From Bacillus sp. NEB1478 (GTDB taxonomy: Bacteria; Bacillota; Bacilli; Bacillales; Fictibacillaceae), in assembly GCF_031582965.1 (NCBI RefSeq), contig NZ_CP134049.1, forward strand, positions 2,728,001 to 2,792,000: a stretch of 64,000 nt of DNA, read 5' to 3'. Numbering within the stretch: position 1 is the first letter of the stretch; each line of letters opens with the position of its first letter. The notes under the pieces were generated by a model. It ran no database searches, was not told the origin of the DNA, and saw only the letters and a list, made by a program, of their open reading frames with translations. Both the position numbers and the translations under genes were made by a program. This document shows, in pieces, positions 1 through 64,000 of the stretch.

Positions 1-908
1 TCGGGAATATTCACTTTAAACTGTGAACAACCTGATAAATCAACACTATATTTCATGTCTTTTATTAGCGAGGAAACTTGATTTAAAGAAATTCTTGGGA
101 ATTCTTCTTTTACTTCAAATCCATTAACTTTTTCTAATTTGAATTTTGATAAATCATCTTTCTGTAGTTCTGATACATAACCATACTGTTCAATCTTTTC
201 TATGAACTCATTTAACACATTTTCCGTTTCTATTTGTAATGCAATAGTTTCGATTAAATCGACAATAGTCTTACCGGTACTAACTTCGTTTAAACCACAA
301 GCAAAAAGAAATAAAGGTGTTTTTTCTGAATTCAATTGTTCCTTAGAGGATATCCAAACATAATTACCGGACGTCAACCTGAAGGATTTCACTTCTATTG
401 CTAAGTTTCCCAGTAGAAAATCTTGTTTATCTCCAAGTGCTCCAACCCAACTGTGTATAGCTTGTATATTTCCATAGGCAGGGATTATGTAATCATTTAA
501 AATTTTTAGTTCTCCGAATAATCCCATTTGTTCCTCTTTAGACATTATTTTCAGCGAAGTTTTTTGTAATAACTTCTGCCACCTTTCTAACCGTTTCATC
601 ACCTTTTCTATAACTACTTCATCATGCCCCTTCATTACATTAATTAGATCATTGCAAAGTACATAGAAAAGCTCCCAATCTTTCATTTCCTTTAATATCA
701 ATATAAGTTGATTCGGAGCTGTAGTATTATCAACCTTAATTTGAATGCCTTTAAGCTTAATTTCTTTTGGATAAATAAAATCTTCATCACATTGAATCAT
801 TAACCCATACTGATTTAACGCATCAACAATCCAAAAGACATTGTAATTAATAGAATCTTTGATTCTAATTTTACTAAGCGTACTTAGTCCGAACCATGGA
901 TTATTCAT
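1..908 (-). CDS. DUF4420-type PD-(D/E)XK nuclease, C-terminus cut by window edge
   Basis: About 302 residues are visible, reading off the left edge. The ATG at 908-906 overlaps the stop of the upstream Z1 gene, so the two are translationally coupled. Seen: a GLFGEL helix motif near residues 129-134, then SWVGALGDKQDF at about 153-164 and IEVK at 171-174. This gives a nuclease core of D163 and E172-x-K174, the pattern of the PD-(D/E)XK motif family called DUF4420. Known of the family: it accompanies GHKL (MORC-type) ATPases and Z1 proteins in restriction-modification-like systems and is taken to be the DNA-cleaving subunit. Inference: it is the effector nuclease of this operon; the next gene, outside the window, may be an AIPR protein. 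Confidence 0.85.
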   Translation of the reverse strand, partial: MNNPWFGLSTLSKIRIKDSINYNVFWIVDALNQYGLMIQCDEDFIYPKEIKLKGIQIKVDNTTAPNQLILILKEMKDWELFYVLCNDLINVMKGHDEVVIEKVMKRLERWQKLLQKTSLKIMSKEEQMGLFGELKILNDYIIPAYGNIQAIHSWVGALGDKQDFLLGNLAIEVKSFRLTSGNYVWISSKEQLNSEKTPLFLFACGLNEVSTGKTIVDLIETIALQIETENVLNEFIEKIEQYGYVSELQKDDLSKFKLEKVNGFEVKEEFPRISLNQVSSLIKDMKYSVDLSGCSQFKVNIP

Positions 909-3624
909 CATAGTCAATATCTTCACCAACTTCATCCTTATATGCTTCTTCAAGCTGCGTTCTGTATACATTATTAATTCGAACTTTTATACTATTAGTC
1001 TGTTTATTTTTTAAGTCAGGGAAACTTATGCCAAAACCAACAGCATTATAATTGGTACTGCTTTCTTCATAACTTAATTCTAAAGCATGTAACATAAGTA
1101 AAGGTTTTTCTAATTTCTTTCGCATTTCACGGGAGCTTAAATTTTTATGTTCTTTTTGCATTACTATACTTTCCGGTCTTGCTCGTGAAAGCTGTCTTTT
1201 TGCCACTTCAAAATATCCTTGTTTCTGCTTTCCATTACGTAATTGACGATTTAAAGTAATATTACCCTCTTGGAAAATTTCTTTTCCATTTCCATTAAAC
1301 AAAACTACATCCCATTCTAATTTACTCTTTCGAATATATTCTTTTATAAAATCAATCGGCAGTCTCGATTTTATACCAAGAGGATCATTTTTGTATAAAC
1401 AATAATTATTAACAAAGTTCTGAATAATAGACTTATCTACATTCTTCCAGACATGACTGTTATTTTCTATATGCTCAGCATTACTTGCTATTAGCTCTTT
1501 AGTGGTTTCTTTTAAAAGAACCTCATTTGCTTCAAGATCTTCATTTAAATTACTAATCCATCTAGTTTCTTTAATTAACCCATCTAAATTCATTTCTAAA
1601 TACATCTCTTCTGTATTTTTTGACTTATTACGAGCTGTAACCTGCAAGAGACTGTCTGGATGTAATTGAACAGCTAATCCAAAATCTTCAGGGGTTAAAT
1701 TCTCCTCACGCATATCATTTAAACGATTTATTAAGTCATTAGTAGCTTCAATTATAAAAGCAAATTTATTATATAAATCGTCTGTTAAGTACACCCTGCA
1801 GAGATCTTCATAACCAATTCGATATCCAAACCATCGTCCCATTTGCATTAATGTATCGTAATAAATCGTCGTTCTTAAGAAATAACTTACGCTTAAACCC
1901 TCTAATGTAAAACCACGGGACAAACTCAATCCACCGATGACAATCACATTTGACTGTATATCATCTCTATATGCTAATGGTGTTTTTGCTCGTTGATGTA
2001 CATCCACAATTAGTACAGTATCAACAGAAAGACATAATTCCTTTAATATCGTTTCAAAATCAAACTCGATATTCTGTAAGTTAGAATAGAAAGTTTCTTT
2101 CATAGCTTGTAAATGAGGCGAATGCTTAAAAGGACTCGCTACCCGTCCGTATGCTTTTATATGTATCTTCAATAATTCGAAATATTCTGCTACTAGTTTT
2201 TTTATTTGGATATGAACATCTGTGAATCTGGAAATATGAATTAGCATACTATTATGTTTTTTTTGATTACGCAAGTTTCGAATAGCTATATTAATTAAGA
2301 ATAAGCGAATCGCATCATGTAAACTTTCGGGTAATCTGATTAATTCTTTGTTATAATCCTTTTTGTGCTTTATCAGAAAAGGCATATCTTTGGGAATAGA
2401 TTTAAAATCCTTATCTAGTTCAAACATTACCTCATTATTTGGAATTTCAACTACATATTTCTTGTCCTCGTTACCAAAAATCTTCTCAGCTCCAAAATAA
2501 TTTGATGGCGCATCTAAAGCGTAAATAAAATCACGTGGGAATAAATCTTTGCCAATATCATTGTTTTGTGCTTTATGATCAATAAAAATATTAGCATATG
2601 GTGTAGCTGTATATGCAACATATGCACTTTTTTTGAATTTTTGTAAAAGTAACCGTATTTTCTCATTTATCACTGTAGGGTCTTCTTCATTTTTGGTATT
2701 TATCGATGCATAATCTGATTCATCATCAATAACCAACATAGCTTTATCCACTTGATTTTTATAATGTTTATCTAACCAATCTAAAAGGTTAGATAACGGC
2801 TTGGTATGTTTTTTTATAACAACTAAAATAGGCAACTGCATATTTTCAAAGTTTGTAGTCCCTCTAGCTTTTGCTGTCTCAATTTTAAAATCATTATCCG
2901 CATTTGTTAGACTATCAGGCATTTTTTCCCTTTTAAATCCAGCTAATTGTCCAACACCTTTATAGTTTGCTCCTATAAATACTTCATCTAATCTCTTCTG
3001 TGTCTGATCTCGAAGGTTATTTTGCCCACCCGCAATTACGACAATAAAACGATAACCTGCATCTGCAGCTTTACAAATCAAAGAGGCATAGTTTGATGTT
3101 TTTCCTGATTGGACGTGACCGACAACCATCCCGTATATTGAAAATGCATCTAAATTAGGATCAGCTAAATTGTTCATGACTGCATTCGTATCTTCACTAA
3201 TCGTATTAAGTATTTCTGTTGGTAAATTACGTTTCATGTAATTCATATAGTTATTTGAATAATAGTTATCGCTTTCCAACTGTTTTTTACTCGTCCACCA
3301 AGAGAGATCTCTTGTTCTCTGTTCTTCCCCTACAACAAGAATTCCAGATGAAATACGGACAATGAAAGACTGTTCTAATTCCTTTATTATGTAAGTCCAT
3401 TCCTCTTTTGATAATCGACGTATAAGTTGCTCATTTTCAATTCCTAAAATAGTCTTTAGGATTGAAGGAGGAGTAAATTCAATTACTTTTTTCCATTCTT
3501 CAATTTCTTGCGCTATCGTTTCTTCTTGCAACATACTTTGTTTTGTAAGATTTTCCATAATTTTATCTTTTACATGGTTAAACATAATATTTTTTTTAGT
3601 TTCATCAATGAGTGGCATCTTCAA
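901..3624 (-). CDS. Z1-domain helicase-like ATPase of a MORC-type defence system
   Basis: A 907-residue protein. Visible motifs: Walker A GHVQSGKT at 169-176, a Walker B/DE box VIDDES at 298-303, YTATPYAN at 338-345 (superfamily II motif III-like), and GRWFGYR near 600, a hallmark of the Z1 domain (helicase C-terminal half). An N-terminal helical region of about 150 residues precedes the ATPase. Its start lies 20 nt inside the 3' end of the GHKL ATPase gene, and its stop overlaps the DUF4420 gene, so all three are one tightly coupled operon. Known: Z1 proteins act with MORC-type GHKL ATPases and PD-(D/E)XK nucleases in bacterial restriction-like systems. Inferred role: ATP-driven DNA translocation or remodelling before cleavage. 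The start could also be M3. Confidence 0.9.
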   Translation of the reverse strand: MKMPLIDETKKNIMFNHVKDKIMENLTKQSMLQEETIAQEIEEWKKVIEFTPPSILKTILGIENEQLIRRLSKEEWTYIIKELEQSFIVRISSGILVVGEEQRTRDLSWWTSKKQLESDNYYSNNYMNYMKRNLPTEILNTISEDTNAVMNNLADPNLDAFSIYGMVVGHVQSGKTSNYASLICKAADAGYRFIVVIAGGQNNLRDQTQKRLDEVFIGANYKGVGQLAGFKREKMPDSLTNADNDFKIETAKARGTTNFENMQLPILVVIKKHTKPLSNLLDWLDKHYKNQVDKAMLVIDDESDYASINTKNEEDPTVINEKIRLLLQKFKKSAYVAYTATPYANIFIDHKAQNNDIGKDLFPRDFIYALDAPSNYFGAEKIFGNEDKKYVVEIPNNEVMFELDKDFKSIPKDMPFLIKHKKDYNKELIRLPESLHDAIRLFLINIAIRNLRNQKKHNSMLIHISRFTDVHIQIKKLVAEYFELLKIHIKAYGRVASPFKHSPHLQAMKETFYSNLQNIEFDFETILKELCLSVDTVLIVDVHQRAKTPLAYRDDIQSNVIVIGGLSLSRGFTLEGLSVSYFLRTTIYYDTLMQMGRWFGYRIGYEDLCRVYLTDDLYNKFAFIIEATNDLINRLNDMREENLTPEDFGLAVQLHPDSLLQVTARNKSKNTEEMYLEMNLDGLIKETRWISNLNEDLEANEVLLKETTKELIASNAEHIENNSHVWKNVDKSIIQNFVNNYCLYKNDPLGIKSRLPIDFIKEYIRKSKLEWDVVLFNGNGKEIFQEGNITLNRQLRNGKQKQGYFEVAKRQLSRARPESIVMQKEHKNLSSREMRKKLEKPLLMLHALELSYEESSTNYNAVGFGISFPDLKNKQTNSIKVRINNVYRTQLEEAYKDEVGEDIDYDE

Positions 3625-5062
3625 AATAAGCCTCCTTATTTTTATATACTTCCGTCTTTAATAACTCTTTAATAAAAGCTTCACTGATTCCACTTGATCG
3701 CCAACTTTCAACAAGTGCTTTTATTTCGTTTTCATTTAATAATGTTTCTTGTTTCACTTTCAGTGGATTCGTATTTAACTGAGCTACAATTGCATCTAAT
3801 GGCAGATAACCCTCTAATCCCATTAATATGACATTTAATAATTTATGCTGCTCATCATTAAGTTTATTTTCAAAATCTCTGATAATTGGATGACTCCTAT
3901 TAATGGCAAATTGAATTTCATCTTTATCAGCAACTAGTTCCCAGAAACGAGTAGTTGTAATGTCTTCAATTTTTTTTCCTCTACCAGTAAAAGGTCTCGA
4001 TCCTTTTACTGTTACTTGTTGAATAATCCGTTTTAAATCTTTCTTTATTACACTAAGGGGATTTGCATAAGACTTCTTTATATCAATACCCCATGCAAAA
4101 TCTTGATTATTTGGTATATCTATTTTTATACGGACAAGCTTATGAGCATCGTTTGTTCTATGCATACCCCACCATGTGCCGTAAATAAGTAATCGGTGGG
4201 CACGGTATAAATAAAATCCCTGTGATTTTGTATAACCATCTTTCGTAGCGTAATTTTCAAATTCTTGTTGAGATAATTTGGAATGATGAGGTAATATAAA
4301 TGGCTGTACAATAATTTCCGAATCCAAAAATTTTATTTTCTCCTGTACCAATTGTTGCGTTGCTATATGTTTAGGATTAAATGGGTTAAATGGTTCTAAT
4401 TGTTGCCCATTCACAAAAAGTTTTAAAGCTTTTTTCCCAGGTACTATTCCTTCCAAATAGCAATGAAAAACTAAAGATAAATGACTGTTTAAAATATCAA
4501 TCTTATTAGGTATGTCAGATTCTGAAAAAGCATCGATTCCGCGCCATACTACTAATGTTCCAGATTCTTGCTCCATAAACTCTTTAAATAACGGTATATT
4601 TTCGTACCCAAGTATGTCAGGCGTTATTAGTAACCATTCGTTCTTTTCTGAAATATAATCCAAGTCCCATTGTTTAATAGAGATCTCGCCGTTTTTTTTA
4701 GAAATAACAGTTAAATCGGTACATTGTGAGAAAGAAGCTGTTTTCAAGCCTAATCCAAATCTCCCTAAATCATCAGCCACTCTATGTGTATCAGGATCAT
4801 TAGTAGCTAAACGCATAGCATCTATAAGTTCTTTATTGTTCATACCAAGACCATTATCTAAAATTGTAAACACTGTTTCAGGATTCGGAATACATGAAAT
4901 ATGTATATTGTTTGCTTTTGCAGTTATACTGTTATCAAGTACATCAGCTACAGCTACTTCGAAAACATAACCAATATCCCTTAAGGACTTAATAAAATTT
5001 GATACAATTGGTTGTACTACTTCAGTTATCAATTTTCTCACCAACTTTAAATTATTTTTCAT
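3605..5062 (-). CDS. GHKL (MutL/Hsp90/MORC-type) ATPase
   Basis: A 485-residue protein with the Bergerat ATP-binding fold in its first 110 residues: N-box VLDNSITAKA at 41-50, DNGLGM at 69-74 and GRFGLGLKTAS at 100-110. The rest resembles the S5-like transducer and C-terminal region of prokaryotic MORC/MutL relatives. It is the first gene of the operon GHKL-Z1-DUF4420 and overlaps the Z1 gene by 20 nt. Known: these ATPases were described as the bacterial sisters of eukaryotic MORC proteins, in systems with a C5 methylase, Z1 and nuclease. The ribosome site before the ATG at 5062 is weak. An inverted repeat GTAAC...GTTAC about 30-55 nt upstream could be an operator, but I cannot assign a regulator. 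Confidence 0.9.
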   Translation of the reverse strand: MKNNLKLVRKLITEVVQPIVSNFIKSLRDIGYVFEVAVADVLDNSITAKANNIHISCIPNPETVFTILDNGLGMNNKELIDAMRLATNDPDTHRVADDLGRFGLGLKTASFSQCTDLTVISKKNGEISIKQWDLDYISEKNEWLLITPDILGYENIPLFKEFMEQESGTLVVWRGIDAFSESDIPNKIDILNSHLSLVFHCYLEGIVPGKKALKLFVNGQQLEPFNPFNPKHIATQQLVQEKIKFLDSEIIVQPFILPHHSKLSQQEFENYATKDGYTKSQGFYLYRAHRLLIYGTWWGMHRTNDAHKLVRIKIDIPNNQDFAWGIDIKKSYANPLSVIKKDLKRIIQQVTVKGSRPFTGRGKKIEDITTTRFWELVADKDEIQFAINRSHPIIRDFENKLNDEQHKLLNVILMGLEGYLPLDAIVAQLNTNPLKVKQETLLNENEIKALVESWRSSGISEAFIKELLKTEVYKNKEAYFEDATH

Positions 5063-5356
5063 CTTTGATCTTTGTTTATAGCTTAATGTAACTTTTATTA
5101 TATTGTTACTCTATTAATGGCAAGCCACTATATTAATTTGTGGTTTTTTTTGTTGCAATCAATCTAGCAACCTTTTTTTCGTCATATTCCGGCCATTTTT
5201 GAGCACTTTATCTGAAAGAATTTTTTTGTTTAGATAACGATGAAAGGAAAGAGCTAATTTCTTTATGACCAGGCTTAAATTTACATTTTTGAATAATAAT
5301 TTAATAGTACCAATAAATTTATACCAAAAAAAGTAATTCTAAAAACAATATATACA

Positions 5357-5382
5357 AAAAGGATGAGACACCTCATCCTTTT
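5357..5382. terminator. perfect hairpin terminator
   Basis: AAAAGGATGAG, four-base loop, CTCATCCTTTT: an 11-bp perfect stem flanked by A and T runs, so it can stop transcripts from either side. It now lies beside a decayed minus-strand frame (5419-5733). Confidence 0.75.
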
Positions 5383-5418
5383 AATAAAAAAATATTATAC
5401 AGTTTGTAATTCTTCATG

Positions 5419-5733
5419 CTATTGCTTCATTGTTTTTGTAAACTCAACTGTTGAGTCGATGTCCTGAACTTTATTTTTTGGGTTTTCAATATCAGAGTAT
5501 AAGTCTTTACGTTAGTTTATTTTAGATTGCTACTCTTGAAGCAAGTGCAAACAGCAGAATAATTTAATAGAATTAGGAAAAATTTCAATTAGTTCCTTAA
5601 TACCAATTGATTCGCTTTTAAATTTAAAAGTTGCCTTTTTTAACTTCATTAGTTCTTTAGTTACATTTTCTAAATTTTCTTGTGCAATACATTTTTCTTC
5701 ATTTATCATGATGAATCTCTGCAAGATGATCAA
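5419..5733 (-). pseudogene. degraded unrecognised gene
   Basis: Two open stretches on the minus strand in different frames. One starts MINEEKCIAQ and runs about 55 codons. The second ends DSTVEFTKTMKQ-stop just before a hairpin terminator. The composition looks protein-coding (charged helices), but no continuous frame joins them. No family was recognised. Confidence 0.3.
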
Positions 5734-6102
5734 TTTTTTATTAGAGGCGAATGGTAATAGAAAGCTAGAAATCTATTACGCACCTTTTGAATATGTAAAT
5801 AAACGAGCTAAAATTCGTTTTCGAGGGAATCACTCCTGGTTTACACCAAATGAAAAGGTCCTTTTCTACCGTATTGAATACAAAGGACCAAATCGAAACT
5901 GATGAAAAGATTCTTCATCAAGTAAAAACAATTCAAGCTTTGAAGGAACGATAAGAAAAAATTTAGTTCAGATGTTAGACGAGTGGTTTATAAGAATACT
6001 TAGGATTGTCTTCGACTATGGGACTATTTAATGAAGCTAGTCAACTAGTACATACAGCTTCAGTGATCACCTTTCCTGTGATTTACAATGGGGAAAACTA
6101 TT

Positions 6103-6297
6103 CTAGAATTGATAATTAATCATTTTAGGTAAATTATCAATATTAACATTAATCTTTTTTAAAGTATTAACCACAATTTGAAACTCATTTGGTATTTCTT
6201 TAGAATTTTTCTAGTTGATCCATATTAGCAACCCTTAGGTATCCAAACTTCCTCATACCATCTTTTTGGTTATGCCATAAGTCATCATCCCCTAATC
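6103..6297 (-). pseudogene. degraded unrecognised gene fragment
   Basis: Reading minus strand, a frame encoding GLGDDDLWHNQKDGMRKF...MDQLEKF stops. A frame shifted by one base continues KEIPNEFQIVVNTLKK...MINYQF-stop. The shift falls in a run of A after GAA. It reads like the C-terminus of a real protein disabled by a frameshift. The family is not recognised. Confidence 0.4.
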
Positions 6298-6459
6298 CCT
6301 TTTAGAATCCTTCTAAACAATAAATATCAATATTAATGTGATGTTAGCAATTTACTAAACTCTTAAAGTAAATTACCTTTTTAGTACTACTTCCTTTAAA
6401 TAATATTAATATAAAATATGGTATTATTAGTAGTAACTTAGGAACTAAGGAGTAAGATA

Positions 6460-7680
6460 ATGAGCACACTTCTAAATATTTGGAAAGAAAATAAAAAGTT
6501 TTTTGAATTGAAAAATGTTAAACAAATTATTTCGATTTGTGGAAATGGTGAGCTAAGAGATAACGGTGTTACATCCATGGAATTTAGAGAACTTTTAAAA
6601 AACATTTCGTCAGATTACCTTATTAAATATGCAGATGAGTGCCTTTCTGAATCTTTCCCTAATAGCGGTTTTTTATTGCAGGATATTATGAATCAAATAG
6701 GGGTAAGGCTTGGTTATAAAGTAGAAAATGGACTGTACAGGGGAACCAAGAGGAAAGAAACAATCGGTTTTGATGGAATGTGGATTGCAAAAGATGGCCA
6801 TCAAATTGTAGTAGAAGTTAAGACAACTGATGCTTACCGTATAAATTTAGATACTATAGCAGATTACCGAAATAGACTTATAGAAGATAAGAAAATTTCA
6901 ACAAAGTCATCTTCAATTCTGATTATAGTCGGAAGACAAGATACCGGTGATTTAGAAGCACAAATTAGGGGTTCAAGACATGCCTGGGATGTAAGGCTAA
7001 TAAGTGCGGATTCATTATTAAAACTTATGATTTTAAAAGAAAATATAAACGATACCAAAACATCTCAGCAGATCAATGAAATTTTGAAGCCTTTAGAGTA
7101 TACAAAGGTTGACCCATTAATAGATATAATCTTTAATACCACAGAAGATTTACAAATTGAAAATACATTACCTGAAAATATTGAAGAAGAAAAATCACTA
7201 CAACTTGATGACAGGCAAGATATAGATAAAATAGCATTAAATACACTAACACCTAAGACAGCTACAGCACAATTTCATGAATTATGCATAGAAAAGGTGT
7301 CAAAGCATCTTAATACAAATTTAGTTAAACTAGGTCGTTGTTTATACAATGGGGCAAATGATGATTATCATTTAGTTTGTATTGTCTCAAAAAAATACAT
7401 AAGAAAAAATTCAACTAGATATTGGTATGCCTTTCATCCAGCACAACAAGATTTTTTGCTTGAAAATAAGAATTCTTACTTAGCATTTGGATGTGGTTCA
7501 GAAAATAAAGTGATTTTTATACCGTATGAAGAATTTGAGAAGACATTGAATTTTTTAGGGAAAACTGTAAAGAGTGAAGATAAATTTTATTGGCATGTTG
7601 AAATATTCCAAAATGATAATGAGTTTACTATTAGGCAGAATAAAAAAGAAGACTTAAACATAACTAAATATTTAATTTAA
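6460..7680 (+). CDS. stand-alone PD-(D/E)XK restriction-endonuclease-like protein
   Basis: A 406-residue protein with a good ribosome site (AAGGAG) ahead of the ATG. Residues about 100-140 contain TIGFDGMW with D105 followed by VVEVKTTDAYRINLDTIADYR, i.e. D105...E119-V-K121, a canonical PD-(D/E)XK catalytic core. The N-terminal 90 residues and the C-terminal half (about 230-406) match nothing I recognise. The C-terminus may be a target- or partner-sensing domain. It lies alone on the plus strand between a decayed methyltransferase fragment and the MORC-type operon. Inference: a DNA-cleaving defence gene, possibly a single-gene system or one that lost its partner. A hairpin at 7681-7708 may terminate it. 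Confidence 0.75.
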   Translation: MSTLLNIWKENKKFFELKNVKQIISICGNGELRDNGVTSMEFRELLKNISSDYLIKYADECLSESFPNSGFLLQDIMNQIGVRLGYKVENGLYRGTKRKETIGFDGMWIAKDGHQIVVEVKTTDAYRINLDTIADYRNRLIEDKKISTKSSSILIIVGRQDTGDLEAQIRGSRHAWDVRLISADSLLKLMILKENINDTKTSQQINEILKPLEYTKVDPLIDIIFNTTEDLQIENTLPENIEEEKSLQLDDRQDIDKIALNTLTPKTATAQFHELCIEKVSKHLNTNLVKLGRCLYNGANDDYHLVCIVSKKYIRKNSTRYWYAFHPAQQDFLLENKNSYLAFGCGSENKVIFIPYEEFEKTLNFLGKTVKSEDKFYWHVEIFQNDNEFTIRQNKKEDLNITKYLI

Positions 7681-7712
7681 AAGGAATGACTAAGTTATAC
7701 CACTCCTTTTTC
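7681..7712 (+). terminator. probable terminator after the PD-(D/E)XK gene
   Basis: AAGGAATG, a 12-base loop, CACTCCTT then a short T run. The stem contains a mismatch and a long loop, so it is only moderately strong. Confidence 0.45.
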
Positions 7713-7713
7713 G

Positions 7714-8119
7714 CTAATAAATACATAATCTAGTTTTTTTTGCAAATAACGTTGGTTCTGCATTTCCGATCATTTCGTAATTTTGAACCACACTTCCTTT
7801 TAATTCAAAATCACCTTCAAATGTTTGTGTTCTTAACGCTTCACACACAGTAATTGATCTAGCCTGTTTAGGATCTGGATGAATATGTCTTAGACCATCC
7901 TTTTTTAGGTGAGCAGGGATTGTGTTACTGGGCTAACCCCAACGCAGTACATAATATTTATAAATATTTGATGATTTCCCACTCAGCTATGTGTATAGTT
8001 CTTTAATGATTTAGTGGATTGATTATCTGAAATTATTCTAAATATCTCTTGTGTTCCATGGGAACATGCCCATTAACTTCTTTTGTACCTGGTTGATGTG
8101 AATATTTTATTAACATTCC
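7714..8119 (-). pseudogene. remnant of a DNA cytosine-5 methyltransferase (C-terminal motifs)
   Basis: On the minus strand, an open stretch ending at 7714 encodes SNTIPAHLKKDGLRHIHPD followed by QARSITVCEALRTQTFEGDF and then YEMIGNAEPTLFAKK. These are the conserved C-terminal motifs IX and X of C5 DNA methyltransferases (usual forms: RxLTVREAARLQTFPD and QIGNAVPP). Upstream is a second fragment, MLIKYSHQPGTKEV...MEHKRYLE-stop, resembling the region before it. Stops and frame changes separate the pieces, and the catalytic PCQ motif is absent. It has the same orientation as the MORC-type operon. Inference: the methylase of that system, now dead, unless it comes from an unrelated element. Confidence 0.75.
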
Positions 8120-8427
8120 CGATAATCTCTTTCGAAAGTTATTAATTTAGGGAGACCAGCAACTCCATCCCTAACAGTTTAACGCATTCTTTTTTATAAA
8201 AAGCCAATTTGTTATTATTAAAAAACGGTCTCCTGATTTTGCGTTTATTCAAATTATTTTTTCCTTTTTCATGTAAGTATTCTCGGTAATGGTGAAAATT
8301 CAATAAAAATACCCTTTGTAATAAAAAAGCACACGAGATTCCAAATGTAAAAAAACGTCTGCTTTGCATTAATACTCTATGTTTTAGTTTTTGAAGTCTG
8401 AGATGATTCTCTTGTTCCTCATTTTTA
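8120..8427. other. no supported gene
   Basis: A 100-codon open frame on the minus strand here begins at a TTG inside the end of the hydrolase gene and has no convincing ribosome site or family likeness. The sequence is A/T-rich and probably decayed. Confidence 0.4.
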
Positions 8428-9273
8428 TTAAAGCTTATTTTCAAGAATTAATTTTTTTCTTTGTAACAATAAAACTCGATCTAGCCACTCATTAATATGC
8501 AGATTCAATAGCTGTGGCTGGTCGATCTGCAGATTGTGTCCTGCTGTTTCGAGTACAGAGAATGATGCTCTTGGGTAGTTGTCCAGAATGTCATAAACAT
8601 CTTTGTAGCCAGTGATGTGATCTTGTTTACCTGTTAGTAACACCATTGGTTTATTGAACTCAACTTTGTCAATTTCAAAGCTGTATCCGTAAGCTTTTTC
8701 GATTTTACCGAGAAACACGTAATCTGCAGCTTTCAATCCTGAAACAACTTCCTCTGAATACCTCTTCCATGTGTGTTCATTTAACTTCACATTGATTCCT
8801 CTGAAGTCATCTCTTTCTTCTTTTGTTAAGGTAGATAGAAAACCTTCGTCCACTTGTAACGCCTGATGCTCCGGAAGTGTTCGGTCTTCTTTATCAGGTA
8901 TAATCATCGGGCAGATTAGTGCTGCACCTAACACTCGCTCAGGCATTTTCGTAATGATCCCTCTGATCATGTAGCCGCCATAAGATTGTCCTGCGAGGAG
9001 GAATGATTCATTAGGAATTAGCTTTTCAATAAGTTCTATTACAGCTTCTAACATTTCATCTGAGTTATTAATGGTTTCATAGTCTCTCGTTTGCCCCATG
9101 CCGGGCAGATCAAGATAGATTCTTCTGTAGTCCTTTTTCTCTTGAAAGATCGGTTCCATGCACCCTTCCATTAATCGGTGGTCCGGTGAGAACCCGTGAA
9201 TCATAACGATTGGAGTACCTGTTCCTATATCTTCATAATACATATGGGCTTTACTTGCTTGATAATATGACAT
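8428..9273 (-). CDS. alpha/beta hydrolase
   Basis: A 281-residue protein starting at the ATG at 9273, chosen because GAGGG lies six bases ahead of it; an upstream in-frame start at 9300 has no ribosome site. The fold's landmarks are visible: MIHGF oxyanion region near residue 25, the nucleophile elbow GQSYG with S97, an acid near GKQDHITG and a late AGHNLQID histidine. No signal peptide, so cytoplasmic. The substrate cannot be told from sequence; esterase, lactonase or haloperoxidase-like are possible. It stands alone between the decayed methylase and a small divergent membrane gene. Confidence 0.85.
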   Translation of the reverse strand: MSYYQASKAHMYYEDIGTGTPIVMIHGFSPDHRLMEGCMEPIFQEKKDYRRIYLDLPGMGQTRDYETINNSDEMLEAVIELIEKLIPNESFLLAGQSYGGYMIRGIITKMPERVLGAALICPMIIPDKEDRTLPEHQALQVDEGFLSTLTKEERDDFRGINVKLNEHTWKRYSEEVVSGLKAADYVFLGKIEKAYGYSFEIDKVEFNKPMVLLTGKQDHITGYKDVYDILDNYPRASFSVLETAGHNLQIDQPQLLNLHINEWLDRVLLLQRKKLILENKL

Positions 9274-9390
9274 GACGATCCCTCGTTTCTTTTTATTCAC
9301 GAATATACGTTCGATAAAAGTAGTATAATTCCTCCTGCTTTTTTATGTTAATATCAGGAATATACATTGATAATAAAGGAAGATCGTTTC

Positions 9391-9576
9391 ATGAAAGATT
9401 ATTTGATTCGTTTGTTTTTCGGAATATTAGCATTTGGTATTTATTTTGGAGTAAAACTTATACTTCATAAAGAGGTCCGTGTAGACTTTTTCTTCGTCCC
9501 AGTTATGATCGCTGGCGGCTGGGGTGGCTCGCGTCTTTATAAGTATTTTCAAAATAAAAATGTTGTATTGAAATAA
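9391..9576 (+). CDS. small two-helix membrane protein
   Basis: A 61-residue protein. The start at 9391 is preferred over an upstream TTG because AAAGGAAG sits eight bases ahead. Two hydrophobic segments are visible (about residues 5-22 and 34-48), with a KEVR polar turn between. It is followed directly by a terminator hairpin. No function recognised. Confidence 0.65.
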   Translation: MKDYLIRLFFGILAFGIYFGVKLILHKEVRVDFFFVPVMIAGGWGGSRLYKYFQNKNVVLK

Positions 9577-9620
9577 AAATGAGCTTAGGAGATGGATCAT
9601 TCTCCTAAGCTCATTTTTTT
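9577..9620. terminator. bidirectional terminator between convergent small genes
   Basis: A 14-bp stem ATGAGCTTAGGAGA / TCTCCTAAGCTCAT with A's before and T's after. It lies between the plus-strand 61-residue gene and the minus-strand 49-residue gene, serving both. Confidence 0.85.
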
Positions 9621-9768
9621 ATAGTTTTGGATTCAAAGGCGTGAGTTCTAATTCGGGCTTTTGGTGTTCTTCTTGTTCGAGTAGTGATTTTTCGCTGTAT
9701 ACAAACTTAGATACTGGCAGGTCAATTGGTTTCATGATTTGCTTTTCTGGATTCGTCATTGACAGCAT
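9619..9768 (-). CDS. 49-residue hydrophilic protein
   Basis: An ATG at 9768 preceded by AAGGAGGGATAGTT, a near-perfect ribosome site. It encodes MLSMTNPEKQIMKPIDLP...SLLEQEEHQKPELELTPLNPKL. It is rich in Pro, Glu and Lys with no hydrophobic helix. The stop abuts a strong bidirectional terminator, which supports a real short transcript. Family not recognised. Confidence 0.6.
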   Translation of the reverse strand: MLSMTNPEKQIMKPIDLPVSKFVYSEKSLLEQEEHQKPELELTPLNPKL

Positions 9769-9928
9769 AACTATCCCTCCTTACCAGGTTTACTCATAAT
9801 GTTCCCTCGTTATTATCTTAATAAACCTTTTTTAGCAAAAATAGGGCTTCAGTCCTGATGAGTTGTCTTAAGCGTGACTAAAGCGTTATGATACATATTA
9901 TGATAAACAGAGGGCTTTTGCCTCTCCT

Positions 9929-11038
9929 GTGAAAGGGATGAATTCTTTGAGATTTGGTGTGATTGGTACAAACTTTATAACAGAACGTTTTATTGAATCA
10001 GCAAGTATGATCGAGGATTTTTCATTGAATGCGGTCTATTCCCGTACAGAAGATCGTGCAAAGGAATTTGCAGCGAAGTATAACGTTACTTCGACTTTTA
10101 CTGATATCGTAGAGATGGCTTCAAGTGGCGAGATTGATGCAGTCTATATTGCAAGTCCAACGTCCTTTCATTATGAACAGTCCATGATCTTCATGAAACA
10201 CGGCAAGCATGTGCTTTGTGAAAAACCAGTCGCTTCTAACGCGAAGGAACTTGAGCGAATGATTGCAACCGCAAAAGAAAACAACGTTCTTTTAATGGAA
10301 GCAATGCGTTCTACGATGACCCCTAACTTTAAAAGTGTAATGGATAACATACATAAAATTGGACCTGTCCGCCGTTACGTCGGAAGCTCGTGTCAGTACT
10401 CCTCCCGCTATGATGCGTATAAGGAAGGAAAGGTATTAAACGCGTTCAATCCAATTTTCTCGAACGGCTCTCTCATGGATATCGGGACTTACTGTTTGTA
10501 TCCTATGGTCGTACTGTTTGGTAAGCCTGAACTCGTAAAAGCAAACGGCTATTTGCTCGGATCTGGTGTGGACGGTGAAGGAAGCATCCTTTTAAACTAT
10601 GAAGACAAAGAAGCAGTTGTGATGTACTCGAAGATTTCGAACTCTTATGCACCATCAGAGATTCAAGGCGAGAAAGGCAGCATTCTGATCGACCATATCC
10701 AGAACATGACGAAAGTGGAGATCCGCTATAAAGATGGATCCACAGAAGATATCACACAAGTGCAGGACAAACCATCCATGTATTATGAAGCTAAGGAATT
10801 TATCGAATTCGCGAAACTACGAAAGCTGGAGTCTGAGATCAACTCCCATGAAAACAGTTTAAGAGTCATGAAGATCATGGATGAGGCTAGAAAGCAGATT
10901 GGACTCGTGTTCCCTGCTGATACCCGCTCACTCGATGACGTGGATTACACACCGAACGACAGAACTGCAGACGGACTGTTAAACTTAATCAAGGGACTGT
11001 CGAACGAAGAACGGCGGAAGCTTCTCGATAAAATGTAA
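9929..11038 (+). CDS. Gfo/Idh/MocA-family NAD(P)-dependent oxidoreductase
   Basis: A 369-residue protein. The N-terminal Rossmann fold starts GVIGTNFI (about residues 10-17). The family's EKP motif appears as CEKPVA near residue 98, and the catalytic-region DIGTYCLYP near 188. The family oxidises sugars, inositols or related alcohols with NAD(P); the substrate here is unknown. The GTG at 9929 and an ATG three codons later are both possible starts, since neither has a well-placed ribosome site. Upstream GAGGGCTTTTGCCTC can form a small hairpin around the start region. Monocistronic, with a terminator 67 nt after the stop. Confidence 0.85.
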   Translation: MKGMNSLRFGVIGTNFITERFIESASMIEDFSLNAVYSRTEDRAKEFAAKYNVTSTFTDIVEMASSGEIDAVYIASPTSFHYEQSMIFMKHGKHVLCEKPVASNAKELERMIATAKENNVLLMEAMRSTMTPNFKSVMDNIHKIGPVRRYVGSSCQYSSRYDAYKEGKVLNAFNPIFSNGSLMDIGTYCLYPMVVLFGKPELVKANGYLLGSGVDGEGSILLNYEDKEAVVMYSKISNSYAPSEIQGEKGSILIDHIQNMTKVEIRYKDGSTEDITQVQDKPSMYYEAKEFIEFAKLRKLESEINSHENSLRVMKIMDEARKQIGLVFPADTRSLDDVDYTPNDRTADGLLNLIKGLSNEERRKLLDKM

Positions 11039-11104
11039 GCTGAGTACTACAATAAGACTGGTTTTCGTTGTGAGCTTGAGGATTATTATTGAATGCTATA
11101 ATTC

Positions 11105-11136
11105 AAAACGCTTAGTTCTCAAGAACTAAGCGTTTT
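11105..11136. terminator. bidirectional hairpin terminator
   Basis: AAAACGCTTAGTTCT / AGAACTAAGCGTTTT, a 15-bp stem with a tiny loop, between the oxidoreductase (plus) and the XRE gene (minus). Confidence 0.85.
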
Positions 11137-11180
11137 CAGACTAAAATCTCTTATACAATAAGGAGATTTAATTAAGCTAT

Positions 11181-11396
11181 TTATTTTCTCTCTTGAAATT
11201 CCATGATGTCTTCAATTGTTTTTATATCTAATGCTTCCGCAATAGCAGCTAAATGTTTAAAATTAATAACAGTACGTGTTCCTCTGACAATGTCACTAAT
11301 TGTTGCTTCTCTAACATTGGATTTTTTTGATAATTCTTTTTGTGTTAAACCACGTTCTTCAAGTATTTCTTTTAATTTAAATTTTACTTCTAACAT
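11181..11396 (-). CDS. small XRE-family HTH regulator (antitoxin-like)
   Basis: A 71-residue protein, essentially one Cro/C1-type helix-turn-helix: ILEERGLTQKELSKKSNV followed by the recognition helix EATISDIVRG. The start has AAGAGGTGA upstream. It lies 64 nt downstream of the AIPR gene on the same strand with a hairpin between. Inference: represses the pair and may neutralise the AIPR effector, the order (effector first, regulator second) being like HigBA modules. This pairing is not proof of a toxin-antitoxin system. Confidence 0.85.
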   Translation of the reverse strand: MLEVKFKLKEILEERGLTQKELSKKSNVREATISDIVRGTRTVINFKHLAAIAEALDIKTIEDIMEFQERK

Positions 11397-11418
11397 ATAT
11401 ACTCACCTCTTAAATTAT

Positions 11419-11456
11419 AAGAGGTACCATAAATTAGAAAATTCACGGCACCTCTT
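11419..11456 (-). promoter_or_regulatory. intercistronic hairpin between AIPR and XRE genes
   Basis: Stem AAGAGGTGCC / GGTACCTCTT (one mismatch) around an 18-base loop, placed between the AIPR stop and the XRE ribosome site. No long T run follows, so it may tune expression or stability rather than end transcription. Confidence 0.45.
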
Positions 11457-11460
11457 TAAT

Positions 11461-12591
11461 TTATACTGCACGTTCAACAGTCATATATAAAATATCCCAT
11501 GCGTTAGCATCTTTTCCAACTGCATTAGGATTGTTTCCAATTGCTTCCGTATACTTCATTATCTTTGTAGCTAATTGTTTTCTTAATTCATCGTAAAGTG
11601 CAAATACATCGCGTTTCCACTCATATTTACCTGTGTCGATATTAAGTTCTACAGCTGCACGGAATGACGCAACTAAGGGATAAATTAAACCATCAGGTAC
11701 TCTATAAATCGAATCTTCTTGGCGGAACTTTGTTTTTGCAACTACTTTTCCTTCTTTATATCCTGAATATTTTTTTCCTCCATAGCGTCCACCAGTAGCA
11801 TTATAAGCTTCTGGAAAATCCCTTTCTATTTGATCATACAAATCAAATATATCAGGGGCAATATTTGAAAAAATCTCAAATTGGTCTGGATTTTCTAAAT
11901 AATCATCTAAAACTTTAGCTTTGGTACTATATGCTTGTGTAGGATGAACTGTTTGCGAATAAACATTGCGATTGAACATTGTAAGAATTGCCACAATTTC
12001 ACGTGCGTCGATCATTTTGACCTTCGGTGCCAATTGCTGATTTTGTTTAAATGCGATTCTTTCGAAAAACGGCATACCACCAATAGCATCCTTAATTGAA
12101 TCGAATTTATTGCTTAGTTCCGCTAATGATTTATCGTCAACTTGGACAGAAGTATTACGAGCTGCTGCTAATGGCTCTATTATATCCTCCACACCAACCA
12201 TAATTTCAAACGCCATAAATTGATTAAGTCCTTTATTTTGATGTTTAAGAGCTATTTTTAAAGAGTGACCGCCATCTATATTTCCATGTTCATAGTCATC
12301 ATCTAAAAATAACATCATTTCACCTTTTTTTGTATCATATTGGACTTTTTCAGCCGATACCACTACTCCACGATTTTTAAGATGGAAATCACCATCGTTA
12401 CTTAATAAGGAATCTTCAATTTGTTTAGCCACAGATGTAGTTAGTTTCTGATCACGCGGATTCGGTCCAAATGAAATATCTTTTGGTAAATCATTAATAT
12501 GCACATAACATACATATTTTCTTTTGTTTCCTCGTCCAATTGGATCTTCCATTCGTTTGAATTGAGTAGCTTTAATTTTTAACATAGTCAT
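11461..12591 (-). CDS. AIPR-family abortive-infection protein
   Basis: A 376-residue protein with an AGGAGG ribosome site. Family signatures: LKNRGVVVSA at 71-80 and GNIDGGHS at 103-110, the pair that marks AIPR/DGQHR-like proteins (usual NNGI and nGxQT or DGGH forms), followed by AARNTSVQVDDKSL, the expected downstream block. Known: AIPR proteins were named from a plasmid-borne phage-abortive gene and also occur as accessory parts of MORC/Z1 restriction systems. Here it stands apart from that operon and is paired with a small XRE protein. Inference: a phage-triggered effector regulated by its neighbour. Confidence 0.8.
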   Translation of the reverse strand: MTMLKIKATQFKRMEDPIGRGNKRKYVCYVHINDLPKDISFGPNPRDQKLTTSVAKQIEDSLLSNDGDFHLKNRGVVVSAEKVQYDTKKGEMMLFLDDDYEHGNIDGGHSLKIALKHQNKGLNQFMAFEIMVGVEDIIEPLAAARNTSVQVDDKSLAELSNKFDSIKDAIGGMPFFERIAFKQNQQLAPKVKMIDAREIVAILTMFNRNVYSQTVHPTQAYSTKAKVLDDYLENPDQFEIFSNIAPDIFDLYDQIERDFPEAYNATGGRYGGKKYSGYKEGKVVAKTKFRQEDSIYRVPDGLIYPLVASFRAAVELNIDTGKYEWKRDVFALYDELRKQLATKIMKYTEAIGNNPNAVGKDANAWDILYMTVERAV

Positions 12592-12932
12592 ATTTCTTCC
12601 TCCTACAATTTAGTAGCCTAGCTAACTATGAGTAAGTTCAGCAGGTTTATAAATACATAATAACGCAATATCGTAATTACGTCAATTAGAATTTTGAAAT
12701 TTTTTCTAAATAATTCAATACATACGTTTCGCTAAAATAATTAGCCATCATATACATTCACCCAGCTTATGTTCCAGTTCAGGTACAACTCCCCTTTTGT
12801 CGGCCAACTCCCCTGTTGAATCATAGTAATCAAAAATAAGTAATAACACTGGGAATTACATACACAAATTATATTCTAAAAAAGGGACTAATGAACTATA
12901 ATTGAAGTATCATAAACATCTAAGGAGTCTCT
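12592..12932. other. AT-rich divergent intergenic region, no gene seen
   Basis: It separates the minus-strand AIPR pair from the plus-strand YqhQ-like gene and must hold both promoters. An AAGGAG ribosome site lies just before 12933. Nothing else stands out. Confidence 0.5.
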
Positions 12933-13676
12933 ATGAATATTGGTGGTCGTGCTCTCAAAAACGGAATCATGTTCCAATCGGATAACTACATAGTAAAAGC
13001 TAGATATAATAGTGATGGTAAAATCACCATCACAGAAGAATCCACATCATTTGTATTAGATAACTGGCTTGTCAGATTTTTAAGTTCCTTACCCTTTCTG
13101 AGAAGTCTGGTTGCACTCTTAAGGATTTTGTGGGATTCAAAGAAAGTTCTTATAATTACGTGTATTATCGTAATTCCAGTTACCATGCTCCTCGAAAAAT
13201 ATAATATTATTAATGATTCCAATATTGATGAAATCAATACAGGATTCCAATATTTCTATATCATTTTTATATTTTTTCTTTTCTGGCTGATATATCGTAT
13301 ATATGGTAAATTCCACGGCGCAGAACATAAGGCGATAAATACTTATCTTGAGTTTGGAAAAGTTGAAATAAAACAAGTCAAGAAAGCAACACGTATATCC
13401 TCTAGGTGTGGGACAAATCTTGTATTTATTGTTATTATGCTGAAAATTATCACCCTAGGTTTACACATAAACAGCCCGATTGTTAATTTGTCTGTTTGGA
13501 TGATCGCTTATGAAATCTTTGAGCTGCAAGAAACTAAGTTAGCTTTTTTGAGTAAACCGTTTATTAAAATCGGGGAATTTTTTCAGAAACTGACAACTGC
13601 CGAACCAACAACTTATGAACTGGAACCAGCTGTAATTGGTATAAATCGCTTAATTCAACTGGAGAAATCCATTTAG
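12933..13676 (+). CDS. DUF1385 (YqhQ-like) membrane protein
   Basis: A 247-residue protein. It begins NIGGRALKNGIMFQS, matching the GGQAVMEGVMMRSP start of the family. It carries the central FHGAEHKAINTY (about 127-138) and SRCGTNL (about 156-162) blocks typical of DUF1385. Four or five hydrophobic segments make it an integral membrane protein. Several usually conserved positions are altered (GGRALKNG for GGQAVMEG), so it is a divergent paralogue of the Bacillus YqhQ protein. The function of the family is not firmly established. It is monocistronic with its own terminator. Confidence 0.8.
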   Translation: MNIGGRALKNGIMFQSDNYIVKARYNSDGKITITEESTSFVLDNWLVRFLSSLPFLRSLVALLRILWDSKKVLIITCIIVIPVTMLLEKYNIINDSNIDEINTGFQYFYIIFIFFLFWLIYRIYGKFHGAEHKAINTYLEFGKVEIKQVKKATRISSRCGTNLVFIVIMLKIITLGLHINSPIVNLSVWMIAYEIFELQETKLAFLSKPFIKIGEFFQKLTTAEPTTYELEPAVIGINRLIQLEKSI

Positions 13677-13705
13677 AAAAAGACGTACTTTGTGTACGTC
13701 TTTTT
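13677..13705 (+). terminator. strong terminator after the YqhQ-like gene
   Basis: AAAAAGACGTAC, five-base loop, GTACGTCTTTTT: perfect 12-bp stem with T tail. Confidence 0.9.
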
Positions 13706-13869
13706 CTACTATCTATCACTCACAAAATCTTTTAACTTATTCTCCAGTAGAGCAGAATTAGCTTTGACTTTTGTACAACTGTAGCTCCAACTTTATTGAA
13801 AGAGATGACTTGCTTAAGCTTTTCACTCGTCATCGCTTACTTTTACAAATTCAGCAATTAATAAAATCA

Positions 13870-14007
13870 TTAGTCTGATAGAGCTTCTGAAATTTGTATC
13901 GTCTCAATCGATGCTTTCATTGGAGGACTTTCCGCATTTTTGGCAAATCCAAAGACGCTGTACAATACAATGGTTACACCGATAACAATCTTCTTATTTA
14001 TTTTCAT
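13870..14007 (-). CDS. 45-residue exported or membrane peptide coupled to the histidine kinase
   Basis: The ATG at 14007 overlaps the kinase stop as ATGA, so translation is coupled. It encodes MKINKKIVIGVTIVLYSVFG, then FAKNAESPPMKASIETIQIS and a short acidic end. A positively charged N-terminus plus a 16-residue hydrophobic stretch ending near FAKNA looks like a signal peptide or one membrane helix with a short outside tail. It is the third gene of the response regulator-kinase operon. Inference: a small modulator or target of the kinase. No homologue is recognised. Confidence 0.65.
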   Translation of the reverse strand: MKINKKIVIGVTIVLYSVFGFAKNAESPPMKASIETIQISEALSD

Positions 14008-16217
14008 GGTTCCATCGCATCCAATTCGATCGTGACTTTAAATAGATCCCCATCTACATCAATATCCATCGTTCCATCGTGCAGGTCGACAATGGATTTA
14101 GCAATCGCAAGACCTAAGCCGGATCCATCTGTATGACGCGAAGTATCTCCCCGCTTGAACCGTTCAAACAACTCCTCGATGTTTCCGCCTAGTTCATATT
14201 TAGAGACGTTCTTAAATGAGATCTTCACTTTGTGTTTTTCATTCGTCACCGACATGTAGACCCTTGTGTTTTCAAGTGAATACTTAAGAACATTTCCTAT
14301 TAGATTATCAAACACCCGCCACATTTTTTGACCGTCCACATAGGTGAAGATCGGACTGTTTGGGGTTGCCAGTCTAAAAGTTAAGGATGACTCCTTGATC
14401 GTTTCGTTATATTCGGCCATCGCCTGCTGCAGCAGCTGAACGATATCTACCTTTTGTTTCGTAAGTTCAATCTTGCCGCTTGCCATTTTAGAAGCTTCGA
14501 ACAGATCATCAATCAAGATCTTCAGACGCTTCGATTTGCGGTCGATGATTTCCAGATACGAATCATGATCGTCTTTCGTCACCCCGGGTGACTTCAGAAG
14601 TTCTGTATACGTGATGATTGAAGTTAACGGTGTACGGAGGTCATGACTTACATTTGTAATCAGCTCGTTTTTCAGGCGTTCACTTTTGGCTTCTTCTTTC
14701 TTTGACGTTTTCACACCGTGTTTCAAGAGATTCAGATTCCCAGCAAGCATGGCTAATGCCGATTTTCCCTTATGAGGCAGATCTTGTTCCAATTGCCCGG
14801 CTGCAAGTTCTTTGGAATGCTGGATGATCCGGTTCAAATATCCGATCCGTTTGAACAGATACAGCAGTACAGGTACAGTGAAAACAATAAACAGAAAGAA
14901 ATAAAGGATGAATGTTTCCGGGTACATGAACACAACCCCCGCACCAAATCCAGACAAAAAAATCACGATAAGGAGCAACAGAATCTGAATACCCACACTT
15001 CTGTTGTAAAACACATCTGATCCCAATCGATAGAACCATCGGGACATTTTTATGAGAAAAGCTTCTCTATACAATTCTCTGCTACCGATCTCCGGGTAGA
15101 TCCATACCGCTTGGATAAGAGTGACCCCGACCATGAAGACCGCGATCAGAAATTCAAAGAGTCCGTCACTATATAAGAACGAAAAGGACAGTTGATCATA
15201 GTTTTGCGCATTCATCACGAGTGCTAACAACATAAGAAAAATCGTAATTAATAGACTCCCCAAGCGAATATCGATTGGGATTTTCTTGTATAGGTTTCTT
15301 TTTTCCGATGCAGCAATCATCTTTATAGGATGAAGTTTCCTTGCCCAAAAAAACACGAGGCATAACACGGAAAGACTGCCGATTGAAGTTGCATAAAAGA
15401 ACATCTGCCTGTTTTTATAATCATCGTTCTGCTTTTGGAGCCAATCCCCTTTAGAAGCAGAAGCTGGCAAAGTAATGATTCCTTGAAGCAATCTTGGTTT
15501 ATGGGCAAAGTATTCATCCTGTGTATAATCTAAAAAGGAATAATGACCATTTATCTGCAAAGAACCATTTTCGGAAGAGGAAGAATATTTCCTTGTGAAC
15601 AAATTCGATTTATCTTCCAAATCTTCCGGGCTGTCTGTATTCTTTACATTTGTAAAAACCTCTCCAGTTTTCGCATCCTCCAGATAGTATTGGAAGCCAA
15701 GAAGATTAGGATCGTATTCGGCCAAATACCTTTCTCGCGCATCCAAAAATGTATCAATCTGTTTTTCTTTCTCTTTGATAACCTTTCCTTTGACATGTTC
15801 ATCACTTTTAAAATTTTCGATGATATCTTTAATCTTCTCATCTCTTTGCTGTTCATAAAGCTTCACGACATCTTCATTTCCGGCAGCCCTGGCATCATCG
15901 ATCTTCGGTGCGTACTGATCTCTCAAGTTGGTCACCTGCTCGGACAAAGTTCCGTAACGAGTGCGATGCTCCTCAATATCTTCCTTCTTAACTTTGATGT
16001 TGTCCTTTAACTCTTTTTCTGAAGGTTTATTAATTTCAGCAATGCCGATGTAGTCAATATAATCATCTAGTTGAACGTTAAACTCTCCTGTATGAAAATA
16101 ATCTTTGTTAAAGTACCAATGGCCGTTCTCAAAAATGGAGACGATTCCGCTGATCCCAAAGGTCAACAACAGGACCCAAACGAACATCTTGGTTCTACTT
16201 TTCCATTTTGTATCCAA
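14004..16217 (-). CDS. multi-spanning sensor histidine kinase, VanS-like catalytic core
   Basis: A 737-residue protein. A first membrane helix (about 11-29) is followed by an outside domain of about 240 residues rich in charged coiled-coil sequence, then about five more membrane helices (roughly 275-460), a HAMP-like linker, an H-box SHDLRTPLTS near residue 525, N-box NLIGNVLKYS and G-box HTDGSGLGLAIAKS near 700. The 5' end overlaps the response regulator gene by 23 nt; the first codon is TTG, with an ATG ten codons later as the alternative. It senses something outside the membrane, unknown, and phosphorylates the adjacent regulator. Followed by a coupled 45-residue peptide gene. Confidence 0.9.
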   Translation of the reverse strand: MDTKWKSRTKMFVWVLLLTFGISGIVSIFENGHWYFNKDYFHTGEFNVQLDDYIDYIGIAEINKPSEKELKDNIKVKKEDIEEHRTRYGTLSEQVTNLRDQYAPKIDDARAAGNEDVVKLYEQQRDEKIKDIIENFKSDEHVKGKVIKEKEKQIDTFLDARERYLAEYDPNLLGFQYYLEDAKTGEVFTNVKNTDSPEDLEDKSNLFTRKYSSSSENGSLQINGHYSFLDYTQDEYFAHKPRLLQGIITLPASASKGDWLQKQNDDYKNRQMFFYATSIGSLSVLCLVFFWARKLHPIKMIAASEKRNLYKKIPIDIRLGSLLITIFLMLLALVMNAQNYDQLSFSFLYSDGLFEFLIAVFMVGVTLIQAVWIYPEIGSRELYREAFLIKMSRWFYRLGSDVFYNRSVGIQILLLLIVIFLSGFGAGVVFMYPETFILYFFLFIVFTVPVLLYLFKRIGYLNRIIQHSKELAAGQLEQDLPHKGKSALAMLAGNLNLLKHGVKTSKKEEAKSERLKNELITNVSHDLRTPLTSIITYTELLKSPGVTKDDHDSYLEIIDRKSKRLKILIDDLFEASKMASGKIELTKQKVDIVQLLQQAMAEYNETIKESSLTFRLATPNSPIFTYVDGQKMWRVFDNLIGNVLKYSLENTRVYMSVTNEKHKVKISFKNVSKYELGGNIEELFERFKRGDTSRHTDGSGLGLAIAKSIVDLHDGTMDIDVDGDLFKVTIELDAMEP

Positions 16218-16887
16218 TTCCCCATACCACCTTTAAATATCTTGGATTTTTCGGATCGATCTCGATCTTTTCTCTAATCTTTCGGATATGGACAGCGACT
16301 GTATTCTCCGCATTATAACTAGGCTCTTTCCAAACCCGCTCATAAATGTCCGTAATGGAGAAAACTCTGCCCGGATAGGACATCAGCAGCTCCACAATCT
16401 TATATTCGATCGGTGTGAATTTTACAGATTCACCGTTTACGGCAACTTCTTTCGCTTCCTTATCAAGTGTCAGTCCGTTCAGATTGATGACGTTGGTTTT
16501 CCCTTCATATGTACCGAGTGTGACGTACCGGCGGAGCTGGGACTTGACGCGGGCAATCAGCTCCAGTGTATTGAACGGCTTTGTCACATAATCATCTGCA
16601 CCAATCTGAAGGCCCAGTATTTTATCGGTATCTTCACTCTTTGCACTTAGAATAATGATTGGGATGTTCTTTTGTTCACGTATCCGAAATGTCGTCGAGA
16701 TGCCATCTAATCTCGGCATCATGATATCCAATATGATGAGGTGTATGTGGTGCGCATCTAATTTTTCAATTGCTTCGATCCCATCTCTCGCTTGTACGAC
16801 ATTTATTCCTTCGTTCTTCAAATATATTTCAATTGCATCGCGGATTTCTTTCTCATCATCCACGACCAGCACGTTACATTCATTCAT
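16195..16887 (-). CDS. OmpR/VanR-type response regulator
   Basis: A 230-residue protein. The receiver domain shows the acidic pair D10-D11, phospho-acceptor D54 in LIILDIMMP and K103 in VTKPF. The C-terminal winged helix (about 130-230) ends with the typical TVAVHIRKIREKIE and GIGYKMEK. AAGGGAGAG precedes the ATG. First gene of a three-gene operon with the kinase and small peptide. A TATAAT sits about 25 nt ahead of the start codon but without a clear -35. Confidence 0.93.
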   Translation of the reverse strand: MNECNVLVVDDEKEIRDAIEIYLKNEGINVVQARDGIEAIEKLDAHHIHLIILDIMMPRLDGISTTFRIREQKNIPIIILSAKSEDTDKILGLQIGADDYVTKPFNTLELIARVKSQLRRYVTLGTYEGKTNVINLNGLTLDKEAKEVAVNGESVKFTPIEYKIVELLMSYPGRVFSITDIYERVWKEPSYNAENTVAVHIRKIREKIEIDPKNPRYLKVVWGIGYKMEK

Positions 16888-17052
16888 TTTTTCACTCTCC
16901 CTTCTGCATTATAGCATGGTATATATTTGAAATTATTCTCATCTTATCCTGAAATTCTTTACATTTTCCTAGCATAAATCTTAAGACTTTCTTAATATTG
17001 CGATTGAAATTGAAACTCGTCTCATTTCCATCAGACTGAGCCCCATTCATTG

Positions 17053-17091
17053 CATAAAAAAGGCATCTCTCCTTTTTGGAGAAATGCAAGT
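17053..17091 (-). repeat. dispersed terminator-like hairpin, copy 1
   Basis: Plus strand A-run then GCATCTCTCC, loop TTTTT, GGAGAAATGC. Read on the minus strand it is a hairpin with T tail, the same design as the other dispersed copies. It lies about 250 nt beyond the GNAT stop. Confidence 0.7.
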
Positions 17092-17144
17092 TTTGTGGAG
17101 TAATAGAAAATTTGTACAATGCAGCAGGCGGGTGTCGAAATTAG

Positions 17145-17245
17145 TCGACTCGGGAGTATATGATCAAAACTCGTTGGATTATTGGCCATTCTCGTTGGAT
17201 TAACGGACATTTCCGTTAGAATAATAGAAACACTCGGTGGATTGT
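17145..17245 (+). repeat. degenerate GTTGGATTATT tandem repeat (copy A)
   Basis: Successive units CTCGTTGGATTATTGG, CTCGTTGGATTAACGG, TCCGTTAGAATAATAG, CTCGGTGGATTGTC, spaced about 20-24 nt. Looks like a diverged member of the GTGGAATTATTGG arrays seen later. Confidence 0.5.
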
Positions 17246-17344
17246 CATCTCAAAGGGAAGATCATTCATAATGCGGGTGATCGTACCTATGTATGAATTA
17301 ATCCTCTCTCTACTACATGTAATCGGTGTTTTTTTCTTTATGGC

Positions 17345-17815
17345 TTACCGTTTTATCATCGTAATAAATGCAGCTCTCTGAGTGCTGAATTCACCGTCTT
17401 TTACAAACCCTAGTTTTTCATAGAGATGCATCGCTCTTTTGTTGAATTCAGCTACCGTTAGCCGAATGGGAATGTCGCCGTTATTTTCTTTAATAAAATC
17501 CATTATGGTCGACACGAATTGAAAACCATTCCCCTTGCCAGTATGACTGGGATTCATTCCCAACCCCATATCAATCATTTGTTCTTTATAGACACCATGC
17601 TGATTTCCGATCGGAACTTGAGCAGCCTCACCCGTACAATAGAACCCTATTAATTCTTTATTGTCTTTCCTTAGAGAATAATAGGAACCATTAAGCAGTT
17701 CATTCATCGCCTCTTCGGTTAATGAATTATCATAAAAATCATAGGGTTTTTCGTAACTCCATTTAAGAATTTCCTCAGCCGTTTTTTCATTCATATGTTC
17801 TACACTTACTTTCAC
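17345..17815 (-). CDS. GNAT-family N-acetyltransferase
   Basis: A 156-residue protein; GTG start at 17815 with AAGGGGTG eight bases upstream. Acetyl-CoA motif A is seen as LGMNPSHTGKGNGFQFVSTI (about 87-106), and the late motif B as FNKRAMHLYEKLGFVKDGEF. Acceptor substrate unknown. Monocistronic; the nearest downstream hairpin is about 250 nt away. Confidence 0.85.
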   Translation of the reverse strand: MKVSVEHMNEKTAEEILKWSYEKPYDFYDNSLTEEAMNELLNGSYYSLRKDNKELIGFYCTGEAAQVPIGNQHGVYKEQMIDMGLGMNPSHTGKGNGFQFVSTIMDFIKENNGDIPIRLTVAEFNKRAMHLYEKLGFVKDGEFSTQRAAFITMIKR

Positions 17816-17952
17816 TTTCTAGACACCCCTTATTACAAAACTCACTCAGCACTTTGGCCCCTGCCGACACATTCTAACAATTAGGGCTATAGTTTAAAGC
17901 GGTCGTTGTTTGGATATTTAAATAGATTACTAGAATTCTTAATTACTGCTTT

Positions 17953-18537
17953 TTAATTAGCGGCAACAAAATACCAGTGATCATCAAGCTTTTCTATTTC
18001 TATAAAATCTTCACCGAAGAAGTGTGTTGGCTTTCGATCATTTGGTGAGTAGACTATGCCTGAGAAATTATCCAGTATTCCTCTGAACGTGAAGAATAAG
18101 ACAGCGTAATTCTCTCCGTGTTTTTCGATGACAATATCACCGCCACCGTTTGATAAGTTTTTATACTCATTTGGCAAGTGGATGAGCGTTGGATTATAAG
18201 ATACATTCGGTTTCAATGTTCCATCGTTCACTTTTGCAATGACTTCGTTTCTTTGCGACTCGTTCCACTTGAAGTCCAGGTCGATTACAATCTGGTTGAA
18301 TGGGATGAGAATCCATAATACAATCGCAATTATTTGGATCCCCAATGGATTCCAATCCTTTTTCTTAAATAATCGTATGATAGATAAAATAAAAATGACG
18401 ATGAAGGATCCATAAACAACGAGCCATGCAAAAGGCATGAGAAGTAAAGTCAATAGATCCATAAGCTTCCATTGTAAAAACGGAAGTAAAAGGATGAGCA
18501 AACTGCTTATTATGGAAGCCTTTAATTGGTTATTCAA
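17953..18537 (-). CDS. hypothetical membrane protein with outside domain
   Basis: A 194-residue protein; TTG start at 18537 after an AGGTG site. Three hydrophobic segments in residues 8-100, then an extracellular C-terminal half with short beta-rich stretches. Fourth gene of a co-oriented group of small membrane genes, 64 nt after the previous one. No family recognised. Confidence 0.6.
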   Translation of the reverse strand: MNNQLKASIISSLLILLLPFLQWKLMDLLTLLLMPFAWLVVYGSFIVIFILSIIRLFKKKDWNPLGIQIIAIVLWILIPFNQIVIDLDFKWNESQRNEVIAKVNDGTLKPNVSYNPTLIHLPNEYKNLSNGGGDIVIEKHGENYAVLFFTFRGILDNFSGIVYSPNDRKPTHFFGEDFIEIEKLDDHWYFVAAN

Positions 18538-18601
18538 ACTCTTACACCTAAGAATTGTTTCAGGACAATTCCTTCTCTCTAATTTTTTAAAGTGACTGAA
18601 A

Positions 18602-19096
18602 CTAGTTTAATAATCTACCCTCAGCTGTAATAGAGTCTGCAATTTTTATCATTTCTGATTTAGACAATCTATTTTTCCCTTTGTATTCAATACCTAATTC
18701 CAGCTCTTCTTTATCTTCTTTCCAATATAAATATTGTTTCTTATTTTTCTCTCGATAATAGTATTTCGTTCCTTTGATTTTTGTTTTCTTATCCCATTTC
18801 GGGTCATCATACCAGCTTACATAGTCTGTCGCTAATATGATGAGTTCGGTATCTGGCGCCTCATAATGCAGCTTCAGCTTCTCACAGCTTTTTCCGCAAG
18901 ATATGCTCGTCATATAACTCTTCTCGTACTTAAATGGCAGAGAACTCGGCTCTGCTGTAATGCCAACCAAAAAATTGGACCAGCTAATCGGTAAATGGAT
19001 AACGGGTGTTAAAAAAGTAACAAATAAGACCAAGGCGAGTCCTAAGATCAGAAGATATTTCATTACTTTTTTCTCGGTCAATCGTTTATGTTGCAA
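18602..19096 (-). CDS. hypothetical single-helix exported protein
   Basis: A 164-residue protein; TTG start at 19096 whose ribosome site GGAGG lies inside the last codons of the preceding gene (only two bases separate stop and start). One hydrophobic helix (about 12-32) then a soluble outside domain with a CGKSC pair, rich in Lys, Tyr and Trp. It is in an operon with two small membrane proteins upstream. Function unknown. Confidence 0.6.
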   Translation of the reverse strand: MQHKRLTEKKVMKYLLILGLALVLFVTFLTPVIHLPISWSNFLVGITAEPSSLPFKYEKSYMTSISCGKSCEKLKLHYEAPDTELIILATDYVSWYDDPKWDKKTKIKGTKYYYREKNKKQYLYWKEDKEELELGIEYKGKNRLSKSEMIKIADSITAEGRLLN

Positions 19097-19098
19097 AA

Positions 19099-19497
19099 TC
19101 AGCCTCCAGATGTAGTTTTATGTCTACTTACACTCTGTAAAAAATAGGATACGATCGTGATAAAGAGTGGGATGGAGATTAGAAAAATCCCTGCATTCCA
19201 AGCGGTTAGGTCTCTGATCATGGAGTCTTCTCCCCATTCTAAAAGAACACGCCAGAATAACCCTATTCCATTTAATAGAAAAGCGGATAAAAACACAACA
19301 AATATTTTCTTTTCATATAACACTGAGAATATATAGCCCATATAAAAATAGGGAGCTAACATACTTATTGAAAACAAGAGATCATCCTGAAATCCAATCG
19401 GAAAAAGCACACCACCCAAAAGAACCATCCAAATATAATTAAATAAAAGAACCATCTTTCTTTTGCTTTTGATCATTTCAACTGTCGCTGTGCTCAA
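19099..19497 (-). CDS. hypothetical four-helix membrane protein
   Basis: 132 residues from the TTG at 19497, chosen because AAAGGGAGG lies seven bases upstream. A longer in-frame reading would run back through the preceding gene and is rejected. Four hydrophobic segments are visible. Operon: 53-residue protein, this gene, 164-residue protein, 194-residue protein. Function unknown. Confidence 0.6.
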   Translation of the reverse strand: MSTATVEMIKSKRKMVLLFNYIWMVLLGGVLFPIGFQDDLLFSISMLAPYFYMGYIFSVLYEKKIFVVFLSAFLLNGIGLFWRVLLEWGEDSMIRDLTAWNAGIFLISIPLFITIVSYFLQSVSRHKTTSGG

Positions 19498-19514
19498 TCC
19501 CTGTCCTCCCTTTA

Positions 19515-19676
19515 TCATTTGATTTTTTTTGCAGCAAGAAAATAAGAACTGCTTCCCATGACAAATCCACCTATGATGGCCATCAAAGTTCCTATTACAG
19601 TCCAACTCGTGGATATATATATTCCTACCATGAACAGGATTAAACCAATGAATAACATAGCTCTTCTCTTTTTCAT
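19515..19676 (-). CDS. 53-residue two-helix membrane protein
   Basis: Start ATG at 19676 with GGAGG six bases ahead (an in-frame ATG seven codons earlier would place the ribosome site inside the gene). It reads MKKRRAMLFIGLILFMVG then a second hydrophobic, Gly-rich helix ending SYFLAAKKIK. First gene of the membrane-protein operon. Confidence 0.6.
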   Translation of the reverse strand: MKKRRAMLFIGLILFMVGIYISTSWTVIGTLMAIIGGFVMGSSSYFLAAKKIK

Positions 19677-19851
19677 TCTTCTCCTCCAATTTAACAATCC
19701 ATACCTAAAAATATACGTACACCTGATGACTATTAAATTTCTATTCTTTATGAAAAAGTCCTGTTAAATTTAGGAATTAATGAACAGGTATCTTAATGAT
19801 CGGGTTGAATATTTTTAATAAGAGAAAAGGAATAAATTGGGGGTGTAACAA

Positions 19852-20967
19852 ATGCAAGAGCAAAGTAAAATGATGTGGAGTATTGCCTTAACCCTTTTTG
19901 TATTGTTTATCACAACTGCCATATTTTTCTCAGACCGCGAAATAAAAACAACTACTATTCCAAAAGAAGCTTCTTCAAGTAAAACAACTTCAGAGAAAGA
20001 GATGAAATTTATAGAACCAACAAGTCCAGAATGGCTGTTTACAAACGGTCCCTGGAAAGAAATCGATGATCCCGCTGTCGGAAAAGTAATGAAAGGATGG
20101 CTGTTAGGCAGTGACAAGCCTCACTTTGGCCGACGTGTAAAGATTGAAACAGATAGCCCTTTTGCCGTATTAAAACAAGTGGGAATCGGAGGCACACTTA
20201 TGATCTTTGTGGATGGAAAACCTGCTGTAGAAAAGGAACTCCCGGCTGATGGTAAGGTGCTAAAAATACCAGTGTTTGAGAATAAATCGGGATGGCACGA
20301 GATCGAGATTGTCCACTCTTCGTTAAGCGAACTTGATGGCCTGTTTATCGGTAAAGAATCAAATGTCAGGAAACCCGCTGATCATAAAAAGAAGCTGGTC
20401 GTGATGGGTCATAGTTATGCAGAAGGTTATGGAAGCGACAATATTGCACTAAAATCATTCACAGGGATGTTAAGTGAAAAACTGGGTGTAGAGAGCATCA
20501 ATCAAGCAGTGAGTAAAACAGATCTGAACGTTTCCGTCCCTGCTTCTAGAAAGAACAGCGGTCTGGACCGGCTGCAAAAAGATGTGATCGATCTTAAACC
20601 CGATTATGTACTGTTGGTATACGGATATAATGCGAGTTCCAGAGATCTTGAGCAATACCAGATTGATTACACAACCTTTTTGACTACTCTTCAAAAATCG
20701 TTGCCTGATACAAAGGTTTTCGCGAGCGGTATACCATCCGTCTCTCATTACTCTGAAGAGGATCTGGCACCTAAAAACACTGCCATTAAAAAAGCGTGTG
20801 AGAGTGTATCAAACTGTACGTATATCGATATGGCAAACAAATGGAACGAGACGAACTATACGAAATACATCAGTTCAGATGGCGTTCATCCGAGCGAAGA
20901 AGGTCATGCGTTTCTTGCCGAAGAATACGCGAAAGCAATTAGAGCAGCAGATCCTGAACTAAAATAA
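19852..20967 (+). CDS. membrane-anchored or secreted SGNH/GDSL hydrolase
   Basis: A 371-residue protein with a GGGGGTG ribosome site. N-terminal hydrophobic helix (about 8-26) anchors or exports it. Residues 60-170 form a beta-rich carbohydrate-binding-like module. The catalytic domain starts at about 181: block I GHSYAEGYG with nucleophile S188, a block III-like YGYNASS near 255, and block V SDGVHPSEEGH with D343 and H346. This family removes acyl groups from polysaccharides or lipids at the cell surface. Alone on the plus strand, followed by a repeat array rather than a T-rich terminator. Confidence 0.85.
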   Translation: MQEQSKMMWSIALTLFVLFITTAIFFSDREIKTTTIPKEASSSKTTSEKEMKFIEPTSPEWLFTNGPWKEIDDPAVGKVMKGWLLGSDKPHFGRRVKIETDSPFAVLKQVGIGGTLMIFVDGKPAVEKELPADGKVLKIPVFENKSGWHEIEIVHSSLSELDGLFIGKESNVRKPADHKKKLVVMGHSYAEGYGSDNIALKSFTGMLSEKLGVESINQAVSKTDLNVSVPASRKNSGLDRLQKDVIDLKPDYVLLVYGYNASSRDLEQYQIDYTTFLTTLQKSLPDTKVFASGIPSVSHYSEEDLAPKNTAIKKACESVSNCTYIDMANKWNETNYTKYISSDGVHPSEEGHAFLAEEYAKAIRAADPELK

Positions 20968-20969
20968 TG

Positions 20970-21054
20970 CAACGAGGGTTTCGTGGATAAATGGCGCATT
21001 ATCGTGGAATTATTGACGTGGGTATATTGGACTTTACCGTGGAATTAATTAGAA
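20970..21054 (+). repeat. GTGGAATTATTG tandem repeat (copy B)
   Basis: Units TTTCGTGGATAAATGG, TATCGTGGAATTATTG, ACGTGGGTATATTGG and TACCGTGGAATTAATTAG about 20 nt apart, starting three bases after the hydrolase stop and ending in AAATGATAGCTTCAT, a tail shared with copy D. Confidence 0.75.
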
Positions 21055-21171
21055 ATGATAGCTTCATACGATCAAAGACCACATGAATTTTAGGGTGAGG
21101 CGACCTGTCTGACTGTAACGCCCTGTCTATAAAATGACGTCCAAGTGCGAAAAAACAGCCGCAAAAATAAC

Positions 21172-21214
21172 AAAAAAACGACTCAGAGAGGATAACTTTC
21201 TCTATTGAGTCGTT
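21172..21214 (-). terminator. terminator of the DHA2 exporter
   Basis: AACGACTCA ... TGAGTCGTT with an inner AGAG/CTCT pairing; on the minus strand it is followed by a run of T. Confidence 0.85.
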
Positions 21215-21223
21215 CCATTTTCC

Positions 21224-22711
21224 TTAATGTGCAGCACCTTGTTTGACTTCTGTTGTTTGATCCTGAGGAATAGCTCGTTTTATAAATAATGAAATGATCC
21301 AGGCGAAGGCAACAAGCCCAAATGCGAGTATGAATGCGCTCTTCATTCCAGCAATCATCGATTGAATCTGTAATGTCGCTGTATTTTCTTTTGTTAAATG
21401 ATTTTCCAAATAACGAGCAGAACTGTTCGTCATAATTGACACAAGCAATGCTGTCCCGATTGCCCCGGATACCTGCTGAAGAGTAGTGATAATTGCTGTT
21501 CCATGTGGATACAAAGGTGGTGGCAATTCGTTCAAAGCATTCGTCATAATCGGCATCATCACCATGGAAATACCTAACATTAAGAGCGTATTGAAAATCA
21601 TAATCGTGATGTATGCGGTCGTTAATGTGATGCTGGCAAATTGCCATAGGGTAATGGCAATCAATCCTAATCCGATCAGCGCGAGCCACTTCGCACCGAA
21701 TTTATCAAATAAGCGGCCTGTAATCGGTGACATGATTCCCATGACAATCCCGCCTGGCAGCATGATTAATCCAGCTTCAAATGGAGTGTAGCTTAACGCA
21801 TTCTGCAGAAAAATCGGCAGCAGCATCATAGCAGAAAACATCGCCATCATAACGATCATCATGATCATTGTCGACATCCTGAAAATGTTATATTTAAACG
21901 TCCTTAAGTTTAGCAGCGGTTCAGTGATTGATAGCTGTCTCCAAGTAAACAGTGCTAAAGATACAACTCCGATTGCAATTGGTACCAATACATCATTGCT
22001 CGACCATCCGCCATGCCCTTCACCAGAACTGCTGAACCCGTACACAAGCCCCCCAAATCCTAAAGTTGAAAGCAGAAGTGAGAGTAGATCTACCTTTGGA
22101 TTGGTTGTCTCCGTTACGTTTGTAAGCTTGGCATATGCAAAAATAATGACCAATAGAGCAATTGGAAGCACTCCGTAAAAAAGAACGCGCCAACTGAAAT
22201 GCTCTACAATAATCCCTGAAAGAGTAGGGCCAATCGCTGGAGCAAAGGTAATGACTACCCCTATCGTCCCCATCGCCGAACCCCTTTTTTCAAAAGGAAC
22301 GATCGAAAATACAACATTGGTCAGTAAAGGAAAAAGTAATCCAGTACCTGCTGCTTGAAGTAGCCTTCCTAAAATAAGTACTTCGATCCCTGGGGAAATA
22401 GCCGCTATAAATGTTCCCACTGTAAACAATGTCATGGCTCCGAGAAATAAGCTTCTTGTCGTAAATCGCTGTATCAGATAGGCGGTGACAGGTATTAGAA
22501 CACCGATAACAAGGAGATATCCAGTAGTCAGCCACTGAGCTGTACTCGGTTTGATTCCGAAGTCATCCATGATTTTTGACAATGCGACGTTAAGCAACGT
22601 TTCATTTAGGATGGCAACAAAAACACCTAGAATCATAATCATCACGAGCAAGAAGTTGCTTTTGCTCCCGAATGTCCCTCCAGTTTGAGTCGATCTATCT
22701 TGATTTTTCAA
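21224..22711 (-). CDS. DHA2-family (EmrB/QacA-like) multidrug exporter, MFS
   Basis: A 495-residue protein with about 14 hydrophobic helices, the DHA2 count. Motifs: LNVALSKIMDDFGI in helix 1, TGYLLVIGVLIPVTAYL, the loop A region RFTTRSLFLGAM, and antiporter motif C GVVITFAPAIGPTLSG. TTG start with AAAGGAG six bases ahead. Likely exports lipophilic cations or antibiotics by proton antiport; closest in feel to Bacillus LmrB/MdeA-type pumps. No regulator gene is adjacent. Confidence 0.9.
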   Translation of the reverse strand: MKNQDRSTQTGGTFGSKSNFLLVMIMILGVFVAILNETLLNVALSKIMDDFGIKPSTAQWLTTGYLLVIGVLIPVTAYLIQRFTTRSLFLGAMTLFTVGTFIAAISPGIEVLILGRLLQAAGTGLLFPLLTNVVFSIVPFEKRGSAMGTIGVVITFAPAIGPTLSGIIVEHFSWRVLFYGVLPIALLVIIFAYAKLTNVTETTNPKVDLLSLLLSTLGFGGLVYGFSSSGEGHGGWSSNDVLVPIAIGVVSLALFTWRQLSITEPLLNLRTFKYNIFRMSTMIMMIVMMAMFSAMMLLPIFLQNALSYTPFEAGLIMLPGGIVMGIMSPITGRLFDKFGAKWLALIGLGLIAITLWQFASITLTTAYITIMIFNTLLMLGISMVMMPIMTNALNELPPPLYPHGTAIITTLQQVSGAIGTALLVSIMTNSSARYLENHLTKENTATLQIQSMIAGMKSAFILAFGLVAFAWIISLFIKRAIPQDQTTEVKQGAAH

Positions 22712-23180
22712 TTTTTTCTCCTTTCATTTCAATGGTGTGCAATCTCATACAGTACCTTGAAAATGATATTTATCGATTACTAGAATTTAATTTCTTACAA
22801 TTTTTAGGCTGTTTTCGCGATCATTGTTGTTCTTGAAAGTAGTTGATCTCCGTTGCAGGATGCTCGCTTTCTACAGGGCGTGCGGTGAGCCTCCCTGGCG
22901 CTTTGCACCTTGCACTCAAACAACCTTTCATTGAAGGTAATTTCAAAAATGCCACAGAAACAAATATATTTCAGAATCAAAAACAGAACAAACATTCGTA
23001 CCAATACTATCACATTTATGAAGAATCTGCCAATCTATCATACATCCTATTTTCGGTTTTTTTTAAATAAAAAATACCCCTTTATTCGTAATTTTTGCGA
23101 AAAATCCAAAAAGAAAGAGCACACATCATAATAATGAAGTGCACCCGTTAACATTCTAACAATCTGTTAATCTTGTCTAA
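22712..23180. other. intergenic region holding a Bacillaceae-type repeat fragment
   Basis: No gene supported. Contains the exporter's upstream region and a half-copy of the GGCTCACCG...GAAAGCGAGC intergenic element at 22838-22930. Confidence 0.5.
22838..22930 (-). repeat. partial copy of GGCTCACCG/GAAAGCGAGC intergenic element
   Basis: Minus strand reads GGGAGGCTCACCGCACGCCC, then AGAAAGCGAGCATCCTGCAA and CGGAGATCAAC. This matches the right half of the element at 30386-30575. Such sequences are common between genes in Bacillus and relatives. Confidence 0.65.
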
Positions 23181-23723
23181 TTAACCATGAGTTAAAACCT
23201 TATACATGGAATAGTCTACTTCACCTGAGATTTCTGCCAGCCCCTGAACACACAACTCCATCGCCATTAAATATTCCTCTGCTGGCGGCAGGTTTTTCTT
23301 AGATGCTTGAATGCCAAAAAACGTTGACGTTCTAAATCCAAATTGCCTATAGTATCTAAAATCCCCTTCTACAATAATTCCTTTATATCCCATCTTGGCA
23401 GCTCGTTTAATGCCTTCTCGCAACATAAACTTACCGATACCCTGACCTTGTTTCTGAATATCCACTGAAACTGGTGTTAACATTAGCACTTCATTTTCAT
23501 GCTTATTACTAATAGGAAATCGAGAGAGGATAAAATGACCTATAATCACTCCTTCATCCTCGACTACCAAATCAAGTTCAGGAATATAAAATGGCTTTTC
23601 TCTAATTTCTTTTACTAGATCTCTTTGAATGATGCCGTCTGAATTCGTACTATTTTTGAATACTTCATACACGAAATCTTCAGTAAAACGATGTTCTTCT
23701 TTTTTAACACATCTAATTTTCAA
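23181..23723 (-). CDS. GNAT-family N-acetyltransferase
   Basis: About 180 residues. Motif A: LTPVSVDIQKQGQGIGKFML, followed by GYKGIIVEGDFRYYRQFGF, the arrangement of YhbS-like GNATs. TTG at 23723 is best placed behind GAGGGGTGG; a GTG three codons earlier is possible. Acceptor unknown. Stands alone. Confidence 0.85.
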   Translation of the reverse strand: MKIRCVKKEEHRFTEDFVYEVFKNSTNSDGIIQRDLVKEIREKPFYIPELDLVVEDEGVIIGHFILSRFPISNKHENEVLMLTPVSVDIQKQGQGIGKFMLREGIKRAAKMGYKGIIVEGDFRYYRQFGFRTSTFFGIQASKKNLPPAEEYLMAMELCVQGLAEISGEVDYSMYKVLTHG

Positions 23724-23763
23724 ACCATCCACCCCTCATCGAAATTCTTGGCCACTTTTAATT

Positions 23764-23801
23764 CAATAAAAAAAGCATTTCCCCTTCTTGAAAATATGCA
23801 T
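23764..23801 (-). repeat. dispersed terminator-like hairpin, copy 2 (degenerate)
   Basis: A-run then GCATTTCCCCTTCTTGAAAATATGC; the arms pair imperfectly. It lies between two genes reading away from it, so it does not obviously end either transcript. Confidence 0.5.
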
Positions 23802-23918
23802 AAAGAATACTGCTAACCTAATGGGTTTATTCATTAACTTTGTAACCCGCTTGTCCAATCCGAATATGATATATCAACGAATATTTTTCGTAAAATTAAT
23901 GGTTAAAGGATCGTGCAT

Positions 23919-24314
23919 ATGAACCAACAAGAAGTTTTAGAAATAGGAGCCAATTGTATATTACGACTAAAGGATCGTTTTTTTCTTGTCTTTGAAGTAG
24001 AAGCAGATGTTCCAGGTGTAGAATTAGAAATTTTCACAATAGCTAGAATTGATAAGGAAACAGCTAGGAGACTATTTGATGCAGGAATAGAATGTTGTGA
24101 AATCACAAATAAGGTACCTAGACCCACACCTGATAGAGAAGTAGAGTTTATCTGTATTTTTATTGACAGAGACATGGCTTTTGCCCTTTTTGATGTAGAA
24201 GAAGGTGGAGAAGACCACGCTGTATTCGTTAAAATTTCGTTAGAAGAAGCTAAGTGTGCAATTAGAAAAGGTGCAAGACATTGCAATGTTGTTGATGCAA
24301 GAGAGCATTGTTAA
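23919..24314 (+). CDS. conserved-looking hypothetical protein, Cys-containing
   Basis: 131 residues from the ATG at 23919; AAAGGA lies about eight bases upstream. Alternating hydrophobic and acidic strands (LRLKDRFFLVFEVEADV, FICIFIDRDMAFALFDVEE), two cysteine-containing turns (ECCEIT, RHCNVV) and a C-terminal Cys suggest a compact beta-rich protein. It might be a spore-layer protein, a guess from composition only. It has its own terminator. Family not recognised. Confidence 0.6.
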   Translation: MNQQEVLEIGANCILRLKDRFFLVFEVEADVPGVELEIFTIARIDKETARRLFDAGIECCEITNKVPRPTPDREVEFICIFIDRDMAFALFDVEEGGEDHAVFVKISLEEAKCAIRKGARHCNVVDAREHC

Positions 24315-24354
24315 TTTTTGTATTTTTGATGATTCCCGATTTAAATCCTAATAT

Positions 24355-24380
24355 AAAGAGCCCTAGTAAGGCTCTTTTTT
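24355..24380 (+). terminator. terminator
   Basis: AAAGAGCC, seven-base loop, GGCTCTTTTTT. Confidence 0.85.
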
Positions 24381-24601
24381 AATTCCATTCCCTCAAATGT
24401 AAGTTTAGTGAATGCTGAATATCGCCTTTGATATTCATGTCAAACTGTGTTTTATATCCAGAAAACCGTAATTATAAATTTTTTTAAGGCTTTAAAAAGC
24501 AACATACACGGATAAGTAAAAAAAACGACGAGACGTCTTTAATCCTTTTTCATTAAAACTCCCTTGTGTTCAATATAAAATTACCTTCTCTATCATGCAA
24601 T

Positions 24602-25234
24602 TTACGTTGAAAAAGGATTACTTTTTTTCAGTAGATTTTTTTTCATAAGTTCTGCTACTTGTTTATTATCATAATTGGAAGTCTTCTCAAGTTCCTTAAT
24701 GATTAATTCTTGACGTTCAACAGTATGATTTTGACTTAACTTAGCCTTTGCTTCTATTTTTGTGATATTTATTTTAAATGCTACAATTCCTTTACTCATT
24801 CCCTTGATAAAACTGGATTCTACAGCATCTAAATTATATAGACTTTCTGAGCTTTCGTATTTATTTACCATGTCATTTAAAGAATCGAGAATGATTTCTT
24901 GGTCTTCGATAATCTCTAACTTTCCATATAAATGGATAGATACATAGTTCCAAGTAGGGACTGCTTTCGTCGTTTCGTACCAAGAAGGTGAAATATAACA
25001 GTGGGGACCTTGGAAAACCACAAGAATTTGTTGGTTCGCTGCATCTTCCCATTGTTCGTTCGGACGTGCAAAATGACCATATAAAGAATTTTCATCTTTA
25101 TTTAATATCAATGGGAGATGAGTAGCATATGGCTGTCCTTTATGCTGCGTAAATAAAGTCGCAAAGCTGTATTTTTCTATAAAATCATAGATCGTTTCTT
25201 CATCATCGAGTTTAAAATATTCAGGAATGTACAT
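24602..25234 (-). CDS. paiB: PaiB-family FMN-binding transcriptional regulator
   Basis: A 210-residue protein with AAAGGAG ahead of the ATG. Split-barrel FMN-binding fold typical of PaiB: YATHLPLILN near 36-45, GHFARPNEQW near 53-62, YISPSWYET near 80-88 and PTWNYVSIHLYG near 92-103. In Bacillus subtilis PaiB acts with the acetyltransferase PaiA on sporulation and degradative-enzyme genes. No paiA neighbour is present here, so the exact role is open. Confidence 0.85.
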   Translation of the reverse strand: MYIPEYFKLDDEETIYDFIEKYSFATLFTQHKGQPYATHLPLILNKDENSLYGHFARPNEQWEDAANQQILVVFQGPHCYISPSWYETTKAVPTWNYVSIHLYGKLEIIEDQEIILDSLNDMVNKYESSESLYNLDAVESSFIKGMSKGIVAFKINITKIEAKAKLSQNHTVERQELIIKELEKTSNYDNKQVAELMKKNLLKKSNPFST

Positions 25235-25351
25235 AGGTTTCTCCTTTCAGATTTTAATGAAATTAACTCTCTCAAGTATTAATGGTTGCCTTACGTATAG
25301 AATATAAAGAAAACCCTTAAATGTCACCTCTATCAAGGAGACATGAATTTA

Positions 25352-25384
25352 CAATAAAAGAACCCCTCTAAACGGGGTTCTTCT
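25352..25384 (-). terminator. terminator of the Cys-rich small gene
   Basis: AAGAACCCC, loop, GGGGTTCTT with T's following on the minus strand; it begins three bases after the 44-residue gene's stop. Confidence 0.85.
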
Positions 25385-25386
25385 TA

Positions 25387-25521
25387 CTAAAACAAAAGGT
25401 TACTCCAAAAGTCGTGGCATCGACATTTTCTCTTTCTGCACCTTCTACATCTATGAGATGAAGAGGATGAAGAAGATTCACATCTGCATCTACTGGATTT
25501 ACGATTACAACCGGAACACAT
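25387..25521 (-). CDS. 44-residue cysteine- and arginine-rich protein
   Basis: ATG at 25521 preceded by GAGGTG at nine bases. It encodes MCSGCNRKSSRCRCESSSSS...HRCRRCRKRKCRCHDFW..., with eight cysteines as CxxC, CxC, CxxC, CxC, split by a run of seven serines, and 12 basic residues. Paired cysteine knuckles suggest zinc binding or disulfide cross-linking; the basic charge would allow nucleic-acid binding or a place in the spore coat. A strong terminator follows at once. No family recognised. Confidence 0.65.
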   Translation of the reverse strand: MCSGCNRKSSRCRCESSSSSSSHRCRRCRKRKCRCHDFWSNLLF

Positions 25522-25785
25522 AATATACGTCACCTCACTAAATGATACCAATAATTACTTAAATCGATATCTTTATATCCTATGAAAAAGTGAGACAAGT
25601 TGTGTAGACTAATGTCATGTAAATGGAGTCCAATCATTCATTTGATAGGTTACTAGAGAAGAAATTGTTTATATTCTCCTATAAATAAGTTAGCTAACGA
25701 TATGCTTAACTATGATATCTTGTGCAAAAACCCCTTAATTCTTTATCTATCCATATTGAATTATGCACCTTTTTGTCCGATTATT

Positions 25786-26259
25786 CTAACGTTCGATCAA
25801 GTCTGTATCAGGCGGGATATACCCGAGTTTTCTTCCTATTTTAACAATTTGTCCTTTATGATGAAACTCATGAGTAATCGTATGTGTCAATAGCCATAAG
25901 GAGGTAAACTTAGCACTTCCGCCATGCTCAAAGGACACATGAACATTTTGATCCCATTTATTTTCAAATTCATTCAGGAATTCATGAACTAGTGCATCCG
26001 TTTTACTAAAAACTTCGCGCATTTCCTGTACGTTATCGATAGACAATGGGTCAATTTTGGGGATCGAATGGCCAAGTGCACGATTTCCCAACCATACGCG
26101 ATAACAATCCGCAACATGAGCATGGAGACTGCGAATTGAGTCTCCGCCAAAAGCTTCAAGCTCTTTAACATAATCAGATGGTGATATACTTTCACAGTAA
26201 TGAAATAATGTTTCTCTCGTGCTTTGTATCCAATCATACTGCCTTACGAATACATCCAT
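25786..26259 (-). CDS. DinB/YfiT-family protein
   Basis: A 157-residue protein with AAGGGAGAG before the ATG. Four-helix DinB pattern: LHAHVADCYRVWLGN near 46-60 and the late THTITHEFHHKGQIVK near 125-140, giving the three-histidine metal site. The family includes bacillithiol S-transferase and related metal-dependent enzymes; the substrate here is unknown. One of several DinB-family genes in this window. Confidence 0.85.
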   Translation of the reverse strand: MDVFVRQYDWIQSTRETLFHYCESISPSDYVKELEAFGGDSIRSLHAHVADCYRVWLGNRALGHSIPKIDPLSIDNVQEMREVFSKTDALVHEFLNEFENKWDQNVHVSFEHGGSAKFTSLWLLTHTITHEFHHKGQIVKIGRKLGYIPPDTDLIER

Positions 26260-26320
26260 TTTCTCACTCTCCCTTAAAATGTTAAGAACATCCTAATTTA
26301 ACTTTTCCTTTCCCATACTT

Positions 26321-26361
26321 CAATTAAAAAGAGCATTTCTCCTTCTTGAAGAAATGCTCGC
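26321..26361 (-). repeat. dispersed terminator hairpin, copy 3
   Basis: A-run then GAGCATTTCT, loop CCTTCTTGA, AGAAATGCTC. A clean stem acting as the minus-strand terminator of the DinB gene at 26455. Confidence 0.8.
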
Positions 26362-26454
26362 GTTTGTTATATAACCTTTTTAAGTCTATGGATTTACTTA
26401 CCGATAAAAAAAGATGCTTTCCTTATTTAGACAGCGCTTTTTCTAATATAAAAT

Positions 26455-26946
26455 TTAAACTTCGACAGCATCCACTTTCCAGCTCTTTTGAAGCTTTCGA
26501 ATGAAAATAATTTGCCCAATGTGATAGGCGTTATGTGTTGCAACATTTCCAATTACTGCCCACCACTGCACAGGGACAGGGAATCCATTTACTTCACTTT
26601 CAATTTTTTCTTCCGATAGTAACCCTTGCCATTGTAACAATACCTCTAATAAACGCTCTTTAAGATCTTTAAAATTTTCATTTTCCGGAATGATAAAACT
26701 TTTATTATTATCGCCTATGGAAGGAACAGCGTTGACATCAGATTTTTGATATCTGGTTTGCCATGTTTCATTCCAATACAGCAGATGATGGACAATTTCA
26801 GCAATGCTATTACAATTTTCATTTGGCTTCCAAAACGCTTCCTCTTCGGTTAGATTTTCAACGGATTCGGAAAATGGAAGATACCAGCTAGGGTCATTAG
26901 CATTAGCTAATAATTGATCATTTAACAATTCTTTTGCATGAACCAT
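26455..26946 (-). CDS. DinB/YfiT-family protein
   Basis: 163 residues from the ATG at 26946 (GGGAG ten bases ahead; the GTG three codons upstream sits too close to it). Metal-site histidines appear in IVHHLLYWNETWQ near 53-65 and THNAYHIGQIIFIRK near 140-154. Closely resembles the DinB gene at 38693. Role unknown; detoxifying thiol transfer is a family possibility. Confidence 0.85.
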   Translation of the reverse strand: MVHAKELLNDQLLANANDPSWYLPFSESVENLTEEEAFWKPNENCNSIAEIVHHLLYWNETWQTRYQKSDVNAVPSIGDNNKSFIIPENENFKDLKERLLEVLLQWQGLLSEEKIESEVNGFPVPVQWWAVIGNVATHNAYHIGQIIFIRKLQKSWKVDAVEV

Positions 26947-27061
26947 GAATTTCACACTCCCAATCTATGTTTCTTATAATCCAAAAGTATATACAAGCCA
27001 AACTATTAAAACATGTTACAATTTATTCTCTTTTACATCTTCTTTTCCTTTTGTTACTTTC

Positions 27062-27092
27062 CAATAAAAAAGAACTGCTTTAACAGTTCTTT
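27062..27092 (-). terminator. terminator of the YdeI-like gene
   Basis: AAAGAACTG, loop CTTTAA, CAGTTCTTT, with a T run on the minus strand. Confidence 0.8.
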
Positions 27093-27213
27093 GACATCAA
27101 CTTAATGTACACGTTAGGCAAGACATTCTATTCATTGATAAATAACAGTTTTGATTTATAAATCAATCCCAAATTCGATATTAATAAAAAAAGTTTATAC
27201 CCCAATGATTGAA

Positions 27214-27807
27214 TTAATCATTTAATCCCTTTCCATCTAGAATTTGCTGTGTATATTTTTCAACCCTGGATTGTCGCGTTTTGGGTTGTTTCGCTTGAGA
27301 AAAGTAAAGAATATATGCTCTTTGCCGTCCCGGTGTCAATGCCTCAAAGGCAGTTTTCAAGTCTGGGGTTTCATCGAATTCATTTTGAAGCTCTACAGGA
27401 ATTACAAACTCTGTATTCTTTTTAAAATTCACTTCCAAGCCTGCTTTTTCAACTTCAATGGCTTCATAGATATAGTCTTTCAAGATGGTTTCCATTTCAA
27501 CTATTTCTTGAACGTTTGTGAACCGAATCTGGCGCGCTGATTGTACATTCTCTGTTTGTTGGATTAGTATCCCATTGGCATCCTTTAACAAGGCACCTTT
27601 ATGAAACAGAAGTGCGCAATATTCTTTAAACCCATGTATTAATACGATGTTTTTTTTCTCTAATGTGTAACAAGGATGCATCCACTTAAATTCTTCGGTC
27701 AGTTCACAGTCAAGAATGATATTTCTCAACTTCTCAAATTCTTCCTTCCACTTTTTAGCTTTACTTAAAAATTCATCAACCTTGGGATTCATTGTATGAT
27801 TTGTCAT
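27214..27807 (-). CDS. YdeI/OmpD-associated family protein (DUF1801 plus YdeI tail)
   Basis: A 197-residue protein. N-terminal DUF1801 fold (LTEEFKWMHPCYTLE near 35-50, ALLFHKGALLKD near 70-82). The C-terminus has the YdeI signature AFEALTPGRQRAYILYFSQAK followed by TRQSRVEKYTQQILDGKGLN. Known members are linked to bacteriocin or antimicrobial-peptide protection, but the mechanism is not settled. Single gene with own terminator. Confidence 0.85.
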   Translation of the reverse strand: MTNHTMNPKVDEFLSKAKKWKEEFEKLRNIILDCELTEEFKWMHPCYTLEKKNIVLIHGFKEYCALLFHKGALLKDANGILIQQTENVQSARQIRFTNVQEIVEMETILKDYIYEAIEVEKAGLEVNFKKNTEFVIPVELQNEFDETPDLKTAFEALTPGRQRAYILYFSQAKQPKTRQSRVEKYTQQILDGKGLND

Positions 27808-28043
27808 TCAGGTACACTCCTCTTTAATTTTCCGATCAGCTTACAGTCAAGCATGAACGTTCTCACATTCTCCACAATCGTGTTATCTAGCCCCAATACA
27901 AGGTTTGCCTCCTGCCCCTTTTTAAATACTGTAAATCATTGAAAAAACCTTCCATTCGAGCATAAATTCTAGTTTGCATCAAATGGAAGATCGTCAATTT
28001 GTCTGTATAAAAAGTTCTCCACTAAATTGGTAAGGCGATATTT

Positions 28044-28481
28044 TTATACCGAATGAGGTGATTGTTCCAGCATCTTTTCAAGCTCGCTGCACCATTTACC
28101 CCAGCCATACTTAGCGCCAGCTACTGCTTGATCATTTGAGATTCCTGTTTGATCAAGATGTAGGTTAACTTTTCCGTCCCCTAAATCCTTTAGTGTCCAG
28201 GTGACCGTGTGCGTCTCTCCTCCACTCGCCCAAGTATAGGACAAACGATTTGGTGCATCCACGATCAGCACTTCGCCGTCAATAATCCCATTCCACCATT
28301 CGGTAGGTTGAGTGCGAAACTGAAAATGGTGCCCTACGACGGCTTTAAAATCATTTTCCATCGCTTGACCGGTGTGGATGTTGCACACCCATTTGGCAAG
28401 CTTACTTGAATCGGTTAAAGCAGACCAAAGCTTCTCGATCGTTGTCTTATACTGAAAATCCAATGATAATGTTAAACTCAT
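28044..28481 (-). CDS. SRPBCC/AHSA1-family protein
   Basis: A 145-residue START-like fold. It starts with the typical FQYKTTIEKLWSALTDSSKLAKW, carries VIVDAP-like and SYTWASGGETHTVTWTLKD strands, and ends WGKWCSELEKML. The ATG overlaps the stop of the ArsR gene (ATGA), so expression is coupled. Such ArsR-SRPBCC pairs usually respond to small hydrophobic molecules; the ligand here is unknown. Confidence 0.85.
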   Translation of the reverse strand: MSLTLSLDFQYKTTIEKLWSALTDSSKLAKWVCNIHTGQAMENDFKAVVGHHFQFRTQPTEWWNGIIDGEVLIVDAPNRLSYTWASGGETHTVTWTLKDLGDGKVNLHLDQTGISNDQAVAGAKYGWGKWCSELEKMLEQSPHSV

Positions 28482-28807
28482 TCTTCTTCCTCCTCTAAAA
28501 ATTGGTTTAAGCGCACCATATTCGAACTCCAGAACCTACTGTAAAAAGCAACCCAATCATGAATTTCACTGAGTGGAGTGGCGTTTAACCTAAATAGTGT
28601 TTCTCTGCCGACTTTTCGGTCATATACCAATCCGGCCTCTTTAAGAATTTTCAAATGTTTAGAAACCGCTGTACGCCCCATTTGAAACTGTGTCGTTAAC
28701 TCATGTAGAGGGATTTCCTCTGCCTCTGATAACAGTTGGATCAGTTGACGCCGGGTTGGATCTGCAATCGCGTTAAACACATCCCGCAACTGGTCGTTCT
28801 CGCTCAT
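28478..28807 (-). CDS. ArsR-family (SdpR-like) repressor
   Basis: A 109-residue protein: DVFNAIADPTRRQLIQLLSE, then HTH TTQFQMGRTAVSKHLKILKE and the wing RKVGRETLFRLN. No metal-binding CxC is visible, so not an arsenic sensor. It is the middle gene of the DoxX-ArsR-SRPBCC operon. Probable operators, two GACAC/GTGTC dyads, lie at the operon promoter, suggesting self-repression. Confidence 0.9.
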   Translation of the reverse strand: MSENDQLRDVFNAIADPTRRQLIQLLSEAEEIPLHELTTQFQMGRTAVSKHLKILKEAGLVYDRKVGRETLFRLNATPLSEIHDWVAFYSRFWSSNMVRLNQFLEEEEE

Positions 28808-28885
28808 TGCATCCCCTCCAAAATATTATTTGCTGTAATAGATATCGATTGGTAGTAAGAAGGGATCTCTGGATTTCATCACCTC

Positions 28886-29308
28886 TTAAAGCATTCTGCT
28901 CTTCGGACGTAAAGCCCAGGAGGCAATGTTTAGTGCAGCATATGAAAGCGGAAGGATAAGGTTAAACCCGTAATCACCATAATCGTTAGCAAACGCATGA
29001 GATAAAGCTGCTCCAGTCATTAAAAAGAAGATACCAGCGTGAACCCATTCTTTAAGCCGTGGAAAACCCGGCACGACGAGAGCGATGGATCCAAGTACTT
29101 TCCAAATCCCGAGAATAGTCAAGATGTATAATGGGTAACCAAGATTCGTCACAAGCTCGACGTTGCCGCCATATTGCATTAGTTGCCCAATACCACTTAA
29201 CATAACAGCTGCTGAGAGCAGTAATGTGACTGACCAATAAGCAATCATTTTTCCTCGGGGCATTAAGTCTGCTTTCACGGTTGTTTCCGCACCGATCATC
29301 TTACTCAT
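28886..29308 (-). CDS. DoxX-family membrane protein
   Basis: A 140-residue protein with four hydrophobic helices, GAGGAGG ribosome site. The DoxX-like sequence runs LSGIGQLMQYGG, LGIWKVLGSIALVVPGFPRLKEW, then AALSHAFANDYGD. First gene of the operon with ArsR and SRPBCC. The family is poorly characterised and often linked to oxidative or small-molecule stress. Confidence 0.85.
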   Translation of the reverse strand: MSKMIGAETTVKADLMPRGKMIAYWSVTLLLSAAVMLSGIGQLMQYGGNVELVTNLGYPLYILTILGIWKVLGSIALVVPGFPRLKEWVHAGIFFLMTGAALSHAFANDYGDYGFNLILPLSYAALNIASWALRPKSRML

Positions 29309-29392
29309 TTGTTTCCCTCCTCATAATGTTTCAAGTGAAACTTATTCAGGTTTCAAACAGTTTAACAATTACCAATTTCTAATTTCCAACTG

Positions 29393-29444
29393 GACACTAT
29401 TTGGTGTCACTTTTATAATATGACACCATTCAGTGTTCTGTCAA
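29393..29444 (-). promoter_or_regulatory. promoter and twin operator of the DoxX-ArsR-SRPBCC operon
   Basis: On the minus strand TTGACA (29444-29439), 18 bases, TATTAT (29420-29415). One dyad GACACTGAATGGTGTC-like (29422-29438) fills the spacer and another, GACACTATTTGGTGTC (29393-29408), lies just past the start. Placement fits repression by the operon's own ArsR protein. Confidence 0.75.
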
Positions 29445-29490
29445 TAATTTCTTTTTAATCCTGATGAAAACGATTGTCACCTGATTAAAT

Positions 29491-29522
29491 AAAGCCTCCG
29501 CACCTCGATGCGGAAGCTTTTT
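29491..29522. terminator. bidirectional hairpin
   Basis: AAAGCCTCCGCA / TGCGGAAGCTTT around CCTCGA, T-rich on both sides. It insulates the operon promoter from the isochorismatase gene. Confidence 0.7.
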
Positions 29523-29604
29523 GATAGTAACTCGGTTTTCTTGAGAATCACGAGTGCTTAATGAATCTACTAAAAAATCGACATCACCGGTAATAAAAAT
29601 CTTT

Positions 29605-29650
29605 CAATAAAAAGGTACATTCCTCCTTCAAGAAGAAATGCACCAGGTGT
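29605..29650 (-). repeat. dispersed terminator hairpin, copy 4
   Basis: A-run, GGTACATTCCTCC, loop, AGAAATGCACC; immediately downstream of the isochorismatase stop on the minus strand. Confidence 0.75.
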
Positions 29651-29672
29651 TCATCCATGTTTTTAGTTTTTT

Positions 29673-30233
29673 TTACTTATATTCTAAATGCTTGTGTTCA
29701 AAAACGTTTTCATCTGAATTTCTTACCATGATAAAGTGATTGATGTTGTCGAGTCCGTGTAAGTTGCAATTATGATGAGAAATAATTTGCTCGGCATTTA
29801 AAACTTTATTATCCGTTGTGGAATGACCGTCCTCGACCAAGGTTACATCAATACCAAGAGTTGTTGCTGCCCTTGCTGTTGTATCTATACAATATTCAGT
29901 TTTCATTCCCACCATTACGACATGGTTAATGTTCAATTCTGTTAATTTTGAATGAAGATCGGTAGAAAAGAAGGCATTTGTTGCTTTCTTTTTAAGCACT
30001 GTTTCATCAGATGCTGGTAAAAGGGATGGATGAATTTCATGCTGTTCTGGGTCATCTTTTCCAACATCTAAATCTTGAATATAAAGAACAGGGATATTCT
30101 GTTCTCTTGCTCGATCAATTACATTTTTCATGACTTTGAGTACTTGTTCCTTCTTAAATACGGGTCCAATCGAGGGACCTTCAACGATACCGACTTGGGC
30201 ATCTATGACAAGCAAGGCTGTTTGAGATAACAT
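29673..30233 (-). CDS. isochorismatase-family cysteine hydrolase
   Basis: A 186-residue protein with GAGGAGG ribosome site. Catalytic triad regions visible: LLVIDAQVG with D11, KKATNAFFSTDL with its Lys near 88, and VGMKTEYCIDTTARAA with the nucleophilic Cys near 118. The family hydrolyses amides or vinyl ethers such as nicotinamide, biuret or isochorismate; which one cannot be told. Single gene. Confidence 0.87.
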   Translation of the reverse strand: MLSQTALLVIDAQVGIVEGPSIGPVFKKEQVLKVMKNVIDRAREQNIPVLYIQDLDVGKDDPEQHEIHPSLLPASDETVLKKKATNAFFSTDLHSKLTELNINHVVMVGMKTEYCIDTTARAATTLGIDVTLVEDGHSTTDNKVLNAEQIISHHNCNLHGLDNINHFIMVRNSDENVFEHKHLEYK

Positions 30234-30606
30234 CCAATTATCCTCCTCATTTTTACAAGAACAAAGATGTCAGGATCACGTCCAATACCCACTCAAACTT
30301 TGAACTTATTAATCAAATAAAAAAGCTCTTTTCTAAAAGATTGTTGCTACAGAGAGATTTTTAAAAGTTCTTCATTGAATAGTTAATTGGAGTGGAAGGG
30401 TAAGACTCCTCGAAAATGAAAAATCGCATTTTCTTCGTGCGATGTAACGCTGTCGAAGCTTTCCTTGTCCTGCGGGACGAGTGGGACAGGTGAGACACTT
30501 AAAAGTGAAACGTACGAATGTGGCTCACCGTTCGCCCCGCGGAAAGCGAGCCACTGCAACGGAAATTAACCTCTTTCAAAAGCAACAAAGTTTACGAAAA
30601 CAGCCA
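30234..30606. other. intergenic region dominated by a Bacillaceae-type repeat
   Basis: No gene. Apart from the repeat at 30386-30575, a weak AAAAGCTCTTTTCTAAAAGATT at about 30320 may be an eroded terminator. Confidence 0.5.
30386..30575 (+). repeat. GGTGAGAC...GGCTCACCG...GAAAGCGAGC intergenic element
   Basis: Opens GGAGTGGAAGGGTAAGACTC, continues CAGGTGAGACACTT, GTGGCTCACCG, CCCCGCGGAAAGCGAGCC and ends CTGCAACGGAAATTAAC. Internal complementary parts (GGTGAGAC/GGCTCACC and TGCGGGACGAG/CGCCCCGCG) allow a branched fold. I recognise this wording as a repeat frequent between genes of Bacillus-type genomes; its function is unsettled. This copy has an AT-rich insert in the left half. Confidence 0.7.
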
Positions 30607-30638
30607 ATAAAAAAGACTATCGAAGTTCGATAGTCTCA
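30607..30638 (-). terminator. terminator of the 21-residue ORF transcript
   Basis: AAAAGACTATCGAA / TTCGATAGTCTC stem with a T run on the minus strand, 26 nt past the small ORF stop. Confidence 0.85.
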
Positions 30639-30663
30639 CTAATAACCAAAAGAGTGTAAAAGG

Positions 30664-30729
30664 TTAAAAATATTCATAGTGAGGTTTTATATCGGACATT
30701 GTTCTTGTATGAAGTTTAAATGTACACAT
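30664..30729 (-). CDS. 21-residue small ORF in its own short transcription unit
   Basis: ATG at 30729, with GAAGGGGG eight bases ahead, encodes MCTFKLHTRTMSDIKPHYEYF. It has a near-consensus promoter upstream (30769-30796) and a strong terminator downstream, giving a transcript of about 155 nt. The peptide has no membrane helix. It may be a real micro-protein or the marker of a small regulatory RNA. Not recognised. Confidence 0.5.
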   Translation of the reverse strand: MCTFKLHTRTMSDIKPHYEYF

Positions 30730-30768
30730 GATAAAAACCCCCTTCATTATTTATTTCCTAACAATTCC

Positions 30769-30796
30769 ATTATACAAGTAAGGATGATTTTGGCAA
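30769..30796 (-). promoter_or_regulatory. sigma-A-type promoter of the small-ORF transcript
   Basis: TTGCCA (30796-30791), 16-base spacer, TATAAT (30774-30769) on the minus strand. Confidence 0.7.
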
Positions 30797-30815
30797 TTCT
30801 TTTTTTGCAATTTTC

Positions 30816-31253
30816 TTACTTTAAGTTAAAAATGCCCTTTCCAGATGCCATGCTTATTGGCAGTGATGAATGGAAATGAGTGATGATCCAAGATTCATTT
30901 TCTTTTTTTATACCGAATGTAAATCTATTTGTCATCTGACGCAGTTTCTCCCCTGATTGGTTATGGGCAGCAAATGTAACAGCACAATGAACGAAAGCAA
31001 GGTCTGCATTTTCTTCAATAACTACATCATTAAACTCAGTCTTAAGTAGAACCCCTTCCTCACGTAAACCGTTAAACCAATCTTTCACGATTTCTCTCCA
31101 TTGAGCAATACCCGTACACTCCCAATCTTCCCAGCAATCATAAATATGAATGTTAGGCGAGAAGGAAGATACTAATCTCTCAACATCTTTCTCATAAATA
31201 GCAGCTTTATAATTTTCCAGAACGTCCTGCACTTTACTCAAAACAACCGGCAT
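30816..31253 (-). CDS. SnoaL/NTF2-like protein
   Basis: 145 residues from the ATG at 31253 (AAAGGAG upstream; a longer frame to 31373 lacks a site). Helices then curved sheet typical of the fold: VQDVLENYKAAIYEKDVERL, IHIYDCWEDWECTGIAQWREI, FVHCAVTF and GIKKENESWIITHFHSS. Family members range from polyketide cyclases to steroid isomerases; many are of unknown role. Single gene. Confidence 0.8.
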   Translation of the reverse strand: MPVVLSKVQDVLENYKAAIYEKDVERLVSSFSPNIHIYDCWEDWECTGIAQWREIVKDWFNGLREEGVLLKTEFNDVVIEENADLAFVHCAVTFAAHNQSGEKLRQMTNRFTFGIKKENESWIITHFHSSLPISMASGKGIFNLK

Positions 31254-31369
31254 GAATAACAGCTCCTTTTTTAATACTAAATTTGTATTCTGCTTGTTAG
31301 GAGCAATTACCTTTTTATCATAAGAAAAAGAGAAGCAGATGAACTGTTTCTCTTTGAACACATATAAGA

Positions 31370-32470
31370 TCAATTTACTGGATCAGTTTCTTTTTCTCTT
31401 CTTAATTTCCATAAGCGATACGTATGCTGCACGATCACCTTTAGAACGGCGTAAAAAGGAACTGCTAATATTAGCCCTAACACACCACCAAGACTTCCTG
31501 ATACTAAGAGAATAGAGATAATCGTTAATGGATGAATCTCCAAAGATCTTCCCATGACTTGCGGGGAGATAATATGATTATCGATTTGCTGCGCGATCAC
31601 CATGATAATCAGCACTTTGACTAACATGAACGGTGATGTGATTGCAGCTACGATCAGTGCAGGTATGATAGCAATAATTGGTCCCAAGAAAGGGATAACG
31701 TTTGTAAACATACCGATCAGAGCCAAAATCAAAGAATAATCAAGACCGATGATTAAGTAGCCAATGAACAACAAGACCCCTACACAAACACTAACGATAA
31801 TTTGGCCTTGAATATATGAACTAAGAGCACCATCCAGATCCCGAAGAATTTTGATGCCATTTTTCCTCTGCACTACCGGAAGCAGTCTTAACACAAACTG
31901 CGGAGCTTTTTCACCTTCTTTAAGCATATAAAAAAGGATAAACGGAACGGTAACTAATACCGTAATAATACTTGTTATCACACCAATTAACCCTGTGATA
32001 TTCCTTCCAAAATTGGATAAGCTCGTTGAAAGATAATTCGTTACCTTATCTGATATTTCAGCTGTATTAAAATCTTCGTTCTTTTGAAATCGATTGACCC
32101 ATTTATTTTTCTGGATCTCTTCCAATTTAGAACGCGCTGAATCTACTAAATCTGGTGTATTCGTCACAAGGTTATTCACTTGCTTCTGCAGGATAGGTCC
32201 GACCCCATAAATAAGTGCCGTTATCACAACTGCTGCTACAAGATAAATTAATAAAATGGATAATACCCGGGGCTGGTTCTTGGATTCTAAGTAGTTTACT
32301 AAAGGACGAAATAAATAATATAAAACGCCAGCTACTAAAAACGGAAAAAAAAGTGTTTTTACGAGAATAAATATAGGATGAAAAATAAAATCGATCTTTA
32401 TCCCAACATAGATAATGAGAAATGCTAATAATAGGCCGTATCCGAACCGAAATGCTTTTGACTGCGGCAT
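31370..32470 (-). CDS. AI-2E/UPF0118-family permease
   Basis: A 366-residue protein with about eight membrane helices. Conserved family stretches: LLVTVPFILFYMLKEGEK-like near 180-195, LDGALSSYIQGQIIVSVCVG near 210-230, GMFTNVIPFLGPIIAIIPA near 255-273 and HPLTIISILLVSGSLGGVLG near 313-332. Members export varied solutes (AI-2, auxin-like compounds, or Na+/H+ exchange); the substrate is not predictable. It is separated from the SnoaL gene by about 115 nt and may be cotranscribed with it. Confidence 0.88.
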   Translation of the reverse strand: MPQSKAFRFGYGLLLAFLIIYVGIKIDFIFHPIFILVKTLFFPFLVAGVLYYLFRPLVNYLESKNQPRVLSILLIYLVAAVVITALIYGVGPILQKQVNNLVTNTPDLVDSARSKLEEIQKNKWVNRFQKNEDFNTAEISDKVTNYLSTSLSNFGRNITGLIGVITSIITVLVTVPFILFYMLKEGEKAPQFVLRLLPVVQRKNGIKILRDLDGALSSYIQGQIIVSVCVGVLLFIGYLIIGLDYSLILALIGMFTNVIPFLGPIIAIIPALIVAAITSPFMLVKVLIIMVIAQQIDNHIISPQVMGRSLEIHPLTIISILLVSGSLGGVLGLILAVPFYAVLKVIVQHTYRLWKLRREKETDPVN

Positions 32471-32624
32471 AACATCACCTCTTTTTGTATAAATTAAAAT
32501 GCCATTTTCTCCCCAGAGATTAGTCTATTATTCCCTAAAGGGAAAAAATTATACCTAGAATAGTATTTTCATAGTTTTTATGGATGAAGGATAGGTGGCG
32601 TAATTTGTCGATTTATGTCGGTTC

Positions 32625-32715
32625 GTGCTTAAATCGAATTTAACGTGGAATTATTAAAATTAATGTGGGATTATTCGTATTTACCGAGGAATTATGAAGG
32701 ATTACCGTGGATATA
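32625..32715 (+). repeat. GTGGAATTATT tandem repeat (copy C, degenerate)
   Basis: Units TTAACGTGGAATTATT, TTAATGTGGGATTATT, TTTACCGAGGAATTATG and TTACCGTGGATATATGG spaced 20-22 nt. It lies between the AI-2E start region and the APH stop. Confidence 0.6.
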
Positions 32716-32848
32716 TGGAACTGTATGCTCTTATGAACTAGGTTCGAGGTACATTTTAAAGGAAAAGAAGATGGTTTTAACCACCTTCCCCTTTTTTAAA
32801 ATTTATTTCGGATCATTTTATGCTAGTTTGTCCTTTTATCGGATCAAT

Positions 32849-33778
32849 TTAAATCGTTTTCCAGAATTCTTCATTATTTAAATTGTCCACACACCATTGA
32901 TAATGACCGTCGCTGCAATCTTCTGCATAAAAGTTCGCTGTAATCATACTGTATACCAGCACATAGAGATAAAGCCTGCTTTTTACGTTCTCACCTAAAG
33001 TGTTGAGGATCATGTTCAAATATCTCTCTCGAATATTTGCATTTAGCACATCGTACATATCAAAGCACACCCATCCAATGGCAACATCGAATAAGTAATC
33101 TCCATACATCGTCATGATACCAAAATCGATTAAACCGCTAACTCTATCCTTGTCCATAAGGAGATTTCCGGGATAAAAATCACCGTGAATAATGGAATAC
33201 TCCCCTTTGTATCCTGCGGATAAAATTTGAAGGATTGATTTTAATTTCCCTTCGTAGTTCACTACATCCTTATTAAAATGGCTTTCTAGTCCGATCTGCT
33301 TTTTCACCACCATTTCTTTGAGCAGATCAAACCAATTATTTATTTTAGATTGCGGAATTCCGAAATGATCAAACAAGCAATACCCTTCTAAATCTTTTTT
33401 CAGAGTAATGGATTTCATTTCAATATTTGCATTTAGATAAATGCTCATTATTTCTTCTAATTTCGCACTGTTCATCTGTGGCAATTGACTTTGCAAGGGT
33501 GTGCCTTTTATTCTTTTTTCAAACGTTATTAAACTTCCCTTTTCCTCATTGATCTCGTATATATTAGGTAACTCGTAGCTCAAACCATTTCGTTCTATTG
33601 ATTGATAAAAGCTTTTAAGTACTTTTTGCTTATGAACATCTGATAGGTGATTATACAACTTCAGCACTTTATCACTATCACAGGCATAGACTTCGGCTTC
33701 CATCCCGGCTCCCAAAAAATCAGATTGAGATATTTGGTATCGATCGAAAATCCATGTTTTATTTTGAATCGCAGGCAT
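32849..33778 (-). CDS. aminoglycoside-phosphotransferase-family kinase
   Basis: 309 residues from the ATG at 33778, behind GGGGTG. Features: glycine loop FLGAGMEAEVYACDSDKVLKL near 18-38, catalytic loop IHGDFYPGNLLMD near 208-220 and the metal-binding IDFG near 227-230. Protein-kinase-like fold of the APH/choline-kinase type. A true drug target is uncertain; small-molecule kinase of unknown substrate is the safe call. Single gene. Confidence 0.82.
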   Translation of the reverse strand: MPAIQNKTWIFDRYQISQSDFLGAGMEAEVYACDSDKVLKLYNHLSDVHKQKVLKSFYQSIERNGLSYELPNIYEINEEKGSLITFEKRIKGTPLQSQLPQMNSAKLEEIMSIYLNANIEMKSITLKKDLEGYCLFDHFGIPQSKINNWFDLLKEMVVKKQIGLESHFNKDVVNYEGKLKSILQILSAGYKGEYSIIHGDFYPGNLLMDKDRVSGLIDFGIMTMYGDYLFDVAIGWVCFDMYDVLNANIRERYLNMILNTLGENVKSRLYLYVLVYSMITANFYAEDCSDGHYQWCVDNLNNEEFWKTI

Positions 33779-33981
33779 TCTATCACCCCATCTATTTAAA
33801 ATAAGCGTCAAGTTCCTATTTCTAGTTAGGTCTCTCTATCCCTGCCTTAATTTACGTTCTAGTAACACTGGCCGCAGTTCCACTCAATAAGATCTTCAAA
33901 AACAAATTCGTTCCTGTATAGATGGTTAAAATTTCTAATCATTGATTCTGTAATTGTGGGAATAATCAATCATGAAACAAG

Positions 33982-34009
33982 AAAAGAACCCATTTTATGA
34001 GTTCTTTTG
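33982..34009 (-). terminator. terminator of the 168-residue gene
   Basis: AAAAGAACCCAT / ATGAGTTCTTTT stem, T-rich on the minus strand. Confidence 0.8.
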
Positions 34010-34037
34010 TAGAATCTTCTTCCACTAAAGCTCTAAT

Positions 34038-34544
34038 TTAGTTTTCTAAATTCCACGATTCTAAATTATATTTTTTGGTAACCAGAAACCCAAAATACTT
34101 ATATTTAACAGTCATACTTTTGATGGGTTCCTTATAAGACTCCACTTTAATTCCATAATAAATGGGTGTATTTTCTTTTCTATTAATAGCATCAGTAATT
34201 TCTTTTTTGTTTAACTTTGGAATAATGGGTGCTGAGTCAACTTTCATAAACTTAATCATTGGATTATCAATACCACTTTGTAATAAATGTCCAGTATCAT
34301 AACTAATCCCTAGTGCCAATTCTTTAGGTTGTTTACTATGATTTAAAGTAACTTCTTTTATTGTTATCCTCTTAAGACCTATGTTATGAATTTGAAAAAT
34401 TACTGTCTTTTTTCCATCTTCTTTCGTGCTAGTAGAAACCCCATCAATGCGAATAGGGTTACTTAATTGAACAAATGATAAAAAAACAGCACCTATAATT
34501 AATAGAATCAATGAAATTACGATTAATTTTGATTTTATTTTCAA
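34038..34544 (-). CDS. hypothetical membrane-anchored protein
   Basis: A 168-residue protein, TTG start. One N-terminal helix (about 7-26) then an outside beta-rich domain, IRIDGVSTSTKEDGKKTVIF, QIHNIGLKRITIKEVTLNHS, resembling immunoglobulin-like or LEA-like folds. Similar layout to many Bacillus proteins of unknown role. Confidence 0.6.
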   Translation of the reverse strand: MKIKSKLIVISLILLIIGAVFLSFVQLSNPIRIDGVSTSTKEDGKKTVIFQIHNIGLKRITIKEVTLNHSKQPKELALGISYDTGHLLQSGIDNPMIKFMKVDSAPIIPKLNKKEITDAINRKENTPIYYGIKVESYKEPIKSMTVKYKYFGFLVTKKYNLESWNLEN

Positions 34545-34855
34545 CCTCTCATCCCCATTTTATAACGCTCATTTAATTACTAATATATTCCATCAGCCCT
34601 TTTTGAATGCCTCTATTTTCTTATGTAATTAAGCTGATCTTTCGTACAATTATCAAAAATCCACAACGGTCTTTAACAGCCTTATTGGTAACGATTATGA
34701 GCCTATCTTATTTCCTCCAGCATCTCAGGTAAGTTGCAGTTTGAACAGCTGCTAAACCAGGTTAACATTCCTAAATAGTATTTAAGAGACATTTTGGATA
34801 AAATTTTTTGGAATACAAATACTATGATTACTAATCAAATTATTCGGGGGTTTGT
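34545..34855. other. no gene seen
   Basis: AT-rich divergent region between a minus-strand and a plus-strand gene. No repeat or clear regulatory site beyond the GGGGG ribosome site at its right end. Confidence 0.4.
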
Positions 34856-34999
34856 ATGCGTTCTGAAACTGGATTTGCCGCATTAATTTTCTTTGCTATC
34901 ATTGGCCTTGTTTCGTCTTTTATTTTTAGCACCGTTCTTATTTCCAAAACAAATAAGCTTATAGAAGCGACAAAAAAAGAAGAATCTAATAAATCGTGA
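34856..34999 (+). CDS. 47-residue single-helix membrane protein
   Basis: ATG at 34856 with GGGGG five bases ahead. One helix (ALIFFAIIGLVSSFIFSTVL) followed by a basic, helical cytoplasmic tail KTNKLIEATKKEESNKS. The layout resembles the 49-residue protein at 40220. Function unknown. Confidence 0.6.
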   Translation: MRSETGFAALIFFAIIGLVSSFIFSTVLISKTNKLIEATKKEESNKS

Positions 35000-35122
35000 C
35001 AAGCTCCACACGATAAAAAAATATCAATTTTTCTTTGAAGATGCTCGAGATTAAAGGTATTTGTCCTTTTATTTACACAAATCCAAGTTCTTTTCATTAA
35101 TTTAGAATAGGTTACGTAATAT

Positions 35123-35151
35123 TTGTCCATAGTGTTTATACTGCTTAGAAT
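35123..35151 (+). promoter_or_regulatory. probable promoter of the 43-residue gene
   Basis: TTGTCC (35123-35128), 17-base spacer, TAGAAT (35146-35151), about 35 nt before the ATG. Confidence 0.5.
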
Positions 35152-35185
35152 TGCAGGAAAACTCAAAGATACTTAGGAGAACCTT

Positions 35186-35317
35186 ATGACTAAAGAAAAA
35201 AAGTCCTTAATTTCGGAAGAATTTTTAACAGAGCTAGCTGAGGAAATTAATAATCAATACGGTTTTCCTGATCAACTGTCTCAACAGGATATTGTTGATG
35301 ATGAAGAAAACGATTAA
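35186..35317 (+). CDS. 43-residue acidic protein
   Basis: ATG at 35186 preceded by AGGAGAACCTT. It begins MTKEKKSLISEEFLTELAEE, has a middle NNQYGFPDQLSQ and a very acidic end DIVDDEEND. No cysteine and no membrane helix. Its own promoter and a strong terminator frame it. No family recognised; a regulatory or leader-type peptide is possible. Confidence 0.6.
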   Translation: MTKEKKSLISEEFLTELAEEINNQYGFPDQLSQQDIVDDEEND

Positions 35318-35325
35318 GTAACACG

Positions 35326-35367
35326 AAAGAGGCTGACCAGGATAAAACCGGCAGCCTCTATTTTTTT
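35326..35367 (+). terminator. terminator of the 43-residue gene
   Basis: AGAGGCTG / CAGCCTCT with an inner CCGG and a seven-T tail. Confidence 0.85.
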
Positions 35368-35373
35368 ACTAAA

Positions 35374-36219
35374 TTATATGCTTCTTTCAGCAGCCATCGC
35401 CTCTGCTTTTGTTCGATGGACTGTACCAAATGGATGCTCAGGCGGCGCATAAATTGCATATAGCTTAAGCGGTTTATCACCGATATTCGTTACATTATGC
35501 CATTTGCCAGCAGGGATCATAATCGCATAATCATCAAAAGCTTCTGCCACAAAATTTAAATGATTCTGGCTATCCCCCATTTGAACAATTCCATGCCCTT
35601 CTTCAATACGCAAAAATTGATCGGTTGTCGGATGAACCTCTAAGCCGATATCGTCTCCAACATCTATACTCATCAATGTTACTTGCAAATGTTCCCCTGT
35701 CCATAAAGCGGTTCGATACGTATTGTTTTGTTTCGCGGCCTCGTTAATATCAATGACAAACGGCTGGCGTCCATAATCTTTAATCTCGGTCCGAGCTTCC
35801 TTATAAAGCCAATCTAATCGCGCCGCACTATCTTTTTTCTCATTAAGAGCTTGTGAGAACACATTGTGAATGTATGGATCTTGATTACGCAAACATTCTT
35901 TATGATATTCCTGATACCCCTTAGCTTCAGCTTGATATGCCTTTACTAAACCATCTTTATATCCCCGAAAAATCACTTTATCGATTTGGTAATCCGGCTG
36001 CCTTCCTGTAAGTGTGATATAAAGATCCGTAAATTGCCTCAGATGAACTTTTTTACCTTCTAAAGCATAAAGAATGTGATTCTTATGCTTTTGATTAGGT
36101 GCAGCATTTACTAATCGGCTATAAAGGTCAATTGAAGAAGCCTCTCGTTTGATTCCCGCAAGTAAGGGTTCCACTTGTGAATGGTCATAACTCCAGTTAG
36201 AATTATACACTTTGTTCAT
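35374..36219 (-). CDS. ferritin-like domain fused to a cupin
   Basis: About 281 residues. The N-terminal half (1-145) is an all-helical ferritin-like bundle: EPLLAGIKREASSIDLYSRL, then HILYALEGKKVHLRQF, giving E...EH-type metal ligands. The C-terminal half (about 165-275) is a cupin: GLEVHPTTDQFLRIEEG then MIPAGKWHNVTNIGDKPLKLY with the metal-binding His/Glu set. The start is uncertain: ATG at 36219, TTG three codons before or GTG three after. Inferred cytoplasmic metal-binding protein; substrate unknown. Confidence 0.78.
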   Translation of the reverse strand: MNKVYNSNWSYDHSQVEPLLAGIKREASSIDLYSRLVNAAPNQKHKNHILYALEGKKVHLRQFTDLYITLTGRQPDYQIDKVIFRGYKDGLVKAYQAEAKGYQEYHKECLRNQDPYIHNVFSQALNEKKDSAARLDWLYKEARTEIKDYGRQPFVIDINEAAKQNNTYRTALWTGEHLQVTLMSIDVGDDIGLEVHPTTDQFLRIEEGHGIVQMGDSQNHLNFVAEAFDDYAIMIPAGKWHNVTNIGDKPLKLYAIYAPPEHPFGTVHRTKAEAMAAERSI

Positions 36220-36296
36220 TCCCTTCAAAGGCGTATAAAATTATCATATGCCTAAGACTCGAGAATGCAGGTTGTTTGAAAATGTTCTATGAAGAT

Positions 36297-36944
36297 TTAT
36301 TCCTTAATTTTCAGTCCTAATAATTTTGAAAATCCGATTGCTTGGTTGGATGAGACTTCACATCCTCTTAAGCTTTCAGGAGACACATTGATCTGCTCAT
36401 ACGTACAAGTACTAATATCAATCCCCTTAAGGATTGTCTGTGTAAAATCAACATCATTCAGGTCGCACCGGTTTAATTGAACCTTATCCAATTTGGCTTC
36501 AAAAAAATTAGCACTTCTCAAAGACGACTCCTCAAATCCTATTTGTTTTAAGCGAGTATCTGAAAAGTTACTTAATTTTAAGTCACAGTTTCTAAAAACT
36601 ACATTACCCAGACTTGCTTTTGACACATCCAAACCTAAAAGTTTGCAGTTCTTAAATTCGACTCTATGTATAATCCCTTCAGATAAACATGTGTTGGATA
36701 AATTACAATGATCAAAAACCACATCGGTCATGTCTATATTCAAAAATGTACTATTTATAAACGTTATATTTTTAAAAATAACCTTTGAAAAGACTGCTCG
36801 ATTGATTACCTCATTGTCTACTTGGGAGTTTGTGATTTCACAGTTGAATAGTTCGGGCTCTTCTTCATAAAAAATATCATTGAAGTTAGCGGTTTTTAAT
36901 TCAGAAAGGATTTTTGGGGATTCAATTTTTATCGTCTTTGCCAT
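36297..36944 (-). CDS. pentapeptide-repeat protein, Qnr-like layout
   Basis: 215 residues from the second ATG, which is better spaced behind GAGGTG. From about 45 to 190 runs a right-handed quadrilateral beta-helix of A(D/N)LxX-type units: VFKNITF, FLNIDM, VVFDHCNLSNTCL, VVFRNCDLKLSNF, LRSANF, VQLNRCDLNDVDF. The tail LRGCEVSSNQAIGFSKLLG resembles the C-terminal cap of Qnr-type proteins. Members can shield gyrase from quinolones or toxins, but many have no known target. Confidence 0.8.
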   Translation of the reverse strand: MAKTIKIESPKILSELKTANFNDIFYEEEPELFNCEITNSQVDNEVINRAVFSKVIFKNITFINSTFLNIDMTDVVFDHCNLSNTCLSEGIIHRVEFKNCKLLGLDVSKASLGNVVFRNCDLKLSNFSDTRLKQIGFEESSLRSANFFEAKLDKVQLNRCDLNDVDFTQTILKGIDISTCTYEQINVSPESLRGCEVSSNQAIGFSKLLGLKIKE

Positions 36945-37204
36945 CATACACCTCTATTTTCTTCTAGCTAATAATAAACTCTACAAGAAAATAAAAAAGT
37001 ATATAAGTCTTTATTTTTTAAAGCGATTGTGAGCAATTTTATTCGTTAGAACTTTCAATATTTAATTTACTTAATGTTCTTCTTTTTACCCAACTAACCC
37101 TTTTGTGGAGTAAATACAGAAACCCTTATTCCACAAGCTTGCTACTTAACAAAAGGCCTTAATCCTTCTTAGATCAACGCACCCTATTGTGGAAGAAAAA
37201 ATCT
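36945..37204. other. intergenic region with composite repeat
   Basis: Contains TTTGTGGAGTAAATACAG and ATTCCACAAGC, then TTAGATCAACGCACCC, followed by ATTGTGGAAG. The GATCAACGCACCC word recurs near 43207 and in related form near 40115 and 41797. No gene. Confidence 0.5.
37165..37198 (-). repeat. GGGTGCGTTGATC dispersed repeat, copy 1
   Basis: Minus strand GGGTGCGTTGATCTAAGAAG just beyond the stop of the 76-residue membrane gene. Related words follow other genes of this region. Confidence 0.5.
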
Positions 37205-37435
37205 TTACTTATTTGCTAATTTATTTTTGTTAAAGATAAATAAGATTACCCCAAGAAATACTAATGTAATAAAGAATGTGTCAGCCAATAATTTAAAAGT
37301 GCTCATTTTGACCTCTAAATTTTCATTTATCCTAAAAGTAGCATTAGGACCTAATTCAGAAGTAATAAAGAATCTAGCAAGCATAATAAACATCCCCACA
37401 GAAATAAAGCTGAATCCAACACTGACTATTCTCAA
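37205..37435 (-). CDS. small two-helix membrane protein
   Basis: 76 residues from the TTG at 37435, selected because TTGGAGGTG lies seven bases upstream; the longer frame from 37474 would bury that site. Helices at about 3-22 and 49-68 with an outside loop between. Function unknown. Confidence 0.55.
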   Translation of the reverse strand: MRIVSVGFSFISVGMFIMLARFFITSELGPNATFRINENLEVKMSTFKLLADTFFITLVFLGVILFIFNKNKLANK

Positions 37436-37502
37436 TGTTGTGCACCTCCAAGCAAACGCGATCAAATACAGCACCGTGTTAAGTTATTAGGAATAACATT
37501 TG

Positions 37503-38011
37503 TTATCCAAATATTTGGATACAACCAAGTTTTTGATCCAGCTCATACTTCTGACGCAGATGATGACGAAAATGCATCCCGACAAGTGCAAACCATTCTT
37601 GTGCATTCAGCCAGCCAAAGCCTCCATGTTTATCTTTGTAATTCGGGTTTATATCTTCTACTTTCATTTCCAATTCTTTCATTCTATTTATTAGTTGATT
37701 GAGCTCAAGCATAATGTCCTCTTTACTTTTTGTATTGTCAGGTGGGGTATCAAGTTCATCCGGTAATTTGATTTTAATTGGCGGGAATCCACCAATATTA
37801 AATAAATATTCTCCAAACTCCGTCTTACCCTGCTTCTGCTCCCCAACAGTTGTCGCACAAGCTTCAACACTATCAAGATATTCATGAGCCACGACAATTA
37901 AATGGTCATACATTTGACCAATAGACCAAACCCCTTGCCCAGGTTTATGTCTTAGTTGCTCAAGTGAATCAAAAAACTTATATATGTTTTGATCAATTTC
38001 AGATCACTCAT
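37503..38011 (-). pseudogene. DinB-family gene with a frameshift after the first few codons
   Basis: A good start (GAAAGGAG, ATG at 38011, MSD...) runs into a stop after 19 codons. One base away, the frame EIDQNIYKFFDSLEQL...GVWSIGQMYDHL opens and joins the 136-residue DinB-like remainder with WFALVGMHFRHHLRQ at its end. Restoring one base after the third codon would give a normal DinB protein of about 168 residues. Either a recent mutation or a sequencing error. A start at the internal ATG 37913 would lack the first helix. Confidence 0.7.
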
Positions 38012-38208
38012 GTGTTAAAAAGCTCCTTTCAATTACGTTTAGAAACCTAACAATTCAAATCGTATAAGTTGAGTCATTCTGGTACCTTCTAATAAAATTT
38101 TTTCACTACAGAACTGTAATATGAATTTACCCATTTCGACTCAGTTAAACTACAAACGAACAAGGCTCTTCACTATTAATCACTAAGAAATACGCTTATT
38201 ATAGTAAC

Positions 38209-38583
38209 CTATTTATCATTCTTAAAAAAATGAACAGGACGGATTTCGGTGCGCCAGCCAAACTCTTCCGCTCTGTCGACTTGTGTTGTCGGATGAAGAG
38301 AGGCAAGCTGAATCGCCTCATCCATACTCTCTGCTTCAAAAATGAATACGCTGCCGATCCTCTCTTTCGTTTCTGTTAATGGACCATCTGTAACAATCAC
38401 CTGACCGTCCACACGGCGCAAGCTTTTGGTCTCTGAGTCTAGACCGGCATCAATCAGCACGTTACCGCTTTCGTAAAATTTCTCAATGTGCGGCTGGCAT
38501 TCACTCATTACGGCATCAATCTCCGCCCTTGGGCGTGCATCCATTTTTTCAGGGTTGAAATAGCCCATGCATAAAAATATCAT
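38209..38583 (-). CDS. YciI-like (YCII) family protein
   Basis: 124 residues from the ATG at 38583 with AGGAG eight bases ahead. Dimeric alpha-beta ferredoxin-like fold: MIFLCMGYFNPEKMD, SGNVLIDAGLDSE, VTDGPLTETKERIGSVFIFE then the late HPTTQV with its conserved His. Often a partner of sigma-factor or extracytoplasmic genes; here it stands alone. Enzymatic role unproven. Confidence 0.82.
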   Translation of the reverse strand: MIFLCMGYFNPEKMDARPRAEIDAVMSECQPHIEKFYESGNVLIDAGLDSETKSLRRVDGQVIVTDGPLTETKERIGSVFIFEAESMDEAIQLASLHPTTQVDRAEEFGWRTEIRPVHFFKNDK

Positions 38584-38692
38584 TGTCATCTCTCCTAGAT
38601 CACTCAAATTTTATAAATCTATTAATACGATCAGCAAAATGAAAAAGCGACTAAACTGTACTATTTTTTATTCATACAATTTTTAGCTTGTT

Positions 38693-39181
38693 TTAAAAGC
38701 TGCGTTTCGCTGCCCAAACTCCTTGCATTTTACTAAGGAATACAATTTGCCCAATATGATAGGCGTCGTGCATTGCTAAACTCTTCAGTTCAATCATTAA
38801 TGGATTGTCTTTTGGGATTTCTCTGTACAAATCTTCTAGTTCTGATGTTGCTAGTATTTTTTCTAGTTCACGATGAACATAAAAGTATTCTTGTTTTGTT
38901 TTCTGCCAATTTTGAGACGTCTCAGTTGGTAATCGATATGTAGCATCATTATTTTCTGCCTTTGGTTCATTTGCTGTTTCACCAAGAAATCGTAACAGAA
39001 TTCTTTTTTCAAAGAAAAGCAAATGACAGACTAATTCCCAAATGGAATGTGCCCCCTCAGCTGGTTTCCAAAGTGCCTGTTCAAATGTGATATCCTCTAA
39101 CACTTTTTCAAGTGGTGGAAACCAGTCTTCTTGATCTAAGCAGCTTGCCCATTGCTGTAACAAAAGTGTCCTTACATCCAT
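38693..39181 (-). CDS. DinB/YfiT-family protein
   Basis: A 162-residue protein. Metal-site histidines in WELVCHLLFFEKRIL near 47-61 and LAMHDAYHIGQIVFLSK near 134-150. Very like the protein at 26455, suggesting duplication. Probably a metal-dependent transferase of the bacillithiol-transferase superfamily; substrate unknown. Confidence 0.85.
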   Translation of the reverse strand: MDVRTLLLQQWASCLDQEDWFPPLEKVLEDITFEQALWKPAEGAHSIWELVCHLLFFEKRILLRFLGETANEPKAENNDATYRLPTETSQNWQKTKQEYFYVHRELEKILATSELEDLYREIPKDNPLMIELKSLAMHDAYHIGQIVFLSKMQGVWAAKRSF

Positions 39182-39320
39182 TTTCTATTCCCTCCAATGT
39201 AATCCTTCTACTAGATAATGTGTTGGATAAAATTCATTACGGCGTGCTGTTCTGACATAACTTACAACTTCAAGATGAACCACCTAATTACCTTCCTTAC
39301 TCCAAAATCTGGCCTGATGC

Positions 39321-39361
39321 ATAAAAAAGGACACATTTCTTCTTACTACAGAAATGCATCC
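39321..39361 (-). repeat. dispersed terminator hairpin, copy 5
   Basis: A-run, GGACACATTTCT, loop TCTTACTAC, AGAAATGCATCC. Confidence 0.75.
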
Positions 39362-39518
39362 TATTATCGAAATTTCCTTATTCCTATCAACTTTTTCCAT
39401 AACCATATCGTGATGATTTTTACTATTAAATGTAGATATTGAAAACATTAAAGTCTCGTTTTCATGCAAATCAACCGAAGTTCCCATGTTTTTCAACATT
39501 TCTACTCGTTTGTAAGTT

Positions 39519-39562
39519 CAATAAAAAAGTGCAGACCTCTTTTTAGAGATATGCACTGATTG
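39519..39562 (-). repeat. dispersed terminator hairpin, copy 6
   Basis: A-run, GTGCAGACCTCT, TTTT, AGAGATATGCAC; terminator position for the DUF2277 gene. Confidence 0.75.
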
Positions 39563-39590
39563 TTGCTCATTATAAGAATGTTATTCCTCG

Positions 39591-39863
39591 CTAACTTGTA
39601 CCAAACCTTTTAGCTGATCTGACACGAGCACGCTCAGCTTCGACTTCACGATTGCGAGGTTCTGCACTGGTTTCCATAGTATCAAATAAATTCTTAGTTA
39701 TCATTGCTACTTCATTGACTGCGTGATTAAAAGCATCCTCGTTTACCTTTGAGGGATTGTTATAGCCCGTTATCTTTCTGACGTACTGAATAGCTGCTGC
39801 ATGAATCTCTTCATCGGTAGCTGGTGGGTCAAAATTAAATAATGTTCTAATGTTTCGGCACAT
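39591..39863 (-). CDS. DUF2277 family protein
   Basis: 90 residues from the ATG at 39863. It begins MCRNIRTLFNFDPPATDEEI and continues AAAIQYVRKITGYNNPS, the conserved opening of DUF2277, and ends basic with RVRSAKRFG. The family is small and uncharacterised. Single gene with a hairpin-repeat terminator. Confidence 0.85.
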   Translation of the reverse strand: MCRNIRTLFNFDPPATDEEIHAAAIQYVRKITGYNNPSKVNEDAFNHAVNEVAMITKNLFDTMETSAEPRNREVEAERARVRSAKRFGTS

Positions 39864-40099
39864 AATTTCTCCTTTTTGTTTTCTTATTCTACATTCCATT
39901 CCACAAGAGATCCTTACAATCCTTTTCTACTTAAAAAGGAACTCGAATTTTTTTAGAACCAGAAAGTGTTCTAAAAAATACAACAAGGATGGTTAATATA
40001 AATGCTCCTGGTTGATAATCTTATTACTTTACTGCTGTTTAAATAGAATAAGATTAGGAGCAACCTTTATTGCTCCTGGTTTATTTCTTATGCTATTAT

Positions 40100-40132
40100 C
40101 AGCCCTTTTGATCTTCAACTAAAGCACCCGTT
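40100..40132 (-). repeat. GGGTGC(G/T)TT..TGAAGATC dispersed repeat, copy 2
   Basis: Minus strand GGGTGCTTTAGTTGAAGATC then AAAAGGGCTG, directly after hairpin copy 7. Same wording as 41784-41815. Confidence 0.55.
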
Positions 40133-40135
40133 TCA

Positions 40136-40178
40136 TATAAAAAAGGCACATTTCTGATTACAGAAATGCACCAGATTG
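40136..40178 (-). repeat. dispersed terminator hairpin, copy 7
   Basis: A-run, GGCACATTTCTG, ATTA, CAGAAATGCACC; about 40 nt past the 49-residue gene stop. Confidence 0.8.
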
Positions 40179-40219
40179 TAGAATATTAATTTACTAAATA
40201 TGCTTTAAAATCCTAGCAA

Positions 40220-40369
40220 TTAGTTATTTTTTCTCTCTCGAACCAATTCTTTTAAAACGTCATTCTGTTCTTTCAACTGTTCAGTTATATCTACGAGTGT
40301 CGAAAAAATTAGCCATACAAAAATCCCGAAAAAAACCAATGGTATAACCGTTAGAATGATACTCATCAT
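40220..40369 (-). CDS. 49-residue single-helix membrane protein
   Basis: Tandem ATGs at 40369 behind GAGG. One membrane helix (SIILTVIPLVFFGIFVWLIF) then a coiled-coil-like tail TLVDITEQLKEQNDVLKELV ending RERKNN. The heptad-like tail suggests oligomerisation. It has its own hairpin-repeat terminator. Function unknown. Confidence 0.65.
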   Translation of the reverse strand: MMSIILTVIPLVFFGIFVWLIFSTLVDITEQLKEQNDVLKELVRERKNN

Positions 40370-40417
40370 TTATTCCTCTTTCTTAATTATTTTTATGTAA
40401 TCTGTCCTATATTTCCA

Positions 40418-40462
40418 AAATAAAGTGCACTTCTCTTTTTAAAGAAATGCACCCGATCGTTG
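40418..40462 (-). repeat. dispersed terminator hairpin, copy 8
   Basis: GTGCACTTCT, CTTTTTAA, AGAAATGCAC then CCGATCGT; the terminator of the SMI1/KNR4 gene. Confidence 0.8.
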
Positions 40463-40486
40463 AATACCGATTCTGCTATTAGTTAA

Positions 40487-40954
40487 TCAATCCTCTATTG
40501 ACTCTTGCAATGTATTTAATAAAAATTCGCCAAAGCTTCCTGCTTCAACTTCAAATTTTTGCTCTTCAATCGGTAACCCACTAACAAAAGAAACAACCTC
40601 AGCATTATCATCATATTGATTTTGTACTTTGGAACAATCTAAACAAAAATACACGCCATCATACCCTGTGAAGTAAAAGCAAATTAAATGATTTGGTAAG
40701 TCTTCCTCTTGTCTAAATTGTTTTGTAATCCAAGTCATACTTGGAACTCCATTTTCTTCAATTCCCAAACCGTAAATTTCTTCTCCAAAAATATCTCCAA
40801 GACCATACTTCTTCAAAAAAAGTCTATAACTCATCGGGAATTTTACATTTAATGCTGCTTCAGCAGAATCAATTATTTGATCTTTAATTTCACCAATAAA
40901 ATCTGCGTCATCTGAATGATCCTCGATTATTTCAAACGCTTTATTTATTAACAT
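40487..40954 (-). CDS. SMI1/KNR4 (SUKH) family protein
   Basis: A 155-residue protein; ATG behind TGAGGAGAG. SUKH features: DSAEAALNVKFPMSYRLFLKKYG near 29-51, then LGIEENGVPSMTWIT, and the late aspartate-rich FYFTGYDGVYFCLDCSK near 92-108. In bacteria these are often immunity proteins of polymorphic toxin systems. No toxin gene is adjacent, so it could be an orphan immunity gene. Confidence 0.85.
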   Translation of the reverse strand: MLINKAFEIIEDHSDDADFIGEIKDQIIDSAEAALNVKFPMSYRLFLKKYGLGDIFGEEIYGLGIEENGVPSMTWITKQFRQEEDLPNHLICFYFTGYDGVYFCLDCSKVQNQYDDNAEVVSFVSGLPIEEQKFEVEAGSFGEFLLNTLQESIED

Positions 40955-40999
40955 TTATTTCTCTCCTCAAATCTTTTCTATTAAGCTGTTCTTTTACTT

Positions 41000-41046
41000 C
41001 AATAGAAAAGTGCAATTCTCCTTTTTGAAGAAATACACCCGATTTT
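41000..41046 (-). repeat. dispersed terminator hairpin, copy 9
   Basis: GTGCAATTCTCC, TTTTT, GAAGAAATACAC then CCGAT; follows the kinase gene on the minus strand. Confidence 0.75.
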
Positions 41047-41085
41047 AAGTAAAAAAAATAACTATACATTAATCTTTGGCGAAAT

Positions 41086-41706
41086 CTAATTAACTATGTA
41101 AATTTTATTTGCTTTTTTTATGGGTTCTTCTGTATTTAAATAATGCTCTTCTCCCAGCCAGTACCTTCTTTTATATTTATCTAATCTTGTTTGGGAATCA
41201 CCAATATAATCTCTATTTAAAACTCTTTCAAACCTTATTTCTCTTGGACAGTCCCAAAAAATAGTGTAATCATAAAATGCTATCCATTCTCTTCTTTGCA
41301 GAAAAATACCCTCTATAAGAATAATGCTGTTAGGTGTTATGTGTACTTTCTTATTTGCATTTTTATCAATAGATTTATCATAATAAGGAAGGTTTAGTTC
41401 TGAATAGTTTCTGTGTAAACTTTTTAACAATTTTTCGGATATCATTTCCATATCCCATTGTAAATAATAATATTCATACCACTCTTCAAAAGCAGTATTA
41501 TATCTTTTATTTCTTTCCACGATATGATCATCAATATGAAATAAGCTAACAATACATTTATTTTTTAGCTCATTCTCTAGTTTTTTTACTAAAGTTGTCT
41601 TTCCTGATCCGCTCAAACCATCAACAGCTATATTAAAAGGGCGTTCTTTATTTGTTCTGTTTTTAAACTGATTCAGCAGTTCGTTAACCACTTCATTGAC
41701 ATACAT
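41086..41706 (-). CDS. uridine-kinase-like P-loop kinase
   Basis: A 206-residue protein. Walker A GLSGSGKTT near 30-38, FHIDDHIVERNKRYNT near 57-72, an IILIEGIFLQRREW segment near 127-140 and a lid with RFERVLNRD. Layout of the uridine/phosphoribulokinase-like family. Substrate unknown; nucleoside or small sugar alcohols are likely. Single gene. Confidence 0.82.
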   Translation of the reverse strand: MYVNEVVNELLNQFKNRTNKERPFNIAVDGLSGSGKTTLVKKLENELKNKCIVSLFHIDDHIVERNKRYNTAFEEWYEYYYLQWDMEMISEKLLKSLHRNYSELNLPYYDKSIDKNANKKVHITPNSIILIEGIFLQRREWIAFYDYTIFWDCPREIRFERVLNRDYIGDSQTRLDKYKRRYWLGEEHYLNTEEPIKKANKIYIVN

Positions 41707-41783
41707 CTATTTCTCACCTCAAAATTATTTAGTTAGATAATTATTAACTAATGCTGCCCTTATTATTATAAATTGGTAAGCAT

Positions 41784-41815
41784 CCCTTTGGATCTTCAAT
41801 TAACGCACCCACTAA
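41784..41815 (-). repeat. GGGTGCGTTAATTGAAGATC dispersed repeat, copy 3
   Basis: Starts at the stop of the 118-residue membrane gene: minus strand GGGTGCGTTAATTGAAGATC then CAAAGGGATGC. Confidence 0.55.
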
Positions 41816-42168
41816 TATAAATAGCTCCCTATAATATAGTAAACATAAGTTAAATAACTAATAATAACTAGAATCATGGAAGAGATGTTTATGAATTTTG
41901 AATTGCCCGCCTTTTTAAAATGACGATAGTTAAAAAATAAAAGACAAATAATAATTAACTGTAATATAAAGGTTATATAGAAATATGCATGTAAAGACTC
42001 TCCTATTCCAATGTACATACCTGTACCTACTAAAAAAATCCCTGATAATGCAGTTATCGCAACCATATTATTTAGAGCACTTCTTTTAAATTCAACTATT
42101 CGACCTAGAACCAATGCTATTCCTAACACCATGAAACTTATCAAAATATGAAGTAATAATACTAACAC
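41812..42168 (-). CDS. hypothetical four-helix membrane protein
   Basis: A 118-residue protein; GTG start with AGGGGA upstream. Four hydrophobic helices with short polar turns (GRIVEFKRSA, NYRHFKKAGNSK). Resembles the small DUF2269/CopD-like membrane proteins only in layout. Its stop overlaps a dispersed repeat. Function unknown. Confidence 0.6.
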   Translation of the reverse strand: MLVLLLHILISFMVLGIALVLGRIVEFKRSALNNMVAITALSGIFLVGTGMYIGIGESLHAYFYITFILQLIIICLLFFNYRHFKKAGNSKFINISSMILVIISYLTYVYYIIGSYLY

Positions 42169-42335
42169 GATACTATCCCCTATTTTCTTCCAAATGTCAT
42201 TTGCGTCCTAATTATGTTGGTAAAATTTATCATTCACAGAATTCTCCTGTAAACTATTTATGTAGTCATATAATTATATTCTGCTGATTGTTTTTCTTAT
42301 TCAACTAAACTGCTACGTTTGTTCAATAAGAAATT

Positions 42336-42383
42336 CAATAAAAAATGCACTCCTCCTTCTTGAAGAAATGCAATCGAGTGTTA
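42336..42383 (-). repeat. dispersed terminator hairpin, copy 10
   Basis: A-run, TGCACTCCTCCTTC, TTGAAGAAATGCA, then ATCGAGTGTT; about 85 nt past the stop of the RimJ/RimL-like gene. Confidence 0.75.
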
Positions 42384-42466
42384 AAGAAAACCTATCAATG
42401 ACTTAAGCCAAATTTGTTTAATTATTTTGCTTTAAATTTTAAGATCCATTAGTATTTAATCTTAAA

Positions 42467-42997
42467 TTAGGTACTACCGTTTTTTACTTTTACTTTAATA
42501 TTTAATTCATAATACGGCTCTTCCTGATTTGTATCATCAAACCATTTCATGCCTTTGTACTCAAACCCAACTTTTTCTAATATTTTTAGAGAACCAGTAT
42601 TTTTTGATTCAGCGGATGCGTAAATCATCTTTAAATTAGGATTTTTAATAGCAAAATCAACACATGCTGTTGCAGCCTCTGTTGCGTATCCCTTTCCCCA
42701 TGCAGTTTTAGAAAAATGGTAAAGCAATTCTACTGATTCAATAGTAGTTCTTACGTTAAATCCAGCTGAACCAATTACCCTATTTGACTCTTTTTCTATA
42801 ACCGCATATACTGAAAGACCTTTTTCCTGGTGGCAAGCTGCATATGCAGCCAAAGCTTTATGTAAGTGATCGTGAGGAATAGCTCCGAGACAATGCTCCA
42901 TAACTTCCTGATCTCCCCAAAATGCCTTTGCATCCTCTACATCCATTTCATTAAAAACCCTTAATAGCAATCGTTCCGTTTCAGCAATCACTTCCAT
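42467..42997 (-). CDS. RimJ/RimL-type GNAT acetyltransferase
   Basis: 176 residues from the ATG at 42997 (AAAGGG upstream). It begins VIAETERLLLRVFNEMDVED, carries motif A YHFSKTAWGKGYATEAATAC near 91-110 and motif B SKNTGSLKILEKVGFEYKG. Relatives acetylate ribosomal protein N-termini or small aminoacyl compounds; the target here is unknown. Confidence 0.85.
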   Translation of the reverse strand: MEVIAETERLLLRVFNEMDVEDAKAFWGDQEVMEHCLGAIPHDHLHKALAAYAACHQEKGLSVYAVIEKESNRVIGSAGFNVRTTIESVELLYHFSKTAWGKGYATEAATACVDFAIKNPNLKMIYASAESKNTGSLKILEKVGFEYKGMKWFDDTNQEEPYYELNIKVKVKNGST

Positions 42998-43399
42998 AAT
43001 ACACCCTTTTTTCGTTAGTTTTTTCTCTCCATAAAACATTCACCCATGTTATTCTATAAAATAAAATCAAACTCCTTCTTAACACCCAGTATTTGTCTAC
43101 TAACGCAACGACAGTATTATTCCACAATCTGTCCCGATTGTTGAATATTAGATAAATTACTCTTTTTCCTCTTGTTTATTTGGAGATGGAGCATCTGGTC
43201 ACCATTTTTGGATCAACGCATCCATTTATGGAATAACAAACGTTTAAGTGTACTTGCATGCTTAACGGTGAGATAAACACTTCCATAAGAGACTAGTAAG
43301 TAAAACAAAAGTTAAAGTGGTTGTCAGTGTGTCCATTGTTCTTTTCGCCCCTCCATAAATTCCCCATTTAGTTGGAAAGCACTAAATTGTTATACTTAT
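42998..43399. other. intergenic region with a composite repeat
   Basis: No gene. Minus strand contains ATGGATGCGTTGATCCAAAA and, 100 nt further, TTGTGGAATAATACTG, CGTTGCGTTAGT: a diverged version of the repeat at 37165. Confidence 0.45.
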
Positions 43400-45574
43400 T
43401 TATTTCTTAGCAAATTGTTTTTGCGGAAACTCAAATCCTATCGAAAAGTCATCCTTTAATATGAGCATAGCATCAAACTTTTTCTTTTCTTTGGCTTTTG
43501 GCTTGAATCCTTTAATTACATTGGTTTTGCCTTTTGTACATAAATCCTTCACCTGTTTTTCAGTAATATTTTTACTGAGTAATTTTCCTGGGAAGGTTTG
43601 TTTACAACCACTTGCATATTCTGAGCAGCCATAGAAAGAACGATTCGTGGTGATACTTCCTTTTTTGCAACGAGGACATACAGTGATTGCGATCTGATTC
43701 ACATTCTTAACACTATCAATACTCTGCTGGATGGAATCTACTTTCAATTGTTCAGGTACTTCTTCAATCAATTTATTTAAGAACCTTGCAATACTTCCCA
43801 AAAAAGCTTGAGATGTACCGTTTCCGTTTCCGATTTTCTTTAGATATGTTTCCCATTTGGCCGTCATGGAAGGACTGGAAAGCAGGTTACCTTCTATCGA
43901 CTGACACAAGATCTTCCCTTTTTCGGTGATATGAACAATGTTCTTTTTTACTTCGATGTATTGATGTTTTTTAATGGTTTCGATGATTCCACTTCTTGTA
44001 GCTTCAGTACCTAAGCCTTCAACTTCTTTTAAAATTTCCATTTCTTCTTCATTTTCAACCGATTTCCCACACGTTTTCATCATAGAAATAAGTTGACCCT
44101 CCGTGTATGGCTTAGGAGCAGTGGTCATACCTTCTTTCATTTTGACAATACTATCTACTTTCTCCCCTTTTTCAAGTTTAGGAAGTGCTTGAATAGAAGC
44201 TTCATCTTTCTTAGCTGTGTTGTCATTTGAACCGTAGTTAAACAGTTCCTTCCAACCTTTGCTGATTTCTGTTTTTCCTACCGTCTCAAAGTCTAAACCA
44301 TTTACAACCGTTGTGACTTTTGTCTCTTCGTACACATAATCATGATGAAACATAGCTAAGGTTGTGTTCAATACTTCAAAGTAAATATTTCTCTCTTCTA
44401 TTGATAAACCTTGAATTTTTGCACGTGTTGGAACCTTTTTTGTAGGAACAATCGCATAGTGCTCCTGTACCTTTGATCCATCTACATACCTTTTATTTGG
44501 CTTTATAGAAGCTGCAGTAAAGGGGTTCTCTATTAGATCTTGATAGGATTCAAGATTAGCAGATAAATAGGCAAACTCATTTTCCGTAATGAATTGTGTG
44601 TCTGTTCTTGGGTAGGATAGAATTTTCTTATCGTACAGTTTCTGAACAGTATCAAGAACCTTCTTTGGACTGTATTTCCATCGTTTATTTGCTGTTGATT
44701 GCAGTGTAGAGAGAGCGTGCAACTTAGGTGATTTGATACGCATTTCCTTTTTTGATACGGATTTTATGATGCCAGTATCGTTACCTGTTATGTTGTGATG
44801 ATTTAACAGCTGTAGAATTTCTTCTTTGTTTTCACTTTTTATTTTTGCTTTTCCTTTATATTTTCCGTTGGCAGCTGAAAAGTTACCTTCAATTTCATAA
44901 AATGGTTTTGGAACAAAATTTTCAATTTCGAGGTGCCTTTGATAAATTAAATACGTTGTTGGAGATTGCACTCTGCCAATGCTCAAGCTATCTTTAAGGC
45001 CTTTTTGTTGTAAAAGTAAAGTATAAAGGCGGCTTCCGTTCATTCCAACGAGCCAATCAGAGATTTGACGTGTTTTAGCTTCAGAATAAAGTAATAAATC
45101 TTTCTTGTTATCGTGAAGATTTGAAAACCCTTTTCGGACTTCATCCACTTCTAGAGAGTTAATCCAAAGGCGTTTAATAATTTTGCCTCTAACTCCTGTC
45201 ATATGGTAGATCGAATAAAAGATGTTAGAACCCTCACGATCAACATCACATCCGTTAATGATAATGTCAGCTTCTTTAAATAACCATTTTACAGCATTAA
45301 ATTGTTCATATTTTCCTGAAGCTACCTTAAATTCATAACGTTCAGGCAAGATCGGTAAGGAAGATAAGCGCCAAGTTCCCCATTCTGGTTTATATTCTTT
45401 TGGTTGCTTCAGCTCTACCAAGTGACCAATTCCCCATGTAATCATTGCTCCATTCGGAAATATACTGCATGGGTTTAACTCAATATGAGTTTTATCTTTC
45501 TTTTTTATAGAAAACGCGTCTGAATAAGCCTTAGCTTGTGATGGTTTTTCTGCTAGAATGACTACTTTGCTCAT
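43400..45574 (-). CDS. topB: DNA topoisomerase III (type IA)
   Basis: A 724-residue protein, the usual length for Bacillus TopB. TOPRIM domain opens VVILAEKPSQAKAYSDAF, with acidic NGCDVDREGSNIFY near 108-121 (usual DCDREGE; the final E is replaced by S but D-x-D-x-E is kept). The catalytic tyrosine lies in ILSYPRTDTQFI near 317-328. A C-terminal zinc-ribbon repeat is present: CPRCKKGSI ... YGCSEYASGC. It relaxes or decatenates DNA via a 5'-phosphotyrosine link. AAGGTGA precedes the ATG. Single gene; may be a second TopB copy in the genome. Confidence 0.93.
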   Translation of the reverse strand: MSKVVILAEKPSQAKAYSDAFSIKKKDKTHIELNPCSIFPNGAMITWGIGHLVELKQPKEYKPEWGTWRLSSLPILPERYEFKVASGKYEQFNAVKWLFKEADIIINGCDVDREGSNIFYSIYHMTGVRGKIIKRLWINSLEVDEVRKGFSNLHDNKKDLLLYSEAKTRQISDWLVGMNGSRLYTLLLQQKGLKDSLSIGRVQSPTTYLIYQRHLEIENFVPKPFYEIEGNFSAANGKYKGKAKIKSENKEEILQLLNHHNITGNDTGIIKSVSKKEMRIKSPKLHALSTLQSTANKRWKYSPKKVLDTVQKLYDKKILSYPRTDTQFITENEFAYLSANLESYQDLIENPFTAASIKPNKRYVDGSKVQEHYAIVPTKKVPTRAKIQGLSIEERNIYFEVLNTTLAMFHHDYVYEETKVTTVVNGLDFETVGKTEISKGWKELFNYGSNDNTAKKDEASIQALPKLEKGEKVDSIVKMKEGMTTAPKPYTEGQLISMMKTCGKSVENEEEMEILKEVEGLGTEATRSGIIETIKKHQYIEVKKNIVHITEKGKILCQSIEGNLLSSPSMTAKWETYLKKIGNGNGTSQAFLGSIARFLNKLIEEVPEQLKVDSIQQSIDSVKNVNQIAITVCPRCKKGSITTNRSFYGCSEYASGCKQTFPGKLLSKNITEKQVKDLCTKGKTNVIKGFKPKAKEKKKFDAMLILKDDFSIGFEFPQKQFAKK

Positions 45575-46095
45575 CTTAACTTCACCTTTGCACTTAAATT
45601 TTTTTACTAAAAGAAAGCTGAAATTCAGGTTTTAAGTAAGGGACTTTTTCAAAAAAGTTTATTCCCATATCACTTAGTTTCCTTCTTATTGTATCATTTC
45701 GTTATAATCCAATAATCATCCTCTGATTCTATAATCATGACCTGGAAGGTTCAAGTTGTTTCTCCTTTTTTCTTTACCCAAATATTATCAAACAAGCTCC
45801 ATATGCACTTGATTACCACTGAACCATAAACCGTTTGCTCCTACTTTTTTAATCATGATGTCTCGCTCTTCATTGGGTTTGGCATACATCTTTAGAGTTT
45901 CATGTAATATTCCATACGTCGTTTCTCATCACTGCAACAGAGCATGTTTCCCGATACAACGATCTGAGCTTGGAAGACGAATAAAGCTTATAAAGAAAAG
46001 TAGACTTGAGCAGGAATTGTTACAACAGTGGTGAAATACAAGAATGGAAATAAATCGGGCTTTTTAAAAAAATGCCAATTGGAGTTGATTTAAAA
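45575..46095. other. 520-nt region without intact gene
   Basis: A minus-strand open fragment MYAKPNEERDIMIKK...FSGNQVHMELV-stop (about 45788-45886) has no start signal and its upstream frame is broken. It is probably a decayed gene and is not recognised. The plus-strand hydrolase promoter must lie near the right end. Confidence 0.4.
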
Positions 46096-46815
46096 ATGGA
46101 AATACAAGTAAAACAAATTGAACTGAATGGACTTACTTTTACATATCGTGAGAGTGGAGATTCTACTGCACCGCCGCTTGTTGCACTCCATGCGCTAGGG
46201 GAAAGTGCAGAATCATGGGATAAAGCGGCCGCTGTATTAGGAAAAGAATATCGTGTCTTAGCTTTAGATCAAAGAGGACACGGTGGAAGTGCAAGAACGA
46301 GTACATATACAATTGAACTCATGTGTGATGACTTACTTCATTTTGCTAACGAATTGAATCTTGAGAGGTTTACCCTAATAGGTCATTCAATGGGAGGAAT
46401 AGTATCCTATCTTTTCGCAGAAACATACCCAACCAGGTTAGAGCGATTAATTATTGAGGACATTGGACCTCCTTTTCAAGATAAACCAAAAGAAATACCT
46501 TCCAAGCCCTCTCATCCTCTACCGTTTGATTGGGAGGTTGTTCCCTCGATACTTAGTATTAATAACAAACCCGAATGGTGGGAAGGTTTGACTGAGATTT
46601 CAATGCCAACTCTTATTATAAGTGGTGGGTCTAGTAAAACGCCAAAAGACAAATTAACAGAAGTTTCAAAGCTTATTCCGAATTGCGAATTGGTGACAAT
46701 AGTGGGCGCGGGACACTTTGTTCACGATGATAATCTACCAGACTTTTTAGATGCAGTTAATAATTTTCTAAAAACAAGAGATTCCAAAGAGATATCTAAC
46801 AAAATTCTCTATTAA
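46096..46815 (+). CDS. alpha/beta hydrolase
   Basis: 239 residues from the ATG at 46096 (GGAG eleven bases ahead; an ATG at 46072 has none). Landmarks: HALGESAESWDKAA with oxyanion His near 27, DQRGHGGSAR near 58-67, nucleophile elbow GHSMGG with Ser near 97, and the late GAGHFVHDD His near 216. Shorter cap than usual. Substrate unknown; esterase or haloperoxidase-like. Confidence 0.85.
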   Translation: MEIQVKQIELNGLTFTYRESGDSTAPPLVALHALGESAESWDKAAAVLGKEYRVLALDQRGHGGSARTSTYTIELMCDDLLHFANELNLERFTLIGHSMGGIVSYLFAETYPTRLERLIIEDIGPPFQDKPKEIPSKPSHPLPFDWEVVPSILSINNKPEWWEGLTEISMPTLIISGGSSKTPKDKLTEVSKLIPNCELVTIVGAGHFVHDDNLPDFLDAVNNFLKTRDSKEISNKILY

Positions 46816-46995
46816 AAAAGTTTTTCTTACAAAGTGGTGGTATTATCTATGTGGGAATTATTTTATTGCTATTAAGTTCATTATCTAATAAAGATAAGTC
46901 CCATTTTGATGAAAATAATAGTAGATACATTAGTAAGGCATAACTATAAAAGAAAAATATCCTCTTGCTGCTATAAAACTCAATAAATACAAAAT

Positions 46996-47036
46996 ATAGC
47001 CAAGTAATTCATATGCGAATTACTTGGCTATTTTAT
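46996..47036. terminator. long bidirectional terminator
   Basis: ATAGCCAAGTAATTC / GAATTACTTGGCTAT, 15-bp perfect stem, T run after. It lies 180 nt past the hydrolase stop and before the convergent receiver-domain gene. Confidence 0.88.
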
Positions 47037-47152
47037 AAGTATTTTATGTTTTTTTCTTCTGCAGAATCCATTAAATACACGAATCTATCTTCTTTTTAAA
47101 ATTTGATGCTTTGTCCGGATTGACCTCAATTCCCAATTAAAAGATGCATAAC

Positions 47153-47524
47153 TTACATTACGTCTAGATAATGTTGCAGAACACCTGGCGGGTAAAAATT
47201 TAGAGGCAACGGCCTTAAGGATATAATGGTGGCGTTGGAAATAATGGAATCCGTTTGTGCCTGTTTTAGACATCTGAACATAGCTTTGCCCCCAACTGAA
47301 TTAGCGGAATGAATAGTAATGCGGTTAGCAAATAGATTTTCATCCACCATCATTTGAACAAGCATTAAACCATTCCTATTTTTATTTAATAAGTCGTGAT
47401 CTAAAGAAAGATGTTCGACGTTAAAGTTTCGTAACAACTCTAAACACTCGTCAATCGTCTCCGTTAAAACATAGCCTTCTGGTTCTATCCTATAGTCATC
47501 TAAGAAAACACTGATTGTATCCAT
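47153..47524 (-). CDS. cyclic-phosphate-processing receiver-domain protein (cREC)
   Basis: A 123-residue protein with AAGGAAGGGAG before the ATG. It opens ISVFLDDYRIEPEG with the acidic pair, has LSLDHDLLNKNRNGLMLVQMM near 39-59 and ends ITIHSANSVGGKAMFRCLKQ with the family's His-Ser segment. Known: this receiver-like family is predicted to process cyclic phosphates and sits in RNA-repair or conflict-system neighbourhoods. It lacks a partner kinase and is a stand-alone gene here. Confidence 0.75.
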   Translation of the reverse strand: MDTISVFLDDYRIEPEGYVLTETIDECLELLRNFNVEHLSLDHDLLNKNRNGLMLVQMMVDENLFANRITIHSANSVGGKAMFRCLKQAQTDSIISNATIISLRPLPLNFYPPGVLQHYLDVM

Positions 47525-47912
47525 TTCTTACTCCCTTCCTTATAAAGGGGGTGACTAAGAAAAGTCAAAAAAGCCCAAAATAAATAGATTACATGTATTA
47601 TCTTAACATAGATTCTACATTAAAATAACAACTTCGAATTATAAACAAAGGTTTAATTCCTTGTTTGTTCAACTATCCAATGTTTAACGTCAGTTCATTT
47701 TTTCACCTTAATAAATATTCGTTATTCCTTCCTTTAAATCCTACTGCGCCACAATTAATATGATACGAATCCAGGTGGTAAAAGGAGTGGTTCCACCCAC
47801 AACGAAAAAACCGCAACGAATTTCGCTGCGGCTTTTAGTGCTAATTATGATACGTTTGGCATGTTTTCACTCAATAAAAAATTCCGTTAGCTTTTGAGCT
47901 TCCCTCTATTGC
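47525..47912. other. intergenic region, terminator only
   Basis: No gene. Contains the terminator of the RsbR-like gene (47804-47838) and an accidental GTGGGTGGAACCAC hairpin. Confidence 0.45.
47804..47838 (-). terminator. terminator of the RsbR-like gene
   Basis: CCGCAACGAA / TTCGCTGCGG stem with an A run on its left, i.e. T tail for the minus strand. Confidence 0.75.
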
Positions 47913-48755
47913 TTAGGCTTGCAGATCGCTAAATGCCTGATGCAAATTCCCTTTTACTTCGATGTTTTCAAGGTTTACCCCTAGAGCAACCATCGTTTGT
48001 GCTACCTCTGGACGGATACCCGTTAGAATGGTCTTAACTCCTAGTAATGATAAAGCACTAATTACTCTTAAAAGCTGGTCTGCTACCATCGTATCGACAA
48101 TCAAGACACCTGATACATCGATGATCAGATTTTCTAATTTTAACTTAACTGCTTGGTTCAATGTTTCTTCCATTAATAACTTTGCTCGTTCTGTATCAAT
48201 ATTACCGATTAACGGCAAAACCCCTGTTCCTTTTATTAAAGGTACAATAGGAACAGACAACTCTAAGAAGGCTGCTTTTGCTTGTTCAAGCACTGTTTGG
48301 TGAGACTGAACAAAGTTTAAACTGAAATAATAAACGGCATGATCCAAGAGTGGGTCAATAATCTCTATTACTTCAAAAATTGTAGCAGCTGACAAACCTT
48401 GTGCAGTTGCCTCTTTTTTAATGACTTTCCAAATCGATTCCCGGTAAAAGCTCGTATCTTTTAACGCTTCCTCTAATGGAGCTCCTAGCTTGAATAAGTA
48501 CTCCCCTGTTTCTTTCCCCCAGCGTTTTACCTTTTCAATAGAGCTGCTTTGATCATGAGAATCAACTAACGCTTCTCCAAATAGATTGATAAACTCCGCT
48601 CGCAATTTTAGAATCTGCGGCTCTATTTTTTGAAACTCGTTCTTCTCCGCTTGTGTCATGATCACGCCTTCCATCCGGTCAGAATGAATGATCTCCGCGA
48701 TTTCATGTCTTTGTTTGATAATTGTTTCCCCGAGTTGCTGCAATTCTTTATTCAT
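47913..48755 (-). CDS. RsbR-type stressosome protein with STAS domain
   Basis: 280 residues from the ATG at 48755 behind GGAGG (a TTG four codons upstream overlaps that site). N-terminal helical non-haem-globin-like domain (about 1-150), linker, then a STAS domain (165-275): VPIVPLIKGTGVLPLIGNID, then LENLIIDVSGVLIVDTMVAD. T188 (IDTERA) and T222 (VDTMVA) occupy the places of the phosphorylated threonines of RsbRA. Likely part of a stressosome controlling a sigma-B-type response; no rsbS or rsbT lies nearby. Confidence 0.85.
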   Translation of the reverse strand: MNKELQQLGETIIKQRHEIAEIIHSDRMEGVIMTQAEKNEFQKIEPQILKLRAEFINLFGEALVDSHDQSSSIEKVKRWGKETGEYLFKLGAPLEEALKDTSFYRESIWKVIKKEATAQGLSAATIFEVIEIIDPLLDHAVYYFSLNFVQSHQTVLEQAKAAFLELSVPIVPLIKGTGVLPLIGNIDTERAKLLMEETLNQAVKLKLENLIIDVSGVLIVDTMVADQLLRVISALSLLGVKTILTGIRPEVAQTMVALGVNLENIEVKGNLHQAFSDLQA

Positions 48756-49186
48756 AAGATCCTCCAAGGACTTTTTAACTATTTTCTACCATTATATCCT
48801 ATTAAATAATAAGTTTACTATATTAATGTCTCGCACAAAGTGCATTCAGCCATTTACCTTTTATTCACTAAGATCGTTCAGCAAATTTCCTGCACTTAAA
48901 TTAGAAAAAAATAAAAAAACTCAAAGAGAAATTTACATCTTGGAGTCTTTTTTGATTATCTTGAAGCTTTTTTCCCACTATTCGTGGCCATTTTATAGAA
49001 TAAACACGACAGACTCGATAATTAGGTCTTCTAATCATAATATCCTTGTTGTTTCTTCTGCTATGAAGCTATCATTTTTATTTTATTCCACGGTTAAGTC
49101 CAATAATTCCACGTTATTTTCGATAATTCCACGATAATATCCAATAATTCCACGTAACTAATAATTAGTCTTCTTTTGAGTCATCG
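48756..49186. other. intergenic region with GTGGAATTATT array
   Basis: No gene. Holds the upstream region of the RsbR-like gene, a weak CTC...GAG hairpin near 48916-48954 and repeat copy D. Confidence 0.5.
49077..49165 (-). repeat. GTGGAATTATTGG tandem repeat (copy D)
   Basis: Minus strand: TTACGTGGAATTATTGGATA, TTATCGTGGAATTATCGAAA, ATAACGTGGAATTATTGGAC, TTAACCGTGGAATAAAAT, then AAATGATAGCTTCATA. Period 20-21 nt. It starts just past the VOC gene. Confidence 0.8.
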
Positions 49187-49558
49187 TTATCTGTGTTGAT
49201 CTATAAGAATGGGATTTCCATCTGGATCTTTAATCATAAAACTTCCTGGACCTTCACTTGTTTCATCCGCTTCTGTTAAAAATTGAACTTCTTTTGTTTT
49301 TAGCTGCTTTTGAAGGTCACGAACGTCTGTAAAAGAATCGAGATTTTCGGCATTTTGACTCCATCCCGGATTAAAAGTGAGCATGTTTTTTTCAAACATT
49401 CCTTGGAAAAGACCGATAACGCAACTTTCATTCTTCAAAATGAGCCAATTTTGGGTAATGTCTCCTCCCAAGGTTTCAAATCCTAGATTCTCATAAAAAG
49501 CTTTCGATTTGTGTATGTCTTTTACACTTAAACTTACAGAGAATGCTCCTAGTTTCAT
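49187..49558 (-). CDS. VOC-superfamily (glyoxalase-like) protein
   Basis: A 123-residue single vicinal-oxygen-chelate unit: GAFSVSLSVKDIHKSKAFYE at the start, FETLGGDITQNWLILKNE, LQKQLKTKEVQF and the closing GSFMIKDPDGNPILIDQH with metal-type residues. Dimers of such units bind metals and act as lyases, dioxygenases or resistance proteins. Role unknown. Confidence 0.87.
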   Translation of the reverse strand: MKLGAFSVSLSVKDIHKSKAFYENLGFETLGGDITQNWLILKNESCVIGLFQGMFEKNMLTFNPGWSQNAENLDSFTDVRDLQKQLKTKEVQFLTEADETSEGPGSFMIKDPDGNPILIDQHR

Positions 49559-49595
49559 ATGTAAAATTTCCTCTCTTTATAAAATTGACTTGCTT

Positions 49596-50417
49596 TTAAA
49601 ATTGATAAATATAGTAATCTTGTGAGTGTACTTTTTCGAATCCAACTGATTCATATAAACCTAGAGCACGGTCATTATTCGTTTCGACCTCCAAGTGTAC
49701 CGAGTGGCCAGCTGAATTTTGATCTTTAATAACTTGGCGCAATACTTTCCTTCCAATTCCTTTTCCTTGCTGCTCTGGCAAAATGGCAAATCCATAGATC
49801 CAGACTTGTCCATCTTCTCGTCTGAAACGAATTTTCCCTACCGACTTTCCGTTCACATCAATCATTAGCATTTCGTTGCCTTCATCTCCATCGATCTTGC
49901 TTTCCATCGCAATGGCATCTTCTTCATCCATACCGAATGCCTCAACTGATATACGTATACGCATGTCTGAATCATCTTCGTTTGCTTGTCGGAGTGTAAT
50001 ACCGTCCACTTCTTCAAGAGCTCTTTCTTGCCACTCCATTTGATGTTCTGAAAATGAATAAACAGCATTTTGTTTAATCAAAAATGCTTTTGCAGACTCT
50101 GATCCAGCAGGTGCGTTTAATAGAATTTTCTTGTATCTGTTTTGTTTTACAGTTTCCATTCCTCTCTGGAACAAAAAGCTGAAATATCCCTTCCGCCGTT
50201 CACTTGGTTTCACCATGCCACACACTTCTACCATGGATCCAAATGGATACAAACCTAAAAATGCTACAAGTTCGTCTTTTTCATAATGAAGAAAATCCAG
50301 CTGATCAGATTCGCGTTTTCTTAACATTTCCCAGTTAAGCTTTAGTTGAACATGATCATGGGTTTCGCACTCTTTTTGCAATTGTTCAATGTCTTGTAAT
50401 TGTTTTGTCGTTAACAT
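49596..50417 (-). CDS. tandem-domain GNAT acetyltransferase
   Basis: A 273-residue protein with two GNAT domains. The N-terminal copy has motif A CGMVKPSERRKGYFSFLFQ near 66-84. The C-terminal copy has AILPEQQGKGIGRKVLRQV near 209-227 and NNDRALGLYESVGFEKV near 243-259. Two-domain layout resembles mycothiol-synthase-like enzymes, though a bacillithiol organism would not make mycothiol. Acceptor unknown. AAAGGGG precedes the ATG. Confidence 0.87.
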   Translation of the reverse strand: MLTTKQLQDIEQLQKECETHDHVQLKLNWEMLRKRESDQLDFLHYEKDELVAFLGLYPFGSMVEVCGMVKPSERRKGYFSFLFQRGMETVKQNRYKKILLNAPAGSESAKAFLIKQNAVYSFSEHQMEWQERALEEVDGITLRQANEDDSDMRIRISVEAFGMDEEDAIAMESKIDGDEGNEMLMIDVNGKSVGKIRFRREDGQVWIYGFAILPEQQGKGIGRKVLRQVIKDQNSAGHSVHLEVETNNDRALGLYESVGFEKVHSQDYYIYQF

Positions 50418-50650
50418 TCATTGTCCCCTTTATTATTGAATCGTTTCTCGCTTATGAATTGCTTGTCCTCCTAATAATTCAATACGGTTGGATTATTTTC
50501 CTTTTCAAAACATTAAAGATAGACTCCTTATTGTCAAAACCCTGATCCCCTTAATTAACTAGAATCTTTTTCCATCCGTACAGGGTATTTATCGCCTATA
50601 ATATGCAATAATAGATTATCTAGTATTTTTTTAGGAAAGGAAACATCAAG

Positions 50651-51922
50651 ATGAACAAACAAGAAAGCAGCTATAGATGGGTGGTATTTGGCACCGTCTT
50701 ATTTGCTTACTTTTTAATTGTGAGCCAAAGAACAGCTCCAGGGCTTATTACCGATCAATTAATGAAGGATTTTCATGTATCAGCTTCCACAATAGGTCTA
50801 TTGAGCAGTATTCAATTTCTGGCATACGCAGGATTACAGATTCCGGTTGGTCTCTTAGCTGATAAATATGGGCCTAATCGATTCCTAATTATAGGTACAC
50901 TTCTTAATGGCTTAGGAAGCCTCCTCTTCAGCCTTGCTCCGAATGAGTATCTTTTAATTTTTTCTCGTTTATTAGTGGGAATTGGAGATTCCATGATTTT
51001 TGTCAACTTGGTTATTATTTTAAGTCAATGGTTTAAGGTAAAGGAATTTGTAGGATTGTTAGGAGTCGTTTCATTGGTCGCAAGCTTTGGGTCACTATCA
51101 GCTACTGTTCCTTTTTCCTATTGGATTTCACTTACAGGCTGGAGATCGCCATTCCTTAGTATTGGTATTATTTTAATGTTATCTTCCTATCTTCTTTATA
51201 CCGTTCTTGTTGCAAAACCAAAACAAATCTTTAAGGATGATGATTCCAAATTGAAGAAGGAATCTGTTGAGGACAGACCAAGTGTTTGGTCCATACTGCG
51301 CAGAATTTTTACTACTCGGCAAGCTTTGGCAACATTCCTTTGCCACTTTGGGGTGGTTGGTACATATGTTGGATTTATAGGTTCCTGGGGAGTTCCATAT
51401 GGTATCCACGTGTTTGACTTGTCGCGGTCTGAAGCAAGCCAGCTTATTATGTATGGTCTTTTTGGCGCCATGATTGGCGGTCCTTTAATCAGCTGGATTA
51501 CAAGCAGATTAGATTCGATAAAAAGGATCTATATCCTTATTCATATCGTTGTGTTTTTTAGTTGGATAGGACTGTTTTTGTCCGGCATAAAGCCATCTTT
51601 TATTATGGTAGTCATTTTACTGTTATTCATAGGTTTCGGAAATGGTGCGAGCTCCTTAACTTTTGCCGTCGTAAGAAAGTCCTTCCCGATGACAGAAGTA
51701 GGTGTTGCCGCAGGATTTGCCAATATGGGTGGGTTTCTAAGCGCGGTATTATTACCAAGTATTTTCGGAAGTGTACTCGATCTCTTTCCTCAGCATTCAA
51801 TAAATGCTGCCTATCATTATGGATTTATCATCCCTGTTCTCTTTTCTTTAATGGGACTGTTTGGCGTCATTTTAATAAAAGAGGAAAAAAAGAAAAACTC
51901 GAAAATATCACAAAAACAGTAG
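50651..51922 (+). CDS. 12-helix MFS transporter
   Basis: A 423-residue protein with twelve hydrophobic helices. Motif A is seen as GLLADKYGPNRFL near 72-84; LLVGIGDSMIFVNLVIILSQ lies in helix 4. It begins WVVFGTVLFAYFLIVSQRTAPGLI, like the NNP/cyanate-type or hexuronate-type carriers. The substrate is unknown. The gene 137 nt downstream is a GNAT on the same strand, possibly cotranscribed. Confidence 0.88.
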   Translation: MNKQESSYRWVVFGTVLFAYFLIVSQRTAPGLITDQLMKDFHVSASTIGLLSSIQFLAYAGLQIPVGLLADKYGPNRFLIIGTLLNGLGSLLFSLAPNEYLLIFSRLLVGIGDSMIFVNLVIILSQWFKVKEFVGLLGVVSLVASFGSLSATVPFSYWISLTGWRSPFLSIGIILMLSSYLLYTVLVAKPKQIFKDDDSKLKKESVEDRPSVWSILRRIFTTRQALATFLCHFGVVGTYVGFIGSWGVPYGIHVFDLSRSEASQLIMYGLFGAMIGGPLISWITSRLDSIKRIYILIHIVVFFSWIGLFLSGIKPSFIMVVILLLFIGFGNGASSLTFAVVRKSFPMTEVGVAAGFANMGGFLSAVLLPSIFGSVLDLFPQHSINAAYHYGFIIPVLFSLMGLFGVILIKEEKKKNSKISQKQ

Positions 51923-52059
51923 AAGAAACCGCAAAAAGAGGCTGCGTTGATACTAGTACTAAACTAAATTTGGATAATGTAAAAGAGACCAGTTTTATTG
52001 AAGTAAGGATATTAGTGAACTGACAAATTGTTTCAATATAAATTTATAGGAGATTAATA

Positions 52060-52512
52060 ATGAATATTAGGAAATTAAACATAGGTGAAAATCTTCCAAT
52101 GGAATTGTTGTTATTGGCAGACCCCTCTGAAGAGATTGTTAAGGAATATGTTAATAGGGGAGAATGTTTTATAGCAGAAAGTGAACAGAAGATCGTTGGA
52201 GTATATGTATTACTTCCAACAAGACCTGAGACAATCGAGTTAGTGAATGTTGCAGTAACAGAGGATCAACATGGTAGAGGTATTGGAAAACAGTTAGTTA
52301 TGAATGCAATTAACACAGCAAAGAAAAAAGGCTACAAAACAATCGAAGTTGGTACTGGAAACGCAGGCATTGGACAATTGGCTCTCTATCAAAAATGTGG
52401 ATTTAGAATTATTGGTGTTGATATGGATTTTTTCATTAAGCACTATCCAGAAGAAATTTATGAAAATGGTATACATTGCAGGGATATGATTCGACTCACT
52501 CAGGATTTATAG
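52060..52512 (+). CDS. GNAT-family N-acetyltransferase
   Basis: A 150-residue protein with an AGGAG ribosome site. Motif A VAVTEDQHGRGIGKQLVMNA near 67-86, then KGYKTIEVGTGNAGIGQLAL with motif B YQKCGFRIIGVDMDFF. Resembles YesJ/YjcK-type small GNATs. Downstream of an MFS gene, ended by a strong terminator. Confidence 0.88.
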   Translation: MNIRKLNIGENLPMELLLLADPSEEIVKEYVNRGECFIAESEQKIVGVYVLLPTRPETIELVNVAVTEDQHGRGIGKQLVMNAINTAKKKGYKTIEVGTGNAGIGQLALYQKCGFRIIGVDMDFFIKHYPEEIYENGIHCRDMIRLTQDL

Positions 52513-52603
52513 GTTTGTGGAAAATTACTTCAACTAAGTAAAAAGAGTGGTGGTTGTATGACATTACAACATAACCTAAATCAGTGAAAAATAAAAAAAT
52601 AAG

Positions 52604-52634
52604 AAAACGACCAGACATAAAACTGGTCGTTTTG
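52604..52634. terminator. bidirectional terminator between two GNAT genes
   Basis: AAAACGACCAG / CTGGTCGTTTT, perfect 11-bp stem. Confidence 0.88.
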
Positions 52635-52646
52635 ATATTGTTCTAA

Positions 52647-53210
52647 TTACTGAGTTAAGGCGTAAATACATGTGTCAGTAAGTCTTCTACCATCTGCGGA
52701 TAAATCTTCATTCTTCAAAATTCCTTCTAACTCAAATCCCAGTTTTTCAGGGATAGCCCTACTTTTATGATTGGTTGATTCACACCTGATTTCTATTCTT
52801 TTAAATTGGAATTGGTTTAGCCCAAAGTTCGTTAAACCTTTTAGTGCTTCAATCATATATCCATTCCCGCCAAATTTGGTATGAATCCAGTAGCCGATTT
52901 CACATTTCGGGATGTCCCAGCATATTCCTTGAATACTCGTTGTTCCAATATAATCATGACTATCTTTATGGAAAATTAGAAAACGAAAACTTTCTCTTTG
53001 TAAAAACTTCAGATGAGCTTCTCTTAAGTTAATTTCAGTTTCTTCTACAGAAGGAAGCGTTTGTGCAAATGGCAACCAGACTTTTAATTCGTTGAAGGAT
53101 TCTTTTATTGCTTTATTAACGATCATTCCATCCCCCGATTTTAAAGGTACCCGCAGTATTAATCTTTCAGTTTCTATTCGCATTGGAACTTCTAATAAAA
53201 TTGGATTCAT
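52647..53210 (-). CDS. RimL-like GNAT acetyltransferase under T-box control
   Basis: A 187-residue protein. It begins MRIETERLILRVPLKSGDG at residues 10-28; motif A GYWIHTKFGGNGYMIEALKG near 107-126 and motif B CESTNHKSRAIPEKLGFELE. AAAGGGG lies just ahead of the ATG. A complete T-box leader precedes it and no other gene lies between, so synthesis should rise when a particular tRNA (predicted Lys) is uncharged. Known: some RimL-like enzymes acetylate aminoacyl-nucleotide antibiotics of the microcin C type. Inference: defence against a compound that blocks lysyl-tRNA synthetase, or an amino-acid-linked function. Confidence 0.85.
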   Translation of the reverse strand: MNPILLEVPMRIETERLILRVPLKSGDGMIVNKAIKESFNELKVWLPFAQTLPSVEETEINLREAHLKFLQRESFRFLIFHKDSHDYIGTTSIQGICWDIPKCEIGYWIHTKFGGNGYMIEALKGLTNFGLNQFQFKRIEIRCESTNHKSRAIPEKLGFELEGILKNEDLSADGRRLTDTCIYALTQ

Positions 53211-53254
53211 TTGTTTTCCCCTTTCTCATGTCTTTCTTTATTTATTTTTAGACA

Positions 53255-53562
53255 ACAAAAAAACTCCCACCCCCAAGATCAATAATCTTGAGGACGAGAG
53301 TTGAACTATCGTGGTACCACCTCAGTTTGTTGATACATCACTATATCAACCTCTTCAGGTACAAAACATACCCTATCTTTATATCGGAAGAAACCGTCTT
53401 ATAATCCCTAATGTGTTTCATTAGCTTAATAAGAAGCTCCGAGACTTTTTTCGCTAAACTAATTATTACTCCTTTTCAGCAATATGGGAGCTCTCTGCTA
53501 ATAATTAATCGTTAGCTACTCTTCTCTTCAGCGCTTACATCGATATTTTCATTTTTCAGGTT
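53255..53562 (-). promoter_or_regulatory. T-box riboswitch leader, predicted lysine specifier
   Basis: Stem I: GAGA / TCTC base (GAGAAGAGTA side), GCTAA/TTAGC, TAATTATTA/TAATAATTA, the AG-rich bulge GCAGAGAG and CTCC/GGAG below an apical TTGCTGAAAA. On the 3' side of the specifier loop GAA is followed by AAA then A, so the codon read is AAA (Lys, at 53449-53447). The T-box core GAGGTGGTACCACG presents TGGT, matching an ACCA tRNA end. A competing terminator, ACTCTCGTCCTCAAGAT / GATCTTGGGGGTGGGAGT plus seven T's, follows. Confidence 0.85.
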
Positions 53563-53592
53563 AGTATACTCTAATACTATTAATATTGTCAA
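53563..53592 (-). promoter_or_regulatory. promoter of the T-box transcript
   Basis: TTGACA (53592-53587), 18-base spacer, TATACT (53568-53563) on the minus strand, a close sigma-A match. Confidence 0.85.
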
Positions 53593-53634
53593 AAATTCCC
53601 ACGAATTATTATAACTTCTTAACATTTATAAAAT

Positions 53635-53664
53635 TAAAAGGCTGCCCCACCGGACAGCTTTCCT
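53635..53664 (-). terminator. terminator of the Nudix gene
   Basis: AAAGGCTGCCC / GGACAGCTTT (one mismatch) with T's on the minus strand. Confidence 0.75.
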
Positions 53665-53674
53665 TTAAGACCAA

Positions 53675-54133
53675 TTACTTATGTATCATGTTTTTACACT
53701 TGATCAATCGCTGGTTTAACTCCCACAAGGCTGTTTTGTTGCTGTCCCATTTTAATAAGAATTGTGCTTCTTCATAAGTGGTCCACTTGTATAATCCATG
53801 TTCTTTCGAAAGGGAAAGATCTTTATTTTTGACCTCGACTCCAAAGGCATATTCCTTTAAGACAAACACCTCTTCTCCCCATAGAAAGCTTCCAACCACA
53901 TGTTCTACAGGTAACGATGAAGTAGTATCCAGTTGAAGAAAAGCAGAATCAGCTGCAATACCCGCCTCTTCAAATGCTTCTCGCCTAGCTGAATCTTCTA
54001 TTGTTTCCCCTTCCTCTCCTCCTCCAGCAATTCCTTGCCAATACCCTAGATCAGCTCTTTGAAAGATGGCAAATTTTATCGAGTTCTCTTCCATTAGATA
54101 AGGTAAAACTAAAACTTGATAAGCAGCTCTCAT
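53675..54133 (-). CDS. Nudix hydrolase
   Basis: A 152-residue protein. Nudix box at about 38-60: GGGEEGETIEDSARREAFEE then AGI, fully matching GX5EX7REUXEEXGU. Upstream strand VLVLPYLMEENSIKFAIFQR. Layout like the dATP pyrophosphohydrolase-type MutT relatives. Hydrolyses a nucleoside diphosphate linked to some group, cytoplasmic. Confidence 0.9.
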   Translation of the reverse strand: MRAAYQVLVLPYLMEENSIKFAIFQRADLGYWQGIAGGGEEGETIEDSARREAFEEAGIAADSAFLQLDTTSSLPVEHVVGSFLWGEEVFVLKEYAFGVEVKNKDLSLSKEHGLYKWTTYEEAQFLLKWDSNKTALWELNQRLIKCKNMIHK

Positions 54134-54311
54134 TGTTTGTCCTCCACATCATCAATCTAGCAGTATACAAGTTTTAAAAAGCAAAAAGAGATCAATAAAT
54201 TGTTTTTTTTATACTCGTTTTTTCATGATTGGACAAAAAAATAAGGACAGGACAACATAAAAGGTCGTTCCCCCCTTAGAAAATCGTTTCTTTCGTCGTT
54301 TGGAGCTGTCA

Positions 54312-54402
54312 TTTTACTTTTTATCCACGGTCGCAGCCAATAATTCCACGTTATTTCTAATAATTCCACGTTAATTCCAATAATTCCACGTTAGCACTAA
54401 TT
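54312..54402 (-). repeat. GTGGAATTATTGG tandem repeat (copy E)
   Basis: Minus strand: CTAACGTGGAATTATTGGAA, TTAACGTGGAATTATTAGAA, ATAACGTGGAATTATTGGCT, GCGACCGTGGATAAAAAG, then AAATGACAGCTCCAAA. It begins two bases after the APH gene stop. Confidence 0.8.
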
Positions 54403-54404
54403 GG

Positions 54405-55199
54405 TTAAATAAACCACTCTTTACCTTGGTCACGAATGAATTTTATATCTTCTTGATAATGTTCAAGATGTCCTTCTTCTATCATCTTTTGAAAGGCAAT
54501 GTCTCCTTCATTCGCTTTTCTTGTGATTGTTTTGCATAATCCTTCTAATCGCAGCAAAACCATTTCTGAAAAAACCTGTTTTACTTCCTCACCGTACGAA
54601 TCGAAAAACATTTTCACTCTTTCTTTGATCCGATTCGCATGCACTGATGAATCATAGTTAATCTGCTCACCCTTTTCAGAATGATAAAATCTGCTTAAAG
54701 GTGCACATGTATATAGGGTGTAGGCGATGTCCCAAATTCTTGGACCAGGTGCTGCCACATCAAAATCAATAATACTAACAGGTTCTTCTTTATCAAAAAT
54801 GATGTTATAAATAGCAAAGTCATTATGGCAGATGATCTCTAACGGTTTTGGAGTTTGATCTAACGGCTGCCAATTTTCATCAAAAGGAAAATCACTCACC
54901 GCATCATGATAAAGACGAAGCATCTTCGCAATTTTAATTAACGATTCATCAGACCACATATAGGTCTTCAATGGATAGTTGCCTGCTTCTCCTTCCATAT
55001 AGGTTAAGATTTCTCTTCCTTTTTCATCGATCCCCAAGAACTTCGGTGCAAATTTATAGCCTTTATTTTCTAGATGCTGCAGCAATCTATGAATCTTCTG
55101 ACTGCTTGGCTTTAACTCTCGCAAAACAGTATTACCTGATCGATACACACTGGAGACGTTTCCCCCGGTTAGTTTTTCTTCATTTGAGTGATTAGACAT
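54405..55199 (-). CDS. aminoglycoside-phosphotransferase-family kinase
   Basis: A 264-residue protein with AAGGGAGG before the ATG. It opens GGNVSSVYRSGNTVLREL (nucleotide loop), has the catalytic loop ICHNDFAIYNIIFD near 128-141 and the metal site IIDFDVAAPGPRIWDIAY near 147-164. This HND...DFD variant is common in Bacillus APH paralogues of unknown target. Single gene. Confidence 0.85.
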   Translation of the reverse strand: MSNHSNEEKLTGGNVSSVYRSGNTVLRELKPSSQKIHRLLQHLENKGYKFAPKFLGIDEKGREILTYMEGEAGNYPLKTYMWSDESLIKIAKMLRLYHDAVSDFPFDENWQPLDQTPKPLEIICHNDFAIYNIIFDKEEPVSIIDFDVAAPGPRIWDIAYTLYTCAPLSRFYHSEKGEQINYDSSVHANRIKERVKMFFDSYGEEVKQVFSEMVLLRLEGLCKTITRKANEGDIAFQKMIEEGHLEHYQEDIKFIRDQGKEWFI

Positions 55200-55389
55200 A
55201 TTACGCCTCCCTTAATCTTTTAACTTTCTGAAGAGGATACTTCTAAATCAAGATCTTCAATTTCATCTCAATGGGCTTGAATGCTTCTTTTATTGGACTT
55301 TCTTTTAATTCCTCAAAAAGTTTTTATTCCCTTTAAAAAACACAAACGTTAAATTTCGTTCCTTCAACTAACTACCTTCCAATTTTCAT

Positions 55390-55422
55390 AAAAAAAACCC
55401 TACTTCCCTCAAGAAGTAAGGC
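55390..55422 (-). terminator. terminator of the DUF2935 gene
   Basis: CCTACTT / AAGTAAGG around CCCTCAAG, A run on the left giving a T tail on the minus strand. Confidence 0.75.
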
Positions 55423-55436
55423 ACTTTAATAAACGA

Positions 55437-56282
55437 TCAGGATTGCTGGCTGCCGCTTGTAAGATGAGCATCAAACATATCAATGATTTCGAGAAACCTA
55501 TCCGCTTCACGGAAAACATGGTCAGCTAAAAGCGGATGGATAATACTCTTGATTTTACATTGCTCAATTAAATCGCGTGCCGTTTTCTTGAAGTCACGAA
55601 GAGATGAGACCGACACACGATTTTGATCGAGGAATTGATCTAATAAAGGAACTGTTTGAGATTGTGGCCGCATTGAATCAAGGTCTCTCGCTTGATACAT
55701 CAATTGATCGAAATCATTGCTGAAATCTCGAGCTATATCAATTAGCTTCCTTTCAGAGGGATCCAGCAAGTGACCGATAAATTTCGCATGATCTGCCATA
55801 ATCCTTAAGAAGAAGACATTTTCTTTAATAATGGCGTCAGGAAGTGGTTTCAGTTTTCCTTCATTTAATTCAATTAATCGGTTTCTAAAATAATTGGCTT
55901 CCCTGCTTGTATGATCAACCAACAGCGGAAAATTATTTGCCCCCGGCATTTTACATGTGAGAATTAACCCTAATACTTTTCGTTTAAATTTAAAAATACT
56001 GGTTGCCGCAATTTGGACTTCTGTATTAAACTTTTTTATACTTTCAGGATCTGTTTGATTCGTATAGGAATAGGAAGTTTGTTCGATATGTTCAAACAAT
56101 CGGTAAAATTGGTTAGCCTCTTGAATGAGTTGAGTATCGTCTGCTCTGAAGCCCAATCGAAGAAACAGTGAATGTTCTTTCATAATCCTCGACCAAAAAC
56201 GTATTTCATTTAACGAACGATCAACAAACAAACCTGATGTAACTCCTGTATCTGGGTGTAATACACTGCCATCTCCGTTCAT
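55437..56282 (-). CDS. DUF2935 protein (two metal-binding helical bundles)
   Basis: A 281-residue protein. Two repeats of a four-helix unit: the first opens SLNEIRFWSRIMKEHSLFLRLG near 24-45, the second KENVFFLRIMADHAKFIGHLL near 153-173. Each carries an E/H pair; further LLVDHTSREANYFRNRL and LLADHVFREADRFLEII helices complete the metal sites. Common in spore-forming Firmicutes, function unknown. Confidence 0.87.
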   Translation of the reverse strand: MNGDGSVLHPDTGVTSGLFVDRSLNEIRFWSRIMKEHSLFLRLGFRADDTQLIQEANQFYRLFEHIEQTSYSYTNQTDPESIKKFNTEVQIAATSIFKFKRKVLGLILTCKMPGANNFPLLVDHTSREANYFRNRLIELNEGKLKPLPDAIIKENVFFLRIMADHAKFIGHLLDPSERKLIDIARDFSNDFDQLMYQARDLDSMRPQSQTVPLLDQFLDQNRVSVSSLRDFKKTARDLIEQCKIKSIIHPLLADHVFREADRFLEIIDMFDAHLTSGSQQS

Positions 56283-56498
56283 CTAAAACCCTCCCAGTAA
56301 ATGCTGCGCTCGCTCTATTATTATTAAGTGATTCATTTAAAAATACCTACAACAAAATTGCATCGTAAATATGTTTTAGAAAAATAGGCAAACATGCCTT
56401 GTTATATCACAATCCACCACTGAGGTTTTCTTGAAATCTAACAGTAATTAGGTTACTTATATGGTAAAATATAGAAAAAGAGATAAAGGGTGGTCTTA

Positions 56499-58919
56499 TT
56501 GAAAAAGAAAGAATTATCCGTAATAGGCATTTTGTCTTTAGCAGGAATATTGTTTATGGGAGCGATCCCCTTTGCATTTCAAGGGATGACCTTCAGCTTT
56601 TCTAGGTATCTAGAAGGGATTAACAAAATAATTTCATCCGTCTTCCACCCCTTTTCAATCACGTACCAAAATGAAGCAGGCGTTGTAAGAGATGTCATCC
56701 CCGCTATTTTAGATCCCTACTTTTATTCAATGACCCTATTATTTACTTCCTTATTTATTGCTGTGGCCATAGCTATCGTCTTCAGCATACTAGTATCCGC
56801 TCTGCCTCCGTTTTTATATAGGATCGTACGATTTATTTCTTTCCTTTTCGAAGCAGTTCCTGACATTATGATTGCCGTGGGTATGCAATTCTTTATCATC
56901 TGGTACTACAAGAAGACTAATCATTTATTGTTTCCGGTCGCTACTTCCTATCATGAACAGCCGTATTTTATACCGATCTTCTGTTTGACCATTCTCCCTG
57001 CAGTCTTTTGTTTTCGAATCCTTTTGCATCAGATGGAGGAAGAATGGGATGAACCATATATTCTGACTGCTAAAGGAAAAGGTCTGACTCGTTTACACGT
57101 ATTGATTCATCATATTTTACCTCATACATTAAAGACTCTTTTTCATCAGTCAAAAGTCATCATATGGTTCATGTTGTCCAATTTGCTGGTGATTGAGCTC
57201 TTATTCAATATTTTTGGCGTTTCGAATTTTGTGTATGAATATGGAACACCAGAGATTTTTGCAATTGTATGTATTCTCATTTTCATTCCGGTTTACATGT
57301 TCTTTTTGTTCGGTTATTGGGTGACAAATAAAACTTCACCAAAAGAACAAGTTGAAGCTTCACTTTCTTTTTTGATTCCATACTTTAAAAAAGGTTTATC
57401 TGTTTTAATAAAAGTGCTTCAGCCGTTCATTTCTGTTTTTCGAGAACCGTTATTTGCGTTTGGTTTTTGTTTTATTGCGAGTTTATTATTCTTAAGTTTC
57501 TACCATCATGTTCGTTATGATGACTTCATTCCGCAACTGCAGGTGATCTATGATAAAGATGGGATCACTCCGCTCGATCAGGCGCCTTTTGAACCTTCAT
57601 CACGTTTTTGGTTTGGGACTGATCAGTTTGGCTATGATTCCTTTTACCGCATTTTATCTGGTGCGAAATATACAATTGGCATCGCTATCATCATCAGTTT
57701 ATTGAGACTATTAATCTCGTTTTTGATCGGGTTGGTTCTGCACCTTTCCCCTCCTGTTTTCAAGAACACTTTAAGAGGCGTCTCAGAATCGATTCACTAT
57801 GTACCTGTTGCTTTACTTACTTTGTTTTTTCTGTTTCCTGTCTTGATTTCGGAAAAATTTGATTTCTGGGAAAAAGGTTTCTTTCAAATTATCATTATGA
57901 CAGTCATTGCCCTCCCGGTTGTTTCTGTCATGATCGCATCCGAGATTGATACGGTTTATGAAAAAGAGTTCGTTACAGGAGCGAAGTTATTAGGAGGAAG
58001 CCGTTTCCACATCTTTTGGCGCCATCTTTTGCCACATTTACTGCCAAAGCTGTCTTTTGTTTTTGTTCAGCAGACGATGTACGTATTGATACTTTTTGCA
58101 CATCTGGGACTGTTGAAAATGTTTTTTGGAGGAACAATTTTAGAACCATACACTTTTGGTGACGCAGATAAAATCGCCATTTCAGTTTCGAACGAATGGT
58201 CGGGTATGATCGGTTCTTTTTATAATCAAATTTTAATTCGTCCCCATCTGATTTTGATCCCGGTTTTATTTTTCACTGCGAGTGTTATTGCTATTAACTT
58301 TATGCTCGAAGCGATTAAAAAGCTTCCTGAAATTAGAAGTAAGTTTTACAATGTTTCTTTTCTTCATGTTAAGGGACTTGCTTCCATCGTGATTGTCGTC
58401 TTTTTTATCAGTGGGAATGTGTATAACATAAAGAAGTTTGAGCGGGAACTCGTTAAACCTGTTCCGGTAGCAGAAGCAGCTGAGAAGAAGACTGAACCAT
58501 CGGAAACTGCTGCCGCTCCGTTGCAAGAAGTCGGTCAATATGTAACGTTGAACGAAACACTCGTAAATAAATTTAATGAAGGTATGATTAATCCTTTGCC
58601 TCTTAAAATCGGCGAACCGGTCAATACCGGAAATTTCGGTAAACCTGATAAAGAAGAGACGCGTGATGACATTACTACTCTTTCCTTTACGTATAAAGGG
58701 CATCAGCTATTCATAAATGTCGATCAAGATAAAATCATCACAAGTTTCCAAGTAAATATCCATGCGAACCGTGAAGAGATCATGAAAACAATGGCACAGA
58801 AACCTGACGAAAGATCTTCGAACAACACGATGTTTATTTTTTACAAAGGCGATTACAAAGTTAACTTTTTCCGTTTTGGAGATGATTTATGGTGGTTGAG
58901 CATCGAGAAAATGCAGTAA
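56499..58919 (+). CDS. single-chain DppB-DppC-type ABC permease with extra C-terminal domain
   Basis: About 806 residues from the TTG at 56499, five bases after AAAGGGTGG. The first half (to about 275) is a DppB-like permease with an EAA loop EPYILTAKGKGLTRLHVLIH. The second half (about 310-640) is DppC-like, opening with an outside FWFGTDQFGYDSFYRILSGA (the usual GTDxxGRDxxSR block) and a second EAA loop KEFVTGAKLLGGSRFHIFWR. After a last helix near 635-650 comes an outside tail of about 150 residues ending in a folded DUF4309-like repeat region. No ATPase or binding-protein gene is adjacent. Probably peptide or nickel-type uptake. Confidence 0.8.
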   Translation: MKKKELSVIGILSLAGILFMGAIPFAFQGMTFSFSRYLEGINKIISSVFHPFSITYQNEAGVVRDVIPAILDPYFYSMTLLFTSLFIAVAIAIVFSILVSALPPFLYRIVRFISFLFEAVPDIMIAVGMQFFIIWYYKKTNHLLFPVATSYHEQPYFIPIFCLTILPAVFCFRILLHQMEEEWDEPYILTAKGKGLTRLHVLIHHILPHTLKTLFHQSKVIIWFMLSNLLVIELLFNIFGVSNFVYEYGTPEIFAIVCILIFIPVYMFFLFGYWVTNKTSPKEQVEASLSFLIPYFKKGLSVLIKVLQPFISVFREPLFAFGFCFIASLLFLSFYHHVRYDDFIPQLQVIYDKDGITPLDQAPFEPSSRFWFGTDQFGYDSFYRILSGAKYTIGIAIIISLLRLLISFLIGLVLHLSPPVFKNTLRGVSESIHYVPVALLTLFFLFPVLISEKFDFWEKGFFQIIIMTVIALPVVSVMIASEIDTVYEKEFVTGAKLLGGSRFHIFWRHLLPHLLPKLSFVFVQQTMYVLILFAHLGLLKMFFGGTILEPYTFGDADKIAISVSNEWSGMIGSFYNQILIRPHLILIPVLFFTASVIAINFMLEAIKKLPEIRSKFYNVSFLHVKGLASIVIVVFFISGNVYNIKKFERELVKPVPVAEAAEKKTEPSETAAAPLQEVGQYVTLNETLVNKFNEGMINPLPLKIGEPVNTGNFGKPDKEETRDDITTLSFTYKGHQLFINVDQDKIITSFQVNIHANREEIMKTMAQKPDERSSNNTMFIFYKGDYKVNFFRFGDDLWWLSIEKMQ

Positions 58920-58992
58920 CATGGATTTAGCCAGCCAATGATAAGATGGGAAATTGAAGCGGTTAATTTGAAATTACTAAGGGGATACAGAA

Positions 58993-59667
58993 ATGACTTC
59001 ATTCATATTTGACATGGACGGTACTTTGTTTCAAACAGATAAAATTTTAGAACGATCACTCGAAGATACATTTAATAGATTACGGTCTTTTGGGCAATGG
59101 AATGATGTGACACCTATTGAAAAGTATCGTCAGATTATGGGAGTTCCCTTACCCGTTGTTTGGGAAACATTAATGCCAAATCACTCAATAGAAAATCATG
59201 TACAAGCTAATGCAACTTTTCATGACCATTTAATTGCAAATATCCTTGAAGGAATGGGATCATTGTACCCGAATGTGACTGAAGTCTTTCAATATTTAAA
59301 GGATGAGAACTGTTCCATTTTTATTGCCAGTAACGGCCAAACTGAATATTTAACATCCATAGTAGCTCATTTTGGATTGGATCTATGGGTAACGGAAACG
59401 TTTAGTATACAGCAAATCTCCACACAAAATAAGTCCGATTTGGTTCGATTCATCATGAATAAATACAAGATATCGAGTGGTGCTGTCGTTGGTGATCGTT
59501 TGTCAGATATTATGGCCGCAAAACAAAATAATCTTGTTTCGATAGGCTGCAATTTTGATTTTGCACAAGAAATTGAACTTTCACAAGCTGACATAGTAAT
59601 TGATGATTTACTGGAGTTGAAAACCATTTTCCAAGAACAATTAAAAACATATACAGTACAGGGATAA
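58993..59667 (+). CDS. HAD-superfamily phosphatase
   Basis: A 224-residue protein with AAGGGG upstream. Motif I FDMDGTLFQTD at 5-15 (nucleophile D7, acid D9), motif II IFIASNGQT near 112-120, a motif III Lys in QNKSDLVRF and motif IV AVVGDRLSDIMAAK near 164-177. Subfamily I cap between. Phosphoglycolate- or nucleotidase-like; substrate unknown. Confidence 0.88.
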   Translation: MTSFIFDMDGTLFQTDKILERSLEDTFNRLRSFGQWNDVTPIEKYRQIMGVPLPVVWETLMPNHSIENHVQANATFHDHLIANILEGMGSLYPNVTEVFQYLKDENCSIFIASNGQTEYLTSIVAHFGLDLWVTETFSIQQISTQNKSDLVRFIMNKYKISSGAVVGDRLSDIMAAKQNNLVSIGCNFDFAQEIELSQADIVIDDLLELKTIFQEQLKTYTVQG

Positions 59668-59837
59668 TTCGCAAACGAATACAGACTGCTGAACCACTTA
59701 AGTATGCATTGTGTGCTAAAAACTTATTTCAAATTAATAACAGCGTACACCTAAAAAGCTGGAAGATCTCTCTCATTGTTATAAATGTGAAATTGGATAT
59801 AGTAACAGCCACAAATTTATAAAGGGATGGTGTATGA

Positions 59838-60275
59838 GTGCTTGTAAAGATAGCGAGTATTTTAGCATTTATCGTTTTAGTAGCAATCGGATCATTTGTT
59901 TATTATCAGCAAACTTATTTATCAATTTGGGGATTCAATCTTTCAAAACAAGAATTAAAAGAAGTTATTGTTCAAACAGAAAACCATTCCTATATTGTTA
60001 CAGATAAAAAACAGGTTTTGAAAATTGCAGAGGTTGTTTCAAAAATGAAAAAATATTCAAAGATTGAATCTTTCAATTTTCCTCCTCAAAATAAACCAGA
60101 ACCGTATAAAGAACTTTTAATCAGAACAGATAATAAAGCTATATATGGGGGTAATTTTTGGGTTATGGATAATACCGTCACACTAGATAGTAGTGGTTAT
60201 TATTGGGAACCAGATTACAAAAAATTGAGTTCTACCCTAAAGTCCTCCCTTAAAAAGGCGGCTATATTGAACTAA
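59838..60275 (+). CDS. hypothetical membrane-anchored protein
   Basis: A 145-residue protein; GTG start with AAAGGG eleven bases ahead. One N-terminal helix (3-22), then an outside alpha-beta domain: YIVTDKKQVLKIAEVVSKMK and a tyrosine- and tryptophan-rich second half. A short alternative ATG frame overlaps the start and is less likely. Own terminator. Function unknown. Confidence 0.65.
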   Translation: MLVKIASILAFIVLVAIGSFVYYQQTYLSIWGFNLSKQELKEVIVQTENHSYIVTDKKQVLKIAEVVSKMKKYSKIESFNFPPQNKPEPYKELLIRTDNKAIYGGNFWVMDNTVTLDSSGYYWEPDYKKLSSTLKSSLKKAAILN

Positions 60276-60338
60276 ATACAAAAGATTGTGTATTCAAGAT
60301 TTGGAGCAATAAGACAAAAGCAAAAATAAGATAGTTTT

Positions 60339-60365
60339 AAGCACTGCGATTTGCAGTGCTTTTTC
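60339..60365 (+). terminator. terminator
   Basis: AGCACTGC, loop GATTT, GCAGTGCTTTTT. Confidence 0.88.
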
Positions 60366-60421
60366 AATTGCCAATTAACATGCGATTTATGAGTTTTCTT
60401 ATTGGCGAATAGCGCGGCTGT

Positions 60422-60588
60422 TTATTGCGGTTTTACAGCATCCACAATTATAGAAACGACAATAAGGTTTCCTTGATGATTGCGATGATCGAACCGTTTT
60501 GAACGATAGATGAATCCTCTTTTTTCATCCCATTCATTTTCATCACAATATTCCAACAGCGTTACTGCAATTTTTCTTGTTTAAGCAT
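60422..60588 (-). pseudogene. 55-codon gene broken by one missing A
   Basis: AAGGAGATGAAATC then ATG at 60588 gives MLKQEK, whose frame stops two codons later. One base over, IAVTLLEYCDENEWDEKRGF continues to VVSIIVDAVKPQ-stop at 60422. The total length is exactly one base short of a 55-residue ORF. The missing base falls in a five-A run. Recent mutation or homopolymer sequencing error. Family unknown. Confidence 0.65.
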
Positions 60589-60603
60589 GATTTCATCTCC
60601 TTA

Positions 60604-61482
60604 CTAAAATCGGAATTTAGAAATAAATTCTACAAACTCTTTTTGTCTCGAATGTTCATATTTCATGAGGGCATATGTGTTGGCATCCGGAAGTGTGATC
60701 GAATGGCAATCGACCTCTAGCAGACTGCCTTCCAACAGCTCCCTCCTAACTGTGGATGACGGTAAGAAGGAAACGCCCATTCCTTCTGATATAAATCGTT
60801 TTGTGATATGCACCTGTGAAACTTTCATCATTCTTTGTGATGGATAGAAACTTTTGATTTGCTTGAGCAGCACATCCCAATAGCCCGGATGATTATGGGT
60901 CAGCAAATAGTTGTTGTTCAGTACATCTGATTCATCCAATGGCGGTGCCGTTTCGGAATCTCGTCCATCATGTGCTGAAACGAGTACAACTTTATCGTTA
61001 TATAACGGTCGGCATGTCAGATCTGGATTCGTGCTTTCTAAACAGGATAAGCCAATATCGACTTCTTCATCTAGCACTGCTTTTTCAATGTCCATGGATT
61101 CGATGATCTTCACGTTAATTTCCACATTAGGATTTTTACTTAAGTATCTCTTCAAAACTGAAGGCAAGATGGTGTCTGCGATAAGAGGTGATATCGCGAT
61201 AGAAAACTGTGATGTATACCCTTGACTGAGAGATTTCATATCTTCCAATCCCCGCTGATATACGTTGATCAGTTCTTTCGCATGCAGCAGATACTTCTTT
61301 CCTTCTTCTGTAAGCTTGATCTTTTTTCCTTCACGACGAAAGAGCTCCGTACCGATTTCTTTTTCTAAAAGTTTGATATGAACGGTTACAGACGGCTGTG
61401 AAATGTAAAGAATTTCTGCCGTCCTTCTGAAGTTTTCACACTCTGCTGCTGTGATAAAAGTGGTAAGCCAGCTGAATTCCAT
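60604..61482 (-). CDS. citR: LysR-type regulator, probable CitR
   Basis: A 292-residue protein with AAGGAG before the ATG. LysR HTH: TTFITAAECENFRRTAEILY then ISQPSVTVHIKLLEKEIGTE, effector-binding domain from about 90. It lies divergent from and 108 nt away from citA, the arrangement of Bacillus subtilis citR-citA, where CitR represses citA. A 14-bp dyad sits between. The identification rests on context and family. Confidence 0.82.
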   Translation of the reverse strand: MEFSWLTTFITAAECENFRRTAEILYISQPSVTVHIKLLEKEIGTELFRREGKKIKLTEEGKKYLLHAKELINVYQRGLEDMKSLSQGYTSQFSIAISPLIADTILPSVLKRYLSKNPNVEINVKIIESMDIEKAVLDEEVDIGLSCLESTNPDLTCRPLYNDKVVLVSAHDGRDSETAPPLDESDVLNNNYLLTHNHPGYWDVLLKQIKSFYPSQRMMKVSQVHITKRFISEGMGVSFLPSSTVRRELLEGSLLEVDCHSITLPDANTYALMKYEHSRQKEFVEFISKFRF

Positions 61483-61548
61483 GTTTACACTCCTTATTAA
61501 AAATACTAAAGCTGTCCTTTAAAAAGATTTAATTTTCTTAATCATCTT

Positions 61549-61562
61549 CATTGTATACAATG
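61549..61562. promoter_or_regulatory. probable CitR operator
   Basis: CATTGTATACAATG, a perfect 14-bp palindrome in the citR-citA gap, about 28 nt before the citA start, overlapping a possible -10. A LysR-type T-N11-A pattern is contained. Confidence 0.6.
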
Positions 61563-61590
61563 ATACTAAGTAAAGGAAGGAGATGTTGTT

Positions 61591-62685
61591 ATGATTAAGG
61601 GATTAAAAGGTATTGTGGCAACGGAAACCTCCATCAGCCATATTGATGGAGATCAAGGACAACTCATTTACAGAGGCTATGAGATCAACGATTTGACGAA
61701 TAAATACTCTTTTGAAGAAGTAGCTTATCTATTATGGTACGGAAAGCTTCCGAACGAGGAAGAATTAAAAGCTTTGAAAGAAGAATTGCAGGCAAACCGT
61801 TCACTCGAATTCCGTATGATCGATATTTTAAACAGCCTTCCCACTGACATGGATATGATGAGTGTACTAAGAACCGTTATTTCTTCTCTTGGAACGAAAG
61901 ATTATGCTTGGAAACCAACAATCTCTCAAGCTATCAAACTGACAGCTATTATACCAACAATTATCGCCTACCGAAAAAGAGCGTTAGATGGTGTAGATTT
62001 TATCCCTCCTCATGATAAGTTAGATCATGTTGCGAATTACTTGTACATGCTGAATGGAACCGTTCCACAAAAAGCGCACGTTACTTCGCTCGAAAGCTAT
62101 ATGATATTGACCCTCGAACATGGGATGAACGCTTCTACTTTTTCAGCAAGGGTTACAGCTTCCACTGAATCTGATCTAGTGTCCGCTATCACTTCTGCGG
62201 TTGGTACGATGAAAGGACCGCTTCACGGCGGCGCTCCATCTGGAGTGATCGATCTTTTAAATGAAGTCTCGTTTGTCGGTGATGCAGAAAAAGTGATCCG
62301 CAATAAATTAAACAATAAAGAAAAACTGATGGGCTTTGGACACCGTGTTTATAAGACACACGACCCTCGCAGTATTGCTTTGAAAGAAACACTATTAAAC
62401 TTAGTCGGACAGGATAAATGGCTTGACTTAGCAATCGATGTGGAAAAAATTGCTGTAGCGTTATTGGAAGAATACAAGCCTGGCAGATCGTTATATACGA
62501 ATGTCGAGTTCTACGCAGCGGCAATTATGAAATCTATTAATCTTGATGCTTCCCTTTTCACCCCGACTTTTTCAGCGAGCAGAATCGTCGGCTGGACAGC
62601 ACACGTAATTGAACAATCAGAAGACAACACCATTTACAGGCCACAATCTGCCTATGTGGGGAAAATGGTTAACGGTACAGTATAG
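61591..62685 (+). CDS. citA: citrate synthase, CitA type
   Basis: A 364-residue protein with AAGGAAGGAG upstream. Active-site blocks: LEHGMNASTFSAR near 175-187 with His, MKGPLHGGAPSG near 207-218 and GFGHRVYKTHDPR near 248-260. The third catalytic position reads NVEFYAA instead of NVDFY, a Glu-for-Asp feature I recall also from Bacillus subtilis CitA. It condenses acetyl-CoA with oxaloacetate (minor isozyme beside CitZ in Bacillus). Divergent from its LysR gene. Confidence 0.9.
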   Translation: MIKGLKGIVATETSISHIDGDQGQLIYRGYEINDLTNKYSFEEVAYLLWYGKLPNEEELKALKEELQANRSLEFRMIDILNSLPTDMDMMSVLRTVISSLGTKDYAWKPTISQAIKLTAIIPTIIAYRKRALDGVDFIPPHDKLDHVANYLYMLNGTVPQKAHVTSLESYMILTLEHGMNASTFSARVTASTESDLVSAITSAVGTMKGPLHGGAPSGVIDLLNEVSFVGDAEKVIRNKLNNKEKLMGFGHRVYKTHDPRSIALKETLLNLVGQDKWLDLAIDVEKIAVALLEEYKPGRSLYTNVEFYAAAIMKSINLDASLFTPTFSASRIVGWTAHVIEQSEDNTIYRPQSAYVGKMVNGTV

Positions 62686-62695
62686 CCAGTGCAAT

Positions 62696-62732
62696 AAAAA
62701 GGCGTACTTCCTAGGTTGGAATGTACGCCTTC
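62696..62732. terminator. terminator between citA and the SRPBCC gene
   Basis: AAGGCGTACTTCC / GGAATGTACGCCTT, A run on the left; strongest for the minus-strand gene. Confidence 0.8.
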
Positions 62733-62751
62733 ATAAATTGTTTAAAAGATC

Positions 62752-63258
62752 TTAATTCATTTTTGATAAATACGCTTCGAACTTATCCCACATTTCTGTA
62801 AAGCCTTGGACCATACCCATATCCAGTACAGTCTTTACTGCCTCTTCTGACGAGAACTGAGCGTGGTTGACAAGTTTCGTTTTACCTTCGTGTTCGATAA
62901 GTGTTAACGTGATTAAAGTGCCTGGCAAATTTTCGTTTATTTTTCCTTCTTCATCTGAGAAATAATCTTCATAGAAGATTCGCTCAGGCTCAACTATCTC
63001 TTTATATAAAGCTAATCCCCAAGACTTCATTTCACCATCAGGAGATTCCATGCAATAGTGCCACGAACCGCCTTCACGAAAGTCCATTTTACTTACAGGA
63101 ATCGTCCAGTATTTAGGACCCCACCATTGTGAGAGATGTTCAGGATCTGACAGTGCTTGAAAAACAAGTTCTCTTGGTGCATCAAAGATTCTAGTAAAGA
63201 TGATGTCAGTACCCTCAACCGTTGTAGTCATTGAATTCTTCACATGATTTTCAGCCAT
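62752..63258 (-). CDS. SRPBCC/AHSA1-family protein
   Basis: A 168-residue protein: FTRIFDAPRELVFQALSDPE then HLSQWWGPKYWT, GGSWHYCMESPDG, and the C-terminal GMVQGFTEMWDKFEAYLSK. AGGAGG precedes the ATG. It follows an ArsR gene and an SRPBCC remnant on the same strand. Likely ligand-binding or stress protein controlled by that ArsR. Ligand unknown. Confidence 0.87.
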   Translation of the reverse strand: MAENHVKNSMTTTVEGTDIIFTRIFDAPRELVFQALSDPEHLSQWWGPKYWTIPVSKMDFREGGSWHYCMESPDGEMKSWGLALYKEIVEPERIFYEDYFSDEEGKINENLPGTLITLTLIEHEGKTKLVNHAQFSSEEAVKTVLDMGMVQGFTEMWDKFEAYLSKMN

Positions 63259-63288
63259 TTTTTAATTCCTCCTAGAAATATAAAAATT

Positions 63289-63477
63289 TCAATCAGCTTT
63301 AGTTTGAAGCTTTATCATTCGTGCCACCAGAAGGTTCATGGTGTACTTTGCTCCCTCCATAGCACCACATTCATTGATTGCCTTTTCAAGTTCGTCCACT
63401 GATTTAAAGACCATTTTCATAGAAAGTTCAGTCTGATTATCTTCATCATCCCATTTGTTTGTGACACATTTCAGCGG
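63289..63477 (-). pseudogene. C-terminal remnant of a second SRPBCC/AHSA1-type gene
   Basis: Directly after the ArsR stop and in the same frame, 62 codons read PLKCVTNKWDDEDNQTELSM then MVFKSVDELEKAINECGAME and GAKYTMNLLVARM, ending at 63289. This matches the last strand and helix of SRPBCC proteins (usual form: VxFxSxEExxxAxxxGMxEGxxxTxxRL). No start codon with a ribosome site exists and the N-terminal two thirds are gone. Inferred deletion of a middle gene in an ArsR-SRPBCC operon, or loss of an ArsR-SRPBCC fusion. Confidence 0.65.
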
Positions 63478-63813
63478 CTACTGGTGGTTATTTTTGTCCA
63501 CTTCCTTTCTTTGGAGATTCTTCAGGTATTCGTCCAAGCGGTCCAATCGTTCGTTCCAGAGATGTCTGTAAGAATCAATCCAGGTGTCTAATTCTTTAAA
63601 TGGTTCTGCTCTTAATTTATAGTAGCGTCGATTGGCGATTGGCTGCACTTCAACGAGCCCGTTTTCACTCAGAACACGAAGATGTTTTGAAACTTGGGGC
63701 TGGTTCAATCCCAGTTTCTCTGTGACTTCCCCTACCGTCATGGGACCATCACGCAGAAGTTCAACTATGTGCAAGCGGTTTGGCTCGGCGAGAGCATTTA
63801 ATATAGTTTTCAT
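63478..63813 (-). CDS. ArsR-family transcriptional regulator
   Basis: 111 residues from the ATG at 63813: ILNALAEPNRLHIVELLRDG, HTH VTEKLGLNQPQVSKHLRVLS and wing PIANRRYYKLR. No metal-binding cysteines. No ribosome site precedes this ATG; a TATATTATAA stretch lies just before it, so the mRNA may be nearly leaderless. A longer frame to 63900 also lacks a site. Controls the downstream SRPBCC gene by inference. Confidence 0.82.
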   Translation of the reverse strand: MKTILNALAEPNRLHIVELLRDGPMTVGEVTEKLGLNQPQVSKHLRVLSENGLVEVQPIANRRYYKLRAEPFKELDTWIDSYRHLWNERLDRLDEYLKNLQRKEVDKNNHQ

Positions 63814-63930
63814 GTTTATAATATACATCACAAGGAATATACGTGTAAAGGAATATTTAAAAATTTCCAGAAAATATTTAAATTTAGTTATAATGTACAT
63901 ATTGTTTTATTATTTCTAAAGGAGATTCCT

Positions 63931-64000
63931 ATGGATTATAAAATCGCATTCTTCGATGTGGATGGAACGATAACACACCACGAGGATGGCAGCATTTCAA
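63931..64000 (+). CDS. Cof-type HAD phosphatase, 3' end outside the window
   Basis: ATG at 63931 behind AAAGGAGA. Twenty-three codons are visible: MDYKIAFFDVDGTITHHEDG. The FFDVDGT motif I with two aspartates marks a HAD phosphatase; the immediate N-terminal position and ITHHEDGSIS are typical of the Cof/YidA group. Substrate unknown. Confidence 0.8.
   Translation, partial: MDYKIAFFDVDGTITHHEDGSIS

Follow-up and report, generated by a model that had tools for sequence, protein, structure and literature searches.

Why would a lysine-type T-box leader stand in front of an acetyltransferase gene, and what may such an enzyme do for the cell? This question is raised by a minus-strand locus of Bacillus sp. 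NEB1478 in the 64,000-nucleotide stretch of DNA analyzed here (the window, to which coordinates refer unless stated otherwise).

Organization of the locus

The locus begins with a promoter-like site, TTGACA-18-TATACT (53563..53592), which matches 11 of 12 consensus positions and is the best-scoring of 7 such sites in the scanned stretch (shuffles give 4.4). It is followed by the T-box leader (53287..53540), a leader terminator hairpin with a T-run (53262..53302; 19 pairs, -21.5 kcal/mol for a 60-nt piece), a sequence resembling a ribosome-binding site, AAAGGGG (53218..53224, by eye), 7 nt 5′ of the ATG, and a gene for a RimJ/RimL-like GNAT acetyltransferase of 187 residues (52647..53210). Another terminator lies 3′ of the gene (52604..52633) and, being symmetrical, is also called on the plus strand; terminator-like sites in the scanned stretch number 4, against 0.7 expected. 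The GNAT gene is the sole gene of the T-box transcript. Upstream, a minus-strand NUDIX gene (53675-54133) ends short of the promoter, a terminator-like hairpin (53658-53641) lying in between, and the gene past the GNAT terminator (52060-52512) is on the opposite strand. The preliminary description of this DNA, made from its sequence, had a promoter, a T-box leader and a terminator leading into a GNAT gene only, and this layout was recovered in every element, with no cotranscribed synthetase or transporter.

The gene at 52060-52512 encodes a second, different GNAT; it is convergent to the T-box GNAT gene and follows an MFS gene (50651-51922). Three copies of AATAATTCCACGTTA, spaced by ~20 bases, were seen by eye at 54339-54394, between the NUDIX gene and an APH-like gene.

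The leader carries a lysine specifier

The leader (53540-53287, minus strand) matches the T-box covariance model RF00230 along its entire length, at 113.7 bits (gathering score 93, E 2.3e-24) and with model positions 1-219 covered in full. It is the only Rfam match in the 64-kb window that reaches the gathering score. The Rfam match ends (53287) in the 3′ arm of the antiterminator, and by position the same strand doubles as the 5′ arm of the terminator hairpin (53302-53262).

Eighteen T-boxes, including that of the window, were found in the source genome at E 0.001, and 15 of the 18 reach the gathering score. Each of the other 17 stands before a synthetase gene or a gene of amino-acid biosynthesis, recognized from its translation, and the specifier register was calibrated on these 17 by hand. 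The codons read were UAC (tyrS), UCC (serS), GUC (valS), AUC (ileS), UGG (trpS), GAC (hisS), UUC (pheS), UAC (chorismate synthase), ACC (thrS), CUC (leuS), CGC (argS), CCU (proS), GCU (alaS), UGC (cysE), CCU (proC), GGC (glyS), and AUC (ilvB). The GAC of hisS, an Asp codon, was counted as fitting on our assumption of a hisS-aspS operon. The fitting codon sits 5 nt before GGAGC in 15 of the 17 and 6 nt before it in the remaining two (L008 and L016), and Lys is read by none of them. At the calibrated 5-nt register, the window leader (GAA-A-AAA-G-UCUC-GGAGC) has the specifier AAA (53446..53448). The registers 4, 5, and 6 nt before GGAGC give AAG, AAA, and AAA, all of which are Lys codons. Three tRNA-Lys(UUU) genes were found in the source genome; their 3′ end, ...CTCACCA, has A73 and pairs with the T-box bulge UGGU (53316..53319). 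An AAA (Lys) specifier and a TGGT bulge fitting an ACCA tRNA end, as first proposed, thus emerged from both the covariance fit and the calibration, and the RF00230 search yielded no other specifier. The regulatory half of the locus, a predicted lysine T-box before a GNAT gene, is as firm as sequence permits.

Relatives of the leader precede spare synthetases

A DNA search with the leader over 397 genomes of the order Bacillales gave matches in 139. Among the matches listed, 110 places were read (L075-L184, window included), with the majority of the weaker matches and at least one middling match (G376) left aside; three plasmid leaders (L071-L073) and L066 bring the leader table to 114 rows. 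Most of these leaders precede MFS genes (37), class I LysRS genes (21), second class II LysRS genes (20), GNAT genes (20), or GlnRS genes (10). The rest are two DUF5662 genes, another GNAT gene (L160), an unassigned target (L179), a degenerate T-box without GNAT (L086), and an unrelated case (L181, CAC). The downstream gene is broken or cut in L088, L134, L158, and L169. We note that family models were run on the window GNAT, on two MFS proteins, and on one representative each of class I LysRS, class II LysRS, GlnRS, DUF5662, and the other GNAT; the remaining genes were classed by BLAST cluster, motif, and eye.

The specifier follows the target. AAA is found in 19/20 GNAT leaders (in the exception, L159, stem I is lost) and 41/41 LysRS leaders, and CAA in 10/10 GlnRS leaders, 2/2 DUF5662 leaders, and 36/37 MFS leaders by script (37/37 by eye). 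UGGU is present in all 61 GNAT and LysRS rows, so that every class I LysRS leader (21/21) combines AAA with UGGU. In the source genome, UGGU faces A73 of tRNA-Lys and UGGC faces G73 of tRNA-Gln, the latter known for this genome only. The clean match is marred in the CAA rows, where UGGC (35/51) is joined by UGGU (16/51, including 8/10 GlnRS leaders), which meets G73 by wobble only. An alternative AAG register was prompted by the plasmid MFS leaders, since both kinds of leader share AAG one base on; it was rejected because a single register gives CAA to all 10 GlnRS leaders and AAA to all 41 LysRS leaders, with the bulge following in part.

The LysRS genes next to these leaders are second copies. 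Among 65 genomes picked for such a leader, 63 contain a class II LysRS of 727-763 bits (only partial in G280 and G309). The T-box-linked enzymes score 501-529 bits for class II (19 genomes) and 333-425 bits for class I (19 genomes; that of G131 is interrupted by stops), and G002 retains a 76-bit class I fragment. The source genome has one class II LysRS (genome positions 3834141-3835604), apart from all 18 T-boxes; no class I LysRS was found in it, the top match being 18.9 bits. GatA is kept in 10/10 genomes with a T-box before GlnRS, and the T-box GlnRS therefore looks like a bypass, a second route to Gln-tRNA. In G002, the T-box (L158) precedes a class I LysRS cut down to a 75-residue piece, a spare LysRS in decay.

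In Bacillus cereus, the class I LysRS gene lysK is under T-box control, as described by Foy et al. (2010), with up to 120-fold induction on lysine or LysRS depletion and a partial response to uncharged tRNA-Asn (PMC2916919). In their account, T-box LysRS genes are always second copies, reported in only four species, and this rarity is called puzzling (PMC2916919); 41 LysRS-linked leaders were found here. The window leader resembles that of lysK in being a Lys-type transcriptional T-box before a non-housekeeping gene, but its target is an acetyltransferase instead of a spare synthetase. In Bacillus halodurans, Wels et al. (2008) listed a lysine T-box before BH0807, an MFS gene described there as a lysine-specific permease (PMC2494555). 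That pair, too, puts a T-box in front of a Bacillaceae transporter gene; in contrast to its Lys assignment, CAA (Gln) is the specifier of the MFS-linked leaders in our table, and two of their MFS proteins resemble efflux pumps. A literature search at the level of titles and abstracts gave no report of a T-box paired with an acetyltransferase. The main text of TBDB does not mention acetyltransferase or GNAT, and that of Wels et al. has acetyltransferase once, in a reference title (PMC2494555).

The T-box-GNAT pair recurs

The survey of T-box-GNAT pairs proposed in the preliminary description turned up units of AAA, UGGU, and a downstream GNAT gene in at least 18 of the 397 genomes, under 10 family codes (f1, f14, f21, f22, f30, f31, f34, f37, f40, and f47); G283 additionally has a GNAT with a T-box without stem I. 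One named instance is Alkalihalobacillus macyae DSM 16346 (L066, 103.1 bits). Besides the window, L112, L144, L154, and L168 reach the Rfam gathering score, and L114, L143, and L157 fall slightly below it (84.8-90.5 bits). Ten leaders of this group (L076-L083, L085, and L096) were classed by alignment alone, the T-boxes of L143 and L157 were recognized by sequence reading and Rfam, and that of L066 by Rfam. The distance from T-box core to gene is 437 nt in L144 and roughly 80-130 nt in most other units.

Viewed from the protein, at least 13 of 50 GNAT matches at E 1e-75 or better (46 genomes) carry the unit, a count made by pairing coordinates by hand, with the T-box places of G140 and G129 absent among the matches listed. 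No adjacent T-box was found for the majority of close GNAT relatives in the order. GNAT relatives occur in 17/18 genomes of the window's genus; at 25 such GNAT loci besides the window's, including L036 and L044 of the source genome, Rfam finds no T-box. Nine of the 11 other genomes of this genus in the order sample have such a leader before a class I LysRS gene (in one case a fragment). The window leader falls into one group with 11 GNAT leaders from other families (100/97 support), and the lysK leaders of its own genus lie outside this group. The T-box GNATs themselves are not monophyletic (6 changes on the best tree, p-AU 4e-6; the tree leaves out L065 and L068, whose matches are too short, and the window copies L011 and L019), and the link was therefore gained or lost repeatedly. 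For an exchange of lysK for GNAT at one site in the genus, no clean empty site was seen in the source-genome stretches compared, where blastn synteny with G009 stops at lysK. T-box GNAT and spare LysRS occur together in 1 of 14 GNAT genomes tested (G392), and the overlap expected by chance is small too. In genus g26, 9 of 13 genomes searched have a class I LysRS with a related leader (one broken), and 2 of 10 GNAT loci have decayed T-boxes (L211, 29.7 bits; L213, 32.3 bits); the T-box of a third, L216, looks decayed by eye.

This patchiness bears on whether the T-box is a leftover leader, captured by accident and with no selected tie to the GNAT. Decay of the T-box before several GNAT genes (L159, L211, and L213), the degenerate T-box without GNAT (L086), and the many close relatives with no T-box found beside them would fit such a history. 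It seems quite improbable to us, as the window keeps its specifier, bulge, promoter-like site, and terminator, the unit recurs across at least 18 genomes and 10 families, and the 12 GNAT leaders group apart from lysK leaders of the same genus.

The acetyltransferase resembles RimL and MccE

The protein matches PF13302 at 81 bits (gathering 25.4), which places it among RimJ/RimL-like GNATs. Its closest folds are RimL and MccE, tied as best matches at 20-24% identity, and it has a catalytic Ser at the corresponding position; a common fold shows no function. The initial label of a RimL-type enzyme therefore stands for the family and the fold but not for RimL proper: the best NCBIfam match, ribosomal L7/L12 serine acetyltransferase RimL (NF007539), reaches 49.7 bits against a cut-off of 184. 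We rejected an orthology to Bacillus subtilis YdaF, which we take structure 1nsl to represent, as it scores only 44 bits. The catalytic Ser is kept in 49/49 GNAT relatives without T-box, two of them in the source genome itself, and the residue is therefore no marker of a resistance enzyme. Proteins 81-83% identical (P0002-P0005) occur in B. rhizoplanae, B. pseudomycoides, and two other Bacillus, and no relatives were found on viral contigs.

RimL acetylates ribosomal protein L12. The GNAT may be a protein N-acetyltransferase through which a shortage of Lys-tRNA leads to adjustment of the ribosome or of some other protein. RimL as joint best fold and top NCBIfam match, under its cut-off, argues for this, as do the other 17 T-boxes of the source genome, all before synthetase or amino-acid biosynthesis genes. 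We consider it unlikely, however, since our data contain no link between L12 acetylation and lysine and MccE matches equally well. Slightly less likely still is a role in nutritional balance, with lysine, a polyamine made from lysine, or a lysine analogue (on its side chain) as the substrate: SpeG structures match ~5 Z units below RimL and MccE, and acetylating lysine amid its shortage would be counter-productive. Translation-inhibiting GNAT toxins do exist (AtaT2). A toxin of the TacT or AtaT kind that acetylates Lys-tRNA is very improbable for this locus, because the transcript contains no partner gene, the fold is RimL-like (in a comparison without GNAT toxin families), and inducing such a toxin by uncharged tRNA would be self-defeating.

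A candidate defense against LysRS inhibitors

By acetylation, MccE and RimL inactivate aminoacyl adenylates, processed microcin C among them (PMC3817062, PMC4363471). The window GNAT differs from them in its low identity, and MccE is part of a producer operon. Our preferred reading, at a probability of roughly 55%, is that a canonical transcriptional lysine T-box controls a RimL/MccE-fold GNAT which most likely N-acetylates a small-molecule LysRS inhibitor. When Lys-tRNA charging drops, uncharged tRNA-Lys(UUU) would pair with AAA and UGGU and stabilize the antiterminator, and the GNAT gene would be transcribed. The enzyme would then N-acetylate the inhibitor, perhaps a lysyl-adenylate-like or lysine-analogue antibiotic, upon which charging would return and the switch would turn off again.

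We infer this defense because the leader lineage is common to spare LysRS genes, because the folds nearest to that of the GNAT belong to enzymes detoxifying inhibitors of synthetases, and because sister leaders precede GlnRS and efflux-like MFS proteins. The leader, specifier, tRNA match, single-gene layout, recurrence of the pair, kinship with spare-LysRS leaders, and fold with catalytic Ser are established here from sequence and models; induction in Bacillus sp. NEB1478, the substrate, and resistance are what we infer. The shared leader family before spare LysRS genes suggests an inducible defense against compounds that block lysine charging. The preliminary description had proposed a self-defense circuit against LysRS inhibitors or aminoacyl-nucleotide antibiotics, and both the leader lineage and the RimL/MccE-like fold lend this proposal indirect support. 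Against detoxification, a common fold is no proof of a common substrate, and the scatter of T-box GNATs over more than one clade and the decayed T-boxes of several relatives count against it as well. We know of no T-box control of MccE or RimL and of no natural LysRS inhibitor acting on bacilli, and a small literature search for such an inhibitor found none.

More tentatively, and at somewhat less than even odds, one T-box lineage of Bacillales may serve as a portable sensor of synthetase inhibition (AAA for Lys, CAA for Gln), coupled to resistance effectors that can replace one another. These would be the MccE/RimL-like GNAT of the window, spare LysRS of either class, bypass GlnRS, efflux-like MFS proteins (some of them plasmid-borne), and a DUF5662 protein. 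If so, natural compounds that inhibit the formation of Lys-tRNA and Gln-tRNA would await discovery in the habitats of these bacteria. With the leader lineage of T-box LysRS found before such a GNAT, the puzzle of Foy et al. becomes testable as a lysine T-box acting as an alarm for LysRS inhibition, which would supply a ready-made biosensor and candidate resistance genes for seeking natural LysRS inhibitors.

Other genes next to CAA leaders

CAA T-boxes are followed by GlnRS in L115, L117, L120, L122, L133, L134 (a 148-residue frame only), L139, L140, L156, and L165, and by a DUF5662 protein in two genomes (L118, PF18907 at 129 bits; L131, by BLAST cluster). On Priestia/Peribacillus plasmids, a related CAA (Gln) T-box stands directly before an MFS gene (L071, 5001-5333; L072, 2916-3235; L073, 5001-5271), and a Priestia megaterium plasmid has a thrS gene ~3 kb from this unit.
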